Source: Stutzerimonas stutzeri
GTDB lineage: Bacteria > Pseudomonadota > Gammaproteobacteria > Pseudomonadales > Pseudomonadaceae
DNA: 64,000 nucleotides
Direction of reading: 5' to 3'
NCBI RefSeq assembly: GCF_024448985.1
Contig: NZ_JAMOII010000002.1
Location: forward strand, 248,001 to 312,000
A model generated the notes under the pieces. The model saw only the letters and a list, made by a program, of their open reading frames with translations. It ran no database searches and had not been told where the DNA came from. A program made the position numbers and the translations under genes. Positions 1-64,000 of the stretch are shown in pieces (the stretch's first letter is position 1; each line of letters starts with the position of its first letter).

Positions 1-134
1 CCGCTGGCGTCGATCAGGTTGAAGGGCGGGTAGGCGCCTTCGGTGCCGATGCGTAGCTTGTCGGCGGCAAAGGCGTTGGCGCCGAGCATCAGCGTGGCGG
101 CGGCAGTCAGCAGAATCTTCTTATAGCTTTTCAT
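1..134 (-). CDS. Amino-acid ABC transporter periplasmic binding protein, N-terminal part only
   Basis: Only the first 44 or so codons lie in the window; the gene continues past position 1. The visible product starts with a classical Sec signal peptide (MKSYKKILLTAAATLMLGANAFAA) cut after AFA-A, followed by DKLRIGTEGAYPPFNLID, the usual first strand of family-3 solute-binding proteins of the HisJ/ArgT type. It would capture an amino acid or opine in the periplasm and deliver it to an inner-membrane permease. It begins 14 bases after the stop of the ABC ATPase gene on the same strand, so the two form one operon. Substrate cannot be told from this fragment. Confidence 0.85.
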   Translation of the reverse strand, partial: MKSYKKILLTAAATLMLGANAFAADKLRIGTEGAYPPFNLIDAS

Positions 135-148
135 GCGGTGTTGCTCCA

Positions 149-922
149 TTAGCGATGACTGGACATGAACTGTTTACAGCGTGCCGAGTTGGGGTTGTCG
201 AACACCTGCTCCGGCGTTCCTTGCTCTTCGACCAGGCCCTGATGGAGAAAAACAACCTCACTGGATACCTGTTTGGCGAAGTTCATTTCATGGGTGACCA
301 GCAGCATGGTGCGGCCCTCGTCGGCCAGCGACCGGATCACTGCAAGCACTTCTTGTACCATTTCCGGATCGAGAGCTGAGGTCGGCTCGTCGAACAGGAT
401 CACCTTGGGTTGCATCGCCAGGGTGCGCGCAATCGCGGCCCGTTGCTGCTGACCGCCCGATAGCTGGTTCGGATAGACGTGGCGTTTGTCGGCGATGCCG
501 ACCTTGGCCAGCAGCGCTTCGGCGGCTTCAGTGGCTTCGGCTTTGCTCTGGCCGAGCACTCGGCGCGGTGCCTCGATGATGTTGTCGAGCACACTCATGT
601 GCGGCCAGAGATTGAAGTTCTGGAACACGAAGCCAAGCTTGCTGCGCATCTGGTTGATTTGCTTGGCGTCAGCCGCGACCAGGTCGCCGTCTTTGGCGCG
701 CTTGAGGCGTAGCTGCTCCCCGGCGACGAGAATTTCGCCTTCGTTTGGGTTTTCCAGCAGATTGATGCAGCGCAGAAACGTCGACTTTCCGGAGCCGGAT
801 GAGCCGAGGATAGAGATCACATCGCCGTCGCGCGCAGTCAATGAGATGCCCTTGAGTACTTCCAGATCGCCGTAACGCTTGTGCAGGTTGCGAATTTCCA
901 GGGCGGGTATGGCCTCAGCCAT
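149..922 (-). CDS. Polar amino-acid ABC transporter ATP-binding protein (HisP/GlnQ family)
   Basis: Cytoplasmic ATPase subunit of an amino-acid importer, 257 residues. Walker [10 protein letters not shown] is at about residues 40-48, the Q-loop Gln at 101, the signature LSGGQ at 154-158, Walker B VILFDEP at 174-180, D-loop SALD at 182-185 and the switch His at 211. The open frame extends upstream to 1078, but the extra 52 residues are Arg-rich and unlike the family. I chose the ATG at 922, which is preceded by a GAGGAAG ribosome site. The insertion [18 protein letters not shown] after the first beta sheet is typical of HisP/ArgP-type subunits. A binding-protein gene follows directly downstream; the permeases must lie outside the window. 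Confidence 0.95.
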
Positions 923-1057
923 TGAGCTTCCTCTCTCGGACCAGCGCTTTGCCTGGTCTTTTCTGTGTAAATTGCGCTCCGGCCGACTGCTCGCCCTCCT
1001 GGCGAGGCGCAAACCTAGCATGGGCAGGGTCATGCGCCAAGCGTGGCGCCGCCACCG

Positions 1058-1083
1058 GAACGGTGACCGTTTGGTCACCGTTC
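1058..1083. promoter_or_regulatory. Perfect 11-bp inverted repeat, candidate operator
   Basis: The arms GAACGGTGACC and GGTCACCGTTC are perfectly complementary and separated by GTTT. The site lies about 135 bases upstream of the ABC ATPase start and about 75 bases beyond the BetT stop, both on the minus strand. No T-run follows it, so a repressor or activator site for the amino-acid ABC operon seems more likely than a terminator. The regulator is unknown. Confidence 0.5.
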
Positions 1084-1155
1084 GATGGACGGACTCTTGG
1101 TGGCGCGGCGAATCGTCCTGTATCTATATAGATGAACTTCCCCTGTTTTGCCGCC

Positions 1156-3210
1156 TCATGGCGTGGGTTTCGGTGCCTCGGGTTCGTTGCTGAGCATCTC
1201 GTCGTGTTCGCCCATCTTCCAGGGCAGGCTGCCGGGCGAGATATGCAGGAAATTCAGGTACTTCTCGAACTGGTCGAGTATGTCGCTGATGATGTCCTGC
1301 TGGTCGTAGCCGTAGACGTCGTAGGACTGACCGCCGCGACGCAGGAAGACCTCGGCGCGGTAGTACTGCTCGTCGGTGTCCGGATCCTCGGTGAGCACGA
1401 AGGACGGCATGGCATAGCCCACCAGGCGAATCTCATAGATGAAATCGACCTGATCCTCCTTGATCACTTCCAGATAGACCCGCGAATTGTGCTCGTCGGT
1501 ATGCACTTCGGCCGGCCAGTCCTGTTCGGCCAGAGCGCGTTGCACCCGGCGCATGCCCTTGAGCACGCTGGTGGCGATGAAGTTTTCCGCCTCTTCGCGG
1601 CTGGGGAAGTTGACCAGCCCGGCCAGACGCTTTTTCCACAGGCCCGGCCCGGCATTGCTGGCCAGTCGGCTGCCGTGCATGTGGGTCTGCAGGCTGACTT
1701 CGTGATGGCCCTCGATCACCAGTGCCCGCCACATGCCCAGCGCCGCGATGATCATGATGATGGCGAACGGCAGCGCGCTGGTGATCGCCATGGTCTGCAA
1801 AGCGCTCAGGCCTCCGGCCACCAGCAGGGCGATGGCGACGAAGCCCGCCGTGGTCGCCCAGAACACCCGCTGCCAGACGGGCGTCTGCGCCACGCCGCCA
1901 GCGGCCAGCGAGTCGATCACCAGCGCACCGGAGTCGGCCGAGGTGACGAAGAAGGTGGCGATCAGCACCACAGCGATGAACGAGGTGATGGCGCTTAGCG
2001 GCAGGCGTTCGAAGAGCTGGAACAAGGCGATGGAGTGGTCGCTCTGCACCTGGCCGATCAGCTCGGTGTAGCCTTCGACCATGATCAGGTGCAAAGCGGT
2101 GTCGCCGAAGATCGAGAACCAGAGAAAGGTAAAGATCGTCGGTACGAACATCACGCCGAAGACGAATTGGCGAATGGTCCGGCCGCGGCTGATCTTGGCG
2201 ATGAACAGGCCCACGAACGGCGACCAGGCAATGGTCCAGCCGAAGATGAACAGCGTCCAGTTGCCGATCCAGTCGCTACGGCTGTAGGCCTGTAGGTTGA
2301 AGGTGCGCTCGATGATGTTGTTCAGGTAGCTGCCGGTGTTCTGCAGGAAGGTTTCCAGAATGAAGATGGTCGGCCCCACGGCGAACACGAACACCATCAG
2401 CGTGATCGCCAGGATCATGTTCAGCAGCGAGAGATTCTTGATGCCCTTGTCCATCCCGGCCACCACCGAGCAGGTGGCGAGCGCCGTGATCAACACGATG
2501 GCAATGACCTGCACCGTGGTACTGACAGGGATTTGCGGCCACAGGTAGTTCAGACCGGCATTGATCTGGGTGACCGACAGACCGAGGGTGGTGGCGATGC
2601 CGAACAACGTGCCGAGAATCGCGAATACATCCACAACGTGCCCGATGGGGCCATGAATGCGTTCGCCGATGATCGGATACAGCGCCGAACGCATCGACAG
2701 CGGCAGGCCGTGGCGAAACGAGAAATAGGCTAGCACCAGGCCGGTCAGGCCGTAGATCGCCCAGATGTGAAAACCCCAGTGGAAAAAGGCGATCTGCATC
2801 GCTTGCTTGGCCGCATCGACGGTTTCCGGTGCGCCGGCCGGTGGCGTGGAAAAATGCAGCACCGGCTCGGCGACGCCGAAGAACAGCAGGGCGATACCGT
2901 AGCCGGCGGAGAACAGCATGGCGAACCAGGCCGGGAAGCTGTACTGCGGTTCGGCATGATCCGGCCCGAGCTTGATGTTGCCCCACTTGGTCAGCGCGAT
3001 GCCGACGACGAAGACCAAAAAAAAGGCCACCGCCAGCATGTAGAACCAGCCGAACGAGCGGGTGATGAAGGCCAGCGTCGAGCTGAATACCTCACTCGCC
3101 AGTTCGGGGTTGCTGATCGTGCCGATCACCAGCAGCAGCGTTACGACAACGGCTGGGATGAACACCGGGAAAAGGATGACGGCTTTGGGAAGTTTCTTCT
3201 CTGCTTCCAT
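1156..3210 (-). CDS. betT: BCCT-family choline/betaine transporter (BetT type)
   Basis: Inner-membrane carrier of the betaine-choline-carnitine family, 684 residues with 12 predicted membrane helices over roughly residues 10-510. The family signatures are visible: GIALLFFGVAEPVLHF in the third helix region and WTLFIFGWTIAWSPFVGLF around helix 8. The hydrophilic C-terminal tail of about 160 residues (containing VYLEVIKEDQVDFIYEIRLV) is the osmosensing extension of BetT-like members, longer than in simple betaine carriers. The ATG at 3210 follows an AAGGA ribosome site; a longer frame to 3315 is possible but lacks one. Choline is the likely substrate by family; no bet oxidation genes are in the window. 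Confidence 0.9.
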   Translation of the reverse strand: MEAEKKLPKAVILFPVFIPAVVVTLLLVIGTISNPELASEVFSSTLAFITRSFGWFYMLAVAFFLVFVVGIALTKWGNIKLGPDHAEPQYSFPAWFAMLFSAGYGIALLFFGVAEPVLHFSTPPAGAPETVDAAKQAMQIAFFHWGFHIWAIYGLTGLVLAYFSFRHGLPLSMRSALYPIIGERIHGPIGHVVDVFAILGTLFGIATTLGLSVTQINAGLNYLWPQIPVSTTVQVIAIVLITALATCSVVAGMDKGIKNLSLLNMILAITLMVFVFAVGPTIFILETFLQNTGSYLNNIIERTFNLQAYSRSDWIGNWTLFIFGWTIAWSPFVGLFIAKISRGRTIRQFVFGVMFVPTIFTFLWFSIFGDTALHLIMVEGYTELIGQVQSDHSIALFQLFERLPLSAITSFIAVVLIATFFVTSADSGALVIDSLAAGGVAQTPVWQRVFWATTAGFVAIALLVAGGLSALQTMAITSALPFAIIMIIAALGMWRALVIEGHHEVSLQTHMHGSRLASNAGPGLWKKRLAGLVNFPSREEAENFIATSVLKGMRRVQRALAEQDWPAEVHTDEHNSRVYLEVIKEDQVDFIYEIRLVGYAMPSFVLTEDPDTDEQYYRAEVFLRRGGQSYDVYGYDQQDIISDILDQFEKYLNFLHISPGSLPWKMGEHDEMLSNEPEAPKPTP

Positions 3211-3424
3211 ATGTCCTTCTGTTCTTGGCTGATCGAGGGGAACGAAAACGCGCCGTGGCTCCGAAATGAAACTGTTGACTGAAGGGTAGACGGTGTTCGG
3301 CGGAGGATTGCTCACACAAAAAACGAGATCGAGCCGAGTTTGTCCGGACGTGTGAGGTCCAGTGACTACTCAGGCATCGTAAGGAGGCGGTTGCCGTCCG
3401 GGTTGTTTGAGCGCGTCGGACGGC

Positions 3425-4207
3425 TCAGTACGCCGGTTCCAGTTGATGGTGGCGCAGGATTTCCGACACGGTGCCGTCGGCAATGAGCTCATCCAAGGCT
3501 CGCTCGAAGCTCTGAAACTGCGCCTCGCTGATCCGCTTGCGCGACAGGCCGATCCCATATGAGACCGACGTCAGCTCGCCGGCTTCACGGAGCTCATCGA
3601 GCTGCTCCTCTTCTATCAGATACCAGGCTACATCCTGATTGAGAACAGCCAGGCCGCCTTCACCGAAGCGGCCGGACTTCAGCATGCGCAACAGCCGACG
3701 GTTACTGGCAGTCAGATGCACCTGCGCTCCGGCAACCGGTTCGAGGTATTGGGAGAGGACGTAAGACGTGCCGGATGGGCCGTAGACGCCGATCAGCCGA
3801 CCGGCCAGATCACCCGGCTGGCTATACACGAAGCCACTGTCCTTGCGAGCGAATACGGCATAGCGCGAAGTGACCAGCATGCGGGTGATATGAAACGCGC
3901 GCTCGCGTTGCGGCGAACGAACCACGGTGAAAATACCTTCGACTTCCCCGTCTTCGGCCAAGTGCAGGGCGCGCTGCCATGGATGGACCACGATCGGGCA
4001 ATTCAGGTCCAGGCGCGCGCAGACCGCCTGTACGATTTCCACCAGCGGGCCGCCCGCCTTTTTTACCCCTTCATGGCTCTGGGGCGGCGTTCCCGCAGCG
4101 CGGCTGAACGGCGGGAAATCCTCGGTGACGAACCGCCACTCTTCGGCACTCGTCTGGGTGGCGAGTGTGCACAACCCTATCAGTAGAATCGAAGGAAACA
4201 TCCGCAC
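3425..4207 (-). CDS. Orphan family-3 periplasmic solute-binding protein
   Basis: A 260-residue protein with a signal peptide (ending TQTSA-EE) and the family-3 binding fold (WRFVTEDFPPFS at the N-terminus, then HPWQRALHLAEDGEVEGIFTVVRSPQRERAFH). The start appears to be GTG at 4207, eight bases after a GGAG, rather than the ATG two codons later. No permease or ATPase is adjacent, so it may be a lone amino-acid-like receptor rather than part of an importer. It belongs to the same broad family as the tandem pair at 14836-16630 but is clearly more divergent. Ligand unknown. Confidence 0.8.
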   Translation of the reverse strand: MRMFPSILLIGLCTLATQTSAEEWRFVTEDFPPFSRAAGTPPQSHEGVKKAGGPLVEIVQAVCARLDLNCPIVVHPWQRALHLAEDGEVEGIFTVVRSPQRERAFHITRMLVTSRYAVFARKDSGFVYSQPGDLAGRLIGVYGPSGTSYVLSQYLEPVAGAQVHLTASNRRLLRMLKSGRFGEGGLAVLNQDVAWYLIEEEQLDELREAGELTSVSYGIGLSRKRISEAQFQSFERALDELIADGTVSEILRHHQLEPAY

Positions 4208-4414
4208 TGCTTATGCTCCTGCCTGGTCGGCCATCCATAGCGTTTCAACCGCGTAGTCGAGAGTATCCGCAGTTCCAAGGGTTCGCCAGTTCACCCGGCT
4301 CATGACGCAACGTCGGCCGCAGGGCTCGTTGCCGGTTTGGTCTTTTAGCGGTGCGTGTGAAAGGCGGGCCCGGCTGCGCCGATAATCCTGGATCGAGTCA
4401 CGCTGCTTGCTCAT

Positions 4415-4434
4415 ATATGTGGTAATCCATATAT
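4415..4434. promoter_or_regulatory. Imperfect dyad upstream of arsR, candidate ArsR operator
   Basis: ATATGTGG-TAAT-CCATATAT forms a near-perfect dyad (one mismatch) about 30 bases before the arsR start, in an AT-rich patch within GC-rich DNA. ArsR repressors autoregulate through such AT-rich dyads overlapping the promoter. The assignment rests on position and symmetry only. Confidence 0.5.
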
Positions 4435-4464
4435 TCGCGCATCCGTATGTTTAGGTGCTTTGCC

Positions 4465-4809
4465 GTGACGCCCCCTGCATTGTTCAAATGTTTGTCTGAT
4501 GAAACCCGCGTGCGAGCCGCTTTGCTTGTTATCCAGGAGGGTGAGCTTTGTGTTTGCGAGCTGGTCTGCGCGCTGGATGACAGCCAGCCCAAGGTGTCCC
4601 GCCATCTTGCGCAGCTTCGAGCTTACGGCCTGCTGGTGGATCGGCGTCAGGGGCAGTGGGTCTACTACAGCCTCAATCCGGACCTGCCGTCCTGGGTCCG
4701 GGACGTTCTTCAGGCGACGCTGCAAGCCAATGCGGAGTGGTTGAAGCAGGATCGAGCCCGGCTCGAGCAAATGGGCGACCGCCCAGTCCGCGTCGCCTCT
4801 TGCTGCTGA
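4465..4809 (+). CDS. arsR: ArsR-family arsenic-responsive repressor
   Basis: Winged-helix metalloregulator of 114 residues that represses the ars operon until arsenite binds. The metal site lies in the recognition-region helix as GELCVCELVCAL (Cys29, Cys31, and a further Cys35), followed by the DNA-reading helix SQPKVSRHLAQLRAYGLL and the wing DRRQGQWVYYSL. I prefer GTG at 4465 (MTPPALFKCLSDETR, the usual ArsR N-terminus) over the ATG at 4447, which adds six unconserved residues and has no ribosome site. It leads a three-gene operon with arsB 18 bases downstream. Confidence 0.92.
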   Translation: MTPPALFKCLSDETRVRAALLVIQEGELCVCELVCALDDSQPKVSRHLAQLRAYGLLVDRRQGQWVYYSLNPDLPSWVRDVLQATLQANAEWLKQDRARLEQMGDRPVRVASCC

Positions 4810-4827
4810 GCCAGGAGCGCCAGTCGT

Positions 4828-6111
4828 ATGCTTATCGCAGTCGCCATCTTCATCGCCACCATCGTCCTGGTCATCTGGCAGCCCCGGGGGCTCGGGGTCG
4901 GCTGGAGCGCCTCCCTGGGTGCGGTCGTCGCGCTGTTGGCAGGAGTCGTCACGCTCGCTGACATCCCCACCGTATGGGGCATCGTCTGGAACGCGACGGC
5001 GACCTTCATCGCAATCATCATCATCTGCCTGCTCCTCGACGAGGCCGGGCTGTTCGAGTGGACTGCCCTGCATGTCGCGCGCTGGGCCAGGGGGAGGGGG
5101 AGCCGCCTGTTCGCCTTCACGATCCTCCTGGGTGCCGCCGTCTCGGCCGTATTCGCAAACGATGGTGCGGCGCTCATCCTGACGCCCATCGTGGTGTCGA
5201 TGCTGGTCGCCTTGCGCTTCTCGGCAGCGTCCACGCTGGCCTTCGTCATGGCGGCCGGCTTCATCGCCGATACCGCCAGCCTGCCATTGGTCGTTTCGAA
5301 TCTGGTGAACATCGTCACGGCTGATTATTTCGATGTGGGCTTCAGCGAGTACGCCGCCGTCATGGTCCCGGTCAACGCGGTCAGCGTGGCGGCGACGCTG
5401 GCCGTTCTCTGGTTGTTCTTTCGGCGTGACGTTCCGTCGACTTATGACTTGGCTTTGCTCAAGGCCCCGGCTATGGCGATTCGCGACCGAGCTGCTTTCC
5501 GAGTCGGTTGGGTCGTCCTCGTCGCGCTCCTGGCTGGTCTGTTTGCGCTCGAGCCTTTGGGCATTCCCATAAGCGCCGTTGCGGCCGCTTGTGCGGTTGT
5601 GCTGTTTGCCGTCGCCGCCCGTGGGCACGTCATTTCGACCCGAAGGGTGCTGCGCGAGGCGCCCTGGCAGGTGGTTGTCTTCTCGCTGGGTATGTACCTA
5701 GTCGTCTATGGCCTTAAGAACCAAGGGCTCACCGATTACCTGACGACCGCCCTGAATCATCTGGCCGGCTACGGCGTTTGGGGCGCTGCGCTGGGAACGG
5801 GGTTTTTGACAGCGGGCCTGTCTTCGGTCATGAACAACATGCCCACCGTGCTGGTCGGCGCCCTGTCGATTCATGCGACGGATACGAGCGGCTTAGTGCG
5901 TGACGCGATGATTTACGCCAACGTCATCGGCTGCGACCTGGGGCCGAAAATCACCCCCATCGGTAGCTTGGCCACGCTTCTCTGGCTCCACGTCCTGAGC
6001 CGTAAAGGCATCCGCGTGACCTGGGGGTATTACTTCAAGGTTGGTGTCGTTCTGACGCTGCCGGTCCTGTTCGTCACCCTGTCCGCCTTGGCCATCAGGC
6101 TGAGTATCTGA
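4828..6111 (+). CDS. arsB: ArsB arsenite efflux carrier
   Basis: Inner-membrane arsenite/antimonite extruder of 427 residues, the normal length for ArsB, with about 12 hydrophobic helices. Family landmarks are [35 protein letters not shown] and [17 protein letters not shown], the last two being the paired conserved loops of the ArsB/NhaD fold. Start ATG at 4828 follows an AGGAG. It sits between arsR and the arsC/arsH chimera; together they detoxify arsenic by pumping out arsenite, though arsenate reduction here may be lost. Confidence 0.95.
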
Positions 6112-6138
6112 AACCGCCGTCAGCGCGGAGGAGAAGCC

Positions 6139-6807
6139 GTGAAAGTTCTGTTTATGTGTACGGCCAATAGCTGCCGAAGCATTTTGTCCGAAGCCATGTT
6201 CAACCATCTCGCCCCGAGCGGGTTCGAGGCCGTGAGCGCCGGGAGTGTCCCCCGGGGCCAGGTTCTGCCTCGCACGCTGATAACGCTCCGCGAGGCCGGG
6301 CTTTCGACCGAGGGGCTGGCTAGCAAGGGCAACGAAGCCCATCCGAAGGTTCAGGAGCTGCTGCAGCTCATGCAATGGTCGGAAGGGCAGGTCTGGTGCT
6401 CGCCGGAGCGACATGGCTCGATGTCGGCGGTCTTCAAGGCGCAAATTGATTGGGTTCCGCTGGCGATGGGCGCGGTCCGTCCGACCCAGGGCAAAACCTT
6501 GGCGGTCATGCAGGTCTGCGGCGGCTCGCAATCTTTCAACGTGGTCAACCAGCTCCGCGTTCTGGGGCGGTGGATGCGGATGTTTGCTATCCCCAACCAG
6601 TCGTCCGTGCCCAAGGCTTATCTGGAGTTCGACGAACAGGACCGGATGAAGGCCTCGCCTTATTACGATCGGGTTGTGGATGTAATGGAGGAGCTGATGA
6701 AGTTCACCATCCTCCTGCGGGACCGGCCGGACCTCGTGGACCGCTATTCAGAGCGAAAGGAGTCGGCCGAACAGCTCTCGAAGCGGGTCAATCAACGATC
6801 CATATGA
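6139..6807 (+). pseudogene. arsC::arsH chimera (N-terminal arsenate reductase fused to C-terminal ArsH)
   Basis: This 222-residue frame is two genes joined in frame. Residues 1 to about 66 are the start of a low-molecular-weight-phosphatase-type arsenate reductase, with the CTANSCR phosphate loop (Cys7 to Arg13). From about residue 67 (HPKVQEL) to the end it matches what I know of the ArsH flavoprotein: [30 protein letters not shown] and the terminal [22 protein letters not shown]. The C-terminal half of ArsC and the N-terminal FMN-phosphate-binding half of ArsH are missing. A deletion between neighbouring arsC and arsH is the simplest origin, with the junction near nucleotides 6330-6342. Neither activity is likely to be intact. 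The frame stays open, so a product may be made. Confidence 0.8.
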
Positions 6808-6970
6808 CTATGGGTCCGGCAGCGACGAGCTCGTCCACCGCAGGTCGGAGCGTCATGCGTCCTTGGGGGAGGTGGCGATGAGTAGCTGTCGCTTCGTTTG
6901 CCTTGGGTTGGGCCATAAACGCCATCGTGTACCCGTCACGTGTATCCAGTCGGGGGAGGCACACGGGCCC

Positions 6971-7012
6971 CAAAACGACGAAACCCCTGAGACCTCACGG
7001 AATCAGGGGTTT
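6971..7012 (-). terminator. Terminator of the tRNA-Phe gene
   Basis: On the minus strand, AAACCCCTGA pairs perfectly with TCAGGGGTTT (12-base loop) and is followed by CGTCGTTTTGGGG. It begins eight bases after the tRNA CCA end and fits a Rho-independent terminator for the tRNA transcript. Confidence 0.75.
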
Positions 7013-7020
7013 ACAAGTCA

Positions 7021-7096
7021 TGGTGCCCAGGGACGGAATCGAACCGCCGACACGGGGATTTTCAATCCCCTGCTCTACCGACTGAGCTACCTGGGC
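7021..7096 (-). tRNA. tRNA-Phe (anticodon GAA)
   Basis: A 76-base cloverleaf with encoded CCA. It has acceptor GCCCAGG/CCTGGGC, a D-arm AGCTCAGTCGGTAGAGC, an anticodon stem GGGGA/TCCCC around TTGAAAA (anticodon GAA), and a T-arm with GGTTCGATTCC. It lies downstream of yggX and upstream of the ars genes on the opposite strand. tRNA genes are common integration sites, but I see no duplicated tRNA 3' end nearby. Confidence 0.98.
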
Positions 7097-7208
7097 AACG
7101 GGGCGCTATTAGACGGATTTGGCTTTTGCCTGTCAAGCGCGGCCGAGAAAATATTTAGTCAGAACGGGCGTTTAGCGTTTTGATGAAGCTTGAAAAGCGT
7201 TTTCCGAT

Positions 7209-7243
7209 CGTCCTGCTGGATGCCGGCAGCAGCCAACAGGACG
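7209..7243 (-). terminator. Stem-loop after yggX
   Basis: CGTCCTGCTGG and CCAACAGGACG form an 11-bp stem with one wobble pair, 20 bases beyond the yggX stop on the minus strand. No long T-run follows, so termination at this hairpin is only plausible. Confidence 0.4.
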
Positions 7244-7262
7244 CGTTCCCGCTAGGGGTGAA

Positions 7263-7535
7263 TCACTGACTCGGCGGTACGTAACCTTCGGCCTGGGCGT
7301 AATCCTCGCCGGAAAAGAACTTGTCCATTTCGGCCTGCAGGAATTTGCGATCTTCGGCATTCATCATGTTCAGCCGACGCTCGTTGATCAGCATGGTCTG
7401 GTGCTTCTGCCAGTCGTCCCAGGCCTTCTTCGACACGTTGTTGTAAATGTCCTCGCCCTTGGCGCCCGGATACGGCGGGCGGTCGAGGCCGGGAAGCTCT
7501 TCTTTGTACTTGCGGCAGTTCACGGTGCGAGTCAT
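7263..7535 (-). CDS. yggX: YggX, Fe(II)-trafficking/oxidative damage protection protein
   Basis: Small cytoplasmic protein of 90 residues, full length for the family, starting [24 protein letters not shown] with the conserved Cys7. YggX proteins protect iron-sulfur clusters from oxidation and are thought to handle ferrous iron. The start codon overlaps the mutY stop (ATGA), so it is translated from the asmA-mutY-yggX message. This fits its role, since MutY carries a 4Fe-4S cluster. Confidence 0.97.
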
Positions 7536-8614
7536 GACATCTCTCCTGCGTTTAATTCGGCGGCGGCGCGCTTGAGCAGCGTCTTCACCGGGGCGGCGAG
7601 CCCCAGTCGCGGCGGGGTGGCGAGGTTATACCAGAGCCAGTCCGCCTCGGCCACGGCGTCGGCCTCGGACTTGACTCTGATCAGCCAGGGCTCGATGGCG
7701 AGCTGAAAATGGCTGAAGGTGTGGGTCAGACCGGGCAGTTCCAGGCGCTGTTGCAGCTGCAGGGCGTGGCGTTCGGCGAGCGGGTTGAGCGCGGTCAGGT
7801 CGTCCAATTCCGGCAGACTCCAAAGTCCACCCCAGAGGCCGGTCGAGGGGCGGCGATAAAGCAGAATGGCGCCCTCATGATTGGCGAGTAACGGCATCAA
7901 TGTGCGCTTTTGTGGCAGCGCCTTGCGCGGCTTGGACACCGGAAAATCTGTTTCACGGCCAAGCAGATGGGCGCGGCAGCCAGACTTCAGCGGGCAAAGC
8001 AGGCAACTGGGTTTGCTGCGTGTGCAGAGCGTCGCGCCCAGGTCCATCATCGCCTGGGTGTAGTGGTTGACGCGCGTGTGCGGCGTCAGGCGCTCGGCCA
8101 CGTCCCAGAGCTTTCTGGCGACTTTCGGCTCGCCCGGATAGCCATCCTGGGCGACGTAGCGGGCCAGCACGCGCTTGACGTTGCCGTCGAGTATCGGCGC
8201 GCGCAATTCCATGCTCAGGCTGGCAATGGCGCCGGCGGTCGATCGACCGATACCGGGAAGTTCGGCGAGCTGATCGACCGACTTTGGAAACTCGCCGCCA
8301 TGCTCGGCGACGATCAGCTTGGCGGTCTTGTGCAGGTTGCGTGCGCGGCTGTAGTAACCGAGCCCGGTCCACAGGTGCAGCACTTCATCTTCGTCTGCGC
8401 TGGCCAGGGCCTGCACCGTCGGCAATGCAGCCATGAAGCGATCGAAATAGCCGAGCACGGTGCTGACCTGGGTCTGTTGCAGCATGATCTCCGATACCCA
8501 GACCCGGTAGGGCGTGATGCCTTGTTGCCAGGGCAGATCCTTGCGGCCGTGGCGGTCGTACCAGTCGAGCACGGCCGCGCCGAAGTGTTCGTCACTCAAC
8601 ACGTGCGGGTTCAT
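7532..8614 (-). CDS. mutY: MutY, A/G-specific adenine DNA glycosylase
   Basis: Removes adenine mispaired with 8-oxoguanine, 360 residues. The catalytic Glu42 lies in [10 protein letters not shown], the helix-hairpin-helix [12 protein letters not shown] at 119-130 and the catalytic Asp143 in [10 protein letters not shown]. The 4Fe-4S ligands are Cys197, 204, 207 and 213 (C-X6-C-X2-C-X5-C). A NUDIX-like domain from about residue 235 recognises the oxidised guanine. Both ends overlap neighbours by ATGA (asmA upstream, yggX downstream), showing tight translational coupling. Confidence 0.98.
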
Positions 8615-10836
8615 CGGTTGAACAGGCCTTTCAGTGCGTCTTTCAATTCAGGGCTGACCTTGTCACCGAGCTTTTCTTCGATGGTTTCGTTGAGTTTTTC
8701 ACCGGCGAGGCGGGCAGCGATCTTGCCGAGACCGTCTTTGTCGAAGCGGCAGGCCTTGGCGCCAAGTTCCAGCGGGCCACGGCAACGCAGTGGCCATTCG
8801 ATGCCGACGTAACGCTCGTTGACTGCGCAGGCCGGGTCGGGCATGGCGCCCTTGTCGCCCTCGATGACGATCCCGACGCGGTAGTCCATGCCCAGCACAC
8901 GCAGATCCACATCGCCGTTGCCGTTTACCGTCAGCCCCGGAATGCTGGCCTTCAGGTCCGGATTGCTGGCTACGCCGTTGCGCAGGGTCAGGTTGCCCTT
9001 GAGTTCGCGGAACGGCGTGTCCTTGCTGCGCGGGTCGCTGGTCAGTGGCTTGCGATTCAACGTGGAGATGGCGCGACAGAGTTGCTGTTCGAGATTGGCG
9101 TCGACCAGAATGCCGTTGTCGATGATGAAGCCGATCTTGCCGTTTAGGTTGTCGACCCAGGCCTTCTGGCTGTTGCCCTGACTGCGAATGTCGCTGTCCA
9201 GATTGAGCAAGCCCTTGACCACCACTTTTTCGCCCTGGCTTTCGAGCAAGCGCTCGACCGGGACGCGAGCGAAGCGGGTCTGAGCGGTTATTAGCGGTAT
9301 TTGGGGGCGCACATCGAGGCTGGCCGAGGCTTCCACGCGACCGTTGTAATAGCCGCCGCGCATTTCCTCCAGGGTCAGCAGGCCGCCTGCGCTGCGTGCC
9401 CGGAGCGCGAAGCTGTCGAGCGGCAGTTTCATTGCGGTGAGGCTGCCGATATCCAGATTGATTCTGGTATCCAGGCGGCGCAGCGTGGCGATCGGCAGGA
9501 CCGAGGCTTCGCTCCAGGCCTGCTGGGTAGGCTTGTCCGGCAGCGGTGTGGTGCCGCTGCCGATCACGGCGGCTTCGGTGGCCTCTACCTCGCTCTTGCG
9601 GGCAGCGCCGGATGCATCTTCCTGGCCTGGCGGTGGCAGATAGCGGTCCAGATTCAGCTGGTCGCCCTTGAGATCTACGCGCAGTGCCTGTTTGGCGAAA
9701 TCGCTGATGCCGATCTGTCCGGTAAAGGTGCTGCCGTCCAGTTTCAGGTCGAGTTCTTCGAAGGTCAGGCTGGTCGGGGTCCCGGCCAGGCGGGTGACCA
9801 GTTCGGCCTTGCCCAACGCCGTGTTGTCGGCCATGGGCGGGAGTTGCTGGCCGATGCCGCCGAGGAATTCGCGCAAGTTGAACTCGGCGATGGACAGCGT
9901 ACCGGCGAGCTTCGGTTGCTCCTGCAGATCGCGCACCTTCAACTCGCCAAGGCCGCGCAATTGGTTGGCGGTGAACTTGAGACTGGTCCACTCGGCGATA
10001 TCCGCCGCCAGGTCGATGAGCAATTGGCCCTGCGCGCTGAAGGACAGCGTCTTGCCTTCCAGAGGTTCGCCCGAGGCTTCGCCGCTCAGGCGCAGGTTCT
10101 CGAACTGATAACGCTGCAGTTTGTTATCGAAGCGCAGGTCGCCTTGTAACTCGGTGCGCGCCCGCATCACGGGCTGGTTGCTGCCGAAGAAGGCGTTGAG
10201 CTTGACCGGGATCGAAGTGGCTTCGCGGATGGCGCCGGTGCTGAGCTCGATACCTTCGGCGCTGAATTGCTGGCCGCTTTGCGCGTCGTGGTAGCTCACC
10301 CGGGCATCGCTGATGGTCAGGCTATCGATATCCAGCTGCAGCGGACGCCTTGGTTTTCCGGCTCGCGGCTCTTCATTCGCTGTCTCGGCCTGTTCCGCTG
10401 GGGCGGGTTCGCCGGGTTGCGCTTCGCCGCCGGCTGGCTGGCCTACGCCTTCCCAGTTGCTGCTGCCGTTTTCGTCGCGAGCCAGGGTCAGGTTGAGGCC
10501 ATTGAGGGCGATGTCACTCATTTCAACTTCGCGGCTGAACAGCGGCAGCACCCGGACCGAGAGGCCGAGCATGCGCAGATCGGCGAACGGCTGCTCTGGC
10601 GTGCGCACGCTGGCCAGGGTGGTGTCGTGCAGTTCCAGGCCGAGCCACGGGAACAGGCTCCAGCCGATATCGCCGGCAATGTTCAGTTCCAGGCCGGCCT
10701 TGTCACGGGCAAGCGCGCGGATTTCATCCTTGTAATCGTTGGGGTCGAACAGATGAGTCAGGGCGAAGCCCAGTGCGACGAGGAGCAGCAGCAACCCGAG
10801 GATTACCAGGCCCAGGATCTTGCCGAGCGCTTTCAT
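8611..10836 (-). CDS. asmA: AsmA-family protein
   Basis: A 741-residue envelope protein with one N-terminal membrane anchor (about residues 5-28, ILGLVILGLLLLLVALGFAL) followed by a long periplasmic region. The motif FDPNDYKDEIRALARDKAGLELNIAGDIGWSLFPWLG is the hallmark start of AsmA proteins, and the C-terminal third holds the conserved AsmA_C region. AsmA-like proteins are bridge-like lipid-transfer proteins affecting outer-membrane assembly. There is a low-complexity Glu/Pro/Ala linker near residues 130-160. It is the first gene of the asmA-mutY-yggX operon. Confidence 0.93.
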   Translation of the reverse strand: MKALGKILGLVILGLLLLLVALGFALTHLFDPNDYKDEIRALARDKAGLELNIAGDIGWSLFPWLGLELHDTTLASVRTPEQPFADLRMLGLSVRVLPLFSREVEMSDIALNGLNLTLARDENGSSNWEGVGQPAGGEAQPGEPAPAEQAETANEEPRAGKPRRPLQLDIDSLTISDARVSYHDAQSGQQFSAEGIELSTGAIREATSIPVKLNAFFGSNQPVMRARTELQGDLRFDNKLQRYQFENLRLSGEASGEPLEGKTLSFSAQGQLLIDLAADIAEWTSLKFTANQLRGLGELKVRDLQEQPKLAGTLSIAEFNLREFLGGIGQQLPPMADNTALGKAELVTRLAGTPTSLTFEELDLKLDGSTFTGQIGISDFAKQALRVDLKGDQLNLDRYLPPPGQEDASGAARKSEVEATEAAVIGSGTTPLPDKPTQQAWSEASVLPIATLRRLDTRINLDIGSLTAMKLPLDSFALRARSAGGLLTLEEMRGGYYNGRVEASASLDVRPQIPLITAQTRFARVPVERLLESQGEKVVVKGLLNLDSDIRSQGNSQKAWVDNLNGKIGFIIDNGILVDANLEQQLCRAISTLNRKPLTSDPRSKDTPFRELKGNLTLRNGVASNPDLKASIPGLTVNGNGDVDLRVLGMDYRVGIVIEGDKGAMPDPACAVNERYVGIEWPLRCRGPLELGAKACRFDKDGLGKIAARLAGEKLNETIEEKLGDKVSPELKDALKGLFNR

Positions 10837-10955
10837 GACAGGTCCTTTGTTTTTGGCGTTTCAAAAGCAGCGAGTATAGCGCCACGAACGTCGGCTTTCG
10901 CCGCAGATGGCGTTGGAGTGGCTGTCTGCGCCTGGGTTCCGGTGGTCGGTCGGAG

Positions 10956-11354
10956 CTAGATGGAATCCAGCGGCAGATGCGTTCTGGCGGCCAGCGCCTG
11001 GGCTTCCAGATGCTCTCTCGGCGCGGCCAGGCGCAGGTCCGTTCCGGCTTCCCGGGCCAGGCGCAGGCTCTCTTCGAGGATCCGTTTGCCGACGCCACGG
11101 CGGCGGGTGATCTTGCGCACGCAGAGATGCGACAAGCGCCAATGCGACGTGCCGCGCTGCAACAGGGCGGCTCCGAGCAGGCGATCGTTGAAACGACCGG
11201 CGATCAGGCTGTGATCTGCCAGCCCTGCCTCGATCAGAGCCGTGGCATCCGCGTAGGGCGCCAACAGCCAATCGGGGGCGTCGGCAAAGATCTTCGCAAG
11301 ATCGATGTGATCCTGCGGGCTGGGCTCGGTGAGGGTTTCGACGAATACGGGCAT
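10956..11354 (-). CDS. panZ: PanZ/PanM-like GNAT-fold acetyl-CoA sensor
   Basis: A 132-residue GNAT-fold protein. The core LSHLCVRKITRRRGVGKRILEE contains the acetyl-CoA-binding R-x-x-G-x-G/A loop at about residues 83-90. In enterobacteria PanZ binds PanD and promotes its maturation while sensing CoA; Pseudomonas has similar proteins. I take the ATG at 11354 (MPVFVETLTEPSPQDHIDLAKI), preceded by AGGT; a frame to 11390 adds 12 unconserved residues. It stands alone, divergent from hisB. A generic N-acetyltransferase cannot be excluded. Confidence 0.75.
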   Translation of the reverse strand: MPVFVETLTEPSPQDHIDLAKIFADAPDWLLAPYADATALIEAGLADHSLIAGRFNDRLLGAALLQRGTSHWRLSHLCVRKITRRRGVGKRILEESLRLAREAGTDLRLAAPREHLEAQALAARTHLPLDSI

Positions 11355-11595
11355 GCTGACCTGACGCGTTGAATGGGTGCCGGCAAGCATAACCGTGCCG
11401 GCTTTTCAGCGCACGACGGCGCTACGATTCGGCCGATAGGCTGCTTCGTTGAGCGGTTGCGGGCGATTGCCGGGAGCGTGTGACCGACCAGCCGGGCTGG
11501 CGCTTCGGTCGTTCCGCTGAACCCAAGACAGAGGCGCAGACCCGTTGGCGGCCGCCGAGCCGCCGCTCGCGTATCCCCGTAGGTTGGTTTGAGCC

Positions 11596-11601
11596 TATAA
11601 T
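11596..11601 (+). promoter_or_regulatory. -10 element before hisB
   Basis: A consensus TATAAT lies 38 bases before the hisB ATG. No good -35 hexamer is present at the normal spacing, so either an activator helps or the -35 is weak. Confidence 0.5.
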
Positions 11602-11638
11602 GCGGACCTTTTTAGCCCCACGATCAGCGGAGCTGTCG

Positions 11639-12232
11639 ATGTCCGAACGTACGGCATGCGTAGAGCGCAACACCCTGGAAACACAGGTCAAGGCCACCAT
11701 CAATCTGGACGGCACCGGCAAGAGCCGCTTCGCCATTGGCGTGCCGTTCCTGGAGCACATGCTCGATCAGATCGCCCGCCATGGCCTGATCGACCTGGAC
11801 ATCGAATGCCAGGGCGATCTGCATATCGACGACCACCACACTGTAGAAGATGTCGGCATCACCCTCGGCCAGGCGTTTGCCAAGGCAGTCGGCGACAAGA
11901 AGGGCATGACCCGTTACGGGCATTCCTACGTGCCGCTGGATGAAGCGCTGTCGCGCGTGGTGATCGATTTCTCGGGCCGCCCGGGCCTGACCATGAACGT
12001 GCCCTATACCCGCGCCACCGTAGGCGGTTTCGACGTCGACCTGTTCCAGGAATTCTTCCAGGGCTTCGTCAATCACGCCCTGGTCACCCTGCACATCGAC
12101 ACCCTGCGCGGCACCAACACTCATCACCAGATCGAAACCGTGTTCAAGGCCTTCGGCCGCGCGCTGCGCATGGCGCTGACGCTGGACGAGCGGATGGCCG
12201 GACAGATGCCTTCGACCAAGGGTTGCCTGTAA
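11639..12232 (+). CDS. hisB: HisB, imidazoleglycerol-phosphate dehydratase
   Basis: Sixth step of histidine synthesis: dehydrates imidazole glycerol phosphate to imidazole acetol phosphate. The protein is 197 residues, the monofunctional form without a phosphatase domain. The duplicated manganese-binding motifs are DDHHTVED at 64-71 and THHQIE at 161-166. The ATG at 11639 is chosen over an upstream in-frame start at 11480 because the family begins here. Its stop overlaps the hisH start (TAATG), giving a coupled hisB-hisH pair. Confidence 0.98.
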
Positions 12233-12870
12233 TGCAGACCGTTGCTGTCATCGATTACGGCATGGGCAACCTGCACTCGGTCGCCAAGGCGCTGGAGCAC
12301 GTTGGCGCCGGCAAGGTGCTGGTGACCAGCGATGCGCAGGTCATCCGGGAAGCCGACCGCGTGGTCTTCCCCGGCGTCGGTGCGATCCGCGATTGCATGG
12401 CCGAGATCCGCCGTCTGGGCTTTGACGAGCTGGTGCGCGAAGTCAGCGTCGACCGTCCTTTCCTCGGCATCTGCGTCGGCATGCAGGCGCTGATGGAGCG
12501 TAGCGAGGAGAACGGTGGGGTCGATTGCATCGGGCTGTTCCCGGGCCAGGTGCGCTTCTTCGGCAAGGATCTGCAGGAAGACGGCGAGCGCCTCAAGGTG
12601 CCGCACATGGGCTGGAACGAGGTCAAGCAGGCGGTCGATCATCCGCTCTGGCACAACATTCCGGACCAAGGCCGCTTCTATTTCGTGCACAGCTATTACA
12701 TCGAGGCCGGTAACCTGCGCCACGTCGTCGGTCGCGGTCACTACGGCAAGGACTTTGCCGCTGCGCTGGCCGACGGCTCGCGCTTCGCCGTGCAATTCCA
12801 TCCCGAGAAGAGCCACACCCACGGCCTGCAGCTGCTGCAGAATTTCGCCGCCTGGGATGGCCGCTGGTAA
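12232..12870 (+). CDS. hisH: HisH, glutamine amidotransferase subunit of IGP synthase
   Basis: Class-I glutaminase of 212 residues that passes ammonia to HisF. The nucleophile is Cys81 in [11 protein letters not shown], with His190 and Glu192 in AVQFHPEKS completing the triad. The start overlaps the hisB stop and its own stop overlaps the next gene in the same TAATG manner. The partner HisF is encoded downstream at 13984. Confidence 0.98.
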
Positions 12871-13130
12871 TGAGCCGGGCCAAGACGAAAGCACCTGTGC
12901 TGACGCTGGACCCCGCTCAGGAGCAGGCTGCGCAGCAGACCATCAAGCGTTTTCTCGAAGATCGTTTCGAACTGGAGCTTGGCTCCTTCGAGGCGCAGGA
13001 AGTGCTCGATCTGTTTGCGCGTGAGATTGCTCCGCTCTACTACAACAAGGCGATTTTCGATGTGCAGATGCACCTGAAAGACAGGTTCGAAAGCATCGAA
13101 AGCGACTTGTGGGCGCTCGAAAAGAGCTGA
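12870..13130 (+). CDS. DUF2164-family protein embedded in the his operon
   Basis: An 86-residue cytoplasmic protein of unknown function with the DUF2164 pattern (IKRFLEDRFELELGSFEAQEVLDLFAREIAPLYYNKAIFD). It starts within the hisH stop codon and lies 36 bases before hisA, so it is co-transcribed with histidine biosynthesis. I recall the same arrangement in other pseudomonads, which suggests a conserved but unexplained link. No catalytic motif is visible; the acidic helical make-up suggests a small regulatory or binding protein. Confidence 0.88.
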   Translation: MSRAKTKAPVLTLDPAQEQAAQQTIKRFLEDRFELELGSFEAQEVLDLFAREIAPLYYNKAIFDVQMHLKDRFESIESDLWALEKS

Positions 13131-13166
13131 CCTTTAACCGATTCCCGATTTGAACAGGTTCGAGCC

Positions 13167-13910
13167 ATGCTGATTATCCCCGCAATCGATCTGAAAGACG
13201 GCGCCTGCGTGCGTCTACGTCAGGGCCTGATGGACGACGCCACGGTATTCTCCGATGACCCGGTGGCGATGGCCGCCAAGTGGGTCGAGGCCGGTTGCCG
13301 CCGCTTGCATTTGGTTGATCTCAACGGTGCCTTCGAAGGCCAGCCGGTCAATGGCGATGTGGTCACCGCGATCGCCAAGCGCTATCCGAACCTGCCGATC
13401 CAGATCGGTGGCGGTATCCGTTCGCTGGAAACCATCGAGCATTACGTGCGCGCCGGCGTCAGCTACGTGATCATCGGTACCAAGGCGGTCAAGCAGCCGG
13501 AGTTCGTCGGCGAGGCTTGTCGGGCGTTTCCGGGCAAAGTGATCGTCGGTCTGGATGCCAAAGACGGTTTCGTCGCCACCGACGGCTGGGCCGAAGTATC
13601 CAGCGTGCAGGCCGTCGATCTGGCGCGCCGTTTCGAGGCTGATGGCGTATCCGCGATCGTCTACACCGACATCGCCAAGGACGGCATGATGCAGGGCTGC
13701 AACGTCGAGGCGACGGTGGCCCTGGCCAACGCCAGCAAGATCCCGGTGATCGCCTCCGGCGGCATTCACAACATCGGTGATATCCAGAAGCTGCTCGATA
13801 CCAATACCCCCGGCATCATCGGCGCCATCACCGGTCGCGCGATCTACGAGGGCACGCTCGATGTGGCCGAAGCGCAGGCGCTCTGCGATCTGAAGTACAA
13901 GGACGAATAA
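13167..13910 (+). CDS. hisA: HisA, ProFAR isomerase
   Basis: A TIM-barrel isomerase of 247 residues that opens the ribose ring of ProFAR in the fourth step of histidine synthesis. The catalytic pair is Asp8 (IPAIDLKDG) and Asp130 (VGLDAKDG). Phosphate-binding turns IQIGGGIRS and VIASGGIHN are intact. It is followed by a 70-base palindromic intergenic segment before hisF. Confidence 0.98.
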
Positions 13911-13911
13911 A

Positions 13912-13972
13912 CGTAGGGTGGGCGTAGCCCACCGTAAACGATGTATTTTTGGTGGGTTGCACCCACCCTACG
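13912..13972. repeat. Palindromic intergenic repeat between hisA and hisF
   Basis: CGTAGGGTGGGC-GTA-GCCCACC and, 17 bases on, GGTGGGTT-GC-ACCCACCCTACG are inverted copies, so the whole segment can fold into a nested hairpin. A related but shorter palindrome with GGGTGGATGT and ACATCCACCCTACG lies at 23341-23368. Such GTAGGGTGGG palindromes occur in many bacterial genomes and look like a small dispersed element. Here it lies inside the his operon and may affect hisF expression. Confidence 0.75.
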
Positions 13973-13983
13973 GGAAATCCGCT

Positions 13984-14754
13984 ATGGCTTTGGCAAAACG
14001 CATCATCCCCTGCCTCGACGTGGACAACGGCCGCGTGGTCAAGGGCGTTCAGTTCGAGAACATCCGCGACGCCGGCGACCCGGTGGAGATCGCCCGTCGC
14101 TACGACGAGCAGGGCGCCGACGAGATCACCTTTCTCGACATTACCGCCAGCGTCGACAACCGCGACACCACGCTGCACACCGTCGAACGCATGGCCAGCC
14201 AGGTATTCATCCCGCTGACCGTCGGCGGTGGCGTGCGCACCGTGCAAGACATCCGCAACCTGCTCAACGCCGGGGCCGACAAGGTCTCGATCAATACCGC
14301 CGCCGTCTTCACCCCCGAGTTCGTTGGTGAGGCCGCCGATCGCTTCGGCTCGCAGTGCATCGTCGTGGCCATCGATGCGAAGAAAGTGTCCAAGCCGGGC
14401 GAAGCGCCGCGCTGGGAAATCTTCACCCATGGCGGACGCAAGCCCACGGGGCTGGACGCGGTGCTCTGGGCACAGAAGATGGAGGCGCTGGGTGCCGGTG
14501 AAATCCTGCTGACCAGCATGGATCAGGATGGCGTCAAGAGCGGCTACGACCTCGGTGTCACCCGCGCCATCAGCGAGGCGCTGAGTATCCCGGTGATCGC
14601 CTCCGGTGGTGTAGGCAACCTGCAGCACCTGGCCGATGGCATCCTCGAGGGCAAGGCCGATGCGGTATTGGCGGCCAGTATTTTTCACTTTGGCGAATAC
14701 ACCGTGCCGGAAGCAAAAGCCTATATGGCCAGTTGCGGCATTGTGATGCGTTGA
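13984..14754 (+). CDS. hisF: HisF, IGP synthase cyclase subunit
   Basis: TIM-barrel cyclase of 256 residues that with HisH makes imidazole glycerol phosphate and AICAR. The catalytic acids are Asp12 (IPCLDVDNG) and Asp131 (VVAIDAKKV). An in-frame upstream ATG at 13918 lies within the palindromic repeat and is rejected; [13 protein letters not shown] is the normal start. It closes the hisB-hisH-DUF2164-hisA-hisF set. Confidence 0.98.
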
Positions 14755-14835
14755 GTCGGCAGCCGATTCGATCGAGCAAACAACACTTAAAGGAACGTAA
14801 CGGGCCATCCGTGCGGGAATAAAGGAATTAATGCC

Positions 14836-15579
14836 ATGTTCAAATCCACGCTTCTTGCTTTAGCGACCAGTTTGATCTTGGGCACCACCGCCCAGGCCGC
14901 ACCGGAGCAGATCGATCTGCTCACCGAAAATTTCCCGCCTTACAACATGGCCGTCGATGGCAAGAATTTCGCCCGTGACGAGAACATCAGGGGCATCGCT
15001 GCCGACATCATCCGCGAGATGTTCCAGCGCGCCGGTATCGATTACACCCTGACCTTGCGCTTCCCTTGGGAGCGGATATACAAGATGGCTCTGGAAACGC
15101 CTGGCTATGGGGTGTTCGTGACGGCTCGGTTGCCTGAGCGCGAGGAGCTGTTCAAATGGGTAGGTCCTATCGGGCCGGATGACTGGGTGCTGCTGGCGCG
15201 CGGTGACAGCACCATTGAAGTCGACAGCCTCGAGCAGGCCCGGCAATACCGGATTGGCGCATACAAGGGCGATGCCATTGCCGAGCATCTCGTTGCGCAG
15301 GGGCTGCAGCCGACCTTGGCGCTGCGCGACCAGGTCAACGTCGAGAAACTGCAAAGCGGCGCGATCGATCTATGGGCGACGGGCGACCCAGCGGGGCGCT
15401 TCCTGGCGAAGCAGCAGGGCGTGTCCGGTCTCAAGCGGGTACTGCGTTTCGACAGTGCTGAGCTTTTCCTGGCGCTAAACCGTCAGGTGTCCGATGAGAC
15501 GGTCGAGAAGCTACAGGCCGCTCTGGATCAAATGCGCGCCGACGGCACGATCAATACCATCACTGGCCGGTATTTCTGA
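14836..15579 (+). CDS. Family-3 periplasmic binding protein, tandem copy 1
   Basis: A 247-residue secreted protein with a signal peptide (cut near AQA-APEQ) and the family-3 solute-binding fold (LLTENFPPYNMAVDGKNF, then FPWERIYKMALETPGYGVFVTARLPEREELFKWVGP). It shares most of its motifs with the next gene, so the two arose by duplication. No permease or ATPase is adjacent. The ligand could be an amino acid or organic acid, and the protein may serve a sensor or importer elsewhere. It lies after hisF but has an 81-base gap, so its own promoter is likely. Confidence 0.85.
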   Translation: MFKSTLLALATSLILGTTAQAAPEQIDLLTENFPPYNMAVDGKNFARDENIRGIAADIIREMFQRAGIDYTLTLRFPWERIYKMALETPGYGVFVTARLPEREELFKWVGPIGPDDWVLLARGDSTIEVDSLEQARQYRIGAYKGDAIAEHLVAQGLQPTLALRDQVNVEKLQSGAIDLWATGDPAGRFLAKQQGVSGLKRVLRFDSAELFLALNRQVSDETVEKLQAALDQMRADGTINTITGRYF

Positions 15580-15883
15580 TCGGCGCCTCGCTAGCTGCGT
15601 GTATGCATCGAAGACCGGTGGGGCGCTCCAGAGGTGAGCGCCACGCCGTTTCCCCGCGACTGAACATCTTTTTCCCTCCTTATTAAGCAAACCTCGTGCA
15701 GGTTGGCGCCGCGGATGCGAGTGCTGGCCAAATGATGTCTCAATTTGTGCGGTTCGTCCCAGTTCGGTGACAGTCTCCGTGCGTCTGGTTCTTCCGTTGC
15801 TACACATAAAAGGTGGCACGCATGACATCTGTTAATAGGTGCCGGTGCGCCGCCTGGTATTAGCAGAAGTAGGGGGAGAATCG
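15580..15883. other. Intergenic region between the tandem binding proteins
   Basis: A 304-base stretch with no supported gene. It is less GC-rich near 15675-15690 (TTATTAAG) and ends in a strong GGGGGAG ribosome site for the next gene. I see no convincing terminator or promoter. TGGCAC at 15814 resembles half of a sigma-54 site, but the matching GC element is absent. Confidence 0.5.
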
Positions 15884-16630
15884 ATGAAGCGAATTCTAGC
15901 GGTCGGCCTGCTGTTGCTCGCGGCCGCCTCGGCCAAGGCCGCATTGCCAGCCGACTACAGGGTGGTGATGCTGACGGAGAATTTCCCGCCGTTCAATATG
16001 GCGGCCGACGGCAAGAACTACGCAGCGGATCGCAACGTCAGCGGCATCAACGCCGACATCGTGCGCGAAATGTTCAAGCGTGCCGATATCGATTACAGCC
16101 TGACACTGCGCTTCCCCTGGGAGCGCATCTATAACCAAGTACTGGATAAGCCGGACCAAGGGTTGTTCTCCACCACCTATACGCCGGAGCGCGAGCCGCT
16201 ATTCAAGTGGGTCGGCCCGCTCGCTAGCACCGGCTGGGTGCTTCTCGCTCCGCCCGGCAGTCCGTTACGCCTGAGTTCGCTTGAGCAGGCTCGGCGGTAT
16301 CGGATTGGCGCCTATCAGGATGACGCGGTCAGCCAGCATCTTGAGAGCAATGGGTTCGAGCCGATTAACTCGCTGCGTGACCAGGCAAACATCGGAAAAC
16401 TGCTCAAAGGACATATCGATCTGTGGGCGACCACCGATCCGGTCGGCCCTTATCTGGCCAAGCAGGAAGGGGTAAACGGGCTGGTGACTGCATTGCGGTT
16501 CAACGATGCGCAGCTGTTTCTCGCGCTGAACAAGCAGACGCCGGACGATGTCGTGGCGCGGCTGCAAAAGGCGTTGGACGAGATGCGGGGCGACGGTTCC
16601 ATCGACGCCATCATGCGTCGTTATCTCTGA
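15884..16630 (+). CDS. Family-3 periplasmic binding protein, tandem copy 2
   Basis: A 248-residue paralogue of the preceding gene: signal peptide ending SAKA-ALPAD, then MLTENFPPFNMAADGKNY, FKRADIDYSLTLRFPWERIYN and EREPLFKWVGPLA in the same order. The ATG at 15884 follows GGGGGAG by five bases, so the longer frame from 15839 is rejected. Its stop lies inside the tail of the convergent deacetylase gene (10-base overlap). As with copy 1 there is no transporter partner in sight. The large separation between the copies suggests independent regulation. Confidence 0.85.
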   Translation: MKRILAVGLLLLAAASAKAALPADYRVVMLTENFPPFNMAADGKNYAADRNVSGINADIVREMFKRADIDYSLTLRFPWERIYNQVLDKPDQGLFSTTYTPEREPLFKWVGPLASTGWVLLAPPGSPLRLSSLEQARRYRIGAYQDDAVSQHLESNGFEPINSLRDQANIGKLLKGHIDLWATTDPVGPYLAKQEGVNGLVTALRFNDAQLFLALNKQTPDDVVARLQKALDEMRGDGSIDAIMRRYL

Positions 16631-17445
16631 TCCTGGGCTGAGCGATAAATGCCGCCTGAGCCATGGGCAACCATCGCGCGGTTGCCACGGGTAGCGATCA
16701 TCTGTCCGATGTCCACCCAGTCGATCCCCTGAGCCTGCAGACGTGGCAATTCCCGCTCCAGAAGCGCCAGCGTGCTGGGGTGGGGATGGCCGATGATCAC
16801 CACTGAACCCTGCTTGCGCGCAAGCTTCAGGGCTGTGCGGAACTGCGCCGCAACGGCGTGAGGGCTGGGGTCGTCGTCGAGAAAAATATCCCGCGACAGG
16901 CTGGCCAATCCGATCCGTTGAGCGGCGGCGGCTGCAACCGTTCCGGCATGGGTGCGGCTGTCGAGAAAGAACAGATGGCGCTGCTGCAGCTCGTTCATCA
17001 AGGACGCCATCGGCTGCGCTCGAGCGGTCATCAGGCTGCCCATGTGGTTGTTTACACCGCTGGCATGGGGAACCTTTGCCAGTGCGCTGTCCAATCGGTT
17101 GGACAGCTCCGTCGGCCCCAGTTGCGGCTGCCAGGCATAGGGGCCATCGGCCGGAGCCATGGGCAGATGCAGCATGACCGTCTTACCTGCCGCGTTGGCC
17201 CGTTCGGCCAGCGGAGTGGCGTGGCGACTGTCCGGCAGGATCGCCATTGCCACCGGGCCGGGCAGTGCCAGAACACGACCGTCGCGAGCAGCGTTCTGTC
17301 CGAGGTCATCCATTACCAAGGCTAACTTCGGCATTCGCGAAAGGGTTGTCAGGCGCTCTGAGTCGCCTGTTGCATCCGCGCCCGGAGCGCCGATTACCAG
17401 CAGCGGTGTCAAGAGTCCCAGCAGCAGGATGGCAAGTCGGGACAT
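16621..17445 (-). CDS. Divergent polysaccharide deacetylase (YibQ family)
   Basis: A 274-residue exported protein with an N-terminal signal peptide (about 1-20) and the divergent NodB-like fold. The acids are in LVMDDLGQN (Asp46, Asp47), with LHLPMAP, NNHMGS, DSRTHAGT and VIIGHPHPSTL supplying the conserved His and Asp residues. In gammaproteobacteria this gene typically follows envC and ctpA, as here, where the ctpA stop is two bases away. A role in peptidoglycan or envelope polysaccharide processing is inferred from that context. Confidence 0.9.
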   Translation of the reverse strand: MSRLAILLLGLLTPLLVIGAPGADATGDSERLTTLSRMPKLALVMDDLGQNAARDGRVLALPGPVAMAILPDSRHATPLAERANAAGKTVMLHLPMAPADGPYAWQPQLGPTELSNRLDSALAKVPHASGVNNHMGSLMTARAQPMASLMNELQQRHLFFLDSRTHAGTVAAAAAQRIGLASLSRDIFLDDDPSPHAVAAQFRTALKLARKQGSVVIIGHPHPSTLALLERELPRLQAQGIDWVDIGQMIATRGNRAMVAHGSGGIYRSAQDQR

Positions 17446-17446
17446 C

Positions 17447-18781
17447 CTACTGGCCGCGGGTGAGGTTCAACCCCTTGAGCAGATTCAGTGCCTGGCCGAG
17501 CTGGAAGTCTTCGTCCTGCGGGCGTGGTGAGTCGCTAACGACCTGGGTGCTGGTGGGGCGTTCCGGGCCGCCGTTACCGTTGCCCAGATGTCCGGCCAGA
17601 TCCGCCTCGCGTACGCCTTCGACCGCCTGCTCGCGGGTGAACTTGGCGCGGGCCACTTGGATATCCGGCTCGATGCCCTGGGCCTGGATGGAGCGGCCGT
17701 TGGGGGTGTAGTAAAGCGCCGTGGTGAGCTTCAGCGCGCGGTCGTTGTTCAGCGGCAGGACGGTCTGGACCGATCCTTTGCCAAAGCTGTCGGTACCCAT
17801 TACGACGCCACGCTTCTGGTCCTGCAGGGCGCCGGCGACGATTTCCGAGGCCGAGGCGCTGCCGCCGTTGATCAGCACCACCAGCGAGACGCCTTCACTG
17901 GCATCGGCTGGATCGGCGTTGAAACGCAGCTCGGAATTGGCGATGCGGCCTTTGGTGTAGACGATCAGCCCATCGGTGAGGAAGTGATCGGATACTTCCA
18001 CCGCGGCCTGCAGCACGCCACCCGGGTTGTTGCGCAGATCGAGCACTAACCCGTTGAGCTTCTTGCCGTTCTCTTTGCGTAGGCGCGCCAGAGCCTTGCC
18101 AACTTCCTCGCCGGTATTGATCTGGAACTGGGTGACGCGCAGATAACCGTAGCCGGGCTCGAGCATTTGGCTTTTGACGCTGGTGACCTTGATCACCGCG
18201 CGGGTGAGTTTGACCGTGAAGGGTTGGCCGCCCTCGCGTACCAGCGACAGCGAAATATCGCTGCCCGGCTTGCCGCGCATCATGCCAACGGCGTCCATCA
18301 TCGACATGCCCTTGGTTGGCTTGTTATCGATCTTGACGATCAGATCGCCCGCCTCGATGCCGGCCTTGGATGCGGGGGTGTCATCGATTGGCGATACCAC
18401 CTTGATGAAACCGTCCTCCATACCGACCTCGATTCCGAGCCCCCCGAACTCGCCGCTGGTGCTTTCCTGCAGCTCGGCGAAGGCTTCGGGTTCGAGATAG
18501 GCGGAATGCGGGTCGAGGTTGCTGAGCATGCCCTTGATGGCGTTTTCCAGCAGGGTCTTGTCGTCAACCGGCTCGACATAGGCCGCCTTGATCCGGTCCA
18601 GCACCTCGGCGAAGGTGCGCAACTCGTCCAGCGGCAGTGGCGCCTTGCTGGCCGTGGTTCCCAGCGAGATGGGCTCCGCCAGCTCTGCCGGTGGTTGCTG
18701 AGCCCAGGCGCTACCGTGAATTCCCAGCATAAGAGCCAGGGTCAGGGCAGATGGTTGGGCGAAACGGCGCAGGTGCAGCAT
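17447..18781 (-). CDS. ctpA: CtpA-type carboxyl-terminal processing protease (S41)
   Basis: Periplasmic serine protease of 444 residues with a signal peptide (to about residue 27, AWA-QQ). A PDZ domain sits at about 112-195 (GGLGIEVGMEDGFIKVVSPIDDTPASKAGIEAGD), and the S41 core follows with catalytic Ser312 in GGSASASEIVAG and Lys335 in DSFGKGSVQT. In Pseudomonas, CtpA with its lipoprotein partner LbcA degrades peptidoglycan cross-link hydrolases. ATG 18781 follows GGAG and is preferred to 18808. It lies between the EnvC-like activator and the deacetylase on one strand. Confidence 0.95.
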   Translation of the reverse strand: MLHLRRFAQPSALTLALMLGIHGSAWAQQPPAELAEPISLGTTASKAPLPLDELRTFAEVLDRIKAAYVEPVDDKTLLENAIKGMLSNLDPHSAYLEPEAFAELQESTSGEFGGLGIEVGMEDGFIKVVSPIDDTPASKAGIEAGDLIVKIDNKPTKGMSMMDAVGMMRGKPGSDISLSLVREGGQPFTVKLTRAVIKVTSVKSQMLEPGYGYLRVTQFQINTGEEVGKALARLRKENGKKLNGLVLDLRNNPGGVLQAAVEVSDHFLTDGLIVYTKGRIANSELRFNADPADASEGVSLVVLINGGSASASEIVAGALQDQKRGVVMGTDSFGKGSVQTVLPLNNDRALKLTTALYYTPNGRSIQAQGIEPDIQVARAKFTREQAVEGVREADLAGHLGNGNGGPERPTSTQVVSDSPRPQDEDFQLGQALNLLKGLNLTRGQ

Positions 18782-18820
18782 TGTCGAACTCCGGTTATGA
18801 AGGCGCATTCAATGGCTGGT

Positions 18821-20080
18821 CTAGCCTTGCGCACGGCACCAAACCGCCGGATCGCTCGGGCGACCCTGCTGACGAATGGCGAAGTACAGCGCAGCGGCTT
18901 CCTGCCCGCCACTGTTTCCTACGGTGGCGATCGGATCGCCCGCCTTGACGATGTCTCCGGCGTCGCGCAACAGGCTCTGATTGTGGCCGTACAGGCTCAG
19001 ATAGCCGTTGCCGTGGTCCAGAATCACCAGCAGACCCGCACCGCGCAGCCAATCGGCAAATACCACTCGGCCGCCGTGCACGGCGCGCACTTGGCTGCCC
19101 AAGGCTGCGCCGATCAGCACGCCGTCCCACTTGGTTCGAGCATCGCCGCCGCGTGGAGTGCCGTAGCGAGCGACTAATCTTCCATCCACCGGCCAGGGCA
19201 GCTTGCCCTTAGCGCTGGCGAAGGGCCCGCCAAAATTGCCGCCGGCACTCGATACGGTAGGGCCGGTTGCTGCGGGAGCGGCACTACCGGCCTGCTGGCG
19301 TCGTGATTGTTCCTCGCGAGCCAGTGCAAGGGCACGCTGACGTGCCTGCTCGGCTTCACGTGCCTGGCGTGCCAGGGTTTCCTCGATGGTCTTGAGTACA
19401 CGCTCGAGCTGCGCCTGCTCCTGTTTACGGGCCTTGAGCTTTTGATCACGGCTGGAATAGTCGCGGTCGAGTTTGGCCAGCGCCAGCTGACGCTCTTTGC
19501 TCACTTCAGCGAGTTGGGCGCGTCGTTCCTTTAGTCCATCCTGCTGCTCGGCCAGGGTTGCCTGCTGCACCTCGATGCCGGCTTCGACGTTGGCCAGCTG
19601 GCTGAGCGTTTCGTTGAAATTGGCGACCTGCTCGAAACGAGCTTTGCTGAGGTAGTCGTAATACGTCAGGGTGCGGCTGAATTTTTCCGGGTTCTGTTGG
19701 TTGAGCAGGAGCTTCAGGTATTCCTGACGACCGCTCTGATACGCCGCGCGTGCCTGAATGCCAATCAGGCGCTGCTGCTCGATACGAGCGCCTTCAAGGG
19801 TGGTCTTCTCTTCGTTGAGCCGTTCCAGCTCCGCTTCGCTGCGGTCGATTTCCTGTTGCAGTGAATCGACCTGCTTTTCCAGCTGGCCCATCTCGCTTTC
19901 AGTTGTTTGCAGCTGCTTCTGGACAGTAGATTTCTCCTGCTCGATCTGCTTGAGCAGCTTTTGCAGTTCGGCTACGTCCTGGCGGGCCGCTTCGATCTGT
20001 TTGCGAGCGTCGGCGCGCTCGTCCGCCATGGCAGAGCCGAGCAGGCAAAAAAGCGCGAATGCGAGAAGAATACGAGGCAT
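18821..20080 (-). CDS. envC: EnvC-like murein hydrolase activator
   Basis: A 419-residue periplasmic protein with a signal peptide (cut near AMA-DE), long coiled coils at about 20-110 and 160-255, and a C-terminal LytM (M23) domain from about 290. The LytM domain lacks the zinc ligands: the H-x-G-x-D motif reads KWDGVLI and the last H-x-H reads YFAIRQ. This is expected for EnvC, which activates AmiA/AmiB amidases at the division septum rather than cutting itself. It lies 39 bases upstream of ctpA. Confidence 0.93.
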   Translation of the reverse strand: MPRILLAFALFCLLGSAMADERADARKQIEAARQDVAELQKLLKQIEQEKSTVQKQLQTTESEMGQLEKQVDSLQQEIDRSEAELERLNEEKTTLEGARIEQQRLIGIQARAAYQSGRQEYLKLLLNQQNPEKFSRTLTYYDYLSKARFEQVANFNETLSQLANVEAGIEVQQATLAEQQDGLKERRAQLAEVSKERQLALAKLDRDYSSRDQKLKARKQEQAQLERVLKTIEETLARQAREAEQARQRALALAREEQSRRQQAGSAAPAATGPTVSSAGGNFGGPFASAKGKLPWPVDGRLVARYGTPRGGDARTKWDGVLIGAALGSQVRAVHGGRVVFADWLRGAGLLVILDHGNGYLSLYGHNQSLLRDAGDIVKAGDPIATVGNSGGQEAAALYFAIRQQGRPSDPAVWCRAQG

Positions 20081-20123
20081 GAGAGGGTGTAACCGAGCGA
20101 TCGACGACCGCCGTAGTATGCCT

Positions 20124-20195
20124 AAAAAAACAGCCGGAAGCTTGAAGCCTAAGCTGGAAGCAAGAGCTTGGCTTCCAGCTTCCAGCTTCCAGTCT
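20124..20195 (-). terminator. gpmI terminator built from GCTTCCA repeats
   Basis: Directly after the gpmI stop, tandem GCTTCCA units (three on the plus strand at about 20171-20191) pair with CTGGAAGC and GGAAGC units at 20134-20161. On the minus strand the stem is followed by seven T residues (20130-20124). It looks like a Rho-independent terminator. The same repeat family recurs at 32832-32918. Confidence 0.65.
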
Positions 20196-21734
20196 TCAGT
20201 CTTTCAGTTCGACGATCGAGCGCCCGGTCATCTCCGCCGGCACTGGCAGGCCCAGCAGCGTCAGCATGGTCGGGGCCACATCGGCGAGCACGCCGCCTTC
20301 GCGGATCGTCAGGTTCCGCTTGCCGTAATAAATGAACGGCACCGGTTCGCAGGTGTGGGCGGTGTGAGCCTGGCCGGTCATGGCGTCTTCCATCTGCTCG
20401 ACGTTGCCGTGATCGGCGGTGATCAGCGCCTCGCCGCCCACCTTGTCCAGCGCTTCGACGATGCGTCCGATGCACTTGTCCAGACATTCGACGGCCTTCA
20501 CCGCGGCATCGAACACGCCGGTATGGCCGACCATGTCGCCGTTGGCGTAGTTGACGATGATCACGTCGTGGCGCTGGTTCTCGATGGCATCGACGATGCG
20601 ATCGGTCACCTCAGGTGCGCTCATTTCCGGCTGCAGGTCATAGGTGGCGACCTGTGGCGAGGGAATGAGAATGCGCTCTTCGCCGGCAAAGGGCTCTTCG
20701 CGGCCGCCAGAGAAGAAGAACGTGACGTGCGCGTATTTCTCGGTCTCGGCGATGCGCAGCTGGGTCTTGCCGTTGTTCGCCAGGTATTCACCCAGCACAT
20801 TGGTCAGCGCTTCCGGTGCGAAGGCAGCCGGCGCGGGAATGCTTGCGGCGTACTGAGTGAGCATGACGAAACCGGCTAGTTGTGGGGCGCGGACACGCTG
20901 GAACTCGTTGAAGCCGGGCTCGACGAAGCAGCGGGTCAGTTCGCGCGCACGGTCGGCGCGGAAGTTCATGAACACCACGGCATCGCCATCTTCCACGCGA
21001 ACCGGCTCGCCAATACCCGTGGCTTTGACGAACTCGTCGCTTTCGCCGCGCTCGTAGGCGGCGATCAGGCCATCCACTGCGTAGTCAGAGCGATAAGTCG
21101 CGGCGCCATCGACGATCAGGTTGTAGGCCTGCTCGACGCGATCCCAGCGGTTGTCCCGATCCATGGCGAAATAGCGGCCGATCAGGCTGGCGATGCGGCC
21201 CTTGCCCAGGCGAGTGAAAGTGGCTTGCAACAGCTCGATCGAGTGCTGCGCGCTTTTTGGCGGGGTGTCGCGACCGTCGAGGAAGGCATGTAGGTAGATC
21301 TTCTCGGCGCCGCGCTTGGCCGCCAGCTCGGCCATGGCGACCAGATGATCCTGATGGCTATGGACGCCGCCGTCGGAGAGCAGGCCGAGGATATGCACCG
21401 CTTTGCCAGCTGCCACAGCCTTGTCCACAGCGGCGCAGATGTTCGGGTTCTCGAAGAAATCGCCGTCGCGGATGGATTTGGTCACGCGTGTGAAGTCCTG
21501 GTACACCACGCGGCCCGCGCCCAAATTCATATGGCCGACCTCGGAGTTGCCCATCTGGCCGTCCGGAAGACCGACGTCCATGCCGCTGCCGGAGATCAAT
21601 CCGTGCGGCTGGGTCGCGCGCAAGCGGTCATAGACGGGCTTGTTGGCGGCATGAATAGCGTTGAATTCGGGGCTGTCGCTATGTCCGAAGCCATCGAGAA
21701 TCATCAATACGAGAGGTTTGGGCGCGGCGGGCAT
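20196..21734 (-). CDS. gpmI: GpmI, cofactor-independent phosphoglycerate mutase
   Basis: Glycolytic mutase of 512 residues that interconverts 3- and 2-phosphoglycerate using two manganese ions. The metal-site Asp14 is in MILDGFGHS and the phosphorylated Ser64 in [16 protein letters not shown]. Downstream, [12 protein letters not shown] and [11 protein letters not shown] supply the remaining metal ligands of the alkaline-phosphatase-like fold. It heads the minus-strand gene set gpmI-envC-ctpA-deacetylase but is separated from envC by a terminator. Confidence 0.98.
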
Positions 21735-22061
21735 CTACTTGGCTCCTTGTACGAGGGCGCAAAAATGGTGGCCAGTCTACTGATTGGCCGGTTTATGGTC
21801 ACGATTGGCAGGCCGTTAAAGGATCACTGCGCTCGGCTATGCAGCGTTGAGCGAGTTCCAAAAGCTCATTGCGACGCTGGGCGTTTTGACTCTTTGCTCG
21901 CTAAAGCCCGCCCTACGGGCCAGCCGGGAGCTGTCATTCAATGGTCGTTTCGCCCGGTCTAGCCACCGATTGCGACATTTTCCAGCGGTTTGCAGCAGGG
22001 TTCAGCCTGGGGGAGGGGCTGTGTATACTGGCCCGCATTTTATCCTCCGGGTACCCTTTTG
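21735..22061. other. Divergent intergenic region gpmI / rhodanese gene
   Basis: A 327-base stretch without a supported gene between divergent transcription units. A TATACT at 22024-22029 is a reasonable -10 element for the rhodanese-grxC-secB direction, leaving a leader of about 25 bases before the ATG. The gpmI promoter must also be here, but I cannot place it. Confidence 0.5.
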
Positions 22062-22475
22062 ATGGTCGCTAACCTGATTGAATTTGTCTCTAACCACTAT
22101 GTTCTAGTCAGCATCTTTTTGGTGCTGTTGGTTCTCTTAGCCGTCACCGAAGCGCGTAAAGGCGGTAAAAGTCTGAGCAATCGCGAGCTGACCGCTCTGG
22201 TCAACCGCGACGAAGGCGTGGTGTTGGACGTGCGCGCTAAGAAGGAGTTCGACGCCGGTCACATCGTCGATTCATTGAACATTCCCTACGAGAAGCTGGT
22301 CAGCCGAGTAGGCGAGCTGGAAAAGCACAAGGCCAAGACGATCGTCGTCGTCGATGCCATGGGTCAGCACGCCGGAACGGCCTGCCGCGAGCTGCAGAAG
22401 GCAGGCTTCACTGCCGCCAAGCTGTCCGGAGGGATTTCCGGCTGGCGCGGCGAGAATCTGCCAGTGGTCAAGTAA
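22062..22475 (+). CDS. yibN: Membrane-anchored rhodanese-like protein lacking the catalytic Cys
   Basis: A 137-residue protein with one N-terminal membrane helix (about residues 10-28, YVLVSIFLVLLVLLAV) and a rhodanese domain facing the cytoplasm (VVLDVRAKKEFDAGHIVDSLNIPYEKL). The active-site loop reads VVDAMGQHAG where active members have Cys in place of the Asp, so sulfur transfer by the normal route is unlikely. The ATG at 22062 is taken because it gives the standard N-terminus. It precedes grxC by two bases and secB, the order I know from pseudomonads and enterobacteria. Confidence 0.9.
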   Translation: MVANLIEFVSNHYVLVSIFLVLLVLLAVTEARKGGKSLSNRELTALVNRDEGVVLDVRAKKEFDAGHIVDSLNIPYEKLVSRVGELEKHKAKTIVVVDAMGQHAGTACRELQKAGFTAAKLSGGISGWRGENLPVVK

Positions 22476-22477
22476 CT

Positions 22478-22732
22478 ATGCCTAAAGTCGTCATCTATAC
22501 CACCGCCTGGTGCCCGTTCTGCATTCGAGCCAAGGGTCTGCTCGATCGCAAGGGTGTCAGTTACGAGGAAATTGCCGTCGACGGCAAACCCGCATTGCGT
22601 TCGGAAATGGCAAGCAAGGCCGGACGTACCTCTGTACCGCAAATATGGATAGGCGATGCGCATGTCGGCGGCTGCGATGAGCTGCACGCACTGGAGCGGG
22701 CAGGGCGGCTGGATGCGATGCTGCAGGCATGA
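22478..22732 (+). CDS. grxC: Glutaredoxin 3 (GrxC)
   Basis: Glutathione-dependent thiol oxidoreductase of 84 residues. The active site is Cys12-Pro-Phe-Cys15 rather than the more usual CPYC; the cis-proline loop TSVPQIWIG and the glutathione-binding GGCDEL are present. It reduces disulfides and glutathionylated proteins in the cytoplasm. It follows the rhodanese gene by two bases and is followed by secB. Confidence 0.97.
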   Translation: MPKVVIYTTAWCPFCIRAKGLLDRKGVSYEEIAVDGKPALRSEMASKAGRTSVPQIWIGDAHVGGCDELHALERAGRLDAMLQA

Positions 22733-22816
22733 CTCCATACCAGACCTGCCGGACGGCCGACAAGCACTGATGCTGGCAGGACGATCACCAACACATGGAC
22801 AACAAGAAGGTTTCAC

Positions 22817-23311
22817 ATGACTGAACAAGCGAACAACGGCGCGGCTGCTGGTCAGGAAGAGCAGGGTGCGCAGTTTTCCCTGCAGCGGATCTATGTCCGT
22901 GACCTCTCCTTCGAGGCGCCCAAAAGCCCGGAAATCTTCCGTCAGGAGTGGAATCCGAGCGTTGCGCTGGATCTGAACACCAAGCAGAAATCGCTCGAAA
23001 ACGACTTCCATGAAGTTGTGCTGACGCTGTCAGTGACCGTCAAGACCGGTGAGGAAGTGGCCTTCATCGCCGAGGTTCAGCAGGCTGGTATCTTCCTGAT
23101 CAAGGGCCTCGAAGCCCAAGCGATGAGCCATACCCTCGGCGCGTTCTGCCCGAACATCCTGTTCCCTTATGCCCGTGAAGCGCTGGACAGCCTGGTAACG
23201 CGTGGCTCGTTCCCGGCTCTGATGTTGGCACCGGTGAACTTCGACGCGCTCTACGCTCAGGAAATGGCTCGCATGCAACAGGGCGGCGACGCTCCGGTTA
23301 CTGCCCACTGA
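22817..23311 (+). CDS. secB: SecB export chaperone
   Basis: Cytoplasmic tetrameric chaperone of 164 residues that keeps preproteins unfolded and hands them to SecA. Recognisable segments are [19 protein letters not shown], the acidic SecA-binding face ([29 protein letters not shown]) and [30 protein letters not shown] upstream gives a ribosome site. It is last in the rhodanese-grxC-secB unit, with a palindrome shortly after its stop. Confidence 0.98.
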
Positions 23312-23340
23312 TAGCTCCCTCGCTTCACCCTGCAGCAAAC

Positions 23341-23368
23341 AGGGTGGATGTACACGACATCCACCCTA
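23341..23368. terminator. Palindrome between convergent secB and quinone oxidoreductase genes
   Basis: GGGTGGATGT and ACATCCACCC form a perfect 10-bp stem with a short loop between two convergent genes. It resembles the GTAGGGTGGG element at 13912. A bidirectional terminator role is plausible, although no strong T-run follows on the plus strand. Confidence 0.5.
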
Positions 23369-23387
23369 CGCTTGTTTCCAATTCGCC

Positions 23388-24365
23388 TTAACGCACCTTC
23401 ACGACCAGTTTGCCCACAGCTCGGCGCTGGGCCAGCGTATTGATCGCTTCGGCAGTCTGCTCGAGCGCAAAAGTCTGCGAGACCAGGGGTTTGAGCTTGC
23501 CTTCGGCGTGCCAGGCGAACAGCTGACGGAAATTGGCGGCGTTGTCATGCGGCTGGCGCTGCGCAAAACTGCCCCAGAAGACTCCGATCAGCGAAGCGCC
23601 CTTGAGCAGCGGCAAGTTCGCAGGTAACGACGGAATATCCCCTGCAGCGAAACCAACCACCAACATGCGGCCATTCCAGCCGATGCTGCGGAAAGCCTCT
23701 TCGAACAGCTTGCCGCCTACCGGATCGTAGATGACGTCCACACCTTGACCGCCGGTGAGCTCTTTCAGACGATCCTTGAGGCTGGTCTCGGTGTAATTGA
23801 TCAGCTCGTCAGCGCCTGCATTCTTTGCGATCTCGAGTTTCTCGGCAGTGGAAGCGGCGGCGATAACCTTCGCGCCCATCGCCTTGCCTATCTCCACAGC
23901 CGCCAATCCGACGCCGCCCGATGCGCCCAGTACCAGAAGCGTCTCGCCGGGTTGCAGGTTGGCCCGCTGAGTCAACGCATGCATCGAGGTGCCGTAGGTC
24001 ATGCTGAACGCTGCCGCCGTCTCGAAATCCATCGCTGGAGGAATCGGCAATACGTTGTTGCCAGGCACGGCAACCTGCTCGGCGAAACTGCCCCAGCCCG
24101 TCAGGCCCATGACGCGGTCACCGACCTTCAGGTGGGTGACCTTCTCGCCGACGGCGGCGACAACGCCTGCGGCCTCGCCACCTGGGGAAAACGGAAACGG
24201 CGGCTTGAACTGATATTTGCCTTCGATCATCAGCGTGTCCGGGAAGTTGACGCCGGCGGCATGCACGTCGAGCAGCACCTCGCCCTTTTTGATCTGCGGG
24301 CTAGCGGCTTCTTCGATGACGAGGTTTTCGGCCGGGCCGAATTCTTTGCACAGGACAGCTTTCAT
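23388..24365 (-). CDS. NADPH:quinone oxidoreductase, zinc-independent MDR family
   Basis: A 325-residue medium-chain reductase of the quinone oxidoreductase branch. It begins MKAVLCKEFGPAENLVIEEA, has the GroES-like N-terminal half and a Rossmann domain with GASGGVGLAAVEIGKAMGAKVIAAAST at about 149-175. The catalytic zinc ligands of alcohol dehydrogenases are absent, as expected. It probably reduces quinones or enones with NADPH, with substrate uncertain. It is a single-gene unit convergent to secB. Confidence 0.92.
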   Translation of the reverse strand: MKAVLCKEFGPAENLVIEEAASPQIKKGEVLLDVHAAGVNFPDTLMIEGKYQFKPPFPFSPGGEAAGVVAAVGEKVTHLKVGDRVMGLTGWGSFAEQVAVPGNNVLPIPPAMDFETAAAFSMTYGTSMHALTQRANLQPGETLLVLGASGGVGLAAVEIGKAMGAKVIAAASTAEKLEIAKNAGADELINYTETSLKDRLKELTGGQGVDVIYDPVGGKLFEEAFRSIGWNGRMLVVGFAAGDIPSLPANLPLLKGASLIGVFWGSFAQRQPHDNAANFRQLFAWHAEGKLKPLVSQTFALEQTAEAINTLAQRRAVGKLVVKVR

Positions 24366-24540
24366 CGGGTTTCCTTTTATCGTTTGGGATGAGCGTGGCC
24401 GTTTCTGGATAGGAGCAGTCTAGAAGTCTGCACGTGCCGTGCAATGAGCATGGTCCGCCCTGATGGCAATACATAAGGCCAGGCTTGGGTCTGTGCCGGG
24501 CAATGGTTATGCTGACGGCGTATCCCTTGGAGTTGTCCTC

Positions 24541-24951
24541 GTGACGCGCATTCTTTCTATATTTCTCACTCTTTGCATGGCGCTGCCGGCGCTTGCAGAA
24601 ACATCCGAAGCCGACGCCGATTCAGCAGCGGTGAAAACCATTTACTACGCACTGGTGCCCGCACTGGTGGGCAACTACGGTTCCGATGGCCGGTTGAAGT
24701 ATTACAAGGCCGATATTGCCTTGCGCGTCAGTGGCGCCGAGGCGGAAGCCAAGGTCAAGCATCACGAGCCGCTGATCCGCAACCAGTTGGTGACGCTGTT
24801 TTCACAGCAGACCGATGCCAGCCTTTCGACGGTCGAGTCCAAGGAGGCCCTACGGCAGGAAGCGCTCAAGCAGGTGCAGGCGGTCCTCACGCAGGAAGAG
24901 GGCAAGCCGCTAGTGGACGACCTGCTGTTCAATAACCTAATCGTCCAATAG
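24541..24951 (+). CDS. Exported FliL-like protein
   Basis: A 136-residue protein with a signal peptide (MTRILSIFLTLCMALPALA) and a FliL-like domain (YYALVPALVGNYGSDGRLKYYKADIALRV ... ILVQ-like end LLFNNLIVQ). The start is most likely GTG at 24541, with GGAG upstream; the frame extends to 24463, but that adds 26 residues before the signal sequence. FliL stabilises flagellar stators, but this homologue is far from flagellar genes and is cleaved rather than anchored, so its function is open. Confidence 0.78.
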   Translation: MTRILSIFLTLCMALPALAETSEADADSAAVKTIYYALVPALVGNYGSDGRLKYYKADIALRVSGAEAEAKVKHHEPLIRNQLVTLFSQQTDASLSTVESKEALRQEALKQVQAVLTQEEGKPLVDDLLFNNLIVQ

Positions 24952-24976
24952 CGCGGAGCAAGGGGCGCCGTCTGGC

Positions 24977-25426
24977 TCAGCGCATCGCCAGGATGGCGTG
25001 CCACTCGCTCTCGCTGACGGGCATCACCGAGAGCCGACTACCCTTCTGCACCAGCGGCATTTGCGCGAGCGCCGGTACAGTCTTCAGTCGAGGCAGTGTA
25101 AGCGTGGCTGCGAAACATTCGACGAAGCCGACATCGACTGCGCTCCAGGGGTTCTTCGCCTCATTGGCTTTGGCGTCGAAGTAAGGGCTTTGCACGTCGA
25201 GCGCGGTCGGGTCTGGGTAGGCCGCGCGCGTGATGCTGCCGATACCAGCGATGCCTGGCGTTGCGCAGCTCGAGTGATAGAAGAAGAAGCAGTCGCCTTC
25301 GACCATCTGACGCAGAAAGTTCCGGGCCTGGTAATTGCGGACACCATCCCAGCGCCCGGTACTTAGTTGCTGCAGATCTTGAATTGAAAACTCATCGGGT
25401 TCGGACTTCATCAGCCAGTACGGCAT
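24977..25426 (-). CDS. EVE-domain protein
   Basis: A 149-residue cytoplasmic protein that is essentially one EVE (PUA-like) domain, starting MPYWLMKSEPDEFSIQDL and continuing WDGVRNYQARNFLRQMVEGDCFFFYHSS. EVE domains bind modified bases in DNA or RNA; bacterial members are widespread housekeeping proteins of unclear role and are also fused to restriction enzymes. Here it is a stand-alone gene convergent with the FliL-like gene. The aromatic cage residues Trp4 and Trp25 are present. Confidence 0.92.
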   Translation of the reverse strand: MPYWLMKSEPDEFSIQDLQQLSTGRWDGVRNYQARNFLRQMVEGDCFFFYHSSCATPGIAGIGSITRAAYPDPTALDVQSPYFDAKANEAKNPWSAVDVGFVECFAATLTLPRLKTVPALAQMPLVQKGSRLSVMPVSESEWHAILAMR

Positions 25427-25620
25427 GGTCTTTGCTCACGTCAATTTCGTTCGGAAGGGTTCTTGACGCCATTCCCCGACAACCGGTCGCAGGGCTGTTT
25501 GCGCTGCGCCGGGGCTTGACGGAGAATGCCGCGCTTGAGATGGGCATTGTCGAGTCTGGAAAACGAAAACGATACTGACTCGACGGCAGCTGTTCGCCTG
25601 GCAGGGGGAGGCGAAATACT

Positions 25621-25770
25621 ATGAAACGCAAACCAGATATTCTTTGGGTCCTGGTGCTGATTTTCGGTCTCGGCGTCGTAACTACGGGCTATACCCAGGG
25701 ATTATGGGAACGACCGGATGATAGTTCTTCGATGGTGCCGATCAGTCACTCGCAGCAGCTCCAGCGCTGA
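25621..25770 (+). CDS. Small single-pass membrane protein (49 aa)
   Basis: A short gene starting MKRKPDILWVLVLIFGLGVV with one membrane helix (about residues 8-25) and a polar tail ending HSQQLQR. A strong GGGGGAGG ribosome site lies 9 bases upstream. The pattern (KRKPD followed by one helix and TGYTQ) recalls small conserved proteins of pseudomonads. Function is unknown. It is transcribed toward the convergent 5-FCL gene. Confidence 0.65.
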   Translation: MKRKPDILWVLVLIFGLGVVTTGYTQGLWERPDDSSSMVPISHSQQLQR

Positions 25771-25822
25771 TTCGGTGAGCCGCATGGACGCGGCCGTTAC
25801 CTCAGTTTTAATGCCTTCCGTT

Positions 25823-26425
25823 TCACTTCGCGTACCAGCCCTGGTCTGTCACCGTCGCTTGCAGCGGCACATCCCAGCTAGCAAGGGGAAGTCGATCGAC
25901 TTTCTGGCATTCATGGGCGAGACCCAATAGCGTCGGTTTGTGACCATTTTTGCGCCTGCTGCGATATGCCAGGCTGCGATCGTAAAAACCGCCCCCCATC
26001 CCCAGGCGACCGCCGTGCTCGTCGAACCCCACCAATGGCATCAGAACCAGATCGAGCGTCCAGATCGGCCGCTGCCGTGCGGGCCGAAAAGCCGGCTCGG
26101 CGATACCGAAACGGTTCGACTTCAGATGCTCGTTCGGCATGATGCGTTGAAAGGCCATGCGGGTGCGGGGCCAGGCGTTCAATACGGGTAGATAAGTCGC
26201 CTTGCCGCGGCGTTGCGCTTCCAGCAAAAGTGCACGCGGGTCGATTTCGCCGTCGTTGGGCAGATAAAGCGCGACGTGGCGGGCGCGACGAAACAGCGGA
26301 TGCTGGGCCAGTTGCCTATAGAGATTTTTGGCAGCTTGGCGTTGTTGAATGGGGGAGAGCTGACGGCGTGCTTGCCGCAGTTGGCGTCGCAGCGTCGGAC
26401 GCGAAAGGCCGGTGGCTACGATCAT
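25823..26425 (-). CDS. 5-formyltetrahydrofolate cyclo-ligase
   Basis: A 200-residue ATP-dependent enzyme that converts 5-formyl-THF to 5,10-methenyl-THF. Substrate and ATP motifs are LYLPNDGEIDPRALL (about 54-68), and the C-terminal LVLMPLVGFDEHGGRLGMGGGFYDRSLA, the family signature. The start codon lies just after the 3' end of 6S RNA on the same strand, so the mRNA is probably made by read-through of ssrS, the classic ssrS-ygfA arrangement. Confidence 0.95.
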   Translation of the reverse strand: MIVATGLSRPTLRRQLRQARRQLSPIQQRQAAKNLYRQLAQHPLFRRARHVALYLPNDGEIDPRALLLEAQRRGKATYLPVLNAWPRTRMAFQRIMPNEHLKSNRFGIAEPAFRPARQRPIWTLDLVLMPLVGFDEHGGRLGMGGGFYDRSLAYRSRRKNGHKPTLLGLAHECQKVDRLPLASWDVPLQATVTDQGWYAK

Positions 26426-26429
26426 GAAA

Positions 26430-26610
26430 TAAGGCTCCCCAGCATGCCGCTGCCCGCGTAGGCCCTTGAACCCGAGAGTTCAAGGTGGCGACTACAGAGT
26501 ACCTTAAGGCTTTCCGTCAGGCGGACATGCACACCGGCACTACGTGTAGCCTCCATGGTGTTGCTTATCGGGAGAGGGTCATCGCCGACTGGCGAACATG
26601 CCAGGGAGTT
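26430..26610 (-). ncRNA. ssrS: 6S RNA
   Basis: An approximately 180-base RNA between zapA and the 5-FCL gene, the conserved location. On the minus strand a perfect TATAAT (26622-26617) precedes the inferred start. The ends CTCCCTGGCATG and GGCATGCTGGGGAG can close a terminal stem, and the CACCTTGAACTCTCGGGTTCAAGG hairpin is typical of the Pseudomonas 6S 3' region. 6S RNA mimics an open promoter and holds the sigma-70 polymerase in stationary phase. Ends are estimated from the promoter and the terminal stem. Confidence 0.9.
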
Positions 26611-26640
26611 GCCGGGATTATAACTCAATCTGCCTGCCGT

Positions 26641-26958
26641 TCATCGGTTACCGGAAGGGTTTGGATCGGCGGCCAATGCGCTGTCGACCCGCTCCAGCAA
26701 AACACGCACATGCTCACGCGCACTGTTGGCTTCCGCATCAAGGCGATCGTGTTTGTGTAGCAGCTCATGTGTGATGTTGAGCGCAGCCATCACGGCGACG
26801 CGGTCCGCGCCGATGACTTTGCCGCTGCTACGGATTTCGCGCATCTTGCGGTCCAGGTAATGGGCGGCGCCTTCGAGATTGCTGCGTTCTTCGGGTGGGC
26901 AGGAAATGCAATATTCCTTATCCATGATGTGCACGGTAACGGTGTTCGGCTGGGTCAT
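26641..26958 (-). CDS. zapA: ZapA cell-division protein
   Basis: FtsZ-ring-associated protein of 105 residues. It begins MTQPNTVTVHIMDKEYCISCPPEE with the ZapA beta-domain and continues into a coiled coil (ALNITHELLHKHDRLDAEANSAREHVRVLLERVDSAL). An upstream in-frame extension to 27057 lies inside the neighbouring gene and is rejected. Its start overlaps the stop of the ZapB-like gene (ATGA). ZapA crosslinks FtsZ filaments at midcell. Confidence 0.96.
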   Translation of the reverse strand: MTQPNTVTVHIMDKEYCISCPPEERSNLEGAAHYLDRKMREIRSSGKVIGADRVAVMAALNITHELLHKHDRLDAEANSAREHVRVLLERVDSALAADPNPSGNR

Positions 26959-27164
26959 GAGTCCTGCTCCAGGGCTTTCAGGCGCGAAATCATCGCTTCG
27001 ACCTTCACCCGCGCCATTTCGTTCTTTTCGATCAGATGAGCGCGCTCTTCGCGCCATGTCTGCTCGCTGTGAAGCAGCAAGCGATTCTGCGCCTTGAGTT
27101 GCTCGATGTGCTGAATCAGCTGTTCCAACTTGGCGGTCAGCAATTTCAGGTCGGCGTCTTCCAT
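26955..27164 (-). CDS. ZapB-like small coiled-coil protein (TIGR02449 type)
   Basis: A 69-residue protein, almost wholly coiled coil (MEDADLKLLTAKLEQLIQHI, then LLLHSEQTWREERAHLIEKNEMARVKVEAMISRL). It overlaps zapA by ATGA on the same strand. Size, composition and the link to zapA suggest a ZapB-like division factor, but the functional claim is inference. The ATG at 27164 is chosen because the 44 residues upstream of it are not family-like and would overlap the divergent ygfB start region. Confidence 0.85.
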   Translation of the reverse strand: MEDADLKLLTAKLEQLIQHIEQLKAQNRLLLHSEQTWREERAHLIEKNEMARVKVEAMISRLKALEQDS

Positions 27165-27288
27165 GGGATTCCCGGGGTAAATGGCGCGAGCGGTGGGCAG
27201 TCCGGCTTCGATGGTCTTGGCTCGCGTGCCGATGCTAGGATACGAGGCCTTCATTCTAGACATTAGCGCCGCCGCGCGCCTAGCCGCC

Positions 27289-27843
27289 ATGCCCATTCAG
27301 AACTCGCCGTACGCTGCTTTCGCCACTTTGCTGGCCAGCAGTGCTCAATCTGTCACACCTGCCGAACTACACGGCTTTCTGCTCGGGCGCAGCTGCGCCG
27401 GGGCTGGTTTCGATTCCGAATCCTGGCTTGCCGATGCCACCGAGCTACTCGGCTCCGCTCCCGAAGAGTCGGTGCATCAGGCGCTCATCGGCCTGCAGGA
27501 AATGGTCAAGGGCGAGCTCGCCGGTGATGACATCGCCATCGTTTTGCTGTTGCCGTCGGACGATGCACCGCTCGCCGAGCGCGCGCTTGCCCTGGGCCAG
27601 TGGTGCCAGAGCTTCCTGGCCGGCTTCGGCCTGGTCGCCGGTGATCGCGCACTGAGCGGTGAGGCCATGGAAGTCCTGCAGGATCTGGCCGCCATCGCAC
27701 AAATCCAAGATTCGCTGGACGAGTCCGAAGATGGTGAGAGCGATTACATGGAAGTCATGGAATATCTGCGCGTCGCGCCGTTGCTGTTGTTCACCGAGTG
27801 CGCCAAGCCAGTGCCGCCGGCACCCAAGCCTTCCCTGCATTGA
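27289..27843 (+). CDS. ygfB: YgfB (UPF0149) family protein
   Basis: A 184-residue protein of the UPF0149 family: [24 protein letters not shown] near the N-terminus and [16 protein letters not shown] in the middle, with an acidic tail. In P. aeruginosa the homologue next to pepP has been linked to repression of the amidase gene ampDh3 and beta-lactam resistance. The ATG at 27289 matches the usual start. It is divergent from the zapA operon and 13 bases from pepP. Confidence 0.93.
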
Positions 27844-27856
27844 GGACCGTCCGCCC

Positions 27857-29188
27857 ATGACCCGCATCCCGAAATCGGAATACGCCCGCCGGCGCAAGGT
27901 GCTGATGGCGGAGATGGAACCCAACAGCATCGCCATCCTTCCGGCCGCGCCAATGTACATCCGCAACCGCGATGTCGAGCACATTTACCGTCAGGACAGC
28001 GACTTTCAGTACCTTTCCGGCTTTCCCGAGCCGGAAGCGGTGATTGCACTGATTCCCGGTCGCGAGCATGGCGAGTACGTGTTGTTCTGTCGTGAGCGCG
28101 ACCCGGCTCGCGAGTTGTGGGACGGTTTGCGGGCCGGCCAGGATGGCGCCATCGCCGAATATGGCGCGGACGATGCCTTCCCCATCGGGGATATCGACGA
28201 GATTCTCCCCGGCCTGATAGAAGGCCGTTCGCGCGTTTATTACGCCATCGGCAGCAACCAGGAGTTCGATCACCGCTTGATGGAGTGGATCAACACCATC
28301 CGGTCCAAGGCCCGTCAGGGCGCACAGCCGCCGAACGAGTTCGTCGCCCTCGATCATCTGCTACACGACTTGCGTCTGTACAAGTCAGCCAACGAAGTGA
28401 AGGTGATGAAGCACGCGGCGGAGATTTCCGCTCGCGCCCATATCCGTGCCATGCAGGCCAGTCGTGCTGGCCTCTACGAATACCATCTCGAAGCGGAGCT
28501 GGATTACGAGTTTCGCAAGGGCGGGGCGAAAATGCCGGCGTACGGCTCGATCGTCGCGGCGGGGAAGAACGCCTGCATCCTGCATTACCGCGAGAACGAT
28601 GCTGCGCTCAAGGATGGCGATTTGGTTCTGATCGACGCCGGCTGCGAAATCGATTGCTACGCCAGCGACATCACCCGGACCTTCCCGGTCAATGGTCGCT
28701 TCTCGCCTGAACAGAAAGCCATTTACGAACTGGTGCTGGCCGCCAACGAAGAAGCCTTCAAGCACATCGCGCCTGGCAAACACTGGAACGAAGCGCACGA
28801 GGCAACCGTTCAGGTCATCACCGCCGGACTGGTCGAGTTGGGGCTGCTAGAAGGCGATATCGAGGAGCTGATCGCCACAGAAGCCTATAAACCGTTTTAC
28901 ATGCATCGCGCCGGCCATTGGCTGGGCATGGACGTACACGATGTCGGCGACTACAAGGTCGGTGGCGAGTGGCGCGTGCTCGAGCCCGGCATGGCGATGA
29001 CCGTCGAGCCTGGCATCTATATCGCCGCCGACAATCAGGACGTGGCGAAGAAGTGGCGCGGCATTGGTGTGCGCATCGAAGATGATGTGGTGGTGACTCG
29101 CACCGGCTGTGAAATTCTCACCGGCGGCGTGCCCAAGTCCGTCGCCGAGATCGAGCAATTGATGGCGGCTGCCGCCGAGGTCGCTTAG
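27857..29188 (+). CDS. pepP: PepP, Xaa-Pro aminopeptidase
   Basis: Dimanganese aminopeptidase P of 443 residues that removes N-terminal residues before proline. After a creatinase-like N-terminal domain (IPKSEYARRRKVLMAEM, FQYLSGFPEPEAV), the pita-bread domain supplies metal ligands in VLIDAGCEIDCYASDITRTFP, MHRAGHWLGMDVHDVG, AMTVEPGIYI and GVRIEDDVVVT. The start at 27857 is chosen over the long upstream frame, which reads through ygfB. It is followed after two bases by ubiH. Confidence 0.97.
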   Translation: MTRIPKSEYARRRKVLMAEMEPNSIAILPAAPMYIRNRDVEHIYRQDSDFQYLSGFPEPEAVIALIPGREHGEYVLFCRERDPARELWDGLRAGQDGAIAEYGADDAFPIGDIDEILPGLIEGRSRVYYAIGSNQEFDHRLMEWINTIRSKARQGAQPPNEFVALDHLLHDLRLYKSANEVKVMKHAAEISARAHIRAMQASRAGLYEYHLEAELDYEFRKGGAKMPAYGSIVAAGKNACILHYRENDAALKDGDLVLIDAGCEIDCYASDITRTFPVNGRFSPEQKAIYELVLAANEEAFKHIAPGKHWNEAHEATVQVITAGLVELGLLEGDIEELIATEAYKPFYMHRAGHWLGMDVHDVGDYKVGGEWRVLEPGMAMTVEPGIYIAADNQDVAKKWRGIGVRIEDDVVVTRTGCEILTGGVPKSVAEIEQLMAAAAEVA

Positions 29189-29190
29189 CC

Positions 29191-30369
29191 ATGAGCGCGC
29201 TGGCGATCATTGGTGGCGGACTTGTCGGCGCCAGCTTGGCGTTGGCGCTGCAAAAAGGAGCGAAGACGCGTGGCTGGTCGATCGAGCTGATCGAGCCGTT
29301 CGAGCCGGGCAGCGAATACCAGCCGAGCTACGACGCCCGTTCCACGGCGCTGTCCTACGGCACCCGGCTGATTTATCAGCGCCTTGGCGTCTGGGAGCAG
29401 ATTGCCCAGCGTGCCGAACCCATTACCCAGATCCAGGTGTCCGACCGCGGCCGTGCAGGCGCTACCCGGCTCGACGCCAAGAAAGAGCAGGTGCCGGCGC
29501 TGGGCTATGTGGTGGAGAACGCCTGGATCGGCCATTGCCTGTGGCAGGCGCTCGACGACGCGGTCGTGGTTCGCCGCTGTCCGGCCGAGGTCGACCGCAT
29601 GCAGCCGGTGGAAGATGGTTTTCGCCTCAGTCTGACCGATGGCAAGCAGCTCGGCTGCGATCTGGCGGTGCTGGCCGATGGCGGCCGTTCGGCGTTGCGC
29701 GAACAGCTCGGTATTGCGATCAAGCGGACCCCTTATGGCCAGACCGCGCTGATCGCCAACGTGACGCCGGGCAAACCTCACGGCGGACAGGCGTTTGAGC
29801 GCTTCACTGATGAAGGCCCGATGGCACTGTTGCCGCTGCAGGACAATCGCTGCGCGCTGGTCTGGACGCGCCCGGAACAGGACGCGGCACGCCTGGTCGC
29901 GCTCCCCGAAGCGGAATTCATTGGCGAATTGCAGCAGGCGTTCGGCTATCGCCTGGGCGGCTTTCAGCAGGTTGGAGCGCGGCATCTCTACCCACTGGAA
30001 TTGATCGAGGCCGAAGAGCAGGTTCGCTCCAGTTTGGTCGTATTAGGTAACGCGGCTCACAGCTTGCACCCGATCGCCGGCCAAGGTTACAACCTGTCGC
30101 TGCGGGACACCGAGGCGTTGGCCGCCGCGTTGTTAGGCGGTTCGGGGCGGCCCGGTGAACTGGCCGTGCTGCAGGCATACCACCGAAGGCAGCGTTCGGA
30201 TCAATGGCTTACCGTGGGTTTTTCCGATCGGGTGACCCAGCTGTTCGGTGATTCGGGGGGCTTGTCAGTTGCCGGACGAAATCTTGGTCTGCTGGGGCTG
30301 GATCTTTTGCCACCGGCCAAGACCTGGTTTGCACGACAGGCCATGGGATTGGGCGTCCGCGAACGCTGA
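29191..30369 (+). CDS. ubiH: UbiH, FAD-dependent ubiquinone-ring hydroxylase
   Basis: Flavin monooxygenase of 392 residues acting on the octaprenylphenol ring in ubiquinone synthesis. The FAD dinucleotide fold is IIGGGLVGASLALAL at the N-terminus, the DG motif LAVLADGGRSALREQ lies mid-protein and the second FAD motif is LGNAAHSLHPIAGQGYNLSLRD. It lies in the ygfB-pepP-ubiH-ubiI-like operon, the same order as in many gammaproteobacteria. The UbiH assignment rests on that order and motif details. Confidence 0.93.
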   Translation: MSALAIIGGGLVGASLALALQKGAKTRGWSIELIEPFEPGSEYQPSYDARSTALSYGTRLIYQRLGVWEQIAQRAEPITQIQVSDRGRAGATRLDAKKEQVPALGYVVENAWIGHCLWQALDDAVVVRRCPAEVDRMQPVEDGFRLSLTDGKQLGCDLAVLADGGRSALREQLGIAIKRTPYGQTALIANVTPGKPHGGQAFERFTDEGPMALLPLQDNRCALVWTRPEQDAARLVALPEAEFIGELQQAFGYRLGGFQQVGARHLYPLELIEAEEQVRSSLVVLGNAAHSLHPIAGQGYNLSLRDTEALAAALLGGSGRPGELAVLQAYHRRQRSDQWLTVGFSDRVTQLFGDSGGLSVAGRNLGLLGLDLLPPAKTWFARQAMGLGVRER

Positions 30370-30499
30370 GCATTGGCGAAAGCCGTCAGCGCCGGCAGGG
30401 CAACCCTTCTGAATAAGCCGCAGCGATGCGCGTGCGAACCGGCAAGCAGACCCACTAGACATGCCGCAAGCCACAGGCTCGGCGCGCAGGAGAGCAATA

Positions 30500-31717
30500 A
30501 TGCAAGCGGACATCATCATTGTTGGTGCCGGGATGGTCGGCAGCACCCTGGCGCTGGCGCTGCAAGACGCCGGTCTTACCATCAAGCTGGTCGACGCCGG
30601 TCCGCTGGACGTTCAGCCGTTCACGCCAACCGATCCCTTCGAGCCGCGTGTCAGCGCGCTGTCCGCCGCCAGCCAGCGGATTCTCGAACGCGTCGGTGCC
30701 TGGCCCGGGATTGTCGAACGCCGCGTCAGCCCCTACCGCGACATGCATGTCTGGGATGGCTCCGGTACGGGTCAGATCCACTTTTCTGCGGCGTCCGTGC
30801 ATGCCGAGGTGCTCGGCCACATCGTCGAGAATCGCGTGGTCCAGTATGCGTTGCTGGATGCGCTGAGCGGCTGTGATTCGGTCGAACTCGTTTCCGCGCG
30901 GCTAGAGCAGCTGCGTCAGACCGAAAGCGGCTGGAACCTGACCTTCGATGATGGGCAGCAACTCAGCGCCGGCCTTGTGATTGCGGCCGATGGCGCCAAT
31001 TCCGCAGTTCGCCGCCTGGCTGGCTGTGAAACCCGGGAATGGGATTACCTGCATCATGCCATCGTGACCAGCGTGCGCTGTGCCGAGCCGAACCAGCAGA
31101 CCGCCTGGCAGCGCTTCACCGACGATGGCCCGCTGGCATTCCTGCCACTGCAGCGTGAAGGCGATGAGCATTGGTGCTCGATCGTCTGGTCGGTCACCGA
31201 CGGCGAGGCGCAGCGCCTGATGGCGCTGGATGATGAAGGGTTCCGCCAGGCGCTCGGTCGGGCTTTCGAATACCGCCTGGGCGAAGTGTTGGAAGTCGAT
31301 CCACGGTTGTGTATTCCGCTGCGTCAGCGGCACGCCAAGCGCTATGCACAGCCTGGTCTGGCATTGATCGGCGATGCCGCGCACACCATCCATCCGCTGG
31401 CGGGGCAGGGCGTGAATCTCGGCTTGCTCGATGCAGCGGTGCTGGCGGAGGTCCTGCTCGCGGCCATCGAACGCGGAGCGCCGCTGGGCGACCCGCGCGT
31501 GCTGGCCCGTTTCGAGCGGCGCCGGAAGCCGCACAACTTGAGCATGATGGCGGCGATGGAGGGCTTCGAGCGACTTTTTCAGGCCGACAATCTGCCGCTG
31601 CGCTGGTTACGCAACGCCGGGTTGAAAGGCATTCAGGCGCTTCCTGAAGCCAAGGCCATATTCGTGCGTCAGGCCCTGGGCCTGAGCGGTGACCTGCCGG
31701 ACCTGGCGCGATTGTGA
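30500..31717 (+). CDS. ubiI: UbiI/VisC-like FAD-dependent hydroxylase
   Basis: A second flavin monooxygenase of the UbiH/UbiF/VisC family, 405 residues. The FAD fold is IIVGAGMVGSTLALAL, with VIAADGANSAVRRLAG and LIGDAAHTIHPLAGQGVNLGLLDA downstream. It lies 130 bases after ubiH and probably performs another ring hydroxylation of the ubiquinone pathway. Whether C5 (UbiI) or C6 (UbiF-like) cannot be decided from sequence alone. The ATG at 30500 gives the standard start. Confidence 0.88.
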   Translation: MQADIIIVGAGMVGSTLALALQDAGLTIKLVDAGPLDVQPFTPTDPFEPRVSALSAASQRILERVGAWPGIVERRVSPYRDMHVWDGSGTGQIHFSAASVHAEVLGHIVENRVVQYALLDALSGCDSVELVSARLEQLRQTESGWNLTFDDGQQLSAGLVIAADGANSAVRRLAGCETREWDYLHHAIVTSVRCAEPNQQTAWQRFTDDGPLAFLPLQREGDEHWCSIVWSVTDGEAQRLMALDDEGFRQALGRAFEYRLGEVLEVDPRLCIPLRQRHAKRYAQPGLALIGDAAHTIHPLAGQGVNLGLLDAAVLAEVLLAAIERGAPLGDPRVLARFERRRKPHNLSMMAAMEGFERLFQADNLPLRWLRNAGLKGIQALPEAKAIFVRQALGLSGDLPDLARL

Positions 31718-31768
31718 TCGACGACTCGCCTTGATCCAGGTGACTGCGCGAATTGTCGCGTTGAGAAA

Positions 31769-31787
31769 GTAAATGACATTCACTACT
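31769..31787. promoter_or_regulatory. Possible Fur box before the iron ABC transporter
   Basis: GTAAATGACATTCACTACT matches 12 of 19 positions of the Fur consensus GATAATGATAATCATTATC, including the AATGA/TTCA core. It lies about 40 bases before the ferric-iron binding-protein start, where iron control is expected. The match is suggestive only. Confidence 0.4.
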
Positions 31788-31823
31788 ATTTGGCCTCTTT
31801 CACGGATACAAGAGGCATGACCC

Positions 31824-32825
31824 ATGCAGGCAAGCAAAGGTTTACTCGCCGCTCTGACGCTCACCGCGCTGTCAGGCGCTGTGCAAGCTGCCGATGAAGT
31901 AGTGGTTTACTCCTCCCGGATCGACGAGCTGATCAAGCCGGTTTTCGATGCGTACACGGCGAAAACAGGCGTCAACGTCAAATTCATCACCGACAAGGAA
32001 GCTCCGCTGATGGCCCGCATCAAGGCCGAAGGCGAGAACACTCCGGCAGATCTGCTGCTGACGGTGGACGGCGGCAACCTGTGGCAGGCCGAAGAAATGG
32101 GCATCCTGCAACCGTTCGATTCACAGGTGATCAAGGACAACATCCCGGCCCAGTACCGTTCCTCCAGCGATGCGTGGACCGGCTTGTCGCTGCGTGCACG
32201 GACCATCGTCTATTCCCCGGAGCGGGTCGAAGAAGGCGAACTGACCACCTACGAAGCGCTGGCGGACGAGCGCTGGGAAGGCCGTTTGTGCCTGCGTACC
32301 AGCAAGAAGGTCTACAACCAGTCGTTGACGGCCACCCTGATCGAAACCCACGGTGCCGCGAAGACCGAAGAGATCATCAAGGCTTGGGTGAATAATCTCG
32401 CAACCGACGTCTTTGCCGATGACAATGCCGTGATCCAGGCGGTCGACGCGGGGCAGTGCGATGTGGGTATCGTCAATACCTACTATTACGGCCGCTTGCA
32501 TGCGCAGGACCCGGACCTGAAAGCCAAGCTGTTCTGGCCGAACCAGGAAGACCGCGGTGTTCATGTCAATCTTTCCGGCATCGGGCTGACCAAGCACGCG
32601 CCCAACCCGCAAGCGGCGCAAAAGCTGGTCGAGTGGATGACGACGCCCGAGGCACAGAGCATCTTTGCCGGCACCAATATGGAATTTCCCGCCAACCCAA
32701 ATGTGGAGCCGTCGGCGGAAGTCGCCGCATGGGGCGATTTCAAGGCGGACACCATTCCGGTCGAAGTCGCTGGCAAGCGTCAGGCTGAAGCCATAATGCT
32801 GATGGATCGCGCGGGCTGGAGGTAA
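31824..32825 (+). CDS. Ferric-iron ABC transporter periplasmic binding protein
   Basis: A 333-residue FbpA/AfuA-type protein with a signal peptide (cut AVQA-AD) and the family-1 ferric-binding fold ([31 protein letters not shown]). The iron-coordinating tyrosines lie in [11 protein letters not shown] at 220-222. It carries Fe(III) across the periplasm to the permease encoded next. A repeat hairpin and a terminator-like stem separate the two genes, which may give more binding protein than permease. No ATPase gene is adjacent. Confidence 0.93.
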
Positions 32826-32831
32826 AAGCAG

Positions 32832-32918
32832 CCATAAGCTTGAAGCTTGAATAAAAGCAAAAGCCTAGCGGGCAGCGAAGCCGCTGGAAGCTTGCTTCCA
32901 GCTTCCAGCTTCCAGTAC
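32832..32918. repeat. GCTTCCA/TGGAAGC repeat cluster
   Basis: AAGCTTGAAGCTTGA at 32836-32850 and GCTGGAAGC followed by GCTTGCTTCCAGCTTCCAGCT at 32883-32910 repeat a seven-base unit in both orientations. The same family forms the gpmI terminator region at 20134-20192. It seems to be a short dispersed intergenic repeat of this genome. Confidence 0.7.
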
Positions 32919-32930
32919 CGATATACTCGA

Positions 32931-32957
32931 CGCCCCCGCTTGCCGGGGGCGTTGTTT
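32931..32957 (+). terminator. Stem-loop between iron binding-protein and permease genes
   Basis: CGCCCCC and GGGGGCG form a seven-pair GC stem with a seven-base loop, followed by TTGTTT. It looks like a partial terminator that would lower permease expression relative to the binding protein, a common pattern in ABC importers. Confidence 0.6.
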
Positions 32958-32976
32958 ATCTGCTTCCGAGGTCTGC

Positions 32977-34593
32977 GTGTCCCACCCCGTCGAGCGCCGT
33001 TGGTATCCCATTTCCTTTGCAGTCGCGTCACTGGTGCTGTTGCCGCTGAGCGTTCTGCTGTTCAGCTGGGGCGATATCGACACCAGTATCTGGTCGCACC
33101 TCTGGGAGACCCAGATACCACGGCTGTTGAGCAATACGTTGACGCTGGTACTGGGCGTCGGGATTGGGGTGACGGTTCTCGGAGTCAGTCTGGCCTGGCT
33201 GACGTCGTTGTGCGAATTCCCGGGCCGGCGCTGGCTGGATTGGGCGCTGATGCTGCCTTTCGCGATTCCCGCCTACGTGCTGGCATTCGTTTTCATCGGC
33301 TTGCTGGATTTCTCCGGCCCGGTGCAGACGCTGGCCCGCGAATGGCTCGGCACCGGGGTGCGCTTCCCTCGTGTTCGTTCCACGGGTGGCGTGATCATCG
33401 TGCTGGTGCTGGTGTTCTACCCTTACGTCTACCTGCTCGCCCGGTCGGCATTTCTCGCCCAGGGCAAAGGATTGATGGAGGCGGCGCGGGTGCTCGGGCA
33501 GTCGCCGTGGAAGGCGTTCTGGAGTGTCGCGCTGCCCATGGCGCGACCGGCGATCGGGGCTGGACTGGCTTTGGCGCTGATGGAGACGCTGGCCGATTTC
33601 GGCGCTGTTGCAGTGTTCAATTTCGATACCTTCACCACCGCCATCTACAAGACCTGGTATGGCTTTTTCAGCCTCACCAGCGCGACTCAGCTGGCCAGCC
33701 TTTTGTTGTTGGCGGTGATGCTGGTGCTCTATGGCGAACGCCGCGCGCGCGGCGCAGCGCGGCCGGCCAACGACCGGGCGCGGTCTGCCGTGCTGTATCG
33801 TCTTCGCGGTTTCAAGGCCTTTGCAGCCTGCGCCTGGTGTGGCCTGGTGTTCCTCTGCGCGTTCGTCATTCCGGTGCTGCAATTGCTGGTCTGGCTCTGG
33901 CAGCGCGGGCGTTTCGACTTCGATGAGCGTTATGGCGCGCTGATTCTGCACACGCTCTACCTCGGCGCGTTGGCTGCGTTGATCACTGTCGCGGTGGCGC
34001 TGCTGCTGGCTTTCGCTCGGCGCCAGGCGCCGGTGCGCACGGTTAAAGCAGCGGTTGGCCTGGCCAATCTCGGCTATGCGCTGCCGGGCTCGGTGCTGGC
34101 CGTTTCGATCATGCTCGCGTTCAGCTATCTGGACCGTGAGTTGGTCATTCCGCTATCCGCTTGGCTCGGCGGTGCTGGAAAACCGATACTGCTGGGCAGT
34201 CTCGGTGCCTTGCTGCTGGCCTATCTGATTCGCTTCATGGCAGTGGCGTTCGGGCCGCTGGAAAGCGCGCTGGCACGGATTCGACCTTCGCTGCCGCAGG
34301 CATCGCGCAGTCTCGGTGTGGGTGGGGCGGGGCTGTTTTTCCGGGTTTACCTGCCGTTGTTGCTGCCCGGCACGCTGAGTGCCGCGTTGCTCGTGTTCGT
34401 CGACGTGCTGAAAGAAATGCCGGCTACGCTGTTGATGCGGCCGTTCGGCTGGGACACGCTGTCGGTAAGGATCTTCGAGATGACCAGCGAGGGTGAATGG
34501 GCGCGTGCCGCGCTGCCGGCATTGACGCTGGTGTTGGTCGGGCTGCTGCCGGTCATCCTGCTGATTCGCCGTTCGGCCCGCCGGATCGGCTGA
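32977..34593 (+). CDS. Ferric-iron ABC transporter permease (FbpB type)
   Basis: Inner-membrane permease of 538 residues, a fused double-length subunit with about 12 helices and two copies of the EAA-type loop (GLMEAARVLGQSPWKAFWSVALPMARPAI and PQASRSLGVGGAGLFFRVYLPLLLPG). Such fused permeases are typical of the Fbp/Sfu ferric importers. The start is GTG at 32977 with GAGG upstream. The ATP-binding subunit is not in the neighbourhood, so an ATPase encoded elsewhere must energise it. Confidence 0.93.
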   Translation: MSHPVERRWYPISFAVASLVLLPLSVLLFSWGDIDTSIWSHLWETQIPRLLSNTLTLVLGVGIGVTVLGVSLAWLTSLCEFPGRRWLDWALMLPFAIPAYVLAFVFIGLLDFSGPVQTLAREWLGTGVRFPRVRSTGGVIIVLVLVFYPYVYLLARSAFLAQGKGLMEAARVLGQSPWKAFWSVALPMARPAIGAGLALALMETLADFGAVAVFNFDTFTTAIYKTWYGFFSLTSATQLASLLLLAVMLVLYGERRARGAARPANDRARSAVLYRLRGFKAFAACAWCGLVFLCAFVIPVLQLLVWLWQRGRFDFDERYGALILHTLYLGALAALITVAVALLLAFARRQAPVRTVKAAVGLANLGYALPGSVLAVSIMLAFSYLDRELVIPLSAWLGGAGKPILLGSLGALLLAYLIRFMAVAFGPLESALARIRPSLPQASRSLGVGGAGLFFRVYLPLLLPGTLSAALLVFVDVLKEMPATLLMRPFGWDTLSVRIFEMTSEGEWARAALPALTLVLVGLLPVILLIRRSARRIG

Positions 34594-34613
34594 GTTCGCT
34601 CCATCGCCTCACC

Positions 34614-34642
34614 GTGACCTGTCCCAACCTTGAAGCTACAAT
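34614..34642 (+). promoter_or_regulatory. Promoter of the gcvTH(P) genes
   Basis: GTGACC (34614-34619) and TACAAT (34637-34642) form a sigma-70-type pair with exactly 17 bases between them, about 90 bases before gcvT. The leader between contains no riboswitch that I recognise. Confidence 0.5.
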
Positions 34643-34732
34643 GCGCCATCCAAAAAATCGTCGGGCTTGTCTGCTCGGCTCTAATGAGCTTCACCCACGC
34701 CGCTTCGGCGACCTGCCCGGAAGGAGAAACCC

Positions 34733-35815
34733 ATGGGTCAGCGTACTCCCCTCTACGATCAGCACCTCGCACTTGGCGCCAAGATGGTTGATTTTGGCGG
34801 CTGGGACATGCCGCTGCATTACGGCTCCCAAGTGGAAGAACATCATCAGGTGCGGCGTGATTGTGGAGTGTTCGACGTCTCCCATATGACGGTCGTCGAT
34901 GTCGCTGGTACTGACGCCAAGGCCTATCTCCAACACCTGCTGGCCAACGATGTGAGCCGCCTGGAGCAGGTGGGCAAAGCGCTTTATACGGCGATGCTCA
35001 ATGAGCGCGGCGGGGTGATCGACGATCTGATTGTCTACCTCACCGATTGGGGCTATCGCCTGGTCGTCAACGCCAGCACTCGCGACAAGGATTTGGCCTG
35101 GATGCAGGCGCAGGCCGAAGGCTATTCGGTCGAAGTGAGCGAGCGCCCGGAGCTGGCAATGCTGGCTATTCAGGGGCCGAATGCGCGGGCCAAGACAGCC
35201 GAACTGGTCAGTCAACCTCGCGCTGCGCTGATCAACGAACTCAAGCCATTCCAGGGGCGGGCCGTCGGTGACTGGTTCATCGGTCGCACCGGCTATACCG
35301 GCGAGGACGGCCTGGAAATCATCCTGCCGGCCGAACAGGCTCCGGACTTTCTAAGTGAGCTGGTCGGAGCCGGCATTTCACCGATTGGCCTGGGCGCGCG
35401 TGACACGCTGCGTCTGGAGGCCGGGCTCAATCTCTACGGTCAGGACATGAACGAGGATGTCTCGCCGCTGCAGGCCAACATGGGCTGGACCGTAGCCTGG
35501 GAACCAGCCGAGCGCGATTTCATCGGGCGCGCAGCGCTGGAGGCGCAGAAGTCCCAGAGCGACCTGCAGAAGCTGGTGGGACTGGTGCTCGAAGAGCGCG
35601 GCGTGCTGCGTGCGCACCAGACCGTACGGGTCAATGGCCTTGGCGAAGGCGAGATTACCAGTGGCAGTTTTTCGCCTACGCTTGGCAAAGCCATCGCGCT
35701 GGCGCGCGTCCCTGCCGCAGCTGGTGACCGCGCCGAGGTGGAAATTCGCGGTAAATGGTATCCGGTGCGCGTGGTGCAGCCGACTTTCGTGCGTCACGGC
35801 AAAGTACTGGTGTAA
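34733..35815 (+). CDS. gcvT: GcvT, aminomethyltransferase (T-protein)
   Basis: Glycine cleavage T-protein of 360 residues that moves the methylene unit from the lipoylated H-protein to tetrahydrofolate and releases ammonia. The start [33 protein letters not shown] and the catalytic Asp region ([10 protein letters not shown]) are typical, followed by [13 protein letters not shown] and the [14 protein letters not shown] folate-site segment. GGAAGGAG gives a strong ribosome site. It leads gcvT-gcvH-gcvP. Confidence 0.97.
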
Positions 35816-35896
35816 ATTCGGCCGACTGCTTCATTGCAGCGGGCCGTTAGAACCTGCTTCGTGCCCGCAAACCGACAGTTTCTCGAGGAGATAAGA

Positions 35897-36286
35897 ATGA
35901 GCGACATCCCCAGCGATCTGCGTTACGCCGCCAGCCACGAGTGGGCCCGCCATGAAGCCGACGGCAGTGTGACTGTCGGAATCTCCGATCACGCCCAGGA
36001 AGCGCTGGGCGACGTTGTGTTTGTGGAATTGCCGGAAGTCGGCCAGCAGCTCGCAGCCGGACAGCAGGCGGGCGTGGTGGAGTCGGTGAAAGCCGCTTCC
36101 GATATCTACGCTCCGGTTTCCGGGGAAGTGGTGGCCGTCAATGACCAGCTCACCGACTCGCCCGAAATGGTCAACAGCGAACCCTATGGCAGCTGGTTCT
36201 TCAGGCTCAAGCCGAACGATGCCGCAGAGCTGGACAAGTTGCTCGATGCAGAGGGCTACAAGGCCTCCTGCGACGCTGACGCTTAA
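35897..36286 (+). CDS. gcvH: GcvH, lipoyl H-protein of glycine cleavage
   Basis: The mobile carrier of the glycine cleavage complex, 129 residues. The lipoylation lysine is Lys65 in [18 protein letters not shown]-terminal [25 protein letters not shown] is standard. The ATG at 35897 follows GAGGAG and is preferred over a frame from 35834. A strong terminator-like hairpin follows before gcvP. Confidence 0.97.
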
Positions 36287-36301
36287 GCGTTCCCTATCAC
36301 G

Positions 36302-36332
36302 AAGCCCCGCTATGTCGGGGCTTTCCTTTTTT
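36302..36332 (+). terminator. Terminator between gcvH and gcvP
   Basis: AAGCCCCG and CGGGGCTT form a perfect eight-pair stem with a six-base loop, followed by TCCTTTTTT. It is a good Rho-independent terminator, only 15 bases before the gcvP ATG. It may attenuate P-protein expression relative to T and H. Confidence 0.85.
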
Positions 36333-36346
36333 CGAGAGTAGCTGTC

Positions 36347-39223
<2,877 letters not shown>

Positions 39224-39235
39224 CGGTGAGTGGCT

Positions 39236-39264
39236 GCCCGCTCTGGATCGATTCCAGGGCGGGC
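39236..39264. terminator. Stem-loop between convergent gcvP and engB
   Basis: GCCCGCTCTGGA and TCCAGGGCGGGC form a 12-bp stem (one wobble) with a five-base loop in the 63 bases between the two convergent stops. It could end transcription from both sides. No T-tract is present. Confidence 0.55.
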
Positions 39265-39286
39265 GGCATTGCATCGGATAAAGGGG

Positions 39287-39949
39287 TCAGTGTTGTGACG
39301 ATTGTTCGCCGTGAGTCTCGTCACTGTCCTCGCCGATCATCCCCAGCAGCTGCGCCAGCACCAGCTGTGCCTCTTCCACGCCCTGACGTTTCGGCGCTGA
39401 GAAAAGCTGCACGCTGACGCCGTCTCCCCAACCCTTGCGAATGTCTCGCTGGATTGCCAGCAGGGCGTTCTTCGCCGCACCGAAGGCTAGCTTGTCTGAC
39501 TTGGTCAGCAGGATATGCAGTGGCATGTCGCTGGCGGTGGACCAGTCGAGCATCATTCGGTCGAACTCGGTCAGTGGATGGCGGATATCCATCATCAGAA
39601 ACACGCCAGCGAGACTCTCGCGACTGCTCAGATAGGCTTCCAGGTGGCGCTGCCAGTGCTGCTTCAATGGTATCGGCACCTTGGCGTAGCCATAGCCGGG
39701 AAGATCGACCAGTCGGCGGTCGTCATCGAGACGGAAAAAATTGAGCAGCTGGGTGCGACCCGGCGTCTTCGATGTACGGGCAAGGCTGGCGTGGGTGAGG
39801 GTGTTCAGCGCACTGGACTTACCCGCATTCGACCGGCCGGCGAATGCGACTTCAAGGCCCTCGTCAGCCGGGCATTGATCGACCTTGGCGGCGCTGGTCA
39901 TGAACGTGGCTTGCTGGCAGAGGCCGAGAATCGGGTTTTTTGGGAGCAT
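39287..39949 (-). CDS. engB: EngB (YsxC/YihA) ribosome-biogenesis GTPase
   Basis: TRAFAC-class GTPase of 220 residues needed for assembly of the large ribosomal subunit. G1 is [12 protein letters not shown] at about 38-49, G2 lies around [15 protein letters not shown]3 is [11 protein letters not shown]4 is TKSD and G5 follows FSAPKRQG. It is a single-gene unit divergent from cytochrome c4. The two share an intergenic region of about 250 bases. Confidence 0.97.
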
Positions 39950-40011
39950 GGGCTTTCCGGTGAGCGCGCAGGGTGCGGCAATGGTTCATTTCCGTTTCAG
40001 GGCCGCCAGTA

Positions 40012-40017
40012 TATAAT
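40012..40017 (+). promoter_or_regulatory. Possible -10 element before cytochrome c4
   Basis: TATAAT at 40012-40017 lies in the engB/cytochrome c4 intergenic region, 190 bases before the c4 start. The -35 region is weak. The long leader contains GAGCCGG and CCGGCT halves that could pair. Nothing else is supported in the gap 39950-40206. Confidence 0.4.
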
Positions 40018-40206
40018 GCCGCAGATTTTGTGTGCGCTTTGGTCTTGAAAGAGCCGGTACAACGGCTTGCCGGCTGCGGCGGGAGCTATCGCTAACGTGT
40101 TCGACGCGAGACCAGATGCCACCCTCAAAACGAGCATGCCATGGCTCATTAGCTGGCCTGCCGAATAAGACTTCTTTTAAACCCTTAGCCGTAGTTGGAT
40201 GAGCTG

Positions 40207-40839
40207 ATGAACAAAGTACTCGTGAGTCTGCTGTTGACCCTTGGCATCACCGGTATCGCCCACGCGGCTGGAAATGCCGAAGCCGGTCAGGAAAAGATTG
40301 CCGTCTGTGGTGCCTGCCACGGCGCTGATGGCAACAGTCCCGCACCGAACTTCCCCAAACTGGCAGGCCAGGGCGAGAGTTATCTGTTCAAGCAGCTACA
40401 GGACATCAAGGCCGGCAGCACCCCGGGCGCCCCTGAAGGTGTTGGACGCAAGGTGCTGGAGATGACCGGCATGCTCGATCCTTACAACGAACAGGATCTT
40501 GCTGATATCGCAGCCTATTTCGCTAGTCAGAAGATGACCGTTGGTATGGCCGATCCGGCGCTGGTCGAGCAAGGTGAACAACTGTTCCGCGGTGGCAAAT
40601 TGGACCTGGGCATGCCGGCCTGCACTGGCTGTCACGCGCCGAACGGCGTCGGTAACGACCTGGCGGGCTTCCCGCAGCTGGGTGGTCAGCATGCTGCCTA
40701 CACGGCCAAGCAGCTTACTGATTTCCGCGAAGGCAATCGCACCAATGACGGTGACACCATGATTATGCGGACCATCGCCGCCAAGCTGAGCAACAAGGAT
40801 ATCGAAGCGCTGTCGAGCTACATCCAGGGTCTGCACTGA
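40207..40839 (+). CDS. cc4: Cytochrome c4, periplasmic dihaem electron carrier
   Basis: A 210-residue protein with a signal peptide (cut AHA-AGN) and two class-I cytochrome domains in tandem. Haem sites are Cys34-x-x-Cys37-His38 (CGACH) and Cys139-x-x-Cys142-His143 (CTGCH), with distal Met in LEMTGML and DTMIMRT. It passes electrons from bc1 to terminal oxidases such as cbb3. The ATG at 40207 gives the proper signal peptide; a TTG at 40195 would only add four residues. dsbA follows, as often in pseudomonads. Confidence 0.96.
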   Translation: MNKVLVSLLLTLGITGIAHAAGNAEAGQEKIAVCGACHGADGNSPAPNFPKLAGQGESYLFKQLQDIKAGSTPGAPEGVGRKVLEMTGMLDPYNEQDLADIAAYFASQKMTVGMADPALVEQGEQLFRGGKLDLGMPACTGCHAPNGVGNDLAGFPQLGGQHAAYTAKQLTDFREGNRTNDGDTMIMRTIAAKLSNKDIEALSSYIQGLH

Positions 40840-40860
40840 TAACTTCGGCGCAACCTATAC

Positions 40861-40895
40861 GGGGCGTTCAGGTGAGAGCCTGAGCGCCCTTTTTG
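40861..40895 (+). terminator. Terminator after cytochrome c4
   Basis: GGGGCG-TTCAGG and CCTGAG-CGCCC form a long stem ending in CCTTTTTG, 20 bases after the c4 stop. This is a convincing Rho-independent terminator, so dsbA has its own promoter. Confidence 0.8.
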
Positions 40896-41015
40896 TTTTG
40901 CACCGCTACAATGATTGTCAAGATATTGAAAAGCGGCGAAAAGCGCTGGCGAGCACGAATGATTTGCTGCAGCCTGTGGCGCTATCGGTCAGCCGTTCAA
41001 GCCAAGGGAGTCACC

Positions 41016-41645
41016 ATGCGTAAACTCGTTCTCAGTGCCGTTCTCGTAACCGCCAGCCTGTTCGGCTTGCCGGTCCACGCGGCGGAATTCCAGGCGGGCA
41101 AGGAATATGTCGAACTTAAGACTCCGGTACCGGTAGCCGAACCGGACAAGATCGAGGTCGTCGAGCTGTTCTGGTACGGCTGCCCGCATTGCTACCAGTT
41201 CGAGCCGATCATCAACCCATGGGTCGCAGAGCTGCCAGATGACGTGGATTTCAAGCGCATCCCGGCCATGTTCGGTGGCGTATGGAACGTCCATGGCCAG
41301 ATGTTCCTGGCGCTGGAATCCATGAACGTCGAGCAGAAGGTTCACGACGCGGTATTCAATGCCTATCACCGCGACGGCAAGAAGCTGGACACGCCAGAAA
41401 AGATGGCTGAATTTCTCACTGGGGAAGGCGTCGATCAGGACGCGTTCCTCAAGGCTTATAACTCCTTCGGTGTGAAAAGCCGCGCCGAGCAGGCCAAAAA
41501 GCAGGCCATGGCCTATCAGATCACGGGCGTACCGGTCATGATCGTCAATGGTAAGTACCGTTTCGATATCGGCTCCGCAGGCGGCCCGGAGCGTGCGCTG
41601 GAAGTCGCCGACTTCCTGATCGAAAAAGAACGAGCAGCCCGGTAA
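41016..41645 (+). CDS. dsbA: DsbA thiol:disulfide oxidoreductase
   Basis: Periplasmic disulfide-forming oxidase of 209 residues. Signal peptide ends PVHA-AEF. The redox site is Cys56-Pro-His-Cys59 in FWYGCPHCYQFEP and the cis-proline loop is TGVPVMIVNGKYRF. A helical insertion lies between them, as expected. The ATG at 41016 follows GGGAG. The frame continues upstream to 40893, but that would bury the signal peptide. Confidence 0.97.
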   Translation: MRKLVLSAVLVTASLFGLPVHAAEFQAGKEYVELKTPVPVAEPDKIEVVELFWYGCPHCYQFEPIINPWVAELPDDVDFKRIPAMFGGVWNVHGQMFLALESMNVEQKVHDAVFNAYHRDGKKLDTPEKMAEFLTGEGVDQDAFLKAYNSFGVKSRAEQAKKQAMAYQITGVPVMIVNGKYRFDIGSAGGPERALEVADFLIEKERAAR

Positions 41646-41652
41646 TCGCCAC

Positions 41653-42522
41653 ATGCTTCGCCGTTGGAGTTCACCACGCCTGGCCGGACCGGGTCAGGCG
41701 CGGGTCAATCCACTCTGCCTGGACTCCAGCGGGCTACCCTGCAATGGCCGGTTGCGCCTGCTCAGCTTCAACATCCAGGTCGGCATCAGCACCGAGCGCT
41801 ACCATCACTACCTGACCCGCAGCTGGCAGCACCTGTTGCCGCATCCGGGGCGAACCGGGAATCTGCAGCGCATTGGCGAGTTGCTCAGCAACTACGATCT
41901 GGTGGCGTTGCAGGAAGCAGACGGCGGCAGCATGCGCTCCGGCTATATCAATCAGGTGGAACATCTCGCGCAGCTCGGGTCCTTTCCTTACTGGTATCAA
42001 CAGCTGAACCGCAACCTGGGTCGTTTTGCCCAGCACAGTAACGGCGTGCTTAGCCGTCTTGAGCCGCAGGGCCTGGAAGATCATCCGTTACCCGGTCCGT
42101 CCGGCCGCGGCGCCATCCTGCTGCGGTTTGGTGAAGGCGAGGATGCGCTGGCGGTGGTCATCATGCACCTGGCGCTCGGCGGTGGTACCAGAACGCGCCA
42201 GCTGGCCTATATACGCGACCTGATCGGGGGCTACCGTCATCAGGTATTGATGGGCGACATGAATACCCATGCCAGCGATCTGCTCGAAAACTCTCCGCTG
42301 CGTGACCTTGGACTGCAGGCCCCGCAGGTCGAGGCGACCTTTCCCAGTTGGCGTCCGCAGCGCTGCCTCGACCATATATTGCTGAGTCCAAGCCTGACAC
42401 TCGAACGCGTCGACGTGCTGGCGAAGATCAGTTCGGACCATCTGCCCGTAGCCGTGGAGATTCGCTTGCCCGATTCGTTGCATGGCGATGCTCTGCCAAT
42501 GCCGCTAGGCACGCCGACATGA
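41653..42522 (+). CDS. Endonuclease/exonuclease/phosphatase-family protein
   Basis: A 289-residue protein with the EEP fold: LRLLSFNIQVG (Asn), LVALQEADGG (catalytic Glu), VVIMHLALGG, LMGDMNTHASD (Asp, Asn) and SSDHLPVAVEI (Asp-His pair), in the right order. Members cleave phosphodiester bonds in nucleic acids, lipids or signalling nucleotides; the substrate is unknown here. Its stop overlaps the start of the diguanylate cyclase gene (ATGA), so the two are co-translated. That raises a possible link to cyclic-di-GMP control. Confidence 0.9.
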   Translation: MLRRWSSPRLAGPGQARVNPLCLDSSGLPCNGRLRLLSFNIQVGISTERYHHYLTRSWQHLLPHPGRTGNLQRIGELLSNYDLVALQEADGGSMRSGYINQVEHLAQLGSFPYWYQQLNRNLGRFAQHSNGVLSRLEPQGLEDHPLPGPSGRGAILLRFGEGEDALAVVIMHLALGGGTRTRQLAYIRDLIGGYRHQVLMGDMNTHASDLLENSPLRDLGLQAPQVEATFPSWRPQRCLDHILLSPSLTLERVDVLAKISSDHLPVAVEIRLPDSLHGDALPMPLGTPT

Positions 42523-44348
42523 GCGACGATACGCAGCGCTGGAAGGACAAGTACCTTCAGCTAGTGGAACAGCAAGAGCAGCTCGAAGAGCGTTGGCGCT
42601 CGCATCTCGATTTGCTACGGCGCAGCCTGGTGCGCAGCAGCTACGCAGTGGATGGCACCGACCCAGTCATCGAACAGTGCATGCATGAGCTTCGCGAAGT
42701 CCTGCGCGACGATGTACCCGAAGATCGTCTGGCGGCGCTGGTGCCGCGCCTCGAACGCGCCGTGCTGGACACCGAGCGTCGCAAGCAGGAGCGTCTGGAG
42801 CACTTGAGTCGGTCTTTGCACCGTCTGGTAGCGCAGCTGCTTACATTACCGCTGCCCCGAGAAATCCGCCAACCGTTGAAGCGTTTTGCTCGGCAACTCG
42901 ACGAGCGAGCCGCGCGGCCGATTGAGTTGCCCGCTCTACTGGGCGAGTTGGGTGACTTCCAGGATCGAGCGCTGACCTTGCAGCTAGCCGAGACCGGGGG
43001 CTCGGTGGGGCTGCTCGGCAGATTGTTCGGCCAGCGGACACGGGGTGCGGAAAAACTGTCGGACGCCGGCGCTGTGGCTTCTCCGGAGGTTATCGAAGCC
43101 GATCGAACGGACCTGCCGGAGCCCGACGAGGCAGCGTTAACTTCGCGAGTCGAGCCGTTGGTCGAGGGTGATTGCCTGCCCCCAATAGAGGCGGACCGTG
43201 ATGACCTGAAGGAAGCGCTCTGTCTGGAAGCGGCTAGCGCGTCGGTGGTTGTCGCTGCTCCGGCGGCAGACGATCATGACCTCCCTGCGTCACCCGAGTA
43301 TGCCTACAGCGCCATCGCCGAGCGGGTGGAGTCCGCGTTGTATAACCTGCTCGATGGTCTGCAGTTGCCAGAGCATCATCAGTCGCAGTCGATCGCCCTT
43401 CGAGGGCGGATCGAGCAAGGGCTGAACTGGTATGAATTGGTGCCGCTTCTGGACGATCTGGCGCAACTGATAATCGCGGTCGCTGACCAAGGGCAACGCG
43501 AGTTTGAAAGTTATCTGAAGCAGCTCAATGAGCGCTTGGCGATCATGCAGGACAACCTGCGCTCCGCCCATGAAGGCCACGCGCATAGCAGAGAAACCGC
43601 ACAAGCGCTGGATGAGCAGCTTCGTCACCAGGTGGATGGCTTACAGAGCAGCATGCTCAACGCCAAGGATCTCCCAACGCTGAAGCATGCCGTTCAGACC
43701 CGAATTGATCGTTTGCTCGAGACTGTCGATACCTATGAGCAACAGCGCGGCGAGCATGAGCAGACTGTTGGTGAAAGGCTTAATGTTCTAGTTGAGCGGG
43801 TTGCGAGTCTTGAATTGGCTGCTAGCACGATGCGAGATCGTCTCGAAGAACAGCGGCAAATCGCCTTGCGTGACCCGCTGACCGAACTTCCCAACCGCGC
43901 TGCATGGGATGAACGCCTGGAGTTGGAAGTGGCGCGTCAGCAACGCTACGGCGGCCAGCTGCTGCTGGCCGTGCTGGACGTCGACCATTTCAAGCGCATC
44001 AATGACAGTTTTGGCCATCTCGCCGGCGACCGCGTGCTCAAGATCGTTGCAGGTGAGCTGCGCAAACGGCTGCGCAAGACTGATTTCATTGCCCGTTTCG
44101 GTGGAGAAGAGTTTGCGCTACTGCTGCCTGAAACACCGGCAGAGGCGGGCCTGAATTTGCTTGAAAGCCTGCGTACGGGCATTCAGAACTGCCCGTTCCA
44201 CTTCAAGGGTGAGCGCATTCAAGTGACGCTATCGGGCGGGTACACAAGTTTCGCCGAGGCCGATCAGCCCGAGCAGGTATTCGAGCGCGCCGACCGTGCG
44301 CTCTATCGGGCCAAGGATGCCGGGCGCAACCGTATCGAAGCGGGCTGA
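42519..44348 (+). CDS. dgcH: Cytoplasmic diguanylate cyclase (DgcH-like)
   Basis: A 609-residue protein with a long N-terminal coiled-coil/helical region (about 1-430; no membrane helix) and a C-terminal GGDEF domain. The active site GGEEF is at 528-532 and a product-inhibition I-site RKTD sits five residues upstream at 519-522, so it should make cyclic-di-GMP and be feedback-inhibited. Substrate-site DVDHFKRINDSFGH is intact. It overlaps the EEP gene by four bases. The input signal of the N-terminal region is unknown. Confidence 0.93.
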   Translation: MSDDTQRWKDKYLQLVEQQEQLEERWRSHLDLLRRSLVRSSYAVDGTDPVIEQCMHELREVLRDDVPEDRLAALVPRLERAVLDTERRKQERLEHLSRSLHRLVAQLLTLPLPREIRQPLKRFARQLDERAARPIELPALLGELGDFQDRALTLQLAETGGSVGLLGRLFGQRTRGAEKLSDAGAVASPEVIEADRTDLPEPDEAALTSRVEPLVEGDCLPPIEADRDDLKEALCLEAASASVVVAAPAADDHDLPASPEYAYSAIAERVESALYNLLDGLQLPEHHQSQSIALRGRIEQGLNWYELVPLLDDLAQLIIAVADQGQREFESYLKQLNERLAIMQDNLRSAHEGHAHSRETAQALDEQLRHQVDGLQSSMLNAKDLPTLKHAVQTRIDRLLETVDTYEQQRGEHEQTVGERLNVLVERVASLELAASTMRDRLEEQRQIALRDPLTELPNRAAWDERLELEVARQQRYGGQLLLAVLDVDHFKRINDSFGHLAGDRVLKIVAGELRKRLRKTDFIARFGGEEFALLLPETPAEAGLNLLESLRTGIQNCPFHFKGERIQVTLSGGYTSFAEADQPEQVFERADRALYRAKDAGRNRIEAG

Positions 44349-44381
44349 CCAGCCGCTCTGGGAGCAATTCGGGCGCCTCGG

Positions 44382-44387
44382 TATAAT
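44382..44387 (+). promoter_or_regulatory. -10 element before the ampDh2-like gene
   Basis: A perfect TATAAT lies 110 bases before the amidase ATG and 34 bases after the cyclase stop. It probably starts a separate transcript for the amidase. Confidence 0.45.
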
Positions 44388-44496
44388 CCCTTCTCTTATT
44401 CCAGCGCCAACTCTCGCGGTGCTGACCGCGTGCCGTTGGTACTGCACTGTCCAGCTGCCAATGTCTGCGTCATTTCGCTGTTGATCAGAGGTACCG

Positions 44497-45273
44497 ATGA
44501 AAGCCTTGATTCTCACTGCGTTTGCCTTGCTGCTCGCAGGCTGCGCCAGTGGCCCGCGTATCGATACCAGCCATACGTCCGTTGGCCAGGACAGCAGGGT
44601 GCAATTCATCGTCCTGCATTACACATCAACCGATCTTCAGCACTCGCTCGATATCCTCAAGGGTGACGGCGTCAGCAGTCATTACCTGATCGCCGAGGCA
44701 CCAGCGACAATTTACCAGTTGGTGGACGAGAATCGCCGCGCCTGGCATGCCGGCGACAGCCAATGGAATGGCCGCACCTGGCTCAACTCCAGTTCCATCG
44801 GCATCGAGCTGGTCAATCGCGGTTATATCGAAGGCGAGAGCGGGCGGCTGTGGTATCCCTATTCCGAGCAACAGATCGACGCGCTGATCGTGCTGCTCAA
44901 GGACATGATGCAGCGCCATGGCCTGAAGCCGGGCGCTATCGTCGGCCACAGCGATATCGCCCCGCAGCGCAAGGTCGATCCCGGCCCGCTGTTTCCCTGG
45001 AAGCGCCTGGCCGACGCCGGATTGGTGCCTTGGCCGGACGCCGCCGAAGTCTCACGCCAGCGCAGTCTGTTCGTCATGCAATTGCCGGATGTGGCCTGGT
45101 TCCAGGAGCAGCTCGTCAGGCAGGGTTATCAAGTGCCGAAGCACGGCCATCTCGATCTTGAAACGCGCAACGTGATCGCGGCCTTTCAGATGAAGTATCG
45201 CCCGACACGCTTTGACGGCGAACCGGATGCCGAAACCGCCGCGATTCTCGCCGCGCTAGGCTCTCAGCGTTGA
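44497..45273 (+). CDS. ampDh2: Outer-membrane lipoprotein N-acetylmuramyl-L-alanine amidase (AmpDh2-like)
   Basis: Zinc amidase of 258 residues that cuts the bond between MurNAc and the stem peptide. The lipobox LLLAGC gives lipidated Cys16. The Amidase_2 domain has its zinc His in FIVLHYTS and a second His and Asp in IVGHSDIAPQRKVDPGPLFPW. A C-terminal peptidoglycan-binding domain follows at about 190-255 (WFQEQLVRQGYQVPKHGHLD). Length and lipobox match P. aeruginosa AmpDh2 as I know it. Confidence 0.93.
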   Translation: MKALILTAFALLLAGCASGPRIDTSHTSVGQDSRVQFIVLHYTSTDLQHSLDILKGDGVSSHYLIAEAPATIYQLVDENRRAWHAGDSQWNGRTWLNSSSIGIELVNRGYIEGESGRLWYPYSEQQIDALIVLLKDMMQRHGLKPGAIVGHSDIAPQRKVDPGPLFPWKRLADAGLVPWPDAAEVSRQRSLFVMQLPDVAWFQEQLVRQGYQVPKHGHLDLETRNVIAAFQMKYRPTRFDGEPDAETAAILAALGSQR

Positions 45274-45280
45274 GCTGCAC

Positions 45281-45688
45281 TCAGGCGCTTGGAATGCAGC
45301 CGATCAGCCGCGAGTCGGCCAGCGCAGCGGTGCGGTGCATGGCTGCCGCCTGGTATTCCTCATCCGCCAGCATTGCCAGGAAGGCTTCCGGCGAGGGATA
45401 TCGCACCAGCAGCATTTGATCCCAGCGCTCCTGGTCCGGGGCTATCAACGCGAACTGAGCTCTGGCAGCTACCTGTACCTCACCCCCGGCCGCCCGTACC
45501 TTGCGTAGCGCAGTGCGGCTGTAGCGTGCATAGGCCTCCGTGCCGCTGCATGGTGCATGTTCGCTATCGATGGGATAGGCCGCCTCGTGATTGAAACGCA
45601 GCAGATTGAGCATGAGGATCGGTTCGCCGGTCGGCATCTGCTCGGCGAAGCGCTTCAGTTGTTCGACGCTGGGATTGAGGCTGGGCAT
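45281..45688 (-). CDS. DUF1330-family protein
   Basis: A 135-residue cytoplasmic protein with a dimeric alpha/beta-barrel-like pattern: PILMLNLLRFNHEAAYP near the N-terminus, then TALRKVRAAGGEV and DQMLLVRYPSPEAFLAMLADEEYQAA. The domain is uncharacterised. AGGAG precedes the ATG at 45688. It lies 33 bases after kinB on the same strand, so it may be read from the algB-kinB message, and it is convergent with the amidase gene. Confidence 0.88.
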   Translation of the reverse strand: MPSLNPSVEQLKRFAEQMPTGEPILMLNLLRFNHEAAYPIDSEHAPCSGTEAYARYSRTALRKVRAAGGEVQVAARAQFALIAPDQERWDQMLLVRYPSPEAFLAMLADEEYQAAAMHRTAALADSRLIGCIPSA

Positions 45689-45721
45689 GCGCGGCTCCTG
45701 ATTGTTCTTCTAGGCCCTGGC

Positions 45722-47509
45722 TCAGATCGGCAGGGCGATGTAGAAGATGGTGCCGTGACCGATTCGCGAATGCACGCCGATACGACCACCATGCAGCTGG
45801 GCGATTTCCTTGCATAAGGCCAACCCCAGTCCGGCACCACCGCGGCGGCGACCGATCTGCACGAACGGCTCGAAAATCCTCGCCTGCTGGCTGTAGGGAA
45901 TCCCTTCGCCATTATCTTCGACGCTGAGAATGACCCGCTCGCCGTGATGCCGTGCCAGCAGGCGGATCTCGCCACCCTCGGGGGTGTGCCGCAGTGCGTT
46001 GCTGAGAAGATTGTCGAGCACCCGCTCCATCTGTTGCCGGTCCAGCAGCAGGTTGGGCAGCGGCTCCTGCAGTTCCAGCTCGATATCGATATCGCTCTGC
46101 GCGGCGACGGCCTGGAAGCGCTGGCGCGCTTGCTCGAGAAGCTCGGTCGGGTCGCATGGCTCGCGCTCTAGTTTTTGTTGGCCGCTCTGGTAACGCGAGA
46201 AATTCAGCAGATCGTTGATCAGCGTGACCAGACGCTGCATTTCTTCATGCACGGTGCTGAACAGGTCGGCCTCGCGGCTGCTGTCCGGATAGTGCGTCCG
46301 CTCGCGCAGCAGGCTGAACGCCATCTGCATGCCGGTAACTGGAGTACGCAGCTCGTGCGAAGCGCGCAGGACGAACTCGTTGCGTACGCGCTCGAAGGTG
46401 CGCTGGTCGGTGACATCGTGAAGGACCATCACAGCACCGCTGATGCGTCCGTCGTGATGATTCACCGGACTCAAGCGCCACGACAGCAGCCGGCGCTCGC
46501 CGTCCGCCTCGATCACCAGATCTTCCGGCGGGCCGGATAATGGCTTGTCATCCAGCACCTGTTGCGCGGCCTCGTCCAGCTCCGGATAACCGAGGGCCTG
46601 ACCGAGTGTCGAACCCAGGTGCTCGTTCTCCCAGGCCAGCTGCCGTTGTGCGACCGGATTGGCATGCTCCAGCCGGCCCTGGCGGTCGACGATCAGCAGG
46701 CCGTCATCGATGCTGTCCAGCAAGGCCTGCAGGCGCTGTTGGCCATTGACCAGCGCCTCGACATTGGTTTGCTTGAATTGGTGCAGGGCCTGCGCCATCA
46801 GACCGAAGCGGCGGATCAGCGAGGACAGTTCGGCGATGGGCGAGGAGGGCAGGTCGATGCTGAAATCGCCGCGACCGATCTGGTCGGCCACACCGGACAA
46901 CTGTTCGATCGGATCGCCGAAGCGGCGGGCGAAGCTGTGCGCGGTGATGAAGCCGATCAGCAGCACCGCAATCCCGGTCAGACCGAGCAGCCCGGCCAGC
47001 AGTTGCGCCCGTTCACGGCTGCGAATCTCGGTGTCGCGAATCTGGGCGTATGCACTGTGCTGCATCTCGACCATCAATTCACGTACGCGATTGAAGGACT
47101 GGCTCAGGGCATTGTCTTCCAGCAGCGTCGAGTTCAGGCTTGCAGGCGTTTCCAGCTCATTGATGAAGCTGGCGTACGCCTCTCCGATCGCCCGGTACGC
47201 CTGTTGGTCGGCTGCCTCCGATGCCTGAGACAGGCCGCGCGACAATGCCGTCTGGAACACATCGCGCGATTCCGCGAAGGCGGCGCTGTCACGCTCCTCG
47301 CGCACCAACAGCAGCAGATGATTGCTCAGGGCCTGGCGCAGTTGCTGGTTGACCTCGATCACGCCGAAGTTGTCGCGGATGAGCTTTTCCTGGCTCTGGG
47401 CCATCTGCACCACGCTGACCAATGCCAGCACCAGCCCTAGCAGTGCCACGGTCATCAATGCCGAGAAGCCCAGGAAGAGACGGGTTCTCAGCTTCATCTG
47501 GATTTTCAT
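45722..47509 (-). CDS. kinB: KinB sensor histidine kinase
   Basis: Membrane kinase of 595 residues, the length of P. aeruginosa KinB. Two N-terminal helices (about 13-35 and 168-190) bracket a periplasmic helical sensor, followed by HAMP (about 190-245), a PAS domain (NGQQRLQALLDSIDDGLLIVDRQGRLEHANPVA), the dimerisation box with phospho-accepting His385 in RASHELRTPVTGM, and an ATPase domain ending AGLGLALCKEIAQLHGG. It pairs with AlgB to control alginate, virulence and quorum-linked traits. Its ATG overlaps the algB stop. Confidence 0.97.
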   Translation of the reverse strand: MKIQMKLRTRLFLGFSALMTVALLGLVLALVSVVQMAQSQEKLIRDNFGVIEVNQQLRQALSNHLLLLVREERDSAAFAESRDVFQTALSRGLSQASEAADQQAYRAIGEAYASFINELETPASLNSTLLEDNALSQSFNRVRELMVEMQHSAYAQIRDTEIRSRERAQLLAGLLGLTGIAVLLIGFITAHSFARRFGDPIEQLSGVADQIGRGDFSIDLPSSPIAELSSLIRRFGLMAQALHQFKQTNVEALVNGQQRLQALLDSIDDGLLIVDRQGRLEHANPVAQRQLAWENEHLGSTLGQALGYPELDEAAQQVLDDKPLSGPPEDLVIEADGERRLLSWRLSPVNHHDGRISGAVMVLHDVTDQRTFERVRNEFVLRASHELRTPVTGMQMAFSLLRERTHYPDSSREADLFSTVHEEMQRLVTLINDLLNFSRYQSGQQKLEREPCDPTELLEQARQRFQAVAAQSDIDIELELQEPLPNLLLDRQQMERVLDNLLSNALRHTPEGGEIRLLARHHGERVILSVEDNGEGIPYSQQARIFEPFVQIGRRRGGAGLGLALCKEIAQLHGGRIGVHSRIGHGTIFYIALPI

Positions 47510-48852
47510 AAGCCGTATTGCTTGCGCTTTCGGTAGAGCGTTGAAGCGTCGATGCCGAGGATCCGGGCGGCCTGTTCGAGGGTGTCGCTGGTGCTCAGCA
47601 CGCCGGAGATATGCGCTTTCTCCAGATCTTCCAGGCTGAGCGGCTCACCGATGCGCGGTGCGTTGTTGATGTTCTGATCGGCCAGTCCGAGATGGCTGAC
47701 TTCGATCATCTCCTGCGGGCAGATGATGCTGGCGCGCTCGACCACGTTGCGCAATTCGCGCACGTTGCCAGGCCAGCGGTAGGTTCGCAGTGCCGCGATG
47801 GCACTGTCGCTGAAGCCACGCGCCGGGCGACCGTAGTTCTTGACGAAGAACGCGAGGAAGCGCTCGGCCAGCGCAACGACGTCTTCCGGACGCTCGCGCA
47901 TCGGCGGAAGGTTCAAGGTGATGACGTTCAGGCGATAGAGCAGATCCTCGCGGAAGCGCCCTTCACGCACCATTTCCTCGAGATTCAGGTTGGTCGCGGC
48001 GAGGATGCGCACGTCGGCACGCCGCGTGACCGGATCACCGACGCGTTCGTATTCCTTGTCCTGAATGAATCTGAGCAGCTTGGGTTGCAGGGCGAGGGGA
48101 AAGTCACCGATTTCGTCGAGGAACAGTGTGCCGCCGTCAGCCTGGTTGACGCGCCCGAGGGTGCTTTCGGTCGCGCCGGTGAAGGCGCCGCGGTTGTGTC
48201 CGAACAGCTCGCTCTCCATCAGGTCCGCTGACAGCGACGGACAGTTGATGGTGATGAAGGCTTTCTTCGCGCGGCGGCTCCAATTGTGGATTGCCCGCGC
48301 CAGTTCGCCCTTGCCGGTACCGGATTCGCCGAGAATCAGGATGTTCGCATCGGTGTCGGCCACCTGTCGGCCGGTCTCCAGGACGCTCATCATCGCCGGG
48401 CTATAAGAGCCCAACGCGTCACTGCGCTTCTGCACCTCGCCTTCCAGCGCTTCCAGCCGCGCCGCCATCTGGCGGACCTCCAACTGCTTGGCGGCTGACA
48501 GGCGCAATTGCTCCGGGCTGCACGGCTTGACCAGATAGTCCGCGGCGCCGGCCTGCATGGCGTCCACCGCGGTATCCACGGCCGAATGAGCGGTGACGAT
48601 CACGACGCGCATCCAGGGCGCGAGTACACGCATCTGTTGAAGGACGTCGAGGCCGTTGTCTTCGCCAAGGCGTAAATCGAGGAAGCACAGGTCGAACACC
48701 TGACGTTGCAGAATCGCTTCGGCCTGCGAGGCGCTAGCGGCCGTGACTACCGTGTAGCCCCGATCCTCGAGGCAGTAGCGGAAAGTACGCAGGATCGCGG
48801 CTTCGTCATCTACCAGGAGAATGCGCCCACCGCTGTCGGTCGTTTGGTCCAT
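47506..48852 (-). CDS. algB: AlgB, NtrC-family response regulator
   Basis: Transcription factor of 448 residues. The receiver domain has its phospho-acceptor Asp59 (FLDLRLGEDNG), the AAA+ domain has Walker A GESGTGKGE and the sigma-54-contact loop GAFTGA (in GHNRGAFTGATES), and the C-terminal helix-turn-helix is LEQAARILGIDASTLYRKRKQYGL. AlgB activates algD in P. aeruginosa. Because GAFTGA is intact, it may also drive sigma-54 promoters such as the two just across the intergenic region. GGAG precedes the ATG. Confidence 0.97.
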   Translation of the reverse strand: MDQTTDSGGRILLVDDEAAILRTFRYCLEDRGYTVVTAASASQAEAILQRQVFDLCFLDLRLGEDNGLDVLQQMRVLAPWMRVVIVTAHSAVDTAVDAMQAGAADYLVKPCSPEQLRLSAAKQLEVRQMAARLEALEGEVQKRSDALGSYSPAMMSVLETGRQVADTDANILILGESGTGKGELARAIHNWSRRAKKAFITINCPSLSADLMESELFGHNRGAFTGATESTLGRVNQADGGTLFLDEIGDFPLALQPKLLRFIQDKEYERVGDPVTRRADVRILAATNLNLEEMVREGRFREDLLYRLNVITLNLPPMRERPEDVVALAERFLAFFVKNYGRPARGFSDSAIAALRTYRWPGNVRELRNVVERASIICPQEMIEVSHLGLADQNINNAPRIGEPLSLEDLEKAHISGVLSTSDTLEQAARILGIDASTLYRKRKQYGL

Positions 48853-49158
48853 GGATGCTCCAGTCAGGCAAAGGCGGCTTTGCTGGCCAATCGGGGAATA
48901 GTCGTGTCTTGTCGAGCGCTCGGATCGCCGAGCCTATGTTGGCGCCTGCTTTAGTCTACGAAAAGGCTTGCAAGTTGCACGGTGTCATTGAGCCTTTCCT
49001 GCACCCTGCAATCAATCATCAAGCGTAACGCTTGCGCAAGTGTTTGATTATGAAGGCAGCGGGTTTTGCGTTCGTCTGGCACGCAGCTTGCGGCCAAACC
49101 TTCGGAACGCGCTCGACCGGTTCGGTTCGCGCATCGTAGCAGTCATCCCGGAGGCCAT
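48853..49158. other. algB / four-helix-protein divergent intergenic region
   Basis: A 306-base region with divergent promoters. It contains two adjacent palindromes, AAGCGT-A-ACGCTT at 49021-49033 and CTTGCGCAAG at 49031-49040, about 40 bases upstream of a sigma-54-type promoter at 49077. Their placement fits an enhancer-binding protein site. No gene is supported in the region. Confidence 0.55.
49077..49091 (+). promoter_or_regulatory. Sigma-54 promoter before the DUF2383 gene
   Basis: TGGCAC-GCAGC-TTGC matches the RpoN -24/-12 consensus at every conserved position, with GG and GC ten bases apart. A start about 12 bases downstream would leave a leader of about 55 bases before the ATG at 49159. 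Confidence 0.75.
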
Positions 49159-49593
49159 ATGAATCAGAACATGAGTCAGCTCAACGAGCTTATCGAGATC
49201 ACCCGTGACGGCCAGCATTTCTACCACCACGCGCTTGACGTCGTAAACGACGTCGAGTTGCAACATCTGTTTCGCGACCTCGCTCAGGCCAAGACCCACA
49301 TTATTCAAGCGCTGTCGGTGAAAGTCGCTGCCAACCAGGAGCAACCGGCCCAGGGCGGCACCACTGCCGGCAAATTACGCGAGATGTATGCCGACACCAA
49401 AGCACGCCTCGGTGATGCTGATGCTGTGTACATCGATCAGCTGGATCAGACGGAAGAACGCATCCTCGCCGCATTCGAAGATGCCTTGAAAACTGCCGAA
49501 CCGGATGTGAGGGCGTTGCTGGCCATTGAGCTGCCGAAAATACGCGCCTGCCACGAGAAGATTCACAGGCTCAACCACGGCTCGGCCCTTTGA
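49159..49593 (+). CDS. PA2169-like ferritin-fold (DUF2383) protein
   Basis: A 144-residue all-helical protein of the PA2169/DUF2383 type: MSQLNELIEITRDGQHFYHHALDVVNDVELQHLFRDLAQAK and LDQTEERILAAFEDAL, with Glu and His residues spaced as in ferritin-like four-helix bundles. Related proteins are stress-induced in pseudomonads; function unknown. The ATG at 49159 follows GGAGG. A near-consensus sigma-54 promoter precedes it, an unusual form of control for such a gene. Confidence 0.88.
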   Translation: MNQNMSQLNELIEITRDGQHFYHHALDVVNDVELQHLFRDLAQAKTHIIQALSVKVAANQEQPAQGGTTAGKLREMYADTKARLGDADAVYIDQLDQTEERILAAFEDALKTAEPDVRALLAIELPKIRACHEKIHRLNHGSAL

Positions 49594-49727
49594 GCATGAG
49601 GCCGGGATTAGTCCGTCGTGCAAATCGCCCGGTGATCGAAGCAGGCATCGTGCAATATAAGTTGACGATCGGCCTAATAGACGAGCTAAGTTATTGAAAA
49701 TAAAGCAGAAAATAGATTTTATAAGGC

Positions 49728-49742
49728 TGGCATGACGTCTGC
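49728..49742 (+). promoter_or_regulatory. Second sigma-54-like promoter
   Basis: TGGCAT-GACGT-CTGC has the invariant GG and GC ten bases apart and two mismatches to consensus. An AT-rich stretch (AATAAAGCAGAAAATAGATT) lies just upstream, as expected for an IHF or looping region. It would serve the 78-residue gene at 49806. Confidence 0.5.
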
Positions 49743-49805
49743 ACTGTAATAAGCAAGACAGAGGGTAAGACCGACATGCCCCGCATGCTTAGAAGGAGTT
49801 TGAGG

Positions 49806-50042
49806 ATGAATCGTCAGGCGCGTTTCTCACTGGTTGGCAAAGGTTTTCTAACCGCAGCTGTAGTTACTCTTATCGTTGGTGCCGAGCGTCCGATGTCGCA
49901 ACCGCTCAGCCAGGCACAGCATGAGTCAGCGGAACGAATCCGGATGTATGACGCTCAACCAGTAGGGATCGTGCAAACCGGCCCTGCACCGAAGACGATT
50001 GATTACATGCAGGTGCGGTCGGAGCAACGCTGGGTTTTTTAG
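49806..50042 (+). CDS. Small hypothetical membrane/exported protein (78 aa)
   Basis: I do not recognise this protein. It has one hydrophobic segment (about residues 9-28, SLVGKGFLTAAVVTLIVGA) followed by a polar tail rich in Gln and Pro that ends EQRWVF. AAGGAG lies seven bases before the ATG at 49806, which I prefer to the ATG at 49776. It lies between the DUF2383 gene and the DUF1328 gene and probably shares their stress-type regulation. Confidence 0.65.
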   Translation: MNRQARFSLVGKGFLTAAVVTLIVGAERPMSQPLSQAQHESAERIRMYDAQPVGIVQTGPAPKTIDYMQVRSEQRWVF

Positions 50043-50116
50043 TGGTAATCCGCGAGCTGATCAATTGCTGACATCGGTCCCGCAAAAGATGTCTTGAACC
50101 GAAGAGAGGTAACACC

Positions 50117-50287
50117 ATGCTGAGCTGGGCTATTACATTTCTGATCATCGCCATCATCGCCGCGGTACTGGGCTTCGGTGGTATCGCTGGCACCGCAACG
50201 GGTATTGCCAAGATCCTGTTCGTGGTTTTCCTGGTGCTGTTCGTCGCTTCGCTGATCTTCGGCCGAGGCCGCGGTCCGCGTGTCTGA
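50117..50287 (+). CDS. DUF1328 (YtjA) small membrane protein
   Basis: A 56-residue hydrophobic protein: [25 protein letters not shown], then a second helix [15 protein letters not shown] and a basic end GRGRGPRV. This is the compact DUF1328/YtjA pattern of two helices with a GFGGIAG turn. Function is unknown; such genes are often induced by envelope or osmotic stress. An AGAGAGG ribosome site precedes it. It follows the 78-residue gene by 74 bases. Confidence 0.9.
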
Positions 50288-50769
50288 TGCAGTGATGCCG
50301 CCCGAAAGGGCGGCTGCAACACCAACGGATGTAGTAAAGGCGGGATGCCAGAATTCAGTGCCTTCGCATGATGCTTGCGCGGGCCTACAAAGACTGAGGT
50401 GACTCGCCCAGCGAGCACCACTCAGCCCGCGTAGCGGGGAGGCCAAGGGGTCGGGACGCTCTGTTCGACGGAGTGACCTAAGGGTACATGGAGTGCCCTC
50501 TTCAGGGACCAGGCTCAGCAAAAGGCAACCGAAGGTGGAGTCACCACCTTCGGCTTGCGATCTCTTCAGCGTCTGCCACTTCGAAATATTGCTCAGAATC
50601 GTTCGGCGCTCATGCCTGCCGATTGTTCGGACGCAGCGTAGTATCGTCATCTCCCCATTGGCTTTGGCCGAAACTTTCTCCTCGTTCCGCCGAACGTCTC
50701 AGACGTGTGCGCATGGCTGTTCACCAGCCGCACCGCTATCATCGCGTGCAGTCAAAATCGGAGACTCAC
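50288..50769. other. Gene-free region rich in hairpins
   Basis: A 482-base stretch with no supported protein gene. GCCGCCC-GAAA-GGGCGGC at 50295-50312 can terminate the DUF1328 transcript. CCGAAGGTGG and CCACCTTCGG form a perfect 10-bp hairpin at 50529-50553, with T-rich sequence on its minus-strand side. Between them, GGGTAC-ATGGA-GTGCCC presents AUGGA in a hairpin loop if transcribed in the plus direction. A small RNA is possible but unproven. Confidence 0.45.
50294..50313 (+). terminator. Hairpin after the DUF1328 gene
   Basis: GCCGCCC and GGGCGGC pair across a GAAA tetraloop seven bases after the stop. The T-tract is poor (TGCAAC), so termination may be partial. Confidence 0.45.
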
Positions 50770-51999
50770 ATGCTCAACGGCCTCTGGCTGGGCTTTTTTC
50801 TGATCGCCACCGTTGCCGCGCTTGGGCGTTGGCTGCTGGGCGGCGATCCGGCGGTATTCGCCGCACTGGTCGAAAGCCTGTTTGCCATGGCCAAGCTGGC
50901 CGTGGAAATCATGATCGTGCTGTTTGGCACCCTGACGCTCTGGCTGGGTTTCCTGCGCATCGCCGAGAAGGCGGGTCTGATCGACGTGCTGGCGCGCATG
51001 CTGGGGCCGCTGTTTCGGCGGCTGATGCCCGAGGTGCCGGCCGGACACCCAGCCTTGGGGCTGATCACGCTCAACTTCGCCGCCAATGGTCTTGGCCTGG
51101 ACAACGCCGCGACGCCCATCGGCCTGCGCGCCATGCGTGCACTGCAGGAGCTTAATCCCAGCAAGACGGTCGCGAGCAACGCGCAGATTCTTTTTCTCGT
51201 ACTCAACACCTCATCGCTGACGCTGCTACCGGTATCGATCTTCATGTACCGCGTGCAGCAGGGCGCTGAAGACCCGACCCTGGTGTTTCTGCCGATCCTG
51301 CTGGCAACCACCGCCTCTTCCCTGGCGGGTCTGCTGGCGGTGGCGCTGGTGCAGAGACTGCGCATCTGGGACCCGGTGGTGCTCGCCTACTTTATTCCCG
51401 GTGCGCTGCTGCTTGGCGGCTTCATGGCGCTGCTCGCCGGGCTCTCGGCCACCGCGCTGGCATCGTTATCATCGCTGCTGGGCAATCTCACCCTGTTCGG
51501 GCTGATCATCGGCTTTCTGGTCGTCGGGGCGCTGCGCAAGGTGCCGGTCTACGAGAGCTTCATCGAGGGCGCCCAGGAAGGTTTTGAGGTTTCCAAGAAT
51601 CTGCTGCCCTATCTCATCGCCATGCTCTGCGCCATCGGCGTGCTGCGCGCTTCCGGCGCGCTGGATTACGGGCTGGATGGCATTCGCTGGCTGATCGAAG
51701 CACTGGGCTGGGATACCCGTTTCGTCGATGCGCTGCCCACGGCGCTGGTCAAACCCTTCTCCGGTAGCGCTGCGCGGGCGATGCTGATCGAGACCATGCA
51801 GAACCACGGCGTCGACAGCTTCCCGGCGCTGATCGCGGCGACCGTGCAGGGCAGCACCGAGACCACCTTCTATGTGCTTGCCGTGTATTTCGGTGCGGTT
51901 GGCATCCAGCGCGCCCGGCATGCGGTGGGGTGTGCGCTGGTGGCGGATTTTGCCGGTGTGGTGGCGGCGATTCTGGTTTGCTACTGGTTCTTTGGGTGA
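50770..51999 (+). CDS. SpmAB-like nucleoside-recognition (Gate) membrane protein
   Basis: A 409-residue inner-membrane protein with two Gate/nucleoside-recognition domains, corresponding to SpmA and SpmB of Bacillus joined into one chain. The first is seen in IMIVLFGTLTLWLGFLRIAEKAGLIDVLARMLGP and the second in FIEGAQEGFEVSKNLLPYLIAMLCAIGVLRASG and KPFSGSAARAMLIETM. In non-sporulating bacteria the substrate is unknown. Start ATG 50770; longer frames run into the hairpin region. It stands alone before the repeat block. Confidence 0.88.
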   Translation: MLNGLWLGFFLIATVAALGRWLLGGDPAVFAALVESLFAMAKLAVEIMIVLFGTLTLWLGFLRIAEKAGLIDVLARMLGPLFRRLMPEVPAGHPALGLITLNFAANGLGLDNAATPIGLRAMRALQELNPSKTVASNAQILFLVLNTSSLTLLPVSIFMYRVQQGAEDPTLVFLPILLATTASSLAGLLAVALVQRLRIWDPVVLAYFIPGALLLGGFMALLAGLSATALASLSSLLGNLTLFGLIIGFLVVGALRKVPVYESFIEGAQEGFEVSKNLLPYLIAMLCAIGVLRASGALDYGLDGIRWLIEALGWDTRFVDALPTALVKPFSGSAARAMLIETMQNHGVDSFPALIAATVQGSTETTFYVLAVYFGAVGIQRARHAVGCALVADFAGVVAAILVCYWFFG

Positions 52000-52084
52000 T
52001 ACGTCGATTTGATTGCAAGGGTGACGTGTGGGTGGCGGCTTGCCCTGTAGCTGGGCGGCTAAGCGGGGCGGTGGCGGATTGATG

Positions 52085-52767
52085 CCGGACTGGCAATTTT
52101 GGGTGTTGCTGTTGGTTTGAAAAGTTGGTCTCAAACCGATTATCGAGTCTCTTGATAGTGCGGTTTCGCCCTGCTGGGCGAGTCACTTTTTCTTGTTTGG
52201 CCAAGAAAAAGTAACCAAAAAGAAGGCCACCCAACATCCGGGTTTTGCTTCGCAAAACTTCCCTCACTCCGACGCCGCTCCAGGGGTCGTCGCGAAGGGC
52301 CATCCCTGGCCCATCACTCCTCGCTCGGCATCCATGCCTCGCGCCCCCTGCGCAGCGCCTACGCTCGGCCTCCTGAAGGGGGTTCGGGACCGAGTCGTCT
52401 ATCAGTTTCTAAACAGCAATAGAGGCAAGGCGTTTCGCTTTTTTTGCACGAGTCGTCAGGCGACGCGAAACGCCCCATCAGGAGGGTGAGCGGAATCGTT
52501 GCGTAGAGGGGCGAGCCGCATGGATGCGGCGAGAGCCGTAATGGGCCATGGATGGCCCTTGTACGGCGACCCTCGGAGCCGCGATGGAGCGAACGAACCC
52601 GGAGCGAAGCGCAGGGCCGTATGGCGGGGCAAGCGTTTTTGCTTACTTTTTTCGCGTTTGAAAAAAGTGAGTCGCCCAGCAGGGCGAAACCATGCCATCA
52701 AGCGACTCGATAATGGCCTTGAATCAAAGCTTTCAGCCAACAACAACACCCAAAATTGCCAGTCCGG
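52085..52767. repeat. Non-coding element with 107-bp imperfect terminal inverted repeats
   Basis: The arms 52085-52191 and 52661-52767 are inverted copies of equal length. The outermost 31 bases match at 30 positions (CCGGACTGGCAATTTTGGGT and on), and a second conserved block contains GGTTTCGCCCTGCTGGGCGA. The 469-base centre has no gene but holds further palindromes, for example CGTTTCGC/GCGAAACG at 52431-52472 and CCGCATGGATGCGG near 52516. The flanking region 52000-52821 is otherwise empty. It resembles a MITE-like or structural repeat rather than an IS. Confidence 0.7.
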
Positions 52768-52821
52768 TAGCAACATCAACCGTCTTATATAGGATGTCCC
52801 CAAGGTCCGCCTTGTAGCCGA

Positions 52822-53850
52822 TCAAGGCACGACCCGCTGCCACAACCGAAACAACGGCTCGGCGAGAAACATCACCAGAAACAACCTCAGCACCTGCAAC
52901 GCGGTGACCAGCGCTACCGACAACTGCAGCGCCTCGGCCGTCAGGCACAGCTCGGTGATCCCACCCGGCATCATCCCCAGCATCAGCGAGGTCTGGTTCA
53001 GCGTCGCCGCCCAACCCAGCGCCTCGGCCAGGCCCGCCGCAGCGAGCATCGCCAGCAGTGTGAATAGCAGAATGCGCAGCATGAATCGCGGAGCGCTGCG
53101 AAAGAACGGTCGGTCGAAGTGACAACCCAACGAGCAGCCGATCAGCCATTGGCCGAACTGACCGATGCCTTCGGGCATGCCCAGATGAAGGTCGAAAAGG
53201 GCACTGGCGGCAGCGCAGACTGTCAGCGGCCCAAGCATCCAGGGGTTGGGCTGATTGAATTTCTTCCACAGCAGTGCAAGCAGCGCACCGGCCGGCAGCA
53301 GTATCGTCAGCCAGGGCCAGCTGACCGGTGCCGGCGGCGGCGCGTCCACCGGCGGCAAACTCCAGGTAAACACTGCGGGAATGATCAGCACCACCAACAG
53401 CAAGCGCATGCTGTGGGCCGCTGCGACCATTGCGGGCTGCGCTGCGTGTCGCCCAGCCAGGTTCACCATTTCGCTGGCACCGCCCGGCATGCTGGAGAAG
53501 AACGCTGTGGCGCGATCGGTGCCGCTGCGCAGGAGAATGGCGAGGCCGATCAGGCTCAGCAGCAGGGTGCCCAGCGCGCCAGCGAGGATCACGCCGAAGT
53601 GCTCGATGACCTGCTGCATGACCTCGCTGGTGAAATGCAGGCCGATGGCGCTGGCGATTAGCCATTGTCCGGTTTGCCGTCCATAGGGGACTTCCTTTAC
53701 CAGCCAGCCGCTGCAGCGCACCGCGATGACTGCCAACAGTGAACCGACCATCCAGGGTAACGGCCAGTTCGCCAGGCTTGCCAGCCAGCCGCCAAGGGCG
53801 CCGACCAAAGGCGTCGCCCACCACGCTGGAAGCCTGCGCTGCGGCATCAT
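52822..53850 (-). CDS. AbrB-family membrane protein
   Basis: A 342-residue inner-membrane protein with about ten helices and the internal duplication of the AbrB (putative ammonia monooxygenase) family. Typical segments are GWLASLANWPLPWMVGSLLA and FFSSMPGGASEMVNLAGRHAAQPAMVAAAHSMRLLLVV, with the paired MMPGGITELCLTAEAL in the second half. It is probably a transporter or regulator of unknown substrate. It starts one base after the tctA stop and so belongs to the tctCBA operon. Confidence 0.9.
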   Translation of the reverse strand: MMPQRRLPAWWATPLVGALGGWLASLANWPLPWMVGSLLAVIAVRCSGWLVKEVPYGRQTGQWLIASAIGLHFTSEVMQQVIEHFGVILAGALGTLLLSLIGLAILLRSGTDRATAFFSSMPGGASEMVNLAGRHAAQPAMVAAAHSMRLLLVVLIIPAVFTWSLPPVDAPPPAPVSWPWLTILLPAGALLALLWKKFNQPNPWMLGPLTVCAAASALFDLHLGMPEGIGQFGQWLIGCSLGCHFDRPFFRSAPRFMLRILLFTLLAMLAAAGLAEALGWAATLNQTSLMLGMMPGGITELCLTAEALQLSVALVTALQVLRLFLVMFLAEPLFRLWQRVVP

Positions 53851-53851
53851 G

Positions 53852-55366
53852 TCAGGCGTGCGCCTCGTTCAACTTGGCGCGACGGCGCTGACGCCACCAG
53901 CGAAGGCCGGGCATTGCCAGCATCAGTGCGGCCATCGCCCACAGCACCAGGGTGATCGGGCTGCTCCAGAGGATGCCGAGTTCACCGGCAGAAATCGACA
54001 GCGCGCGGCGCAGGTTGTCTTCCATCATCTCGCCGAGGACGAAGCCGAGAATCAGCGCCGACAGCGGGAATTCCAGCTTGCGCAGCAGATAGCCGAACAC
54101 CCCGAGACCGACCATCAGCACCAGGTCGAACGTAGTGCTGTGCACCGAGTAGACCCCGACCACACTGATGGCCGTGATGGCCGGTACCAATACCCAGTTG
54201 GGCACGCTGAGCATCTTGGAGAACAGCCCGACCAGCGGAATGTTCATCACCAGCAGGATCACGTTGCCGATGAACAGCGAGGCGATCAGACCCCAGACCA
54301 CGTCGGGCTGCTGTTCGAACAGCAGCGGACCGGGCGTGATGTTGTATAGCGTCAGCGCGCCGATCATCACCGCCGTGGTACCAGAGCCGGGCACGCCCAG
54401 AGTCAGCATCGGAATCAGCGATCCGCAGGCGGAGGCGTTGTTGGCGGCTTCCGGGGCGGCCAGGCCACGCAAGTCGCCATCACCGAATCGGCCCTTTTCG
54501 CCGGCCATGCGCTTTTCGCTCATGTAGGTCATGGCACTGGCGATGGTGGCACCGGCGCCGGGCAGGGTGCCGATGACGAACCCGGCCAGGGCGCTGCGCA
54601 CCATGGTCCAGAACGTCAGGCAGAACTCCTTGAAGTTGAACAGCAGGCGTCCGCTGGCCTTGACCGCCTTCTGCCCGCTGTGGGTCTTTTCCAGCATCAG
54701 CAGCACTTCGCTGACGCTGAAGAAACCGATCACCACGATGACGAATTGGATGCCATCCGACAGGCTGACGCTACCGAAGGTGAAGCGATAGACGCCAGTG
54801 GTCGAGTCCACGCCAACCGTGGCCAGGCCCAGGCCGATCAGCGCCGCCATCAGAGTTTTCACCGGCTTGTCACCGACCATGCCGCCAAGACAGGCAATGG
54901 CAAAGATCATCAGCACGAAATATTCCGCAGGGCCGAAGGCCACCGCCCATTTCGCCAGCAGCGGAGCGAACAGCACCACGCCGCAGGTGGCGATGATGCT
55001 GCCGATGAACGAGCTGACCGCGGACAGCGACAATGCGATACCGGCTTTGCCCTGACGCGCCAGCGGGTAACCGTCGAGCGTGGTCATCACGGCTGCGGCA
55101 TCGCCCGGCACATTGAGCAGAATTGCAGAGATACGGCCGCCGTATTCGCAGCCCAGATACACCGCGGCCAGCAGGATCAGTGCGGTTTCCGGTGGCAGGC
55201 CCAGGGCAAAGGCCAGTGGCAGCAGCAAGGCCACGCCATTGATTGGCCCCAGCCCCGGCAGCAGCCCGACAACAGTGCCAACGAAGGCGCCGAACAGCGC
55301 TACCAGCAGGTTGGTCGGTCGAGTGGCGACATCGAAGCCCTGCATTAAAAAGTTCAAGGTTTCCAT
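53852..55366 (-). CDS. tctA: TctA, large permease of a tripartite tricarboxylate transporter
   Basis: Inner-membrane protein of 504 residues with about 12 helices. The family glycine-rich motifs are GLLPGLGPINGVALLLPLAF at about 37-56 and GTLPGAGATIASAMTYMSEKRM in the second repeat. With TctB and the periplasmic TctC it imports citrate or other tri- and dicarboxylates using an ion gradient. It lies two bases after tctB and is followed by an AbrB-type gene. Confidence 0.96.
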   Translation of the reverse strand: METLNFLMQGFDVATRPTNLLVALFGAFVGTVVGLLPGLGPINGVALLLPLAFALGLPPETALILLAAVYLGCEYGGRISAILLNVPGDAAAVMTTLDGYPLARQGKAGIALSLSAVSSFIGSIIATCGVVLFAPLLAKWAVAFGPAEYFVLMIFAIACLGGMVGDKPVKTLMAALIGLGLATVGVDSTTGVYRFTFGSVSLSDGIQFVIVVIGFFSVSEVLLMLEKTHSGQKAVKASGRLLFNFKEFCLTFWTMVRSALAGFVIGTLPGAGATIASAMTYMSEKRMAGEKGRFGDGDLRGLAAPEAANNASACGSLIPMLTLGVPGSGTTAVMIGALTLYNITPGPLLFEQQPDVVWGLIASLFIGNVILLVMNIPLVGLFSKMLSVPNWVLVPAITAISVVGVYSVHSTTFDLVLMVGLGVFGYLLRKLEFPLSALILGFVLGEMMEDNLRRALSISAGELGILWSSPITLVLWAMAALMLAMPGLRWWRQRRRAKLNEAHA

Positions 55367-55368
55367 TT

Positions 55369-55812
55369 TCAGCTCTCCAGCAAGCGCAGCACGCCGAGCG
55401 GCAGCGGCACATCAAGCAATAGGTCGAACAGGCCGAAGAGCAGCACGCCCATCAGTACGCCACTGATCAGGCAGGGCCACAGGCGTCCGTTGAACAGCAG
55501 GCCCAAGGCGAAGGTGGCCAGTGCCGTGGTAATGACGAAGCCGAGCGTCTCGAACAACAGCGCGTAGCCCAGCAGGACCAGCACGCAAAACAGGGCTCGC
55601 CGGGCCATCATCCAGTCGAACGGCGGCGTCGGTTCCCCGTGCGGTTTGCAGAGCAGCCAGAGCGCGCCGCAGCCCATCAGAAACAGCAGCAGAAGCGGGT
55701 AGGCGCGCGGGCCGACCGGGTCGTAGGCGAAAGGCGCCTCGAAACTCCAGGCGAGCAGCGCTAGACCGGCGCAGGCGAGCAGCCACGCCGCGGCGAAGAC
55801 ACGAACGTACAT
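55369..55812 (-). CDS. tctB: TctB, small permease subunit
   Basis: A 147-residue membrane protein with four predicted helices, the usual TctB topology (VFAAAWLLACAGLALLAWSFEAPFAYDPVGPRAYPLLL, then three more hydrophobic stretches and FDLLLDVPLPLGVLRLLE). It completes the membrane domain of the TctABC importer. Sequence conservation in TctB is low, so the assignment relies on size, topology and its place between tctC and tctA. Confidence 0.93.
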   Translation of the reverse strand: MYVRVFAAAWLLACAGLALLAWSFEAPFAYDPVGPRAYPLLLLFLMGCGALWLLCKPHGEPTPPFDWMMARRALFCVLVLLGYALLFETLGFVITTALATFALGLLFNGRLWPCLISGVLMGVLLFGLFDLLLDVPLPLGVLRLLES

Positions 55813-55874
55813 GGGGGGTTACCTCGAGAGGAGCCGGCAGCGGCTCCCATCCGGAAGCCGCTGCCAGCGGGGTG

Positions 55875-56849
55875 TTACTTGACCAGGCCGAACTCGGCGG
55901 CGAGTGCCTTGTAATCAGTGACCTGCTGGTCGACGAACGCTTTGAGCTCGTCACCGGTCATCGACAGCGGGAAGAGATCACGCTGCTCGCGCAGCTTGGC
56001 GAAATCGTCTGCGGCGAGCAGGCTGTCGAACCGGGTCTTCCACCAGTTGAAATCCTCGTCGCTGACCTCAGGGCCCATGTAGAAGCCGCGAATCACCGGC
56101 CAGCTGATGTCGTAACCCTGTTCCTTGGCGGTCGGAATGCCCGACAGCTTGCCGGGAAGACGGTCATCGGACAGCACCGCGAGGACGCGTACCTTGCCGG
56201 CGTCGAGCTGCGGTGCGACCTCACCCAACCCGCTGCTGGTGACCTGGACATGACCGCCGAGCATGGTGGTGAGGGTTTCGCCGCCGCCTTCGAACGCGAC
56301 ATAACGCAGCTTCTTCGGATCAACACCGGCGGCACGGGCGATCAGCGCGGTCTGCATCCAATCCTGACCACCGATGGTGGCACCGGCGCCAAACACCACG
56401 CTGGCAGGGTCTTTCTTAACCGCATCGATCAGTTCATCGAGATTCTGATAGGGCGCGTCGGCACGTACCGAGATGGCGCCATAGTCGGTGCCGATACCGG
56501 CCAGCCAGCGCACGTTGGTTTCGTCGTAACGACCAAACTTGCCCTGCGCCAGGTTCAGCAGCGAGCCGCTGGAGAAGGCCGTGATGGTCGCCGGATCGGC
56601 GGCGCGCTGAGCGATCACTGCGTTGTAGGCCACCGCGCCGACACCGCCGGGCATGTAGGTGACGCGCATCGGTGCTTCGAGCAGACCTTCGTCCTTTAGG
56701 CCGCTCTGGGCCAGTTTGCAGGTCAGGTCGAAGCCGCCGCCGGGCTTGGCCGGGGCGATGCACTCGGGGCGCTTGGGCTCGGCGAACAACTGGCTGGACA
56801 GGACCAGACAGGATGAGAGCAGGGCGATACGGCGGATAGCAATTTTCAT
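55875..56849 (-). CDS. tctC: TctC, Bug-family periplasmic binding protein
   Basis: A 324-residue periplasmic receptor with signal peptide (cut LFA-EP). The Bug-family pattern is CIAPAKPGGGFDLTCKL near the N-terminus and MPGGVGAVAYNAVIAQRA and GGQDWMQTALIARAAG further on. It captures a tricarboxylate such as citrate and delivers it to TctAB. It follows the porin gene on the same strand, so substrate can pass from outer membrane to cytoplasm via products of one operon. Confidence 0.95.
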   Translation of the reverse strand: MKIAIRRIALLSSCLVLSSQLFAEPKRPECIAPAKPGGGFDLTCKLAQSGLKDEGLLEAPMRVTYMPGGVGAVAYNAVIAQRAADPATITAFSSGSLLNLAQGKFGRYDETNVRWLAGIGTDYGAISVRADAPYQNLDELIDAVKKDPASVVFGAGATIGGQDWMQTALIARAAGVDPKKLRYVAFEGGGETLTTMLGGHVQVTSSGLGEVAPQLDAGKVRVLAVLSDDRLPGKLSGIPTAKEQGYDISWPVIRGFYMGPEVSDEDFNWWKTRFDSLLAADDFAKLREQRDLFPLSMTGDELKAFVDQQVTDYKALAAEFGLVK

Positions 56850-56880
56850 AGATGTCTCCTCTATTCTTATTGTGGACGGC

Positions 56881-58143
56881 TTACCAGATCGGCAGGCTGT
56901 AGCTGACGATCAGTCGATTCTCGTCGGCGTCACGGGCGAAATCGGAGCGGAACATGGCGTTGCGCATGCGCACCGCGACATTTTTCAGCGGACCGGTCTG
57001 CACGACGTACTTGAGCTCGATATCGCGTTCCCACTCGCTGCCGTTGCTGCCGCCGGTGTATTCGGCGTTGTCGCCGGAGATGTAGCGGGTCAGGAAGGTC
57101 AGACCGGGTATGCCGACAGAGGCGAAGTTGAAGTCGTAGCGGGCCTGCCAGGAGCGCTCTTCGGCGTTGGCGAAGTCGTTGATCTGGACGAAGTTGACCA
57201 GGTACGGATCGCCGCCGTCGATGTAGGCGTAACCGGTGTCGCCGTTCATCTGCTGGTAGGCCAGGCTGATCTTGTGGCCGCCGAGGCTGTAGCCGACCAT
57301 CCCGTTCCAGGCCTGGTTGTCGATCTTGCCGGCGTTGGCCGCGCCGGTGTCGTCGCTGATCATCAGCCGCAGGTCGGCGGTCAGCTCGGAGGCTTCGCCC
57401 AGCGGCCGGACCATTTGCAGATTAAAGAAGTGCTGACGGTAGATGTCGTCCAGCTCCGCCGCGTAATAGGTGCCGGTGAACTGATCGCTGAAGGCGTACT
57501 TGGCGCCGACGAAGGTCAGATGATCGGCTTCGGCGGAGCTGTCGAAACGACCGTTCTTGTTGTTCAGCTGCAGGTCCTGGGAGTTGGTCGAGGCGCGGTC
57601 GATGACCTTGTCGAGACGCCCACCGCTCAGGGTCAGGCCGGTCACGTCCTGAGACACCAGCATCGTGCCTTCGAACACCTGGGGCAGGGTGCGGCTGTCG
57701 CTGGCCATCACCACCGGAGTTTCGGGGATGTGGCTGCCGTAGCGCAGCTCCGTCTCGGAAATCTTCGCCTTGGCCGTCAGCCCGAGGCGGCTGAATTCGT
57801 CCGGGGTGCTGCCATCGTCATGCACCGGGAGCAGATCGGTGCCGGTGCGGCCGCCGCCGGAGTCCAGCTTGATGCCGAGCATGCCCATGGCATCGAGGCC
57901 GAAGCCCACGGTACCTTCGGTGAAACCGGATTCGATATTGAGCAGAAAGCCCTGCGACCATTCCTCGCGTTTGGACTGGCCATCCCCTTCGCGAAAATCA
58001 CGATTGAGGTAGATATTGTGAGTCTGCAGCGTGGCGCTGCTATCTTCGATGAAATCGGCCTGCGCCAGGGGCGACAGCGAGGCGGCTGCGACGGCGAGGG
58101 TAAGGCGAGCGTATGTGGGTTTAGTTCTGACGGCAGTCAGCAT
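56881..58143 (-). CDS. opdH: OprD-family outer-membrane porin (OpdH-like)
   Basis: A 420-residue beta-barrel protein with signal peptide (cut AQA-DF). OprD features are ADFIEDSSATLQTHNIYLNRDF at the mature start, EWSQGFLLNIESGFTEGTVGFGLDAMGMLGIKLD, GGRTGTDLLP and a C-terminal aromatic residue (YSLPIW). In P. aeruginosa the porin next to tctCBA-tctDE is OpdH, for tricarboxylates, and the order here is the same. ATG 58143 follows GGAG; an upstream frame to 58206 lacks a signal peptide at its start. Confidence 0.93.
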   Translation of the reverse strand: MLTAVRTKPTYARLTLAVAAASLSPLAQADFIEDSSATLQTHNIYLNRDFREGDGQSKREEWSQGFLLNIESGFTEGTVGFGLDAMGMLGIKLDSGGGRTGTDLLPVHDDGSTPDEFSRLGLTAKAKISETELRYGSHIPETPVVMASDSRTLPQVFEGTMLVSQDVTGLTLSGGRLDKVIDRASTNSQDLQLNNKNGRFDSSAEADHLTFVGAKYAFSDQFTGTYYAAELDDIYRQHFFNLQMVRPLGEASELTADLRLMISDDTGAANAGKIDNQAWNGMVGYSLGGHKISLAYQQMNGDTGYAYIDGGDPYLVNFVQINDFANAEERSWQARYDFNFASVGIPGLTFLTRYISGDNAEYTGGSNGSEWERDIELKYVVQTGPLKNVAVRMRNAMFRSDFARDADENRLIVSYSLPIW

Positions 58144-58189
58144 CTTGTCTCTCCATTCTTGTTTTTGTTGTGACGGCGATGTGCCGTAG

Positions 58190-58258
58190 CAGGTGGTTCG
58201 AGCCACCTGTATGCGATCCTAGGCGGCGAAACTTTCGCCAGGCTTTCAGGCGTGAAAG
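58190..58258. promoter_or_regulatory. Dyads in the opdH/tctD divergent region
   Basis: CAGGTGG-TTCGAG-CCACCTG (58190-58209) and CTTTCA-GGCG-TGAAAG (58243-58258) are perfect inverted repeats between the divergent porin-transporter operon and tctDE. A third small dyad GAAA-C-TTTC lies at 58228-58236. One or more may bind the response regulator TctD, which controls the porin and transporter in related species. The site assignment is inference. Confidence 0.5.
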
Positions 58259-58321
58259 CAGCGTGCAGCGTGCCTTGTCGCTACACTTGCGCTCCTTTCC
58301 GTGTGTGGCAGAGGACAGGCA

Positions 58322-58993
58322 ATGCGGATTCTTCTGGTCGAGGACCATCCCCAACTGGCTGAAAGCGTCGCCCAGGCGTTGCGCGCCGGCGGATGGACGG
58401 TGGACCTGCTCAACGATGGCGTGGCGGCCGATCTGGCCCTGGCGACCGAGGATTACGCGCTGGCGATTCTCGACGTCGGGCTGCCTCGGCTCGACGGCTT
58501 TGAGGTCCTGGCGAGGCTGCGTGAACGCGGCAAGACGCTACCGGTCCTCATGCTCACCGCGCGTGGCGAGGTCACTGATCGCGTACACGGGCTCAATCTC
58601 GGTGCCGACGATTATCTGGCCAAGCCGTTCGAGCTGTCCGAACTCGAAGCGCGGGTCAAAGCGCTGTTGCGGCGCAGCGTCGGTGGCGGCGAACGCCAGC
58701 AGCGTTGCGGCGTGCTGGCTCATGATCTGGATGCCCGGCGCTTCACCCTGGCTGGCGAGCCGCTGGCGCTGACCTCGCGCGAGCAAGGTGTGCTCGAGGC
58801 GTTGATCGCCCGTCCTGGGCGGGTAATGAGCAAGGATCAGCTCGCCGCGCAGGTCTTCGGCCTGGACGAGGACGCCAGCGCCGACGCCATCGAGATCTAC
58901 ATCCACCGTCTGCGCAAGAAGCTCGAGGGTCAGCCGGTGCGTATCGTCACCTTCCGGGGCCTCGGCTATCTGCTCGAGGCCACCGATGGCTGA
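58322..58993 (+). CDS. tctD: TctD, OmpR-family response regulator
   Basis: A 223-residue regulator with a receiver domain (phospho-acceptor Asp51 in LAILDVGLPRLDG, Lys in LAKPF) and a C-terminal winged helix (LTSREQGVLEALIARPGRVMSKDQLAAQVFG, HRLRKKLEG). It responds to TctE to switch the tricarboxylate porin and transporter. The ATG at 58322 is the standard start. It overlaps tctE by eight bases. Confidence 0.96.
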   Translation: MRILLVEDHPQLAESVAQALRAGGWTVDLLNDGVAADLALATEDYALAILDVGLPRLDGFEVLARLRERGKTLPVLMLTARGEVTDRVHGLNLGADDYLAKPFELSELEARVKALLRRSVGGGERQQRCGVLAHDLDARRFTLAGEPLALTSREQGVLEALIARPGRVMSKDQLAAQVFGLDEDASADAIEIYIHRLRKKLEGQPVRIVTFRGLGYLLEATDG

Positions 58994-60377
58994 GGTCGGC
59001 AGCCTGCGCGGGAGGCTGCTGCGCCGGCTGGCGGTGCTGCTGGCGCTGTTGCTGCTGTTCAGCGGCTGGAGCGCTTACTGGAATGGCCGCGCCGCCGCCG
59101 ATACCGCCTATGACCGCACGCTGCTGGCTTCGGCCCGCGCCATTGCCGACGGACTGGTCGCCAATGACGGCAAGCTGCGCGCCAATGTGCCTTATGTGGC
59201 GCTGGATACCTTTGCCTATGACAGCGCCGGGCGCATCTATTACCAAGTGCTCGATATCAGTGGCCGCCTGGTCAGCGGCTACGAAGACCTTCCAGCACCA
59301 GGCGCCGAAGTCCGGCGTACCGACGACTATCCTGCGTTGGCGCGGTTCTATGACGGCGAGTTCAAGGGCGAGGGTGTGCGTCTGGTCAGTCTGTTGCAGC
59401 CGGTCAGCGAGCCGGAGCTCAACGGCATCGCCGAAATTCGCGTGGCCGAAACCCTCGGTGCCCGTGAACGCATGGCGCGCAGTCTGCTCACCGACACCCT
59501 GTGGCGGGTCGGCTTGCTGGCGATCACGGCGCTGCTGCTGGTGTGGCTGGCGGTGAGCGCCGCGCTGCGTCCGCTGGGCAAGCTCAGCGAGGCGGTCGAA
59601 CTGCGTCAGCCGGACGATTTGCGTCCGTTGCCGCTGGTCACGGTACAGCGCGAACTCAAGCCGCTGGTGGCTGCGCTCAATCATTTCACCGAACGCCTGC
59701 GCGGCCAGTTCGAGCGCCAGGCGCAGTTCATCGCCGATGCCTCGCACGAGTTACGCACGCCGCTGGCGGCGCTCAAGGCACGCATCGAGCTGGGCCTGCG
59801 CGAACAGCAACCGCAGCGCTGGCTGGAAACCCTCGAAGAAGCCGAGGCGCATACCGACCGGGTCATTCATCTGGCCAACCAGCTGCTGTCCCTGGCGCGC
59901 ATCGAAAGCGGCGCGCAGTCGATTGCCGAGGGTGGCGCGCAACGCCTCGACTTGAGCCAGCTGGCCCGCGAGCTGGGTTTGGCGATGGCCGCGTTGGCGC
60001 ACAAGCGTGGCGTCGCCATCGCCCTCGAAGCGGACCACCCGGTATGGATTCATGGCGAGCCGACGCTGCTCAGCGAGCTGCTGAGCAACCTGCTGGACAA
60101 TGCTTTGGGACATACGCCCGTTGGCGGCAACGTGGTGCTGCGGGTGAAGGAAGATGGCGTGCTGGAAGTCGAAGACGATGGTCCTGGAATCCCGCCGGAG
60201 GAGCGCGAGAAGGTCTTCGCGCGGTTCTACCGTGTGCAGCAAAAGGGGCAGGGTGCCGGGCTCGGGCTGGCCATCGTCGGCGAGATCAGCCGCGCCCATC
60301 GCGCCACCATCGAGTTGGGTCAGGGCGCGTTGGGCGGTTTGCTGGTCAGGCTGCGCTTTGCGTCGACGCTCGACTGA
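58986..60377 (+). CDS. tctE: TctE, sensor histidine kinase
   Basis: Membrane kinase of 463 residues. Two helices (about 14-31 and 170-192) bracket a periplasmic 2CSK-type sensor (RTLLASARAIADGLV, VPYVALDTFAYDSAGRIYYQV), then HAMP, the phospho-accepting His254 in ADASHELRTPLAALK, and an ATPase domain (LLSNLLDNALGHTP, VEDDGPGIPPEER, GAGLGLAIVGEISRAH). It probably senses external citrate-like acids. It overlaps tctD and converges on the truncated cyclase gene. Confidence 0.95.
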   Translation: MAEVGSLRGRLLRRLAVLLALLLLFSGWSAYWNGRAAADTAYDRTLLASARAIADGLVANDGKLRANVPYVALDTFAYDSAGRIYYQVLDISGRLVSGYEDLPAPGAEVRRTDDYPALARFYDGEFKGEGVRLVSLLQPVSEPELNGIAEIRVAETLGARERMARSLLTDTLWRVGLLAITALLLVWLAVSAALRPLGKLSEAVELRQPDDLRPLPLVTVQRELKPLVAALNHFTERLRGQFERQAQFIADASHELRTPLAALKARIELGLREQQPQRWLETLEEAEAHTDRVIHLANQLLSLARIESGAQSIAEGGAQRLDLSQLARELGLAMAALAHKRGVAIALEADHPVWIHGEPTLLSELLSNLLDNALGHTPVGGNVVLRVKEDGVLEVEDDGPGIPPEEREKVFARFYRVQQKGQGAGLGLAIVGEISRAHRATIELGQGALGGLLVRLRFASTLD

Positions 60378-60378
60378 G

Positions 60379-61071
60379 TCAGCTCGGCTCTTGCGGGTCG
60401 GCGACCTCTACTTGATTGCGGCCATTGCGTTTGGCTCGGTAGAGCGCGGCATCGGCTTCGGCAAGCAGCTGGACCGTCGAGCAAGGCGCCTGTGGGTTCA
60501 GCGTTGCCACACCGATGCTGATTGTCAGATCGATGCGGGTATCGCCGTAGGTCGGGTGCAGCTCCGCCACCGCCGCGCGGATACGCTCGGCCTGTTCGCG
60601 GGCCTGATGGCTGTCGACACCCGGTAGCGCAATGATGAACTCCTCGCCGCCGTAGCGCGCCACCACATCCCCGGCGCGCTGTCCGTGCTGTTTGAGGATG
60701 GCGGCGACCAGGCGCAGGCATTCGTCGCCGAAGGGGTGGCCATAGGTGTCATTGATCCGTTTGAAGTGGTCGATGTCCAGCAGTAGCACGGACAGTGGCG
60801 CGTCGATGCGCTGCGCGCGCCGAATCTCCTGTTCGAACATCAGATCGAAGTGGCCGCGGTTGGACAGCTGCGTCAGCGCGTCGGTAACGCTCATGCGGGT
60901 CAGTTGCGCGTTGACCTGCTCCAGCCCACGCTTGGCCTCTTCCAGCGCTTGGGTCCGTTCGAGTACGCGGGCTTCCAGTGCCTCGTTGGCGCGCATCTGC
61001 AGGTCCAGCGTCTGTTGCTGCGCGCGCAAGCGGGACTCGCGTTCCTGGGCGAGGGCCTCAGAACAACGCAT
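60379..61071 (-). pseudogene. 5'-truncated diguanylate cyclase
   Basis: A 230-residue frame carrying only a coiled coil (QTLDLQMRANEALEARVLERTQALEEAKRGLEQV) and a complete GGDEF domain: GGEEF at 141-145 and I-site RAGD at 132-135. The same coiled coil in other pseudomonads, as I recall, follows a 7TM/periplasmic sensor that is missing here. The ATG is preceded by an in-frame TAG and no ribosome site. I therefore read it as the 3' remnant of a membrane-bound cyclase. It could still make an active cytoplasmic enzyme if translated. Confidence 0.65.
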
Positions 61072-61209
61072 TCGCTAAAGCCCTGTGAGTTGGCAAGTAG
61101 CGCGCAATGTGAGCCACGCTCCTGAGGAACACCATACGGCCGGTGCCGTCCCGGCGCCAGCGCCAGCACGCGCCTGGAGCAAGGGCTTCAACCTGAGCCG
61201 CCGTGCGTA

Positions 61210-63603
61210 TCAGTTCCGATTTGCTATGGCCTGCTCAGCGTCGTGCGGCATCGCCTGGCCGCGCAACTGTTCGACGCGCAGCTCGGGCTGCGAACGGTTG
61301 CGTATCGCCACCCACTCCTCCAGCGCGGCCACCGAACGTGGCGGCGATATCAGATAGCCTTGGAACAGATCGCAGCCGGCCTGCAGCAGTGCGGATTGTT
61401 TTTCCAGAGTGTCCACGCCCTCGGCATTGACCCGCTTGCCCTGCGCCTGGCAGAAGGCGACGAGTGCGGTCAGGCTTTGCTGCAGTTCCGGTTGCGTCAG
61501 GCGCTGCACAATGGCCATGTCCAGCTTGATGGTGTCGGCCGGATATTCGAGCAGTTGCTGAATCGAGGTATAGCCGACGCCGAAATCGTCGATGGCCACG
61601 CGGAAGCCCGCCAGACGGATGGCCCGCACCACTTCCATGGTGTTGCTGCTCAGTTCGGCGGCGTAGGTTTCGGTCAGCTCGATCTCGATGTTGCCGGGCG
61701 CGACGCCATGGTGCGCGGCGCGTTCGATCAGGTAGCGGCAGATGTGACCGTCGGTCAATTGCGCCGACGAAACGTTGATCGCCAGAATCATGCCTTCGCC
61801 GAACAGCCTGACCAGTTCCGCATAACCTGCCAGGGCCCTGTCGATCACCCAGCTGTCGATCTTCGGAAACAGCCCGGCGCGCTCGGCGATGGGAATGAAC
61901 TCGCCCGGTGAAACTGTGCCGAGCAAGGGCGAATGCCAGCGCAGCAGCACCTCACAGCTGACCACGCTGCCGTCGCGATCCACCGCCGGCATGTAAACCA
62001 GGCGCAACTGTTCGTCGCCATCGAGCAGGCGCAGCTGTTCCTCGACGAGGCGGATGCGCTGGTTGCGTTGCTCCAACTGGGCCGAGAAGGCCACCGCGAC
62101 GTTCTTGCCCTCGGCCTTGGCCTGATACATCGCGGTGTCGGCGCGGGTCAGCAGTTGCGTGATGGAATCGGCGTCGGCGGGATAGCGGGCGGTGCCGATG
62201 CTCACACCGACCGGGTAGAGCCGGTCTTCGAGGCGGAAGCCGCTGCGGCACAGATCCAGCAAGGCATCGGTAAGTGCCGGCAAACTGTCGTACTCGGTAC
62301 CGGTCAGCAGCAGGATGGCGAACTCGTCGCCGGAGAGCCGGGCGAGCGCTGTCTCGTCCTCAGGGTGGGCCTTGCGGTGGTGCTCGAGTACGCCTTGCAT
62401 GCGTTTGGCGAGGATTCGCAGCAGGGTGTCGCCGGCATCGTGGCCGTGCTGGTCGTTCACCTGTTTGAAGTTGTCCAGATCGAGAAACAGCAGCGCCAGT
62501 TGCCGTCCGCCGCGTGCGCACTGGTTATACATGGCGGTGGCCAGCAGGCCGAAGTGGGCGCGGTTGCTGATATGGGTCAGGCTGTCGGTCCAGGAGATTT
62601 CCTGAATACGCTGCAGCGCGGCCGTGTTGCGCTCGTGCAGGGTTTTCATATTCAGCGTCAGGCGACCAATCTCGCCGCCATCGCTGGGTTCGTCCAACGC
62701 GTGGCGTTTGCCCTGCAGCAGCTCGGTGAGCTGCTGGTCGAGCCAGCTGATCGGACCGGTGACATAGTGATGGATCAACACCAGCAACAGGCCGACGGAG
62801 ATCAGGCAGATCAGCACGACGCCAAACAGAAATGCCAGCCCCAGCGTCTGCAGGCGCGCGGCAATGTAGTCGGGTGACGGCGTCAGGCGTGCGGACAGCG
62901 AGCGTGACAGCTCGATATCGGCCGATAGGCCCTGTGGCGCGGGTTTCAATTCGGATGCGATCTCCACCGTCGCACCGTATTCGGCCTCCAGGCGTTGCTT
63001 GAGGCTGATAAAGCGTTCAGGGCGCACCGCCAGTTGCAGGGCGAAGGCTTCCGCTCGCTGGCTGGGCAAAGGGCGGCTGATCGAGGCAGGCAGGATGAAA
63101 TCGGTATCCAACAACAGGCCGCCCTCGGCTGTTTCCACATAGGTCATTTCGCCGGTATGTGGCGTCTGCTTGGCCTCTCGGACAACCTGTTGCTGCGTGG
63201 CGCTCATGGTTGCGAAAGGTGACAGGCTGCTCTCGTAGTAGTAGGCCACCTCACCGCCAGGTTGGACGATGGCGAAGGACACGAATGACATGCGGGTCGT
63301 CGACAGCGAGCGAATGCTTTGCTGGATACGCAGCCCTAACGTTTCGTTACGGTAGGCGGTATTCGACTCACGCAGGAACAGCAGCAACGCTTCGCTGTTG
63401 GCAATCGAGTGGAGCACGCTGCGATTGAACGCCTCGTAATCCAGATAGGCGGATTTGAGCGCCAGCAGCTGTTGCCCCAGACGCGCCTGTTCGAGGCCCA
63501 GCAGTGAAGCGCGCTGGGTCAGGTAAGCGGTCGTTGCAGCCAGCAGCTGGATGATCAGAATGACCGGGAAGATCACCAGCAGCGTGCGTTTACCGAGCGT
63601 CAT
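61210..63603 (-). CDS. Membrane GGDEF-EAL protein (MbaA-like)
   Basis: A 797-residue inner-membrane protein: helix 1 at about 8-26, a periplasmic domain to about 252, helix 2 at about 255-278, then GGDEF (about 335-508) and EAL (about 530-780). The GGDEF site reads SGDEF (424-428), with a degenerate first Gly. The EAL residues are all present: Glu551 (EVL), Asn610, Glu642, Asp672-Asp673, Lys693, Glu728 and Gln748. It is therefore probably a cyclic-di-GMP phosphodiesterase, perhaps bifunctional. Its start overlaps the PotD-like gene by 14 bases, matching the NspS-MbaA sensor architecture. Confidence 0.93.
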   Translation of the reverse strand: MTLGKRTLLVIFPVILIIQLLAATTAYLTQRASLLGLEQARLGQQLLALKSAYLDYEAFNRSVLHSIANSEALLLFLRESNTAYRNETLGLRIQQSIRSLSTTRMSFVSFAIVQPGGEVAYYYESSLSPFATMSATQQQVVREAKQTPHTGEMTYVETAEGGLLLDTDFILPASISRPLPSQRAEAFALQLAVRPERFISLKQRLEAEYGATVEIASELKPAPQGLSADIELSRSLSARLTPSPDYIAARLQTLGLAFLFGVVLICLISVGLLLVLIHHYVTGPISWLDQQLTELLQGKRHALDEPSDGGEIGRLTLNMKTLHERNTAALQRIQEISWTDSLTHISNRAHFGLLATAMYNQCARGGRQLALLFLDLDNFKQVNDQHGHDAGDTLLRILAKRMQGVLEHHRKAHPEDETALARLSGDEFAILLLTGTEYDSLPALTDALLDLCRSGFRLEDRLYPVGVSIGTARYPADADSITQLLTRADTAMYQAKAEGKNVAVAFSAQLEQRNQRIRLVEEQLRLLDGDEQLRLVYMPAVDRDGSVVSCEVLLRWHSPLLGTVSPGEFIPIAERAGLFPKIDSWVIDRALAGYAELVRLFGEGMILAINVSSAQLTDGHICRYLIERAAHHGVAPGNIEIELTETYAAELSSNTMEVVRAIRLAGFRVAIDDFGVGYTSIQQLLEYPADTIKLDMAIVQRLTQPELQQSLTALVAFCQAQGKRVNAEGVDTLEKQSALLQAGCDLFQGYLISPPRSVAALEEWVAIRNRSQPELRVEQLRGQAMPHDAEQAIANRN

Positions 63604-64000
63604 GGGCGTTGATCAGTGCGTTGATGATGCGCCGCCGGGTCTGCGTCGCGTCCATCGGACGTGGCTCATAGACCTGGCTGTTCTGCAGTATCGCCTCGGG
63701 AGGATAGATGCTTCGATCCTGGCGGATCTCATCCGGCAGCAGCGCGATGGCCGCCGTGTTGGCCGTTGCGACACCCAGCTCGGCGGCATTCAGGGCGGCG
63801 ATTTCGGGCGTATTGATAAAGCTCAGGAAGCGGTAGGCCAGTGCCTTCTTCTGGCTATTGATCGGCACCGACAGGCAATCGACCCAAAGCAGTGTGCCTT
63901 CCTCCGGCACCACGTAGCGCCAGGGTTCGCCTTCGACGCCCTCGATCGCGTTGAGCACCTGCTGATCGCCGCTGTAGGTCAGCGCCATGTCGGCCTTGTC
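63590..64000 (-). CDS. PotD/NspS-like periplasmic polyamine-binding protein, C-terminal part
   Basis: The last 136 codons of a gene that continues beyond 64000. The visible part (MALTYSGDQQVLNAIEGVEGEPWRYVVPEEGTLLWVDCLSVPINSQKKALAYRFLSFINTPEIAALNAAELGVATAN) matches the C-terminal lobe of PotD/PotF-type receptors, with the EEGTLLWVDCLSVP strand lining the ligand cleft (Trp and Asp contact polyamines in PotD). It overlaps the downstream GGDEF-EAL gene rather than transporter genes. That suggests a signalling receptor rather than an importer subunit. Ligand not provable here. Confidence 0.82.
   Translation of the reverse strand, partial: DKADMALTYSGDQQVLNAIEGVEGEPWRYVVPEEGTLLWVDCLSVPINSQKKALAYRFLSFINTPEIAALNAAELGVATANTAAIALLPDEIRQDRSIYPPEAILQNSQVYEPRPMDATQTRRRIINALINAHDAR

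What the first reader, a model, noticed from the sequence alone, without database searches (positions are those of the whole stretch)
61210..64000. PotD-like receptor translationally coupled to a GGDEF-EAL protein: an NspS-MbaA-like polyamine/cyclic-di-GMP circuit
The PotD-like periplasmic protein gene and the membrane GGDEF-EAL gene overlap by 14 bases. In Vibrio cholerae, NspS (PotD-like) binds norspermidine or spermidine and controls MbaA, a GGDEF-EAL protein of similar size and topology. Here the periplasmic domain (about residues 30-252) and all EAL catalytic residues are present, while the GGDEF is degenerate (SGDEF). This implies a pseudomonad pathway in which an external polyamine or related cation tunes cyclic-di-GMP hydrolysis. 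Ligand and output are inferred.
Basis: partly seen in the sequence, partly recalled or inferred. Interest (0 to 1): 0.75.

Follow-up and report, generated by a model that had tools for sequence, protein, structure and literature searches.

The report
Polyamine receptor pair controlling cyclic di-GMP
Two overlapping genes encode a free-floating receptor outside the inner membrane and a membrane enzyme, very probably the known NspS-MbaA pair by which bacteria read outside polyamines to choose between swimming and biofilm; the pair is already recorded in this group of bacteria, but it seems to belong to a wider family whose receiver end is also wired to other kinds of signalling protein.

Summary
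The receptor gene, cut off by the window end, is complete in the genome (363 aa, SBP_bac_8) and overlaps a 797-aa membrane SGDEF-EAL gene by 14 nt. It is a true NspS-MbaA pair: the receptor groups with MbaA-partnered receptors (100/99) apart from transport PotD/PotF, the host's own two included. Six of eight published pocket residues are kept; a seventh is Asp to Glu. No ABC ATPase gene lies nearby. It is not new in kind: a 2023 paper already lists P. stutzeri NspS-MbaA (PMC9993111). The inference that SGDEF is degenerate, so only hydrolysis is tuned, is contradicted: S/AGDEF is the usual motif of MbaA-type partners, and SGDEF is needed for synthesis in V. cholerae (PMC8967002). Additions: the host has SpeD and SpeE genes but no NspC-class hit, so ligand polarity may differ from V. 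cholerae; one congener has an in-frame nspS deletion beside an intact mbaA; related receptors sit beside GGDEF-EAL proteins and hybrid histidine kinases, a wider family I did not find described.

The parts
63590..64000 (-). nspS, 3' part (136 codons plus stop); the gene continues to G000:C2:312681 (363 aa, locus L009:3091-4182:-)
61210..63603 (-). mbaA, 797-aa membrane SGDEF-EAL protein
63590..63603 (-). 14-nt overlap: mbaA ATG lies inside the end of nspS (translational coupling inferred)
62854..63516 (-). MbaA periplasmic domain (residues about 30-250), possibly a distant relative of the dCache-type sensors beside related receptors
62101..62592 (-). GGDEF domain (residues 338-501)
62320..62334 (-). 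SGDEF motif (residues 424-428); the RxxD inhibition site is absent by inspection
61339..62016 (-). EAL domain (residues 530-755)
61945..61953 (-). EVL form of the EAL motif (residues 551-553), as reported for V. cholerae MbaA
   Evidence: PMC9993111

Best explanation
This is a pseudomonad (Stutzerimonas) NspS-MbaA pair. NspS, a periplasmic PotD-like protein that no longer serves a transporter, binds an external polyamine. Its ligand state sets whether it docks on the periplasmic domain of the membrane protein MbaA. Docked MbaA favours c-di-GMP synthesis (SGDEF half) and undocked MbaA favours hydrolysis (EVL half), so outside polyamine tunes the biofilm/motility choice in both directions. Shown here: genes, overlap, ancestry, conserved pocket and catalytic residues, no adjacent ABC transporter ATPase. 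Inferred from V. cholerae: ligand class, docking, two-way enzyme switch. Unknown: which polyamine gives which sign in this host, which carries spermidine-synthesis genes and no NspC-class decarboxylase.
For: Tree: the window's NspS falls in a 42-row group (100/99) of MbaA-type receptors, apart from 16 transport-type SBPs that include the host's own PotF-like pair. Published V. cholerae pocket positions fit Vibrio proxies L078, L108 and L115 with exact spacing, 8 of 8 (the other two of the five Vibrio proteins tried, L109 and L113, did not reach 6 of 8 at any single offset). The window's protein has W43, D72, E91, L134, Y236, D239, W266, D268. SGDEF and the phosphodiesterase residues are invariant in 13 MbaA aligned, all of them drawn from loci with SGDEF. 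Overlap 14 nt in 30 of 30 genus loci. nspS and mbaA co-occur. ABC ATPase ORF in 2 of 16 named sensor-partnered loci, both near the end of the flank, against 42 of 64 other named PotD-like loci taken as transport type; none in L009 or the last 12 kb of the window. V. cholerae data: PMC8079147, PMC8967002 (passages). SpeD- and SpeE-type genes present, no NspC-class hit.
Against: Two of eight pocket residues differ (D to E, F to L), so norspermidine may not be the ligand. Identity to seven Vibrio NspS is only 29-36% and to four Vibrio MbaA 31-32%. No binding or c-di-GMP data for a pseudomonad were found. One same-genus species has lost nspS while keeping mbaA, so MbaA may have some use without the receptor.
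Confidence: 0.8

Rival explanations
1. The receptor is an ordinary polyamine transport binding protein that happens to sit beside a c-di-GMP gene and works with a potABC transporter encoded elsewhere.
For: It matches PotD/PotF family models, though far below their cut-offs (104.7 of 582 and 89.6 of 636 bits); most solved relatives found are named as transport or polyamine-binding periplasmic proteins.
Against: Separate group from the host's own PotF-like pair at C2:132586-134959, to which it is 23-24% identical; 14-nt overlap kept across the genus; co-occurrence with mbaA; no ABC ATPase nearby.
Confidence: 0.05
2. The pair works: the SGDEF domain is dead or merely regulatory and only c-di-GMP hydrolysis is tuned.
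For: First Gly is changed; the purified cytoplasmic part of V. cholerae MbaA showed only phosphodiesterase activity in vitro (PMC8079147 passage); one same-genus MbaA has YGDEF (L026); a Vibrio paralogue has lost the motif but kept EAL (L195).
Against: SGDEF in 29 of 30 genus loci and in 13 of 13 full MbaA aligned (all SGDEF loci); outside the genus 16 of 21 motif-bearing MbaA-type partners have AGDEF and 5 SGDEF, so D, E and F are kept. In V. cholerae the D426A/E427A form loses synthesis.
Confidence: 0.12
3. The receptor senses something other than a polyamine, for instance another di-cationic metabolite.
For: E91 and L134 replace D90 and F131; that few residues set specificity here is inference.
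Against: W43, D72, Y236, D239, W266 and D268 are kept in 30 of 30 genus sequences, own included.
Confidence: 0.12

Closest known systems
V. cholerae NspS-MbaA
   Same: Gene order, overlap, SGDEF and EVL motifs, six of eight pocket residues identical, no pot genes reported among the neighbours, similar size (PMC9993111, PMC8079147)
   Different: 14-nt overlap here; in Vibrio 16 bp by the paper's count, 17 by mine; D90 to E, F131 to L; host has SpeD/SpeE genes and no NspC-class hit
S. meliloti NspS-MbaA
   Same: SGDEF, coupled genes, response to outside polyamines shown by nspS mutant phenotypes (PMC9993111, abstract passages)
   Different: 3-bp overlap; the paper reports all eight pocket residues kept there, whereas the three named Rhizobiaceae pairs held here have Gly at position 91 and Leu at 134
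Published Pseudomonas stutzeri NspS-MbaA cluster (PMC9993111, text on Fig. 3)
   Same: Almost certainly the same locus family; 13-bp overlap by their count, 14 by mine
   Different: The section read gives no residue or functional analysis of it
Other receptors stimulated by binding proteins, such as ScrB-ScrC, LuxP-LuxQ and TorT-TorS (names recalled; the general mechanism is in passages of PMC9602780)
   Same: A periplasmic binding protein acts on a membrane signalling protein
   Different: Different binding-protein families and sensor domains (recalled, not tested)

Membership tests
NspS-MbaA | PotD-like SBP gene directly upstream of and coupled to a membrane GGDEF-EAL gene | tested here: met
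   (coupling itself inferred from the overlap)
NspS-MbaA | SBP branches with NspS-type receptors, not with transport PotD/PotF | tested here: met
   support 100/99; V. cholerae itself was not in hand, Vibrio proxies fit its published residue spacing
NspS-MbaA | Eight norspermidine-contact residues predicted for V. cholerae NspS | tested here: inconclusive
   6 of 8 identical, 1 conservative, 1 changed
NspS-MbaA | SGDEF motif without RxxD site, EAL/EVL with catalytic residues | tested here: met
   RxxD by inspection
NspS-MbaA | No pot transporter genes beside the receptor | tested here: met
   by a motif test for ABC ATPases; permeases not searched separately
NspS-MbaA | Polyamine binding by NspS and two-way control of c-di-GMP | not testable with these tools
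   needs binding and reporter assays
PotD/PotF transport binding proteins | Linked to pot ABC genes and clusters with transport SBPs | tested here: not met

The most novel reading that the evidence does not exclude
NspS-MbaA is one branch of a wider receptor system. One front end, a PotD-like binding protein plus a dCache-type membrane sensor encoded just downstream, is joined to at least three outputs: SGDEF/AGDEF-EAL (MbaA), canonical HAMP-GGDEF-EAL, and hybrid histidine kinases with receiver and Hpt domains. External polyamines, or related cations, may therefore feed phosphorelays as well as c-di-GMP in many proteobacteria. In Stutzerimonas, which carries spermidine- and not norspermidine-synthesis genes, the sign of the response may be swapped relative to V. 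cholerae, so that each lineage reads its own polyamine as a kin or lysis signal.
Probability: 0.45. Interest if true: 0.65.

Novelty: new member of a known kind. Interest (0 to 1): 0.45.

Why it matters
It places a well-studied Vibrio polyamine-to-biofilm circuit in a tractable soil and water bacterium whose own polyamine probably differs. That makes a clean question testable: is the circuit tuned to the cell's own polyamine, or to norspermidine whoever makes it? The in-frame nspS deletion in a congener offers a natural receptor-less comparison. The same kind of receptor beside histidine kinases would give a set of unassigned two-component systems a likely class of signal.

Tried and rejected
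Rejected: transport role; dead SGDEF (and papers); a link between own norspermidine synthesis and carriage of nspS. For the last: nspS+ NspC-like+ 22, nspS+ NspC-like- 16, nspS- NspC-like+ 13, neither 5, of 56 genomes, p = 0.38. I counted E below 1e-60 as NspC-like: 34 genomes at 394.9-404.5 bits and one fragment at 234.1. None of the 56 is over the curated cut-off of 409, so these may be carboxyspermidine decarboxylases.

Led nowhere: structure models of both proteins (tool off), so I could not test docking or whether Cys126 and Cys269 meet. No V. cholerae sequence was held; Vibrio proxies were used. Absence searches in papers cover one open-licence library.

A control against my reading: the dCache kinship of MbaA is weaker than the full-length profile scores suggest. 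Cut to the periplasmic part, the match falls from E 4.6e-13 (probability 98%) to 3.5e-5 (72%) against the GGDEF-type partners, and from 1.1e-12 (98%) to 4.3e-6 (87%) against the kinase-type partners; the N-terminal stretches of about 45 to 60 residues alone give 1.3e-7 and 2e-5. Reversed-sequence controls gave probabilities under 5%. This lowered the novel case from 0.5 to 0.45. Pfam's dCache_1 is not reported for the window's MbaA, and of the dCache_1 scores printed for other partners only L192 (48.6) is over Pfam's cut-off of 45 bits.

Rows left out. Tree: L085, L087, L093, L096 and L097 were dropped (over-long ORFs or doubtful); 9 of 33 same-genus sequences and 9 of 64 named transport-type loci were used. 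Partner domain scan: 41 of the 84 partner ORFs listed. Partner count: of 61 loci outside the genus, 20 gave no motif in at most 1.5 kb. Of these, L072, L080, L082, L089 and L091 have sensor or output domains by Pfam, L077 has an MbaA-like hit, L085 and L100 have sensor-like N-termini by eye, and L064 has a 7TMR-DISM protein 142 bases on. The other 11 show no same-strand partner motif; L083 has a kinase motif on the opposite strand, and L059 and L097 have under 350 bases left. L089 and L100 carry the tree label HK by kinship of the N-terminus only.

Full report
What is there. The window is G000:C2:248001-312000 of a 4.23-Mb draft genome in 52 contigs. The closest named relative of the receptor found is Stutzerimonas stutzeri 28a39, 98% identical. 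On the minus strand, 61210-63603 encodes a 797-aa protein with two strongly hydrophobic stretches, GGDEF (338-501) and EAL (530-755). The receptor ORF at its 5' side runs off the window. Fetched whole, it is 363 aa and matches SBP_bac_8. The two overlap by 14 nt, and so do the pairs in all 30 same-genus loci held, own included.

Is the pairing real? In 56 same-genus genomes, own included, a close NspS (63% identity or more; in G022 as three fragments at 70-77%) is found in 38 and the MbaA N-terminus in 39. Presence agrees in 55 of 56 (p = 1.8e-13). The exception, G042, has an open mbaA of 790 aa from an upstream TTG, 787 from the conserved ATG, with the catalytic residues kept. Its nspS keeps the signal-peptide region and the last codons, including the overlap with the mbaA start, but has lost the middle; a 59-codon frame remains. 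In V. cholerae an nspS deletion leaves MbaA a constitutive phosphodiesterase (PMC8079147 passage). This species may be a natural example, which is inference.

Wider spread with the NspS protein at E <= 1e-38: 40 of 390 genomes in the order sample, 9 of 369 in the class sample, 33 of 398 in the phylum sample (samples overlap and include the host). These hits include transport-type and other receptors described below, so they are not counts of NspS-MbaA.

Receptor or transporter? A maximum-likelihood tree of 89 binding proteins splits into two sides, root drawn at midpoint only. One side, 42 rows at 100/99, holds the window's protein and Vibrio, rhizobial and other MbaA-type receptors, two Vibrio receptors whose partner lacks the GGDEF motif (L080, L082; an EAL domain was confirmed in the second, as L195) and one with no partner seen (L061). 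The other side holds 16 transport-type proteins (100/100), including the host's own PotF-like pair, and 31 further proteins, 27 of them labelled as beside GGDEF-type (15) or kinase-type (12) sensors. Within the first side Stutzerimonas groups with G378 of the same family (98/80) and then with rhizobial pairs (95/80). No ABC ATPase ORF lies in L009, which reaches 11 kb upstream of nspS, or in the last 12 kb of the window; the only one found in the window is at 152-1123. 2 of 16 named sensor-partnered loci show one, near the far end of the flank, against 42 of 64 other named PotD-like loci (a motif test).

Ligand site. PMC9993111 lists eight V. cholerae NspS residues predicted to touch norspermidine. 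Their spacing fits three Vibrio proxies exactly, 8 of 8. In the window's protein six are identical, D90 is E91 and F131 is L134. In 17 of 19 transport-type proteins of the table the second and third positions are Glu and Ser. Among 30 genus sequences all keep the six, and 29 have E91; L026 has Gly at 91 and also YGDEF in its MbaA. Two cysteines, C126 and C269, occur together in 66 of 66 receptors of the MbaA-type side and in none of 55 others in the alignment. Whether they form a disulphide is untested.

Enzyme. SGDEF is invariant in the 13 full MbaA aligned, from Stutzerimonas, rhizobia, Marinomonas and Vibrio, all drawn from loci with SGDEF, and is in 29 of 30 genus loci. In loci outside the genus, held only for about 500 residues, AGDEF is commoner: 16 AGDEF to 5 SGDEF. 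The phosphodiesterase residues are invariant in the 13. In V. cholerae SGDEF is needed for synthesis and EVL for hydrolysis, and both are required for the polyamine response (PMC8079147, PMC8967002 passages).

Which polyamine? The host has SpeE-type (222.9 bits) and SpeD-type (56.2 bits) genes and no NspC-class hit (best E 5.7e-9). V. cholerae makes norspermidine and reads it as a kin lysis signal (PMC10914755 passages). If Stutzerimonas NspS keeps the Vibrio preference it senses others' norspermidine; if retuned, its own spermidine. Across the genus, NspC-like genes and nspS are not associated (p = 0.38).

A wider family. Among 61 receptor loci outside the genus, the downstream gene carries S/AGDEF in 21, GGDEF in 10 and a histidine-kinase box in 10; 20 showed no motif within the at most 1.5 kb held (motif test). 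Of 41 partners scanned, 24 match GGDEF, 25 HAMP, 22 dCache_1 and 12 HisKA. Full-length or longer partners: HAMP, GGDEF and EAL in L110, L111, L112 and L117, with dCache_1 in the first three; hybrid kinases with HisKA, HATPase, receiver and Hpt in L114, L192 and L196, with dCache_1 in all three and HAMP in L114 and L196; a kinase with dCache_1, cut by the stretch, in L193; a HAMP kinase without a dCache_1 match in L194. Most of these dCache_1 scores are below the curated cut-off. In six loci (L081, L086, L088, L095, L096, L099) the kinase gene can start 4 nt inside the receptor gene by longest-ORF reading. Profile comparison of N-termini links GGDEF-type and kinase-type partners firmly (E 7.9e-83 full, 8.6e-68 periplasmic part). 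The link of MbaA to either is clear at full length (4.6e-13 and 1.1e-12) but only suggestive for the periplasmic part alone (probability 72% and 87%). I found no paper describing kinase-linked PotD-like receptors; the searches cover one open-licence library, and for most papers only the listing was seen. PMC11113362 (start of abstract in a listing) says that many sensor kinases activated by binding proteins are encoded beside them, so the principle is known.

What is already known. PMC9993111 (section 17 read) found NspS-MbaA in 222 of 16,076 proteobacterial genomes, including 24 P. stutzeri strains, with a 13-bp overlap in Pseudomonas. The locus is thus a closer look at a known kind, not a discovery. 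The interest lies in the ligand-polarity question, the natural nspS deletion and the likely sharing of the front end with other outputs.

Noticed in passing
window 60379-61071 (-): The 230-aa GGDEF gene downstream of mbaA is a 403-codon in-frame deletion form of a 633-aa 7TMR-DISM diguanylate cyclase that is full length in two close relatives (L101, L189). The sensor and membrane part are gone, the GGEEF domain is kept, and the two alignment pieces overlap by 8 nt at the junction, suggesting a short direct repeat. It may be an untethered cyclase in this strain.
   Followed up: partly
L188:1147-3920: G042 keeps an open mbaA behind an in-frame deletion within nspS (59-aa remnant), coupling overlap preserved.
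   Followed up: yes
L026: Same-genus pair with both a pocket change (Gly at position 91) and YGDEF in place of SGDEF.
   Followed up: no
L080, L082, L195: Vibrio second-type pairs: NspS-side receptor with a partner whose GGDEF motif is not found; in L195 (the longer stretch of L082) the EAL domain is kept.
   Followed up: partly
NspS residues C126 and C269 (L009:3091-4182:-): Cysteine pair present in 66 of 66 MbaA-type receptors and in none of 55 other binding proteins aligned.
   Followed up: no
L194: Receptor and histidine kinase pair lies between a response regulator with an HD_5 domain (HD-GYP type by inspection) and a FIST-domain protein, hinting at a c-di-GMP output by another route.
   Followed up: no
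window 53852-60377: Apparent tctABC-type transporter genes with an outer-membrane porin (names by inspection) and a two-component pair; no evident link to polyamines.
   Followed up: no
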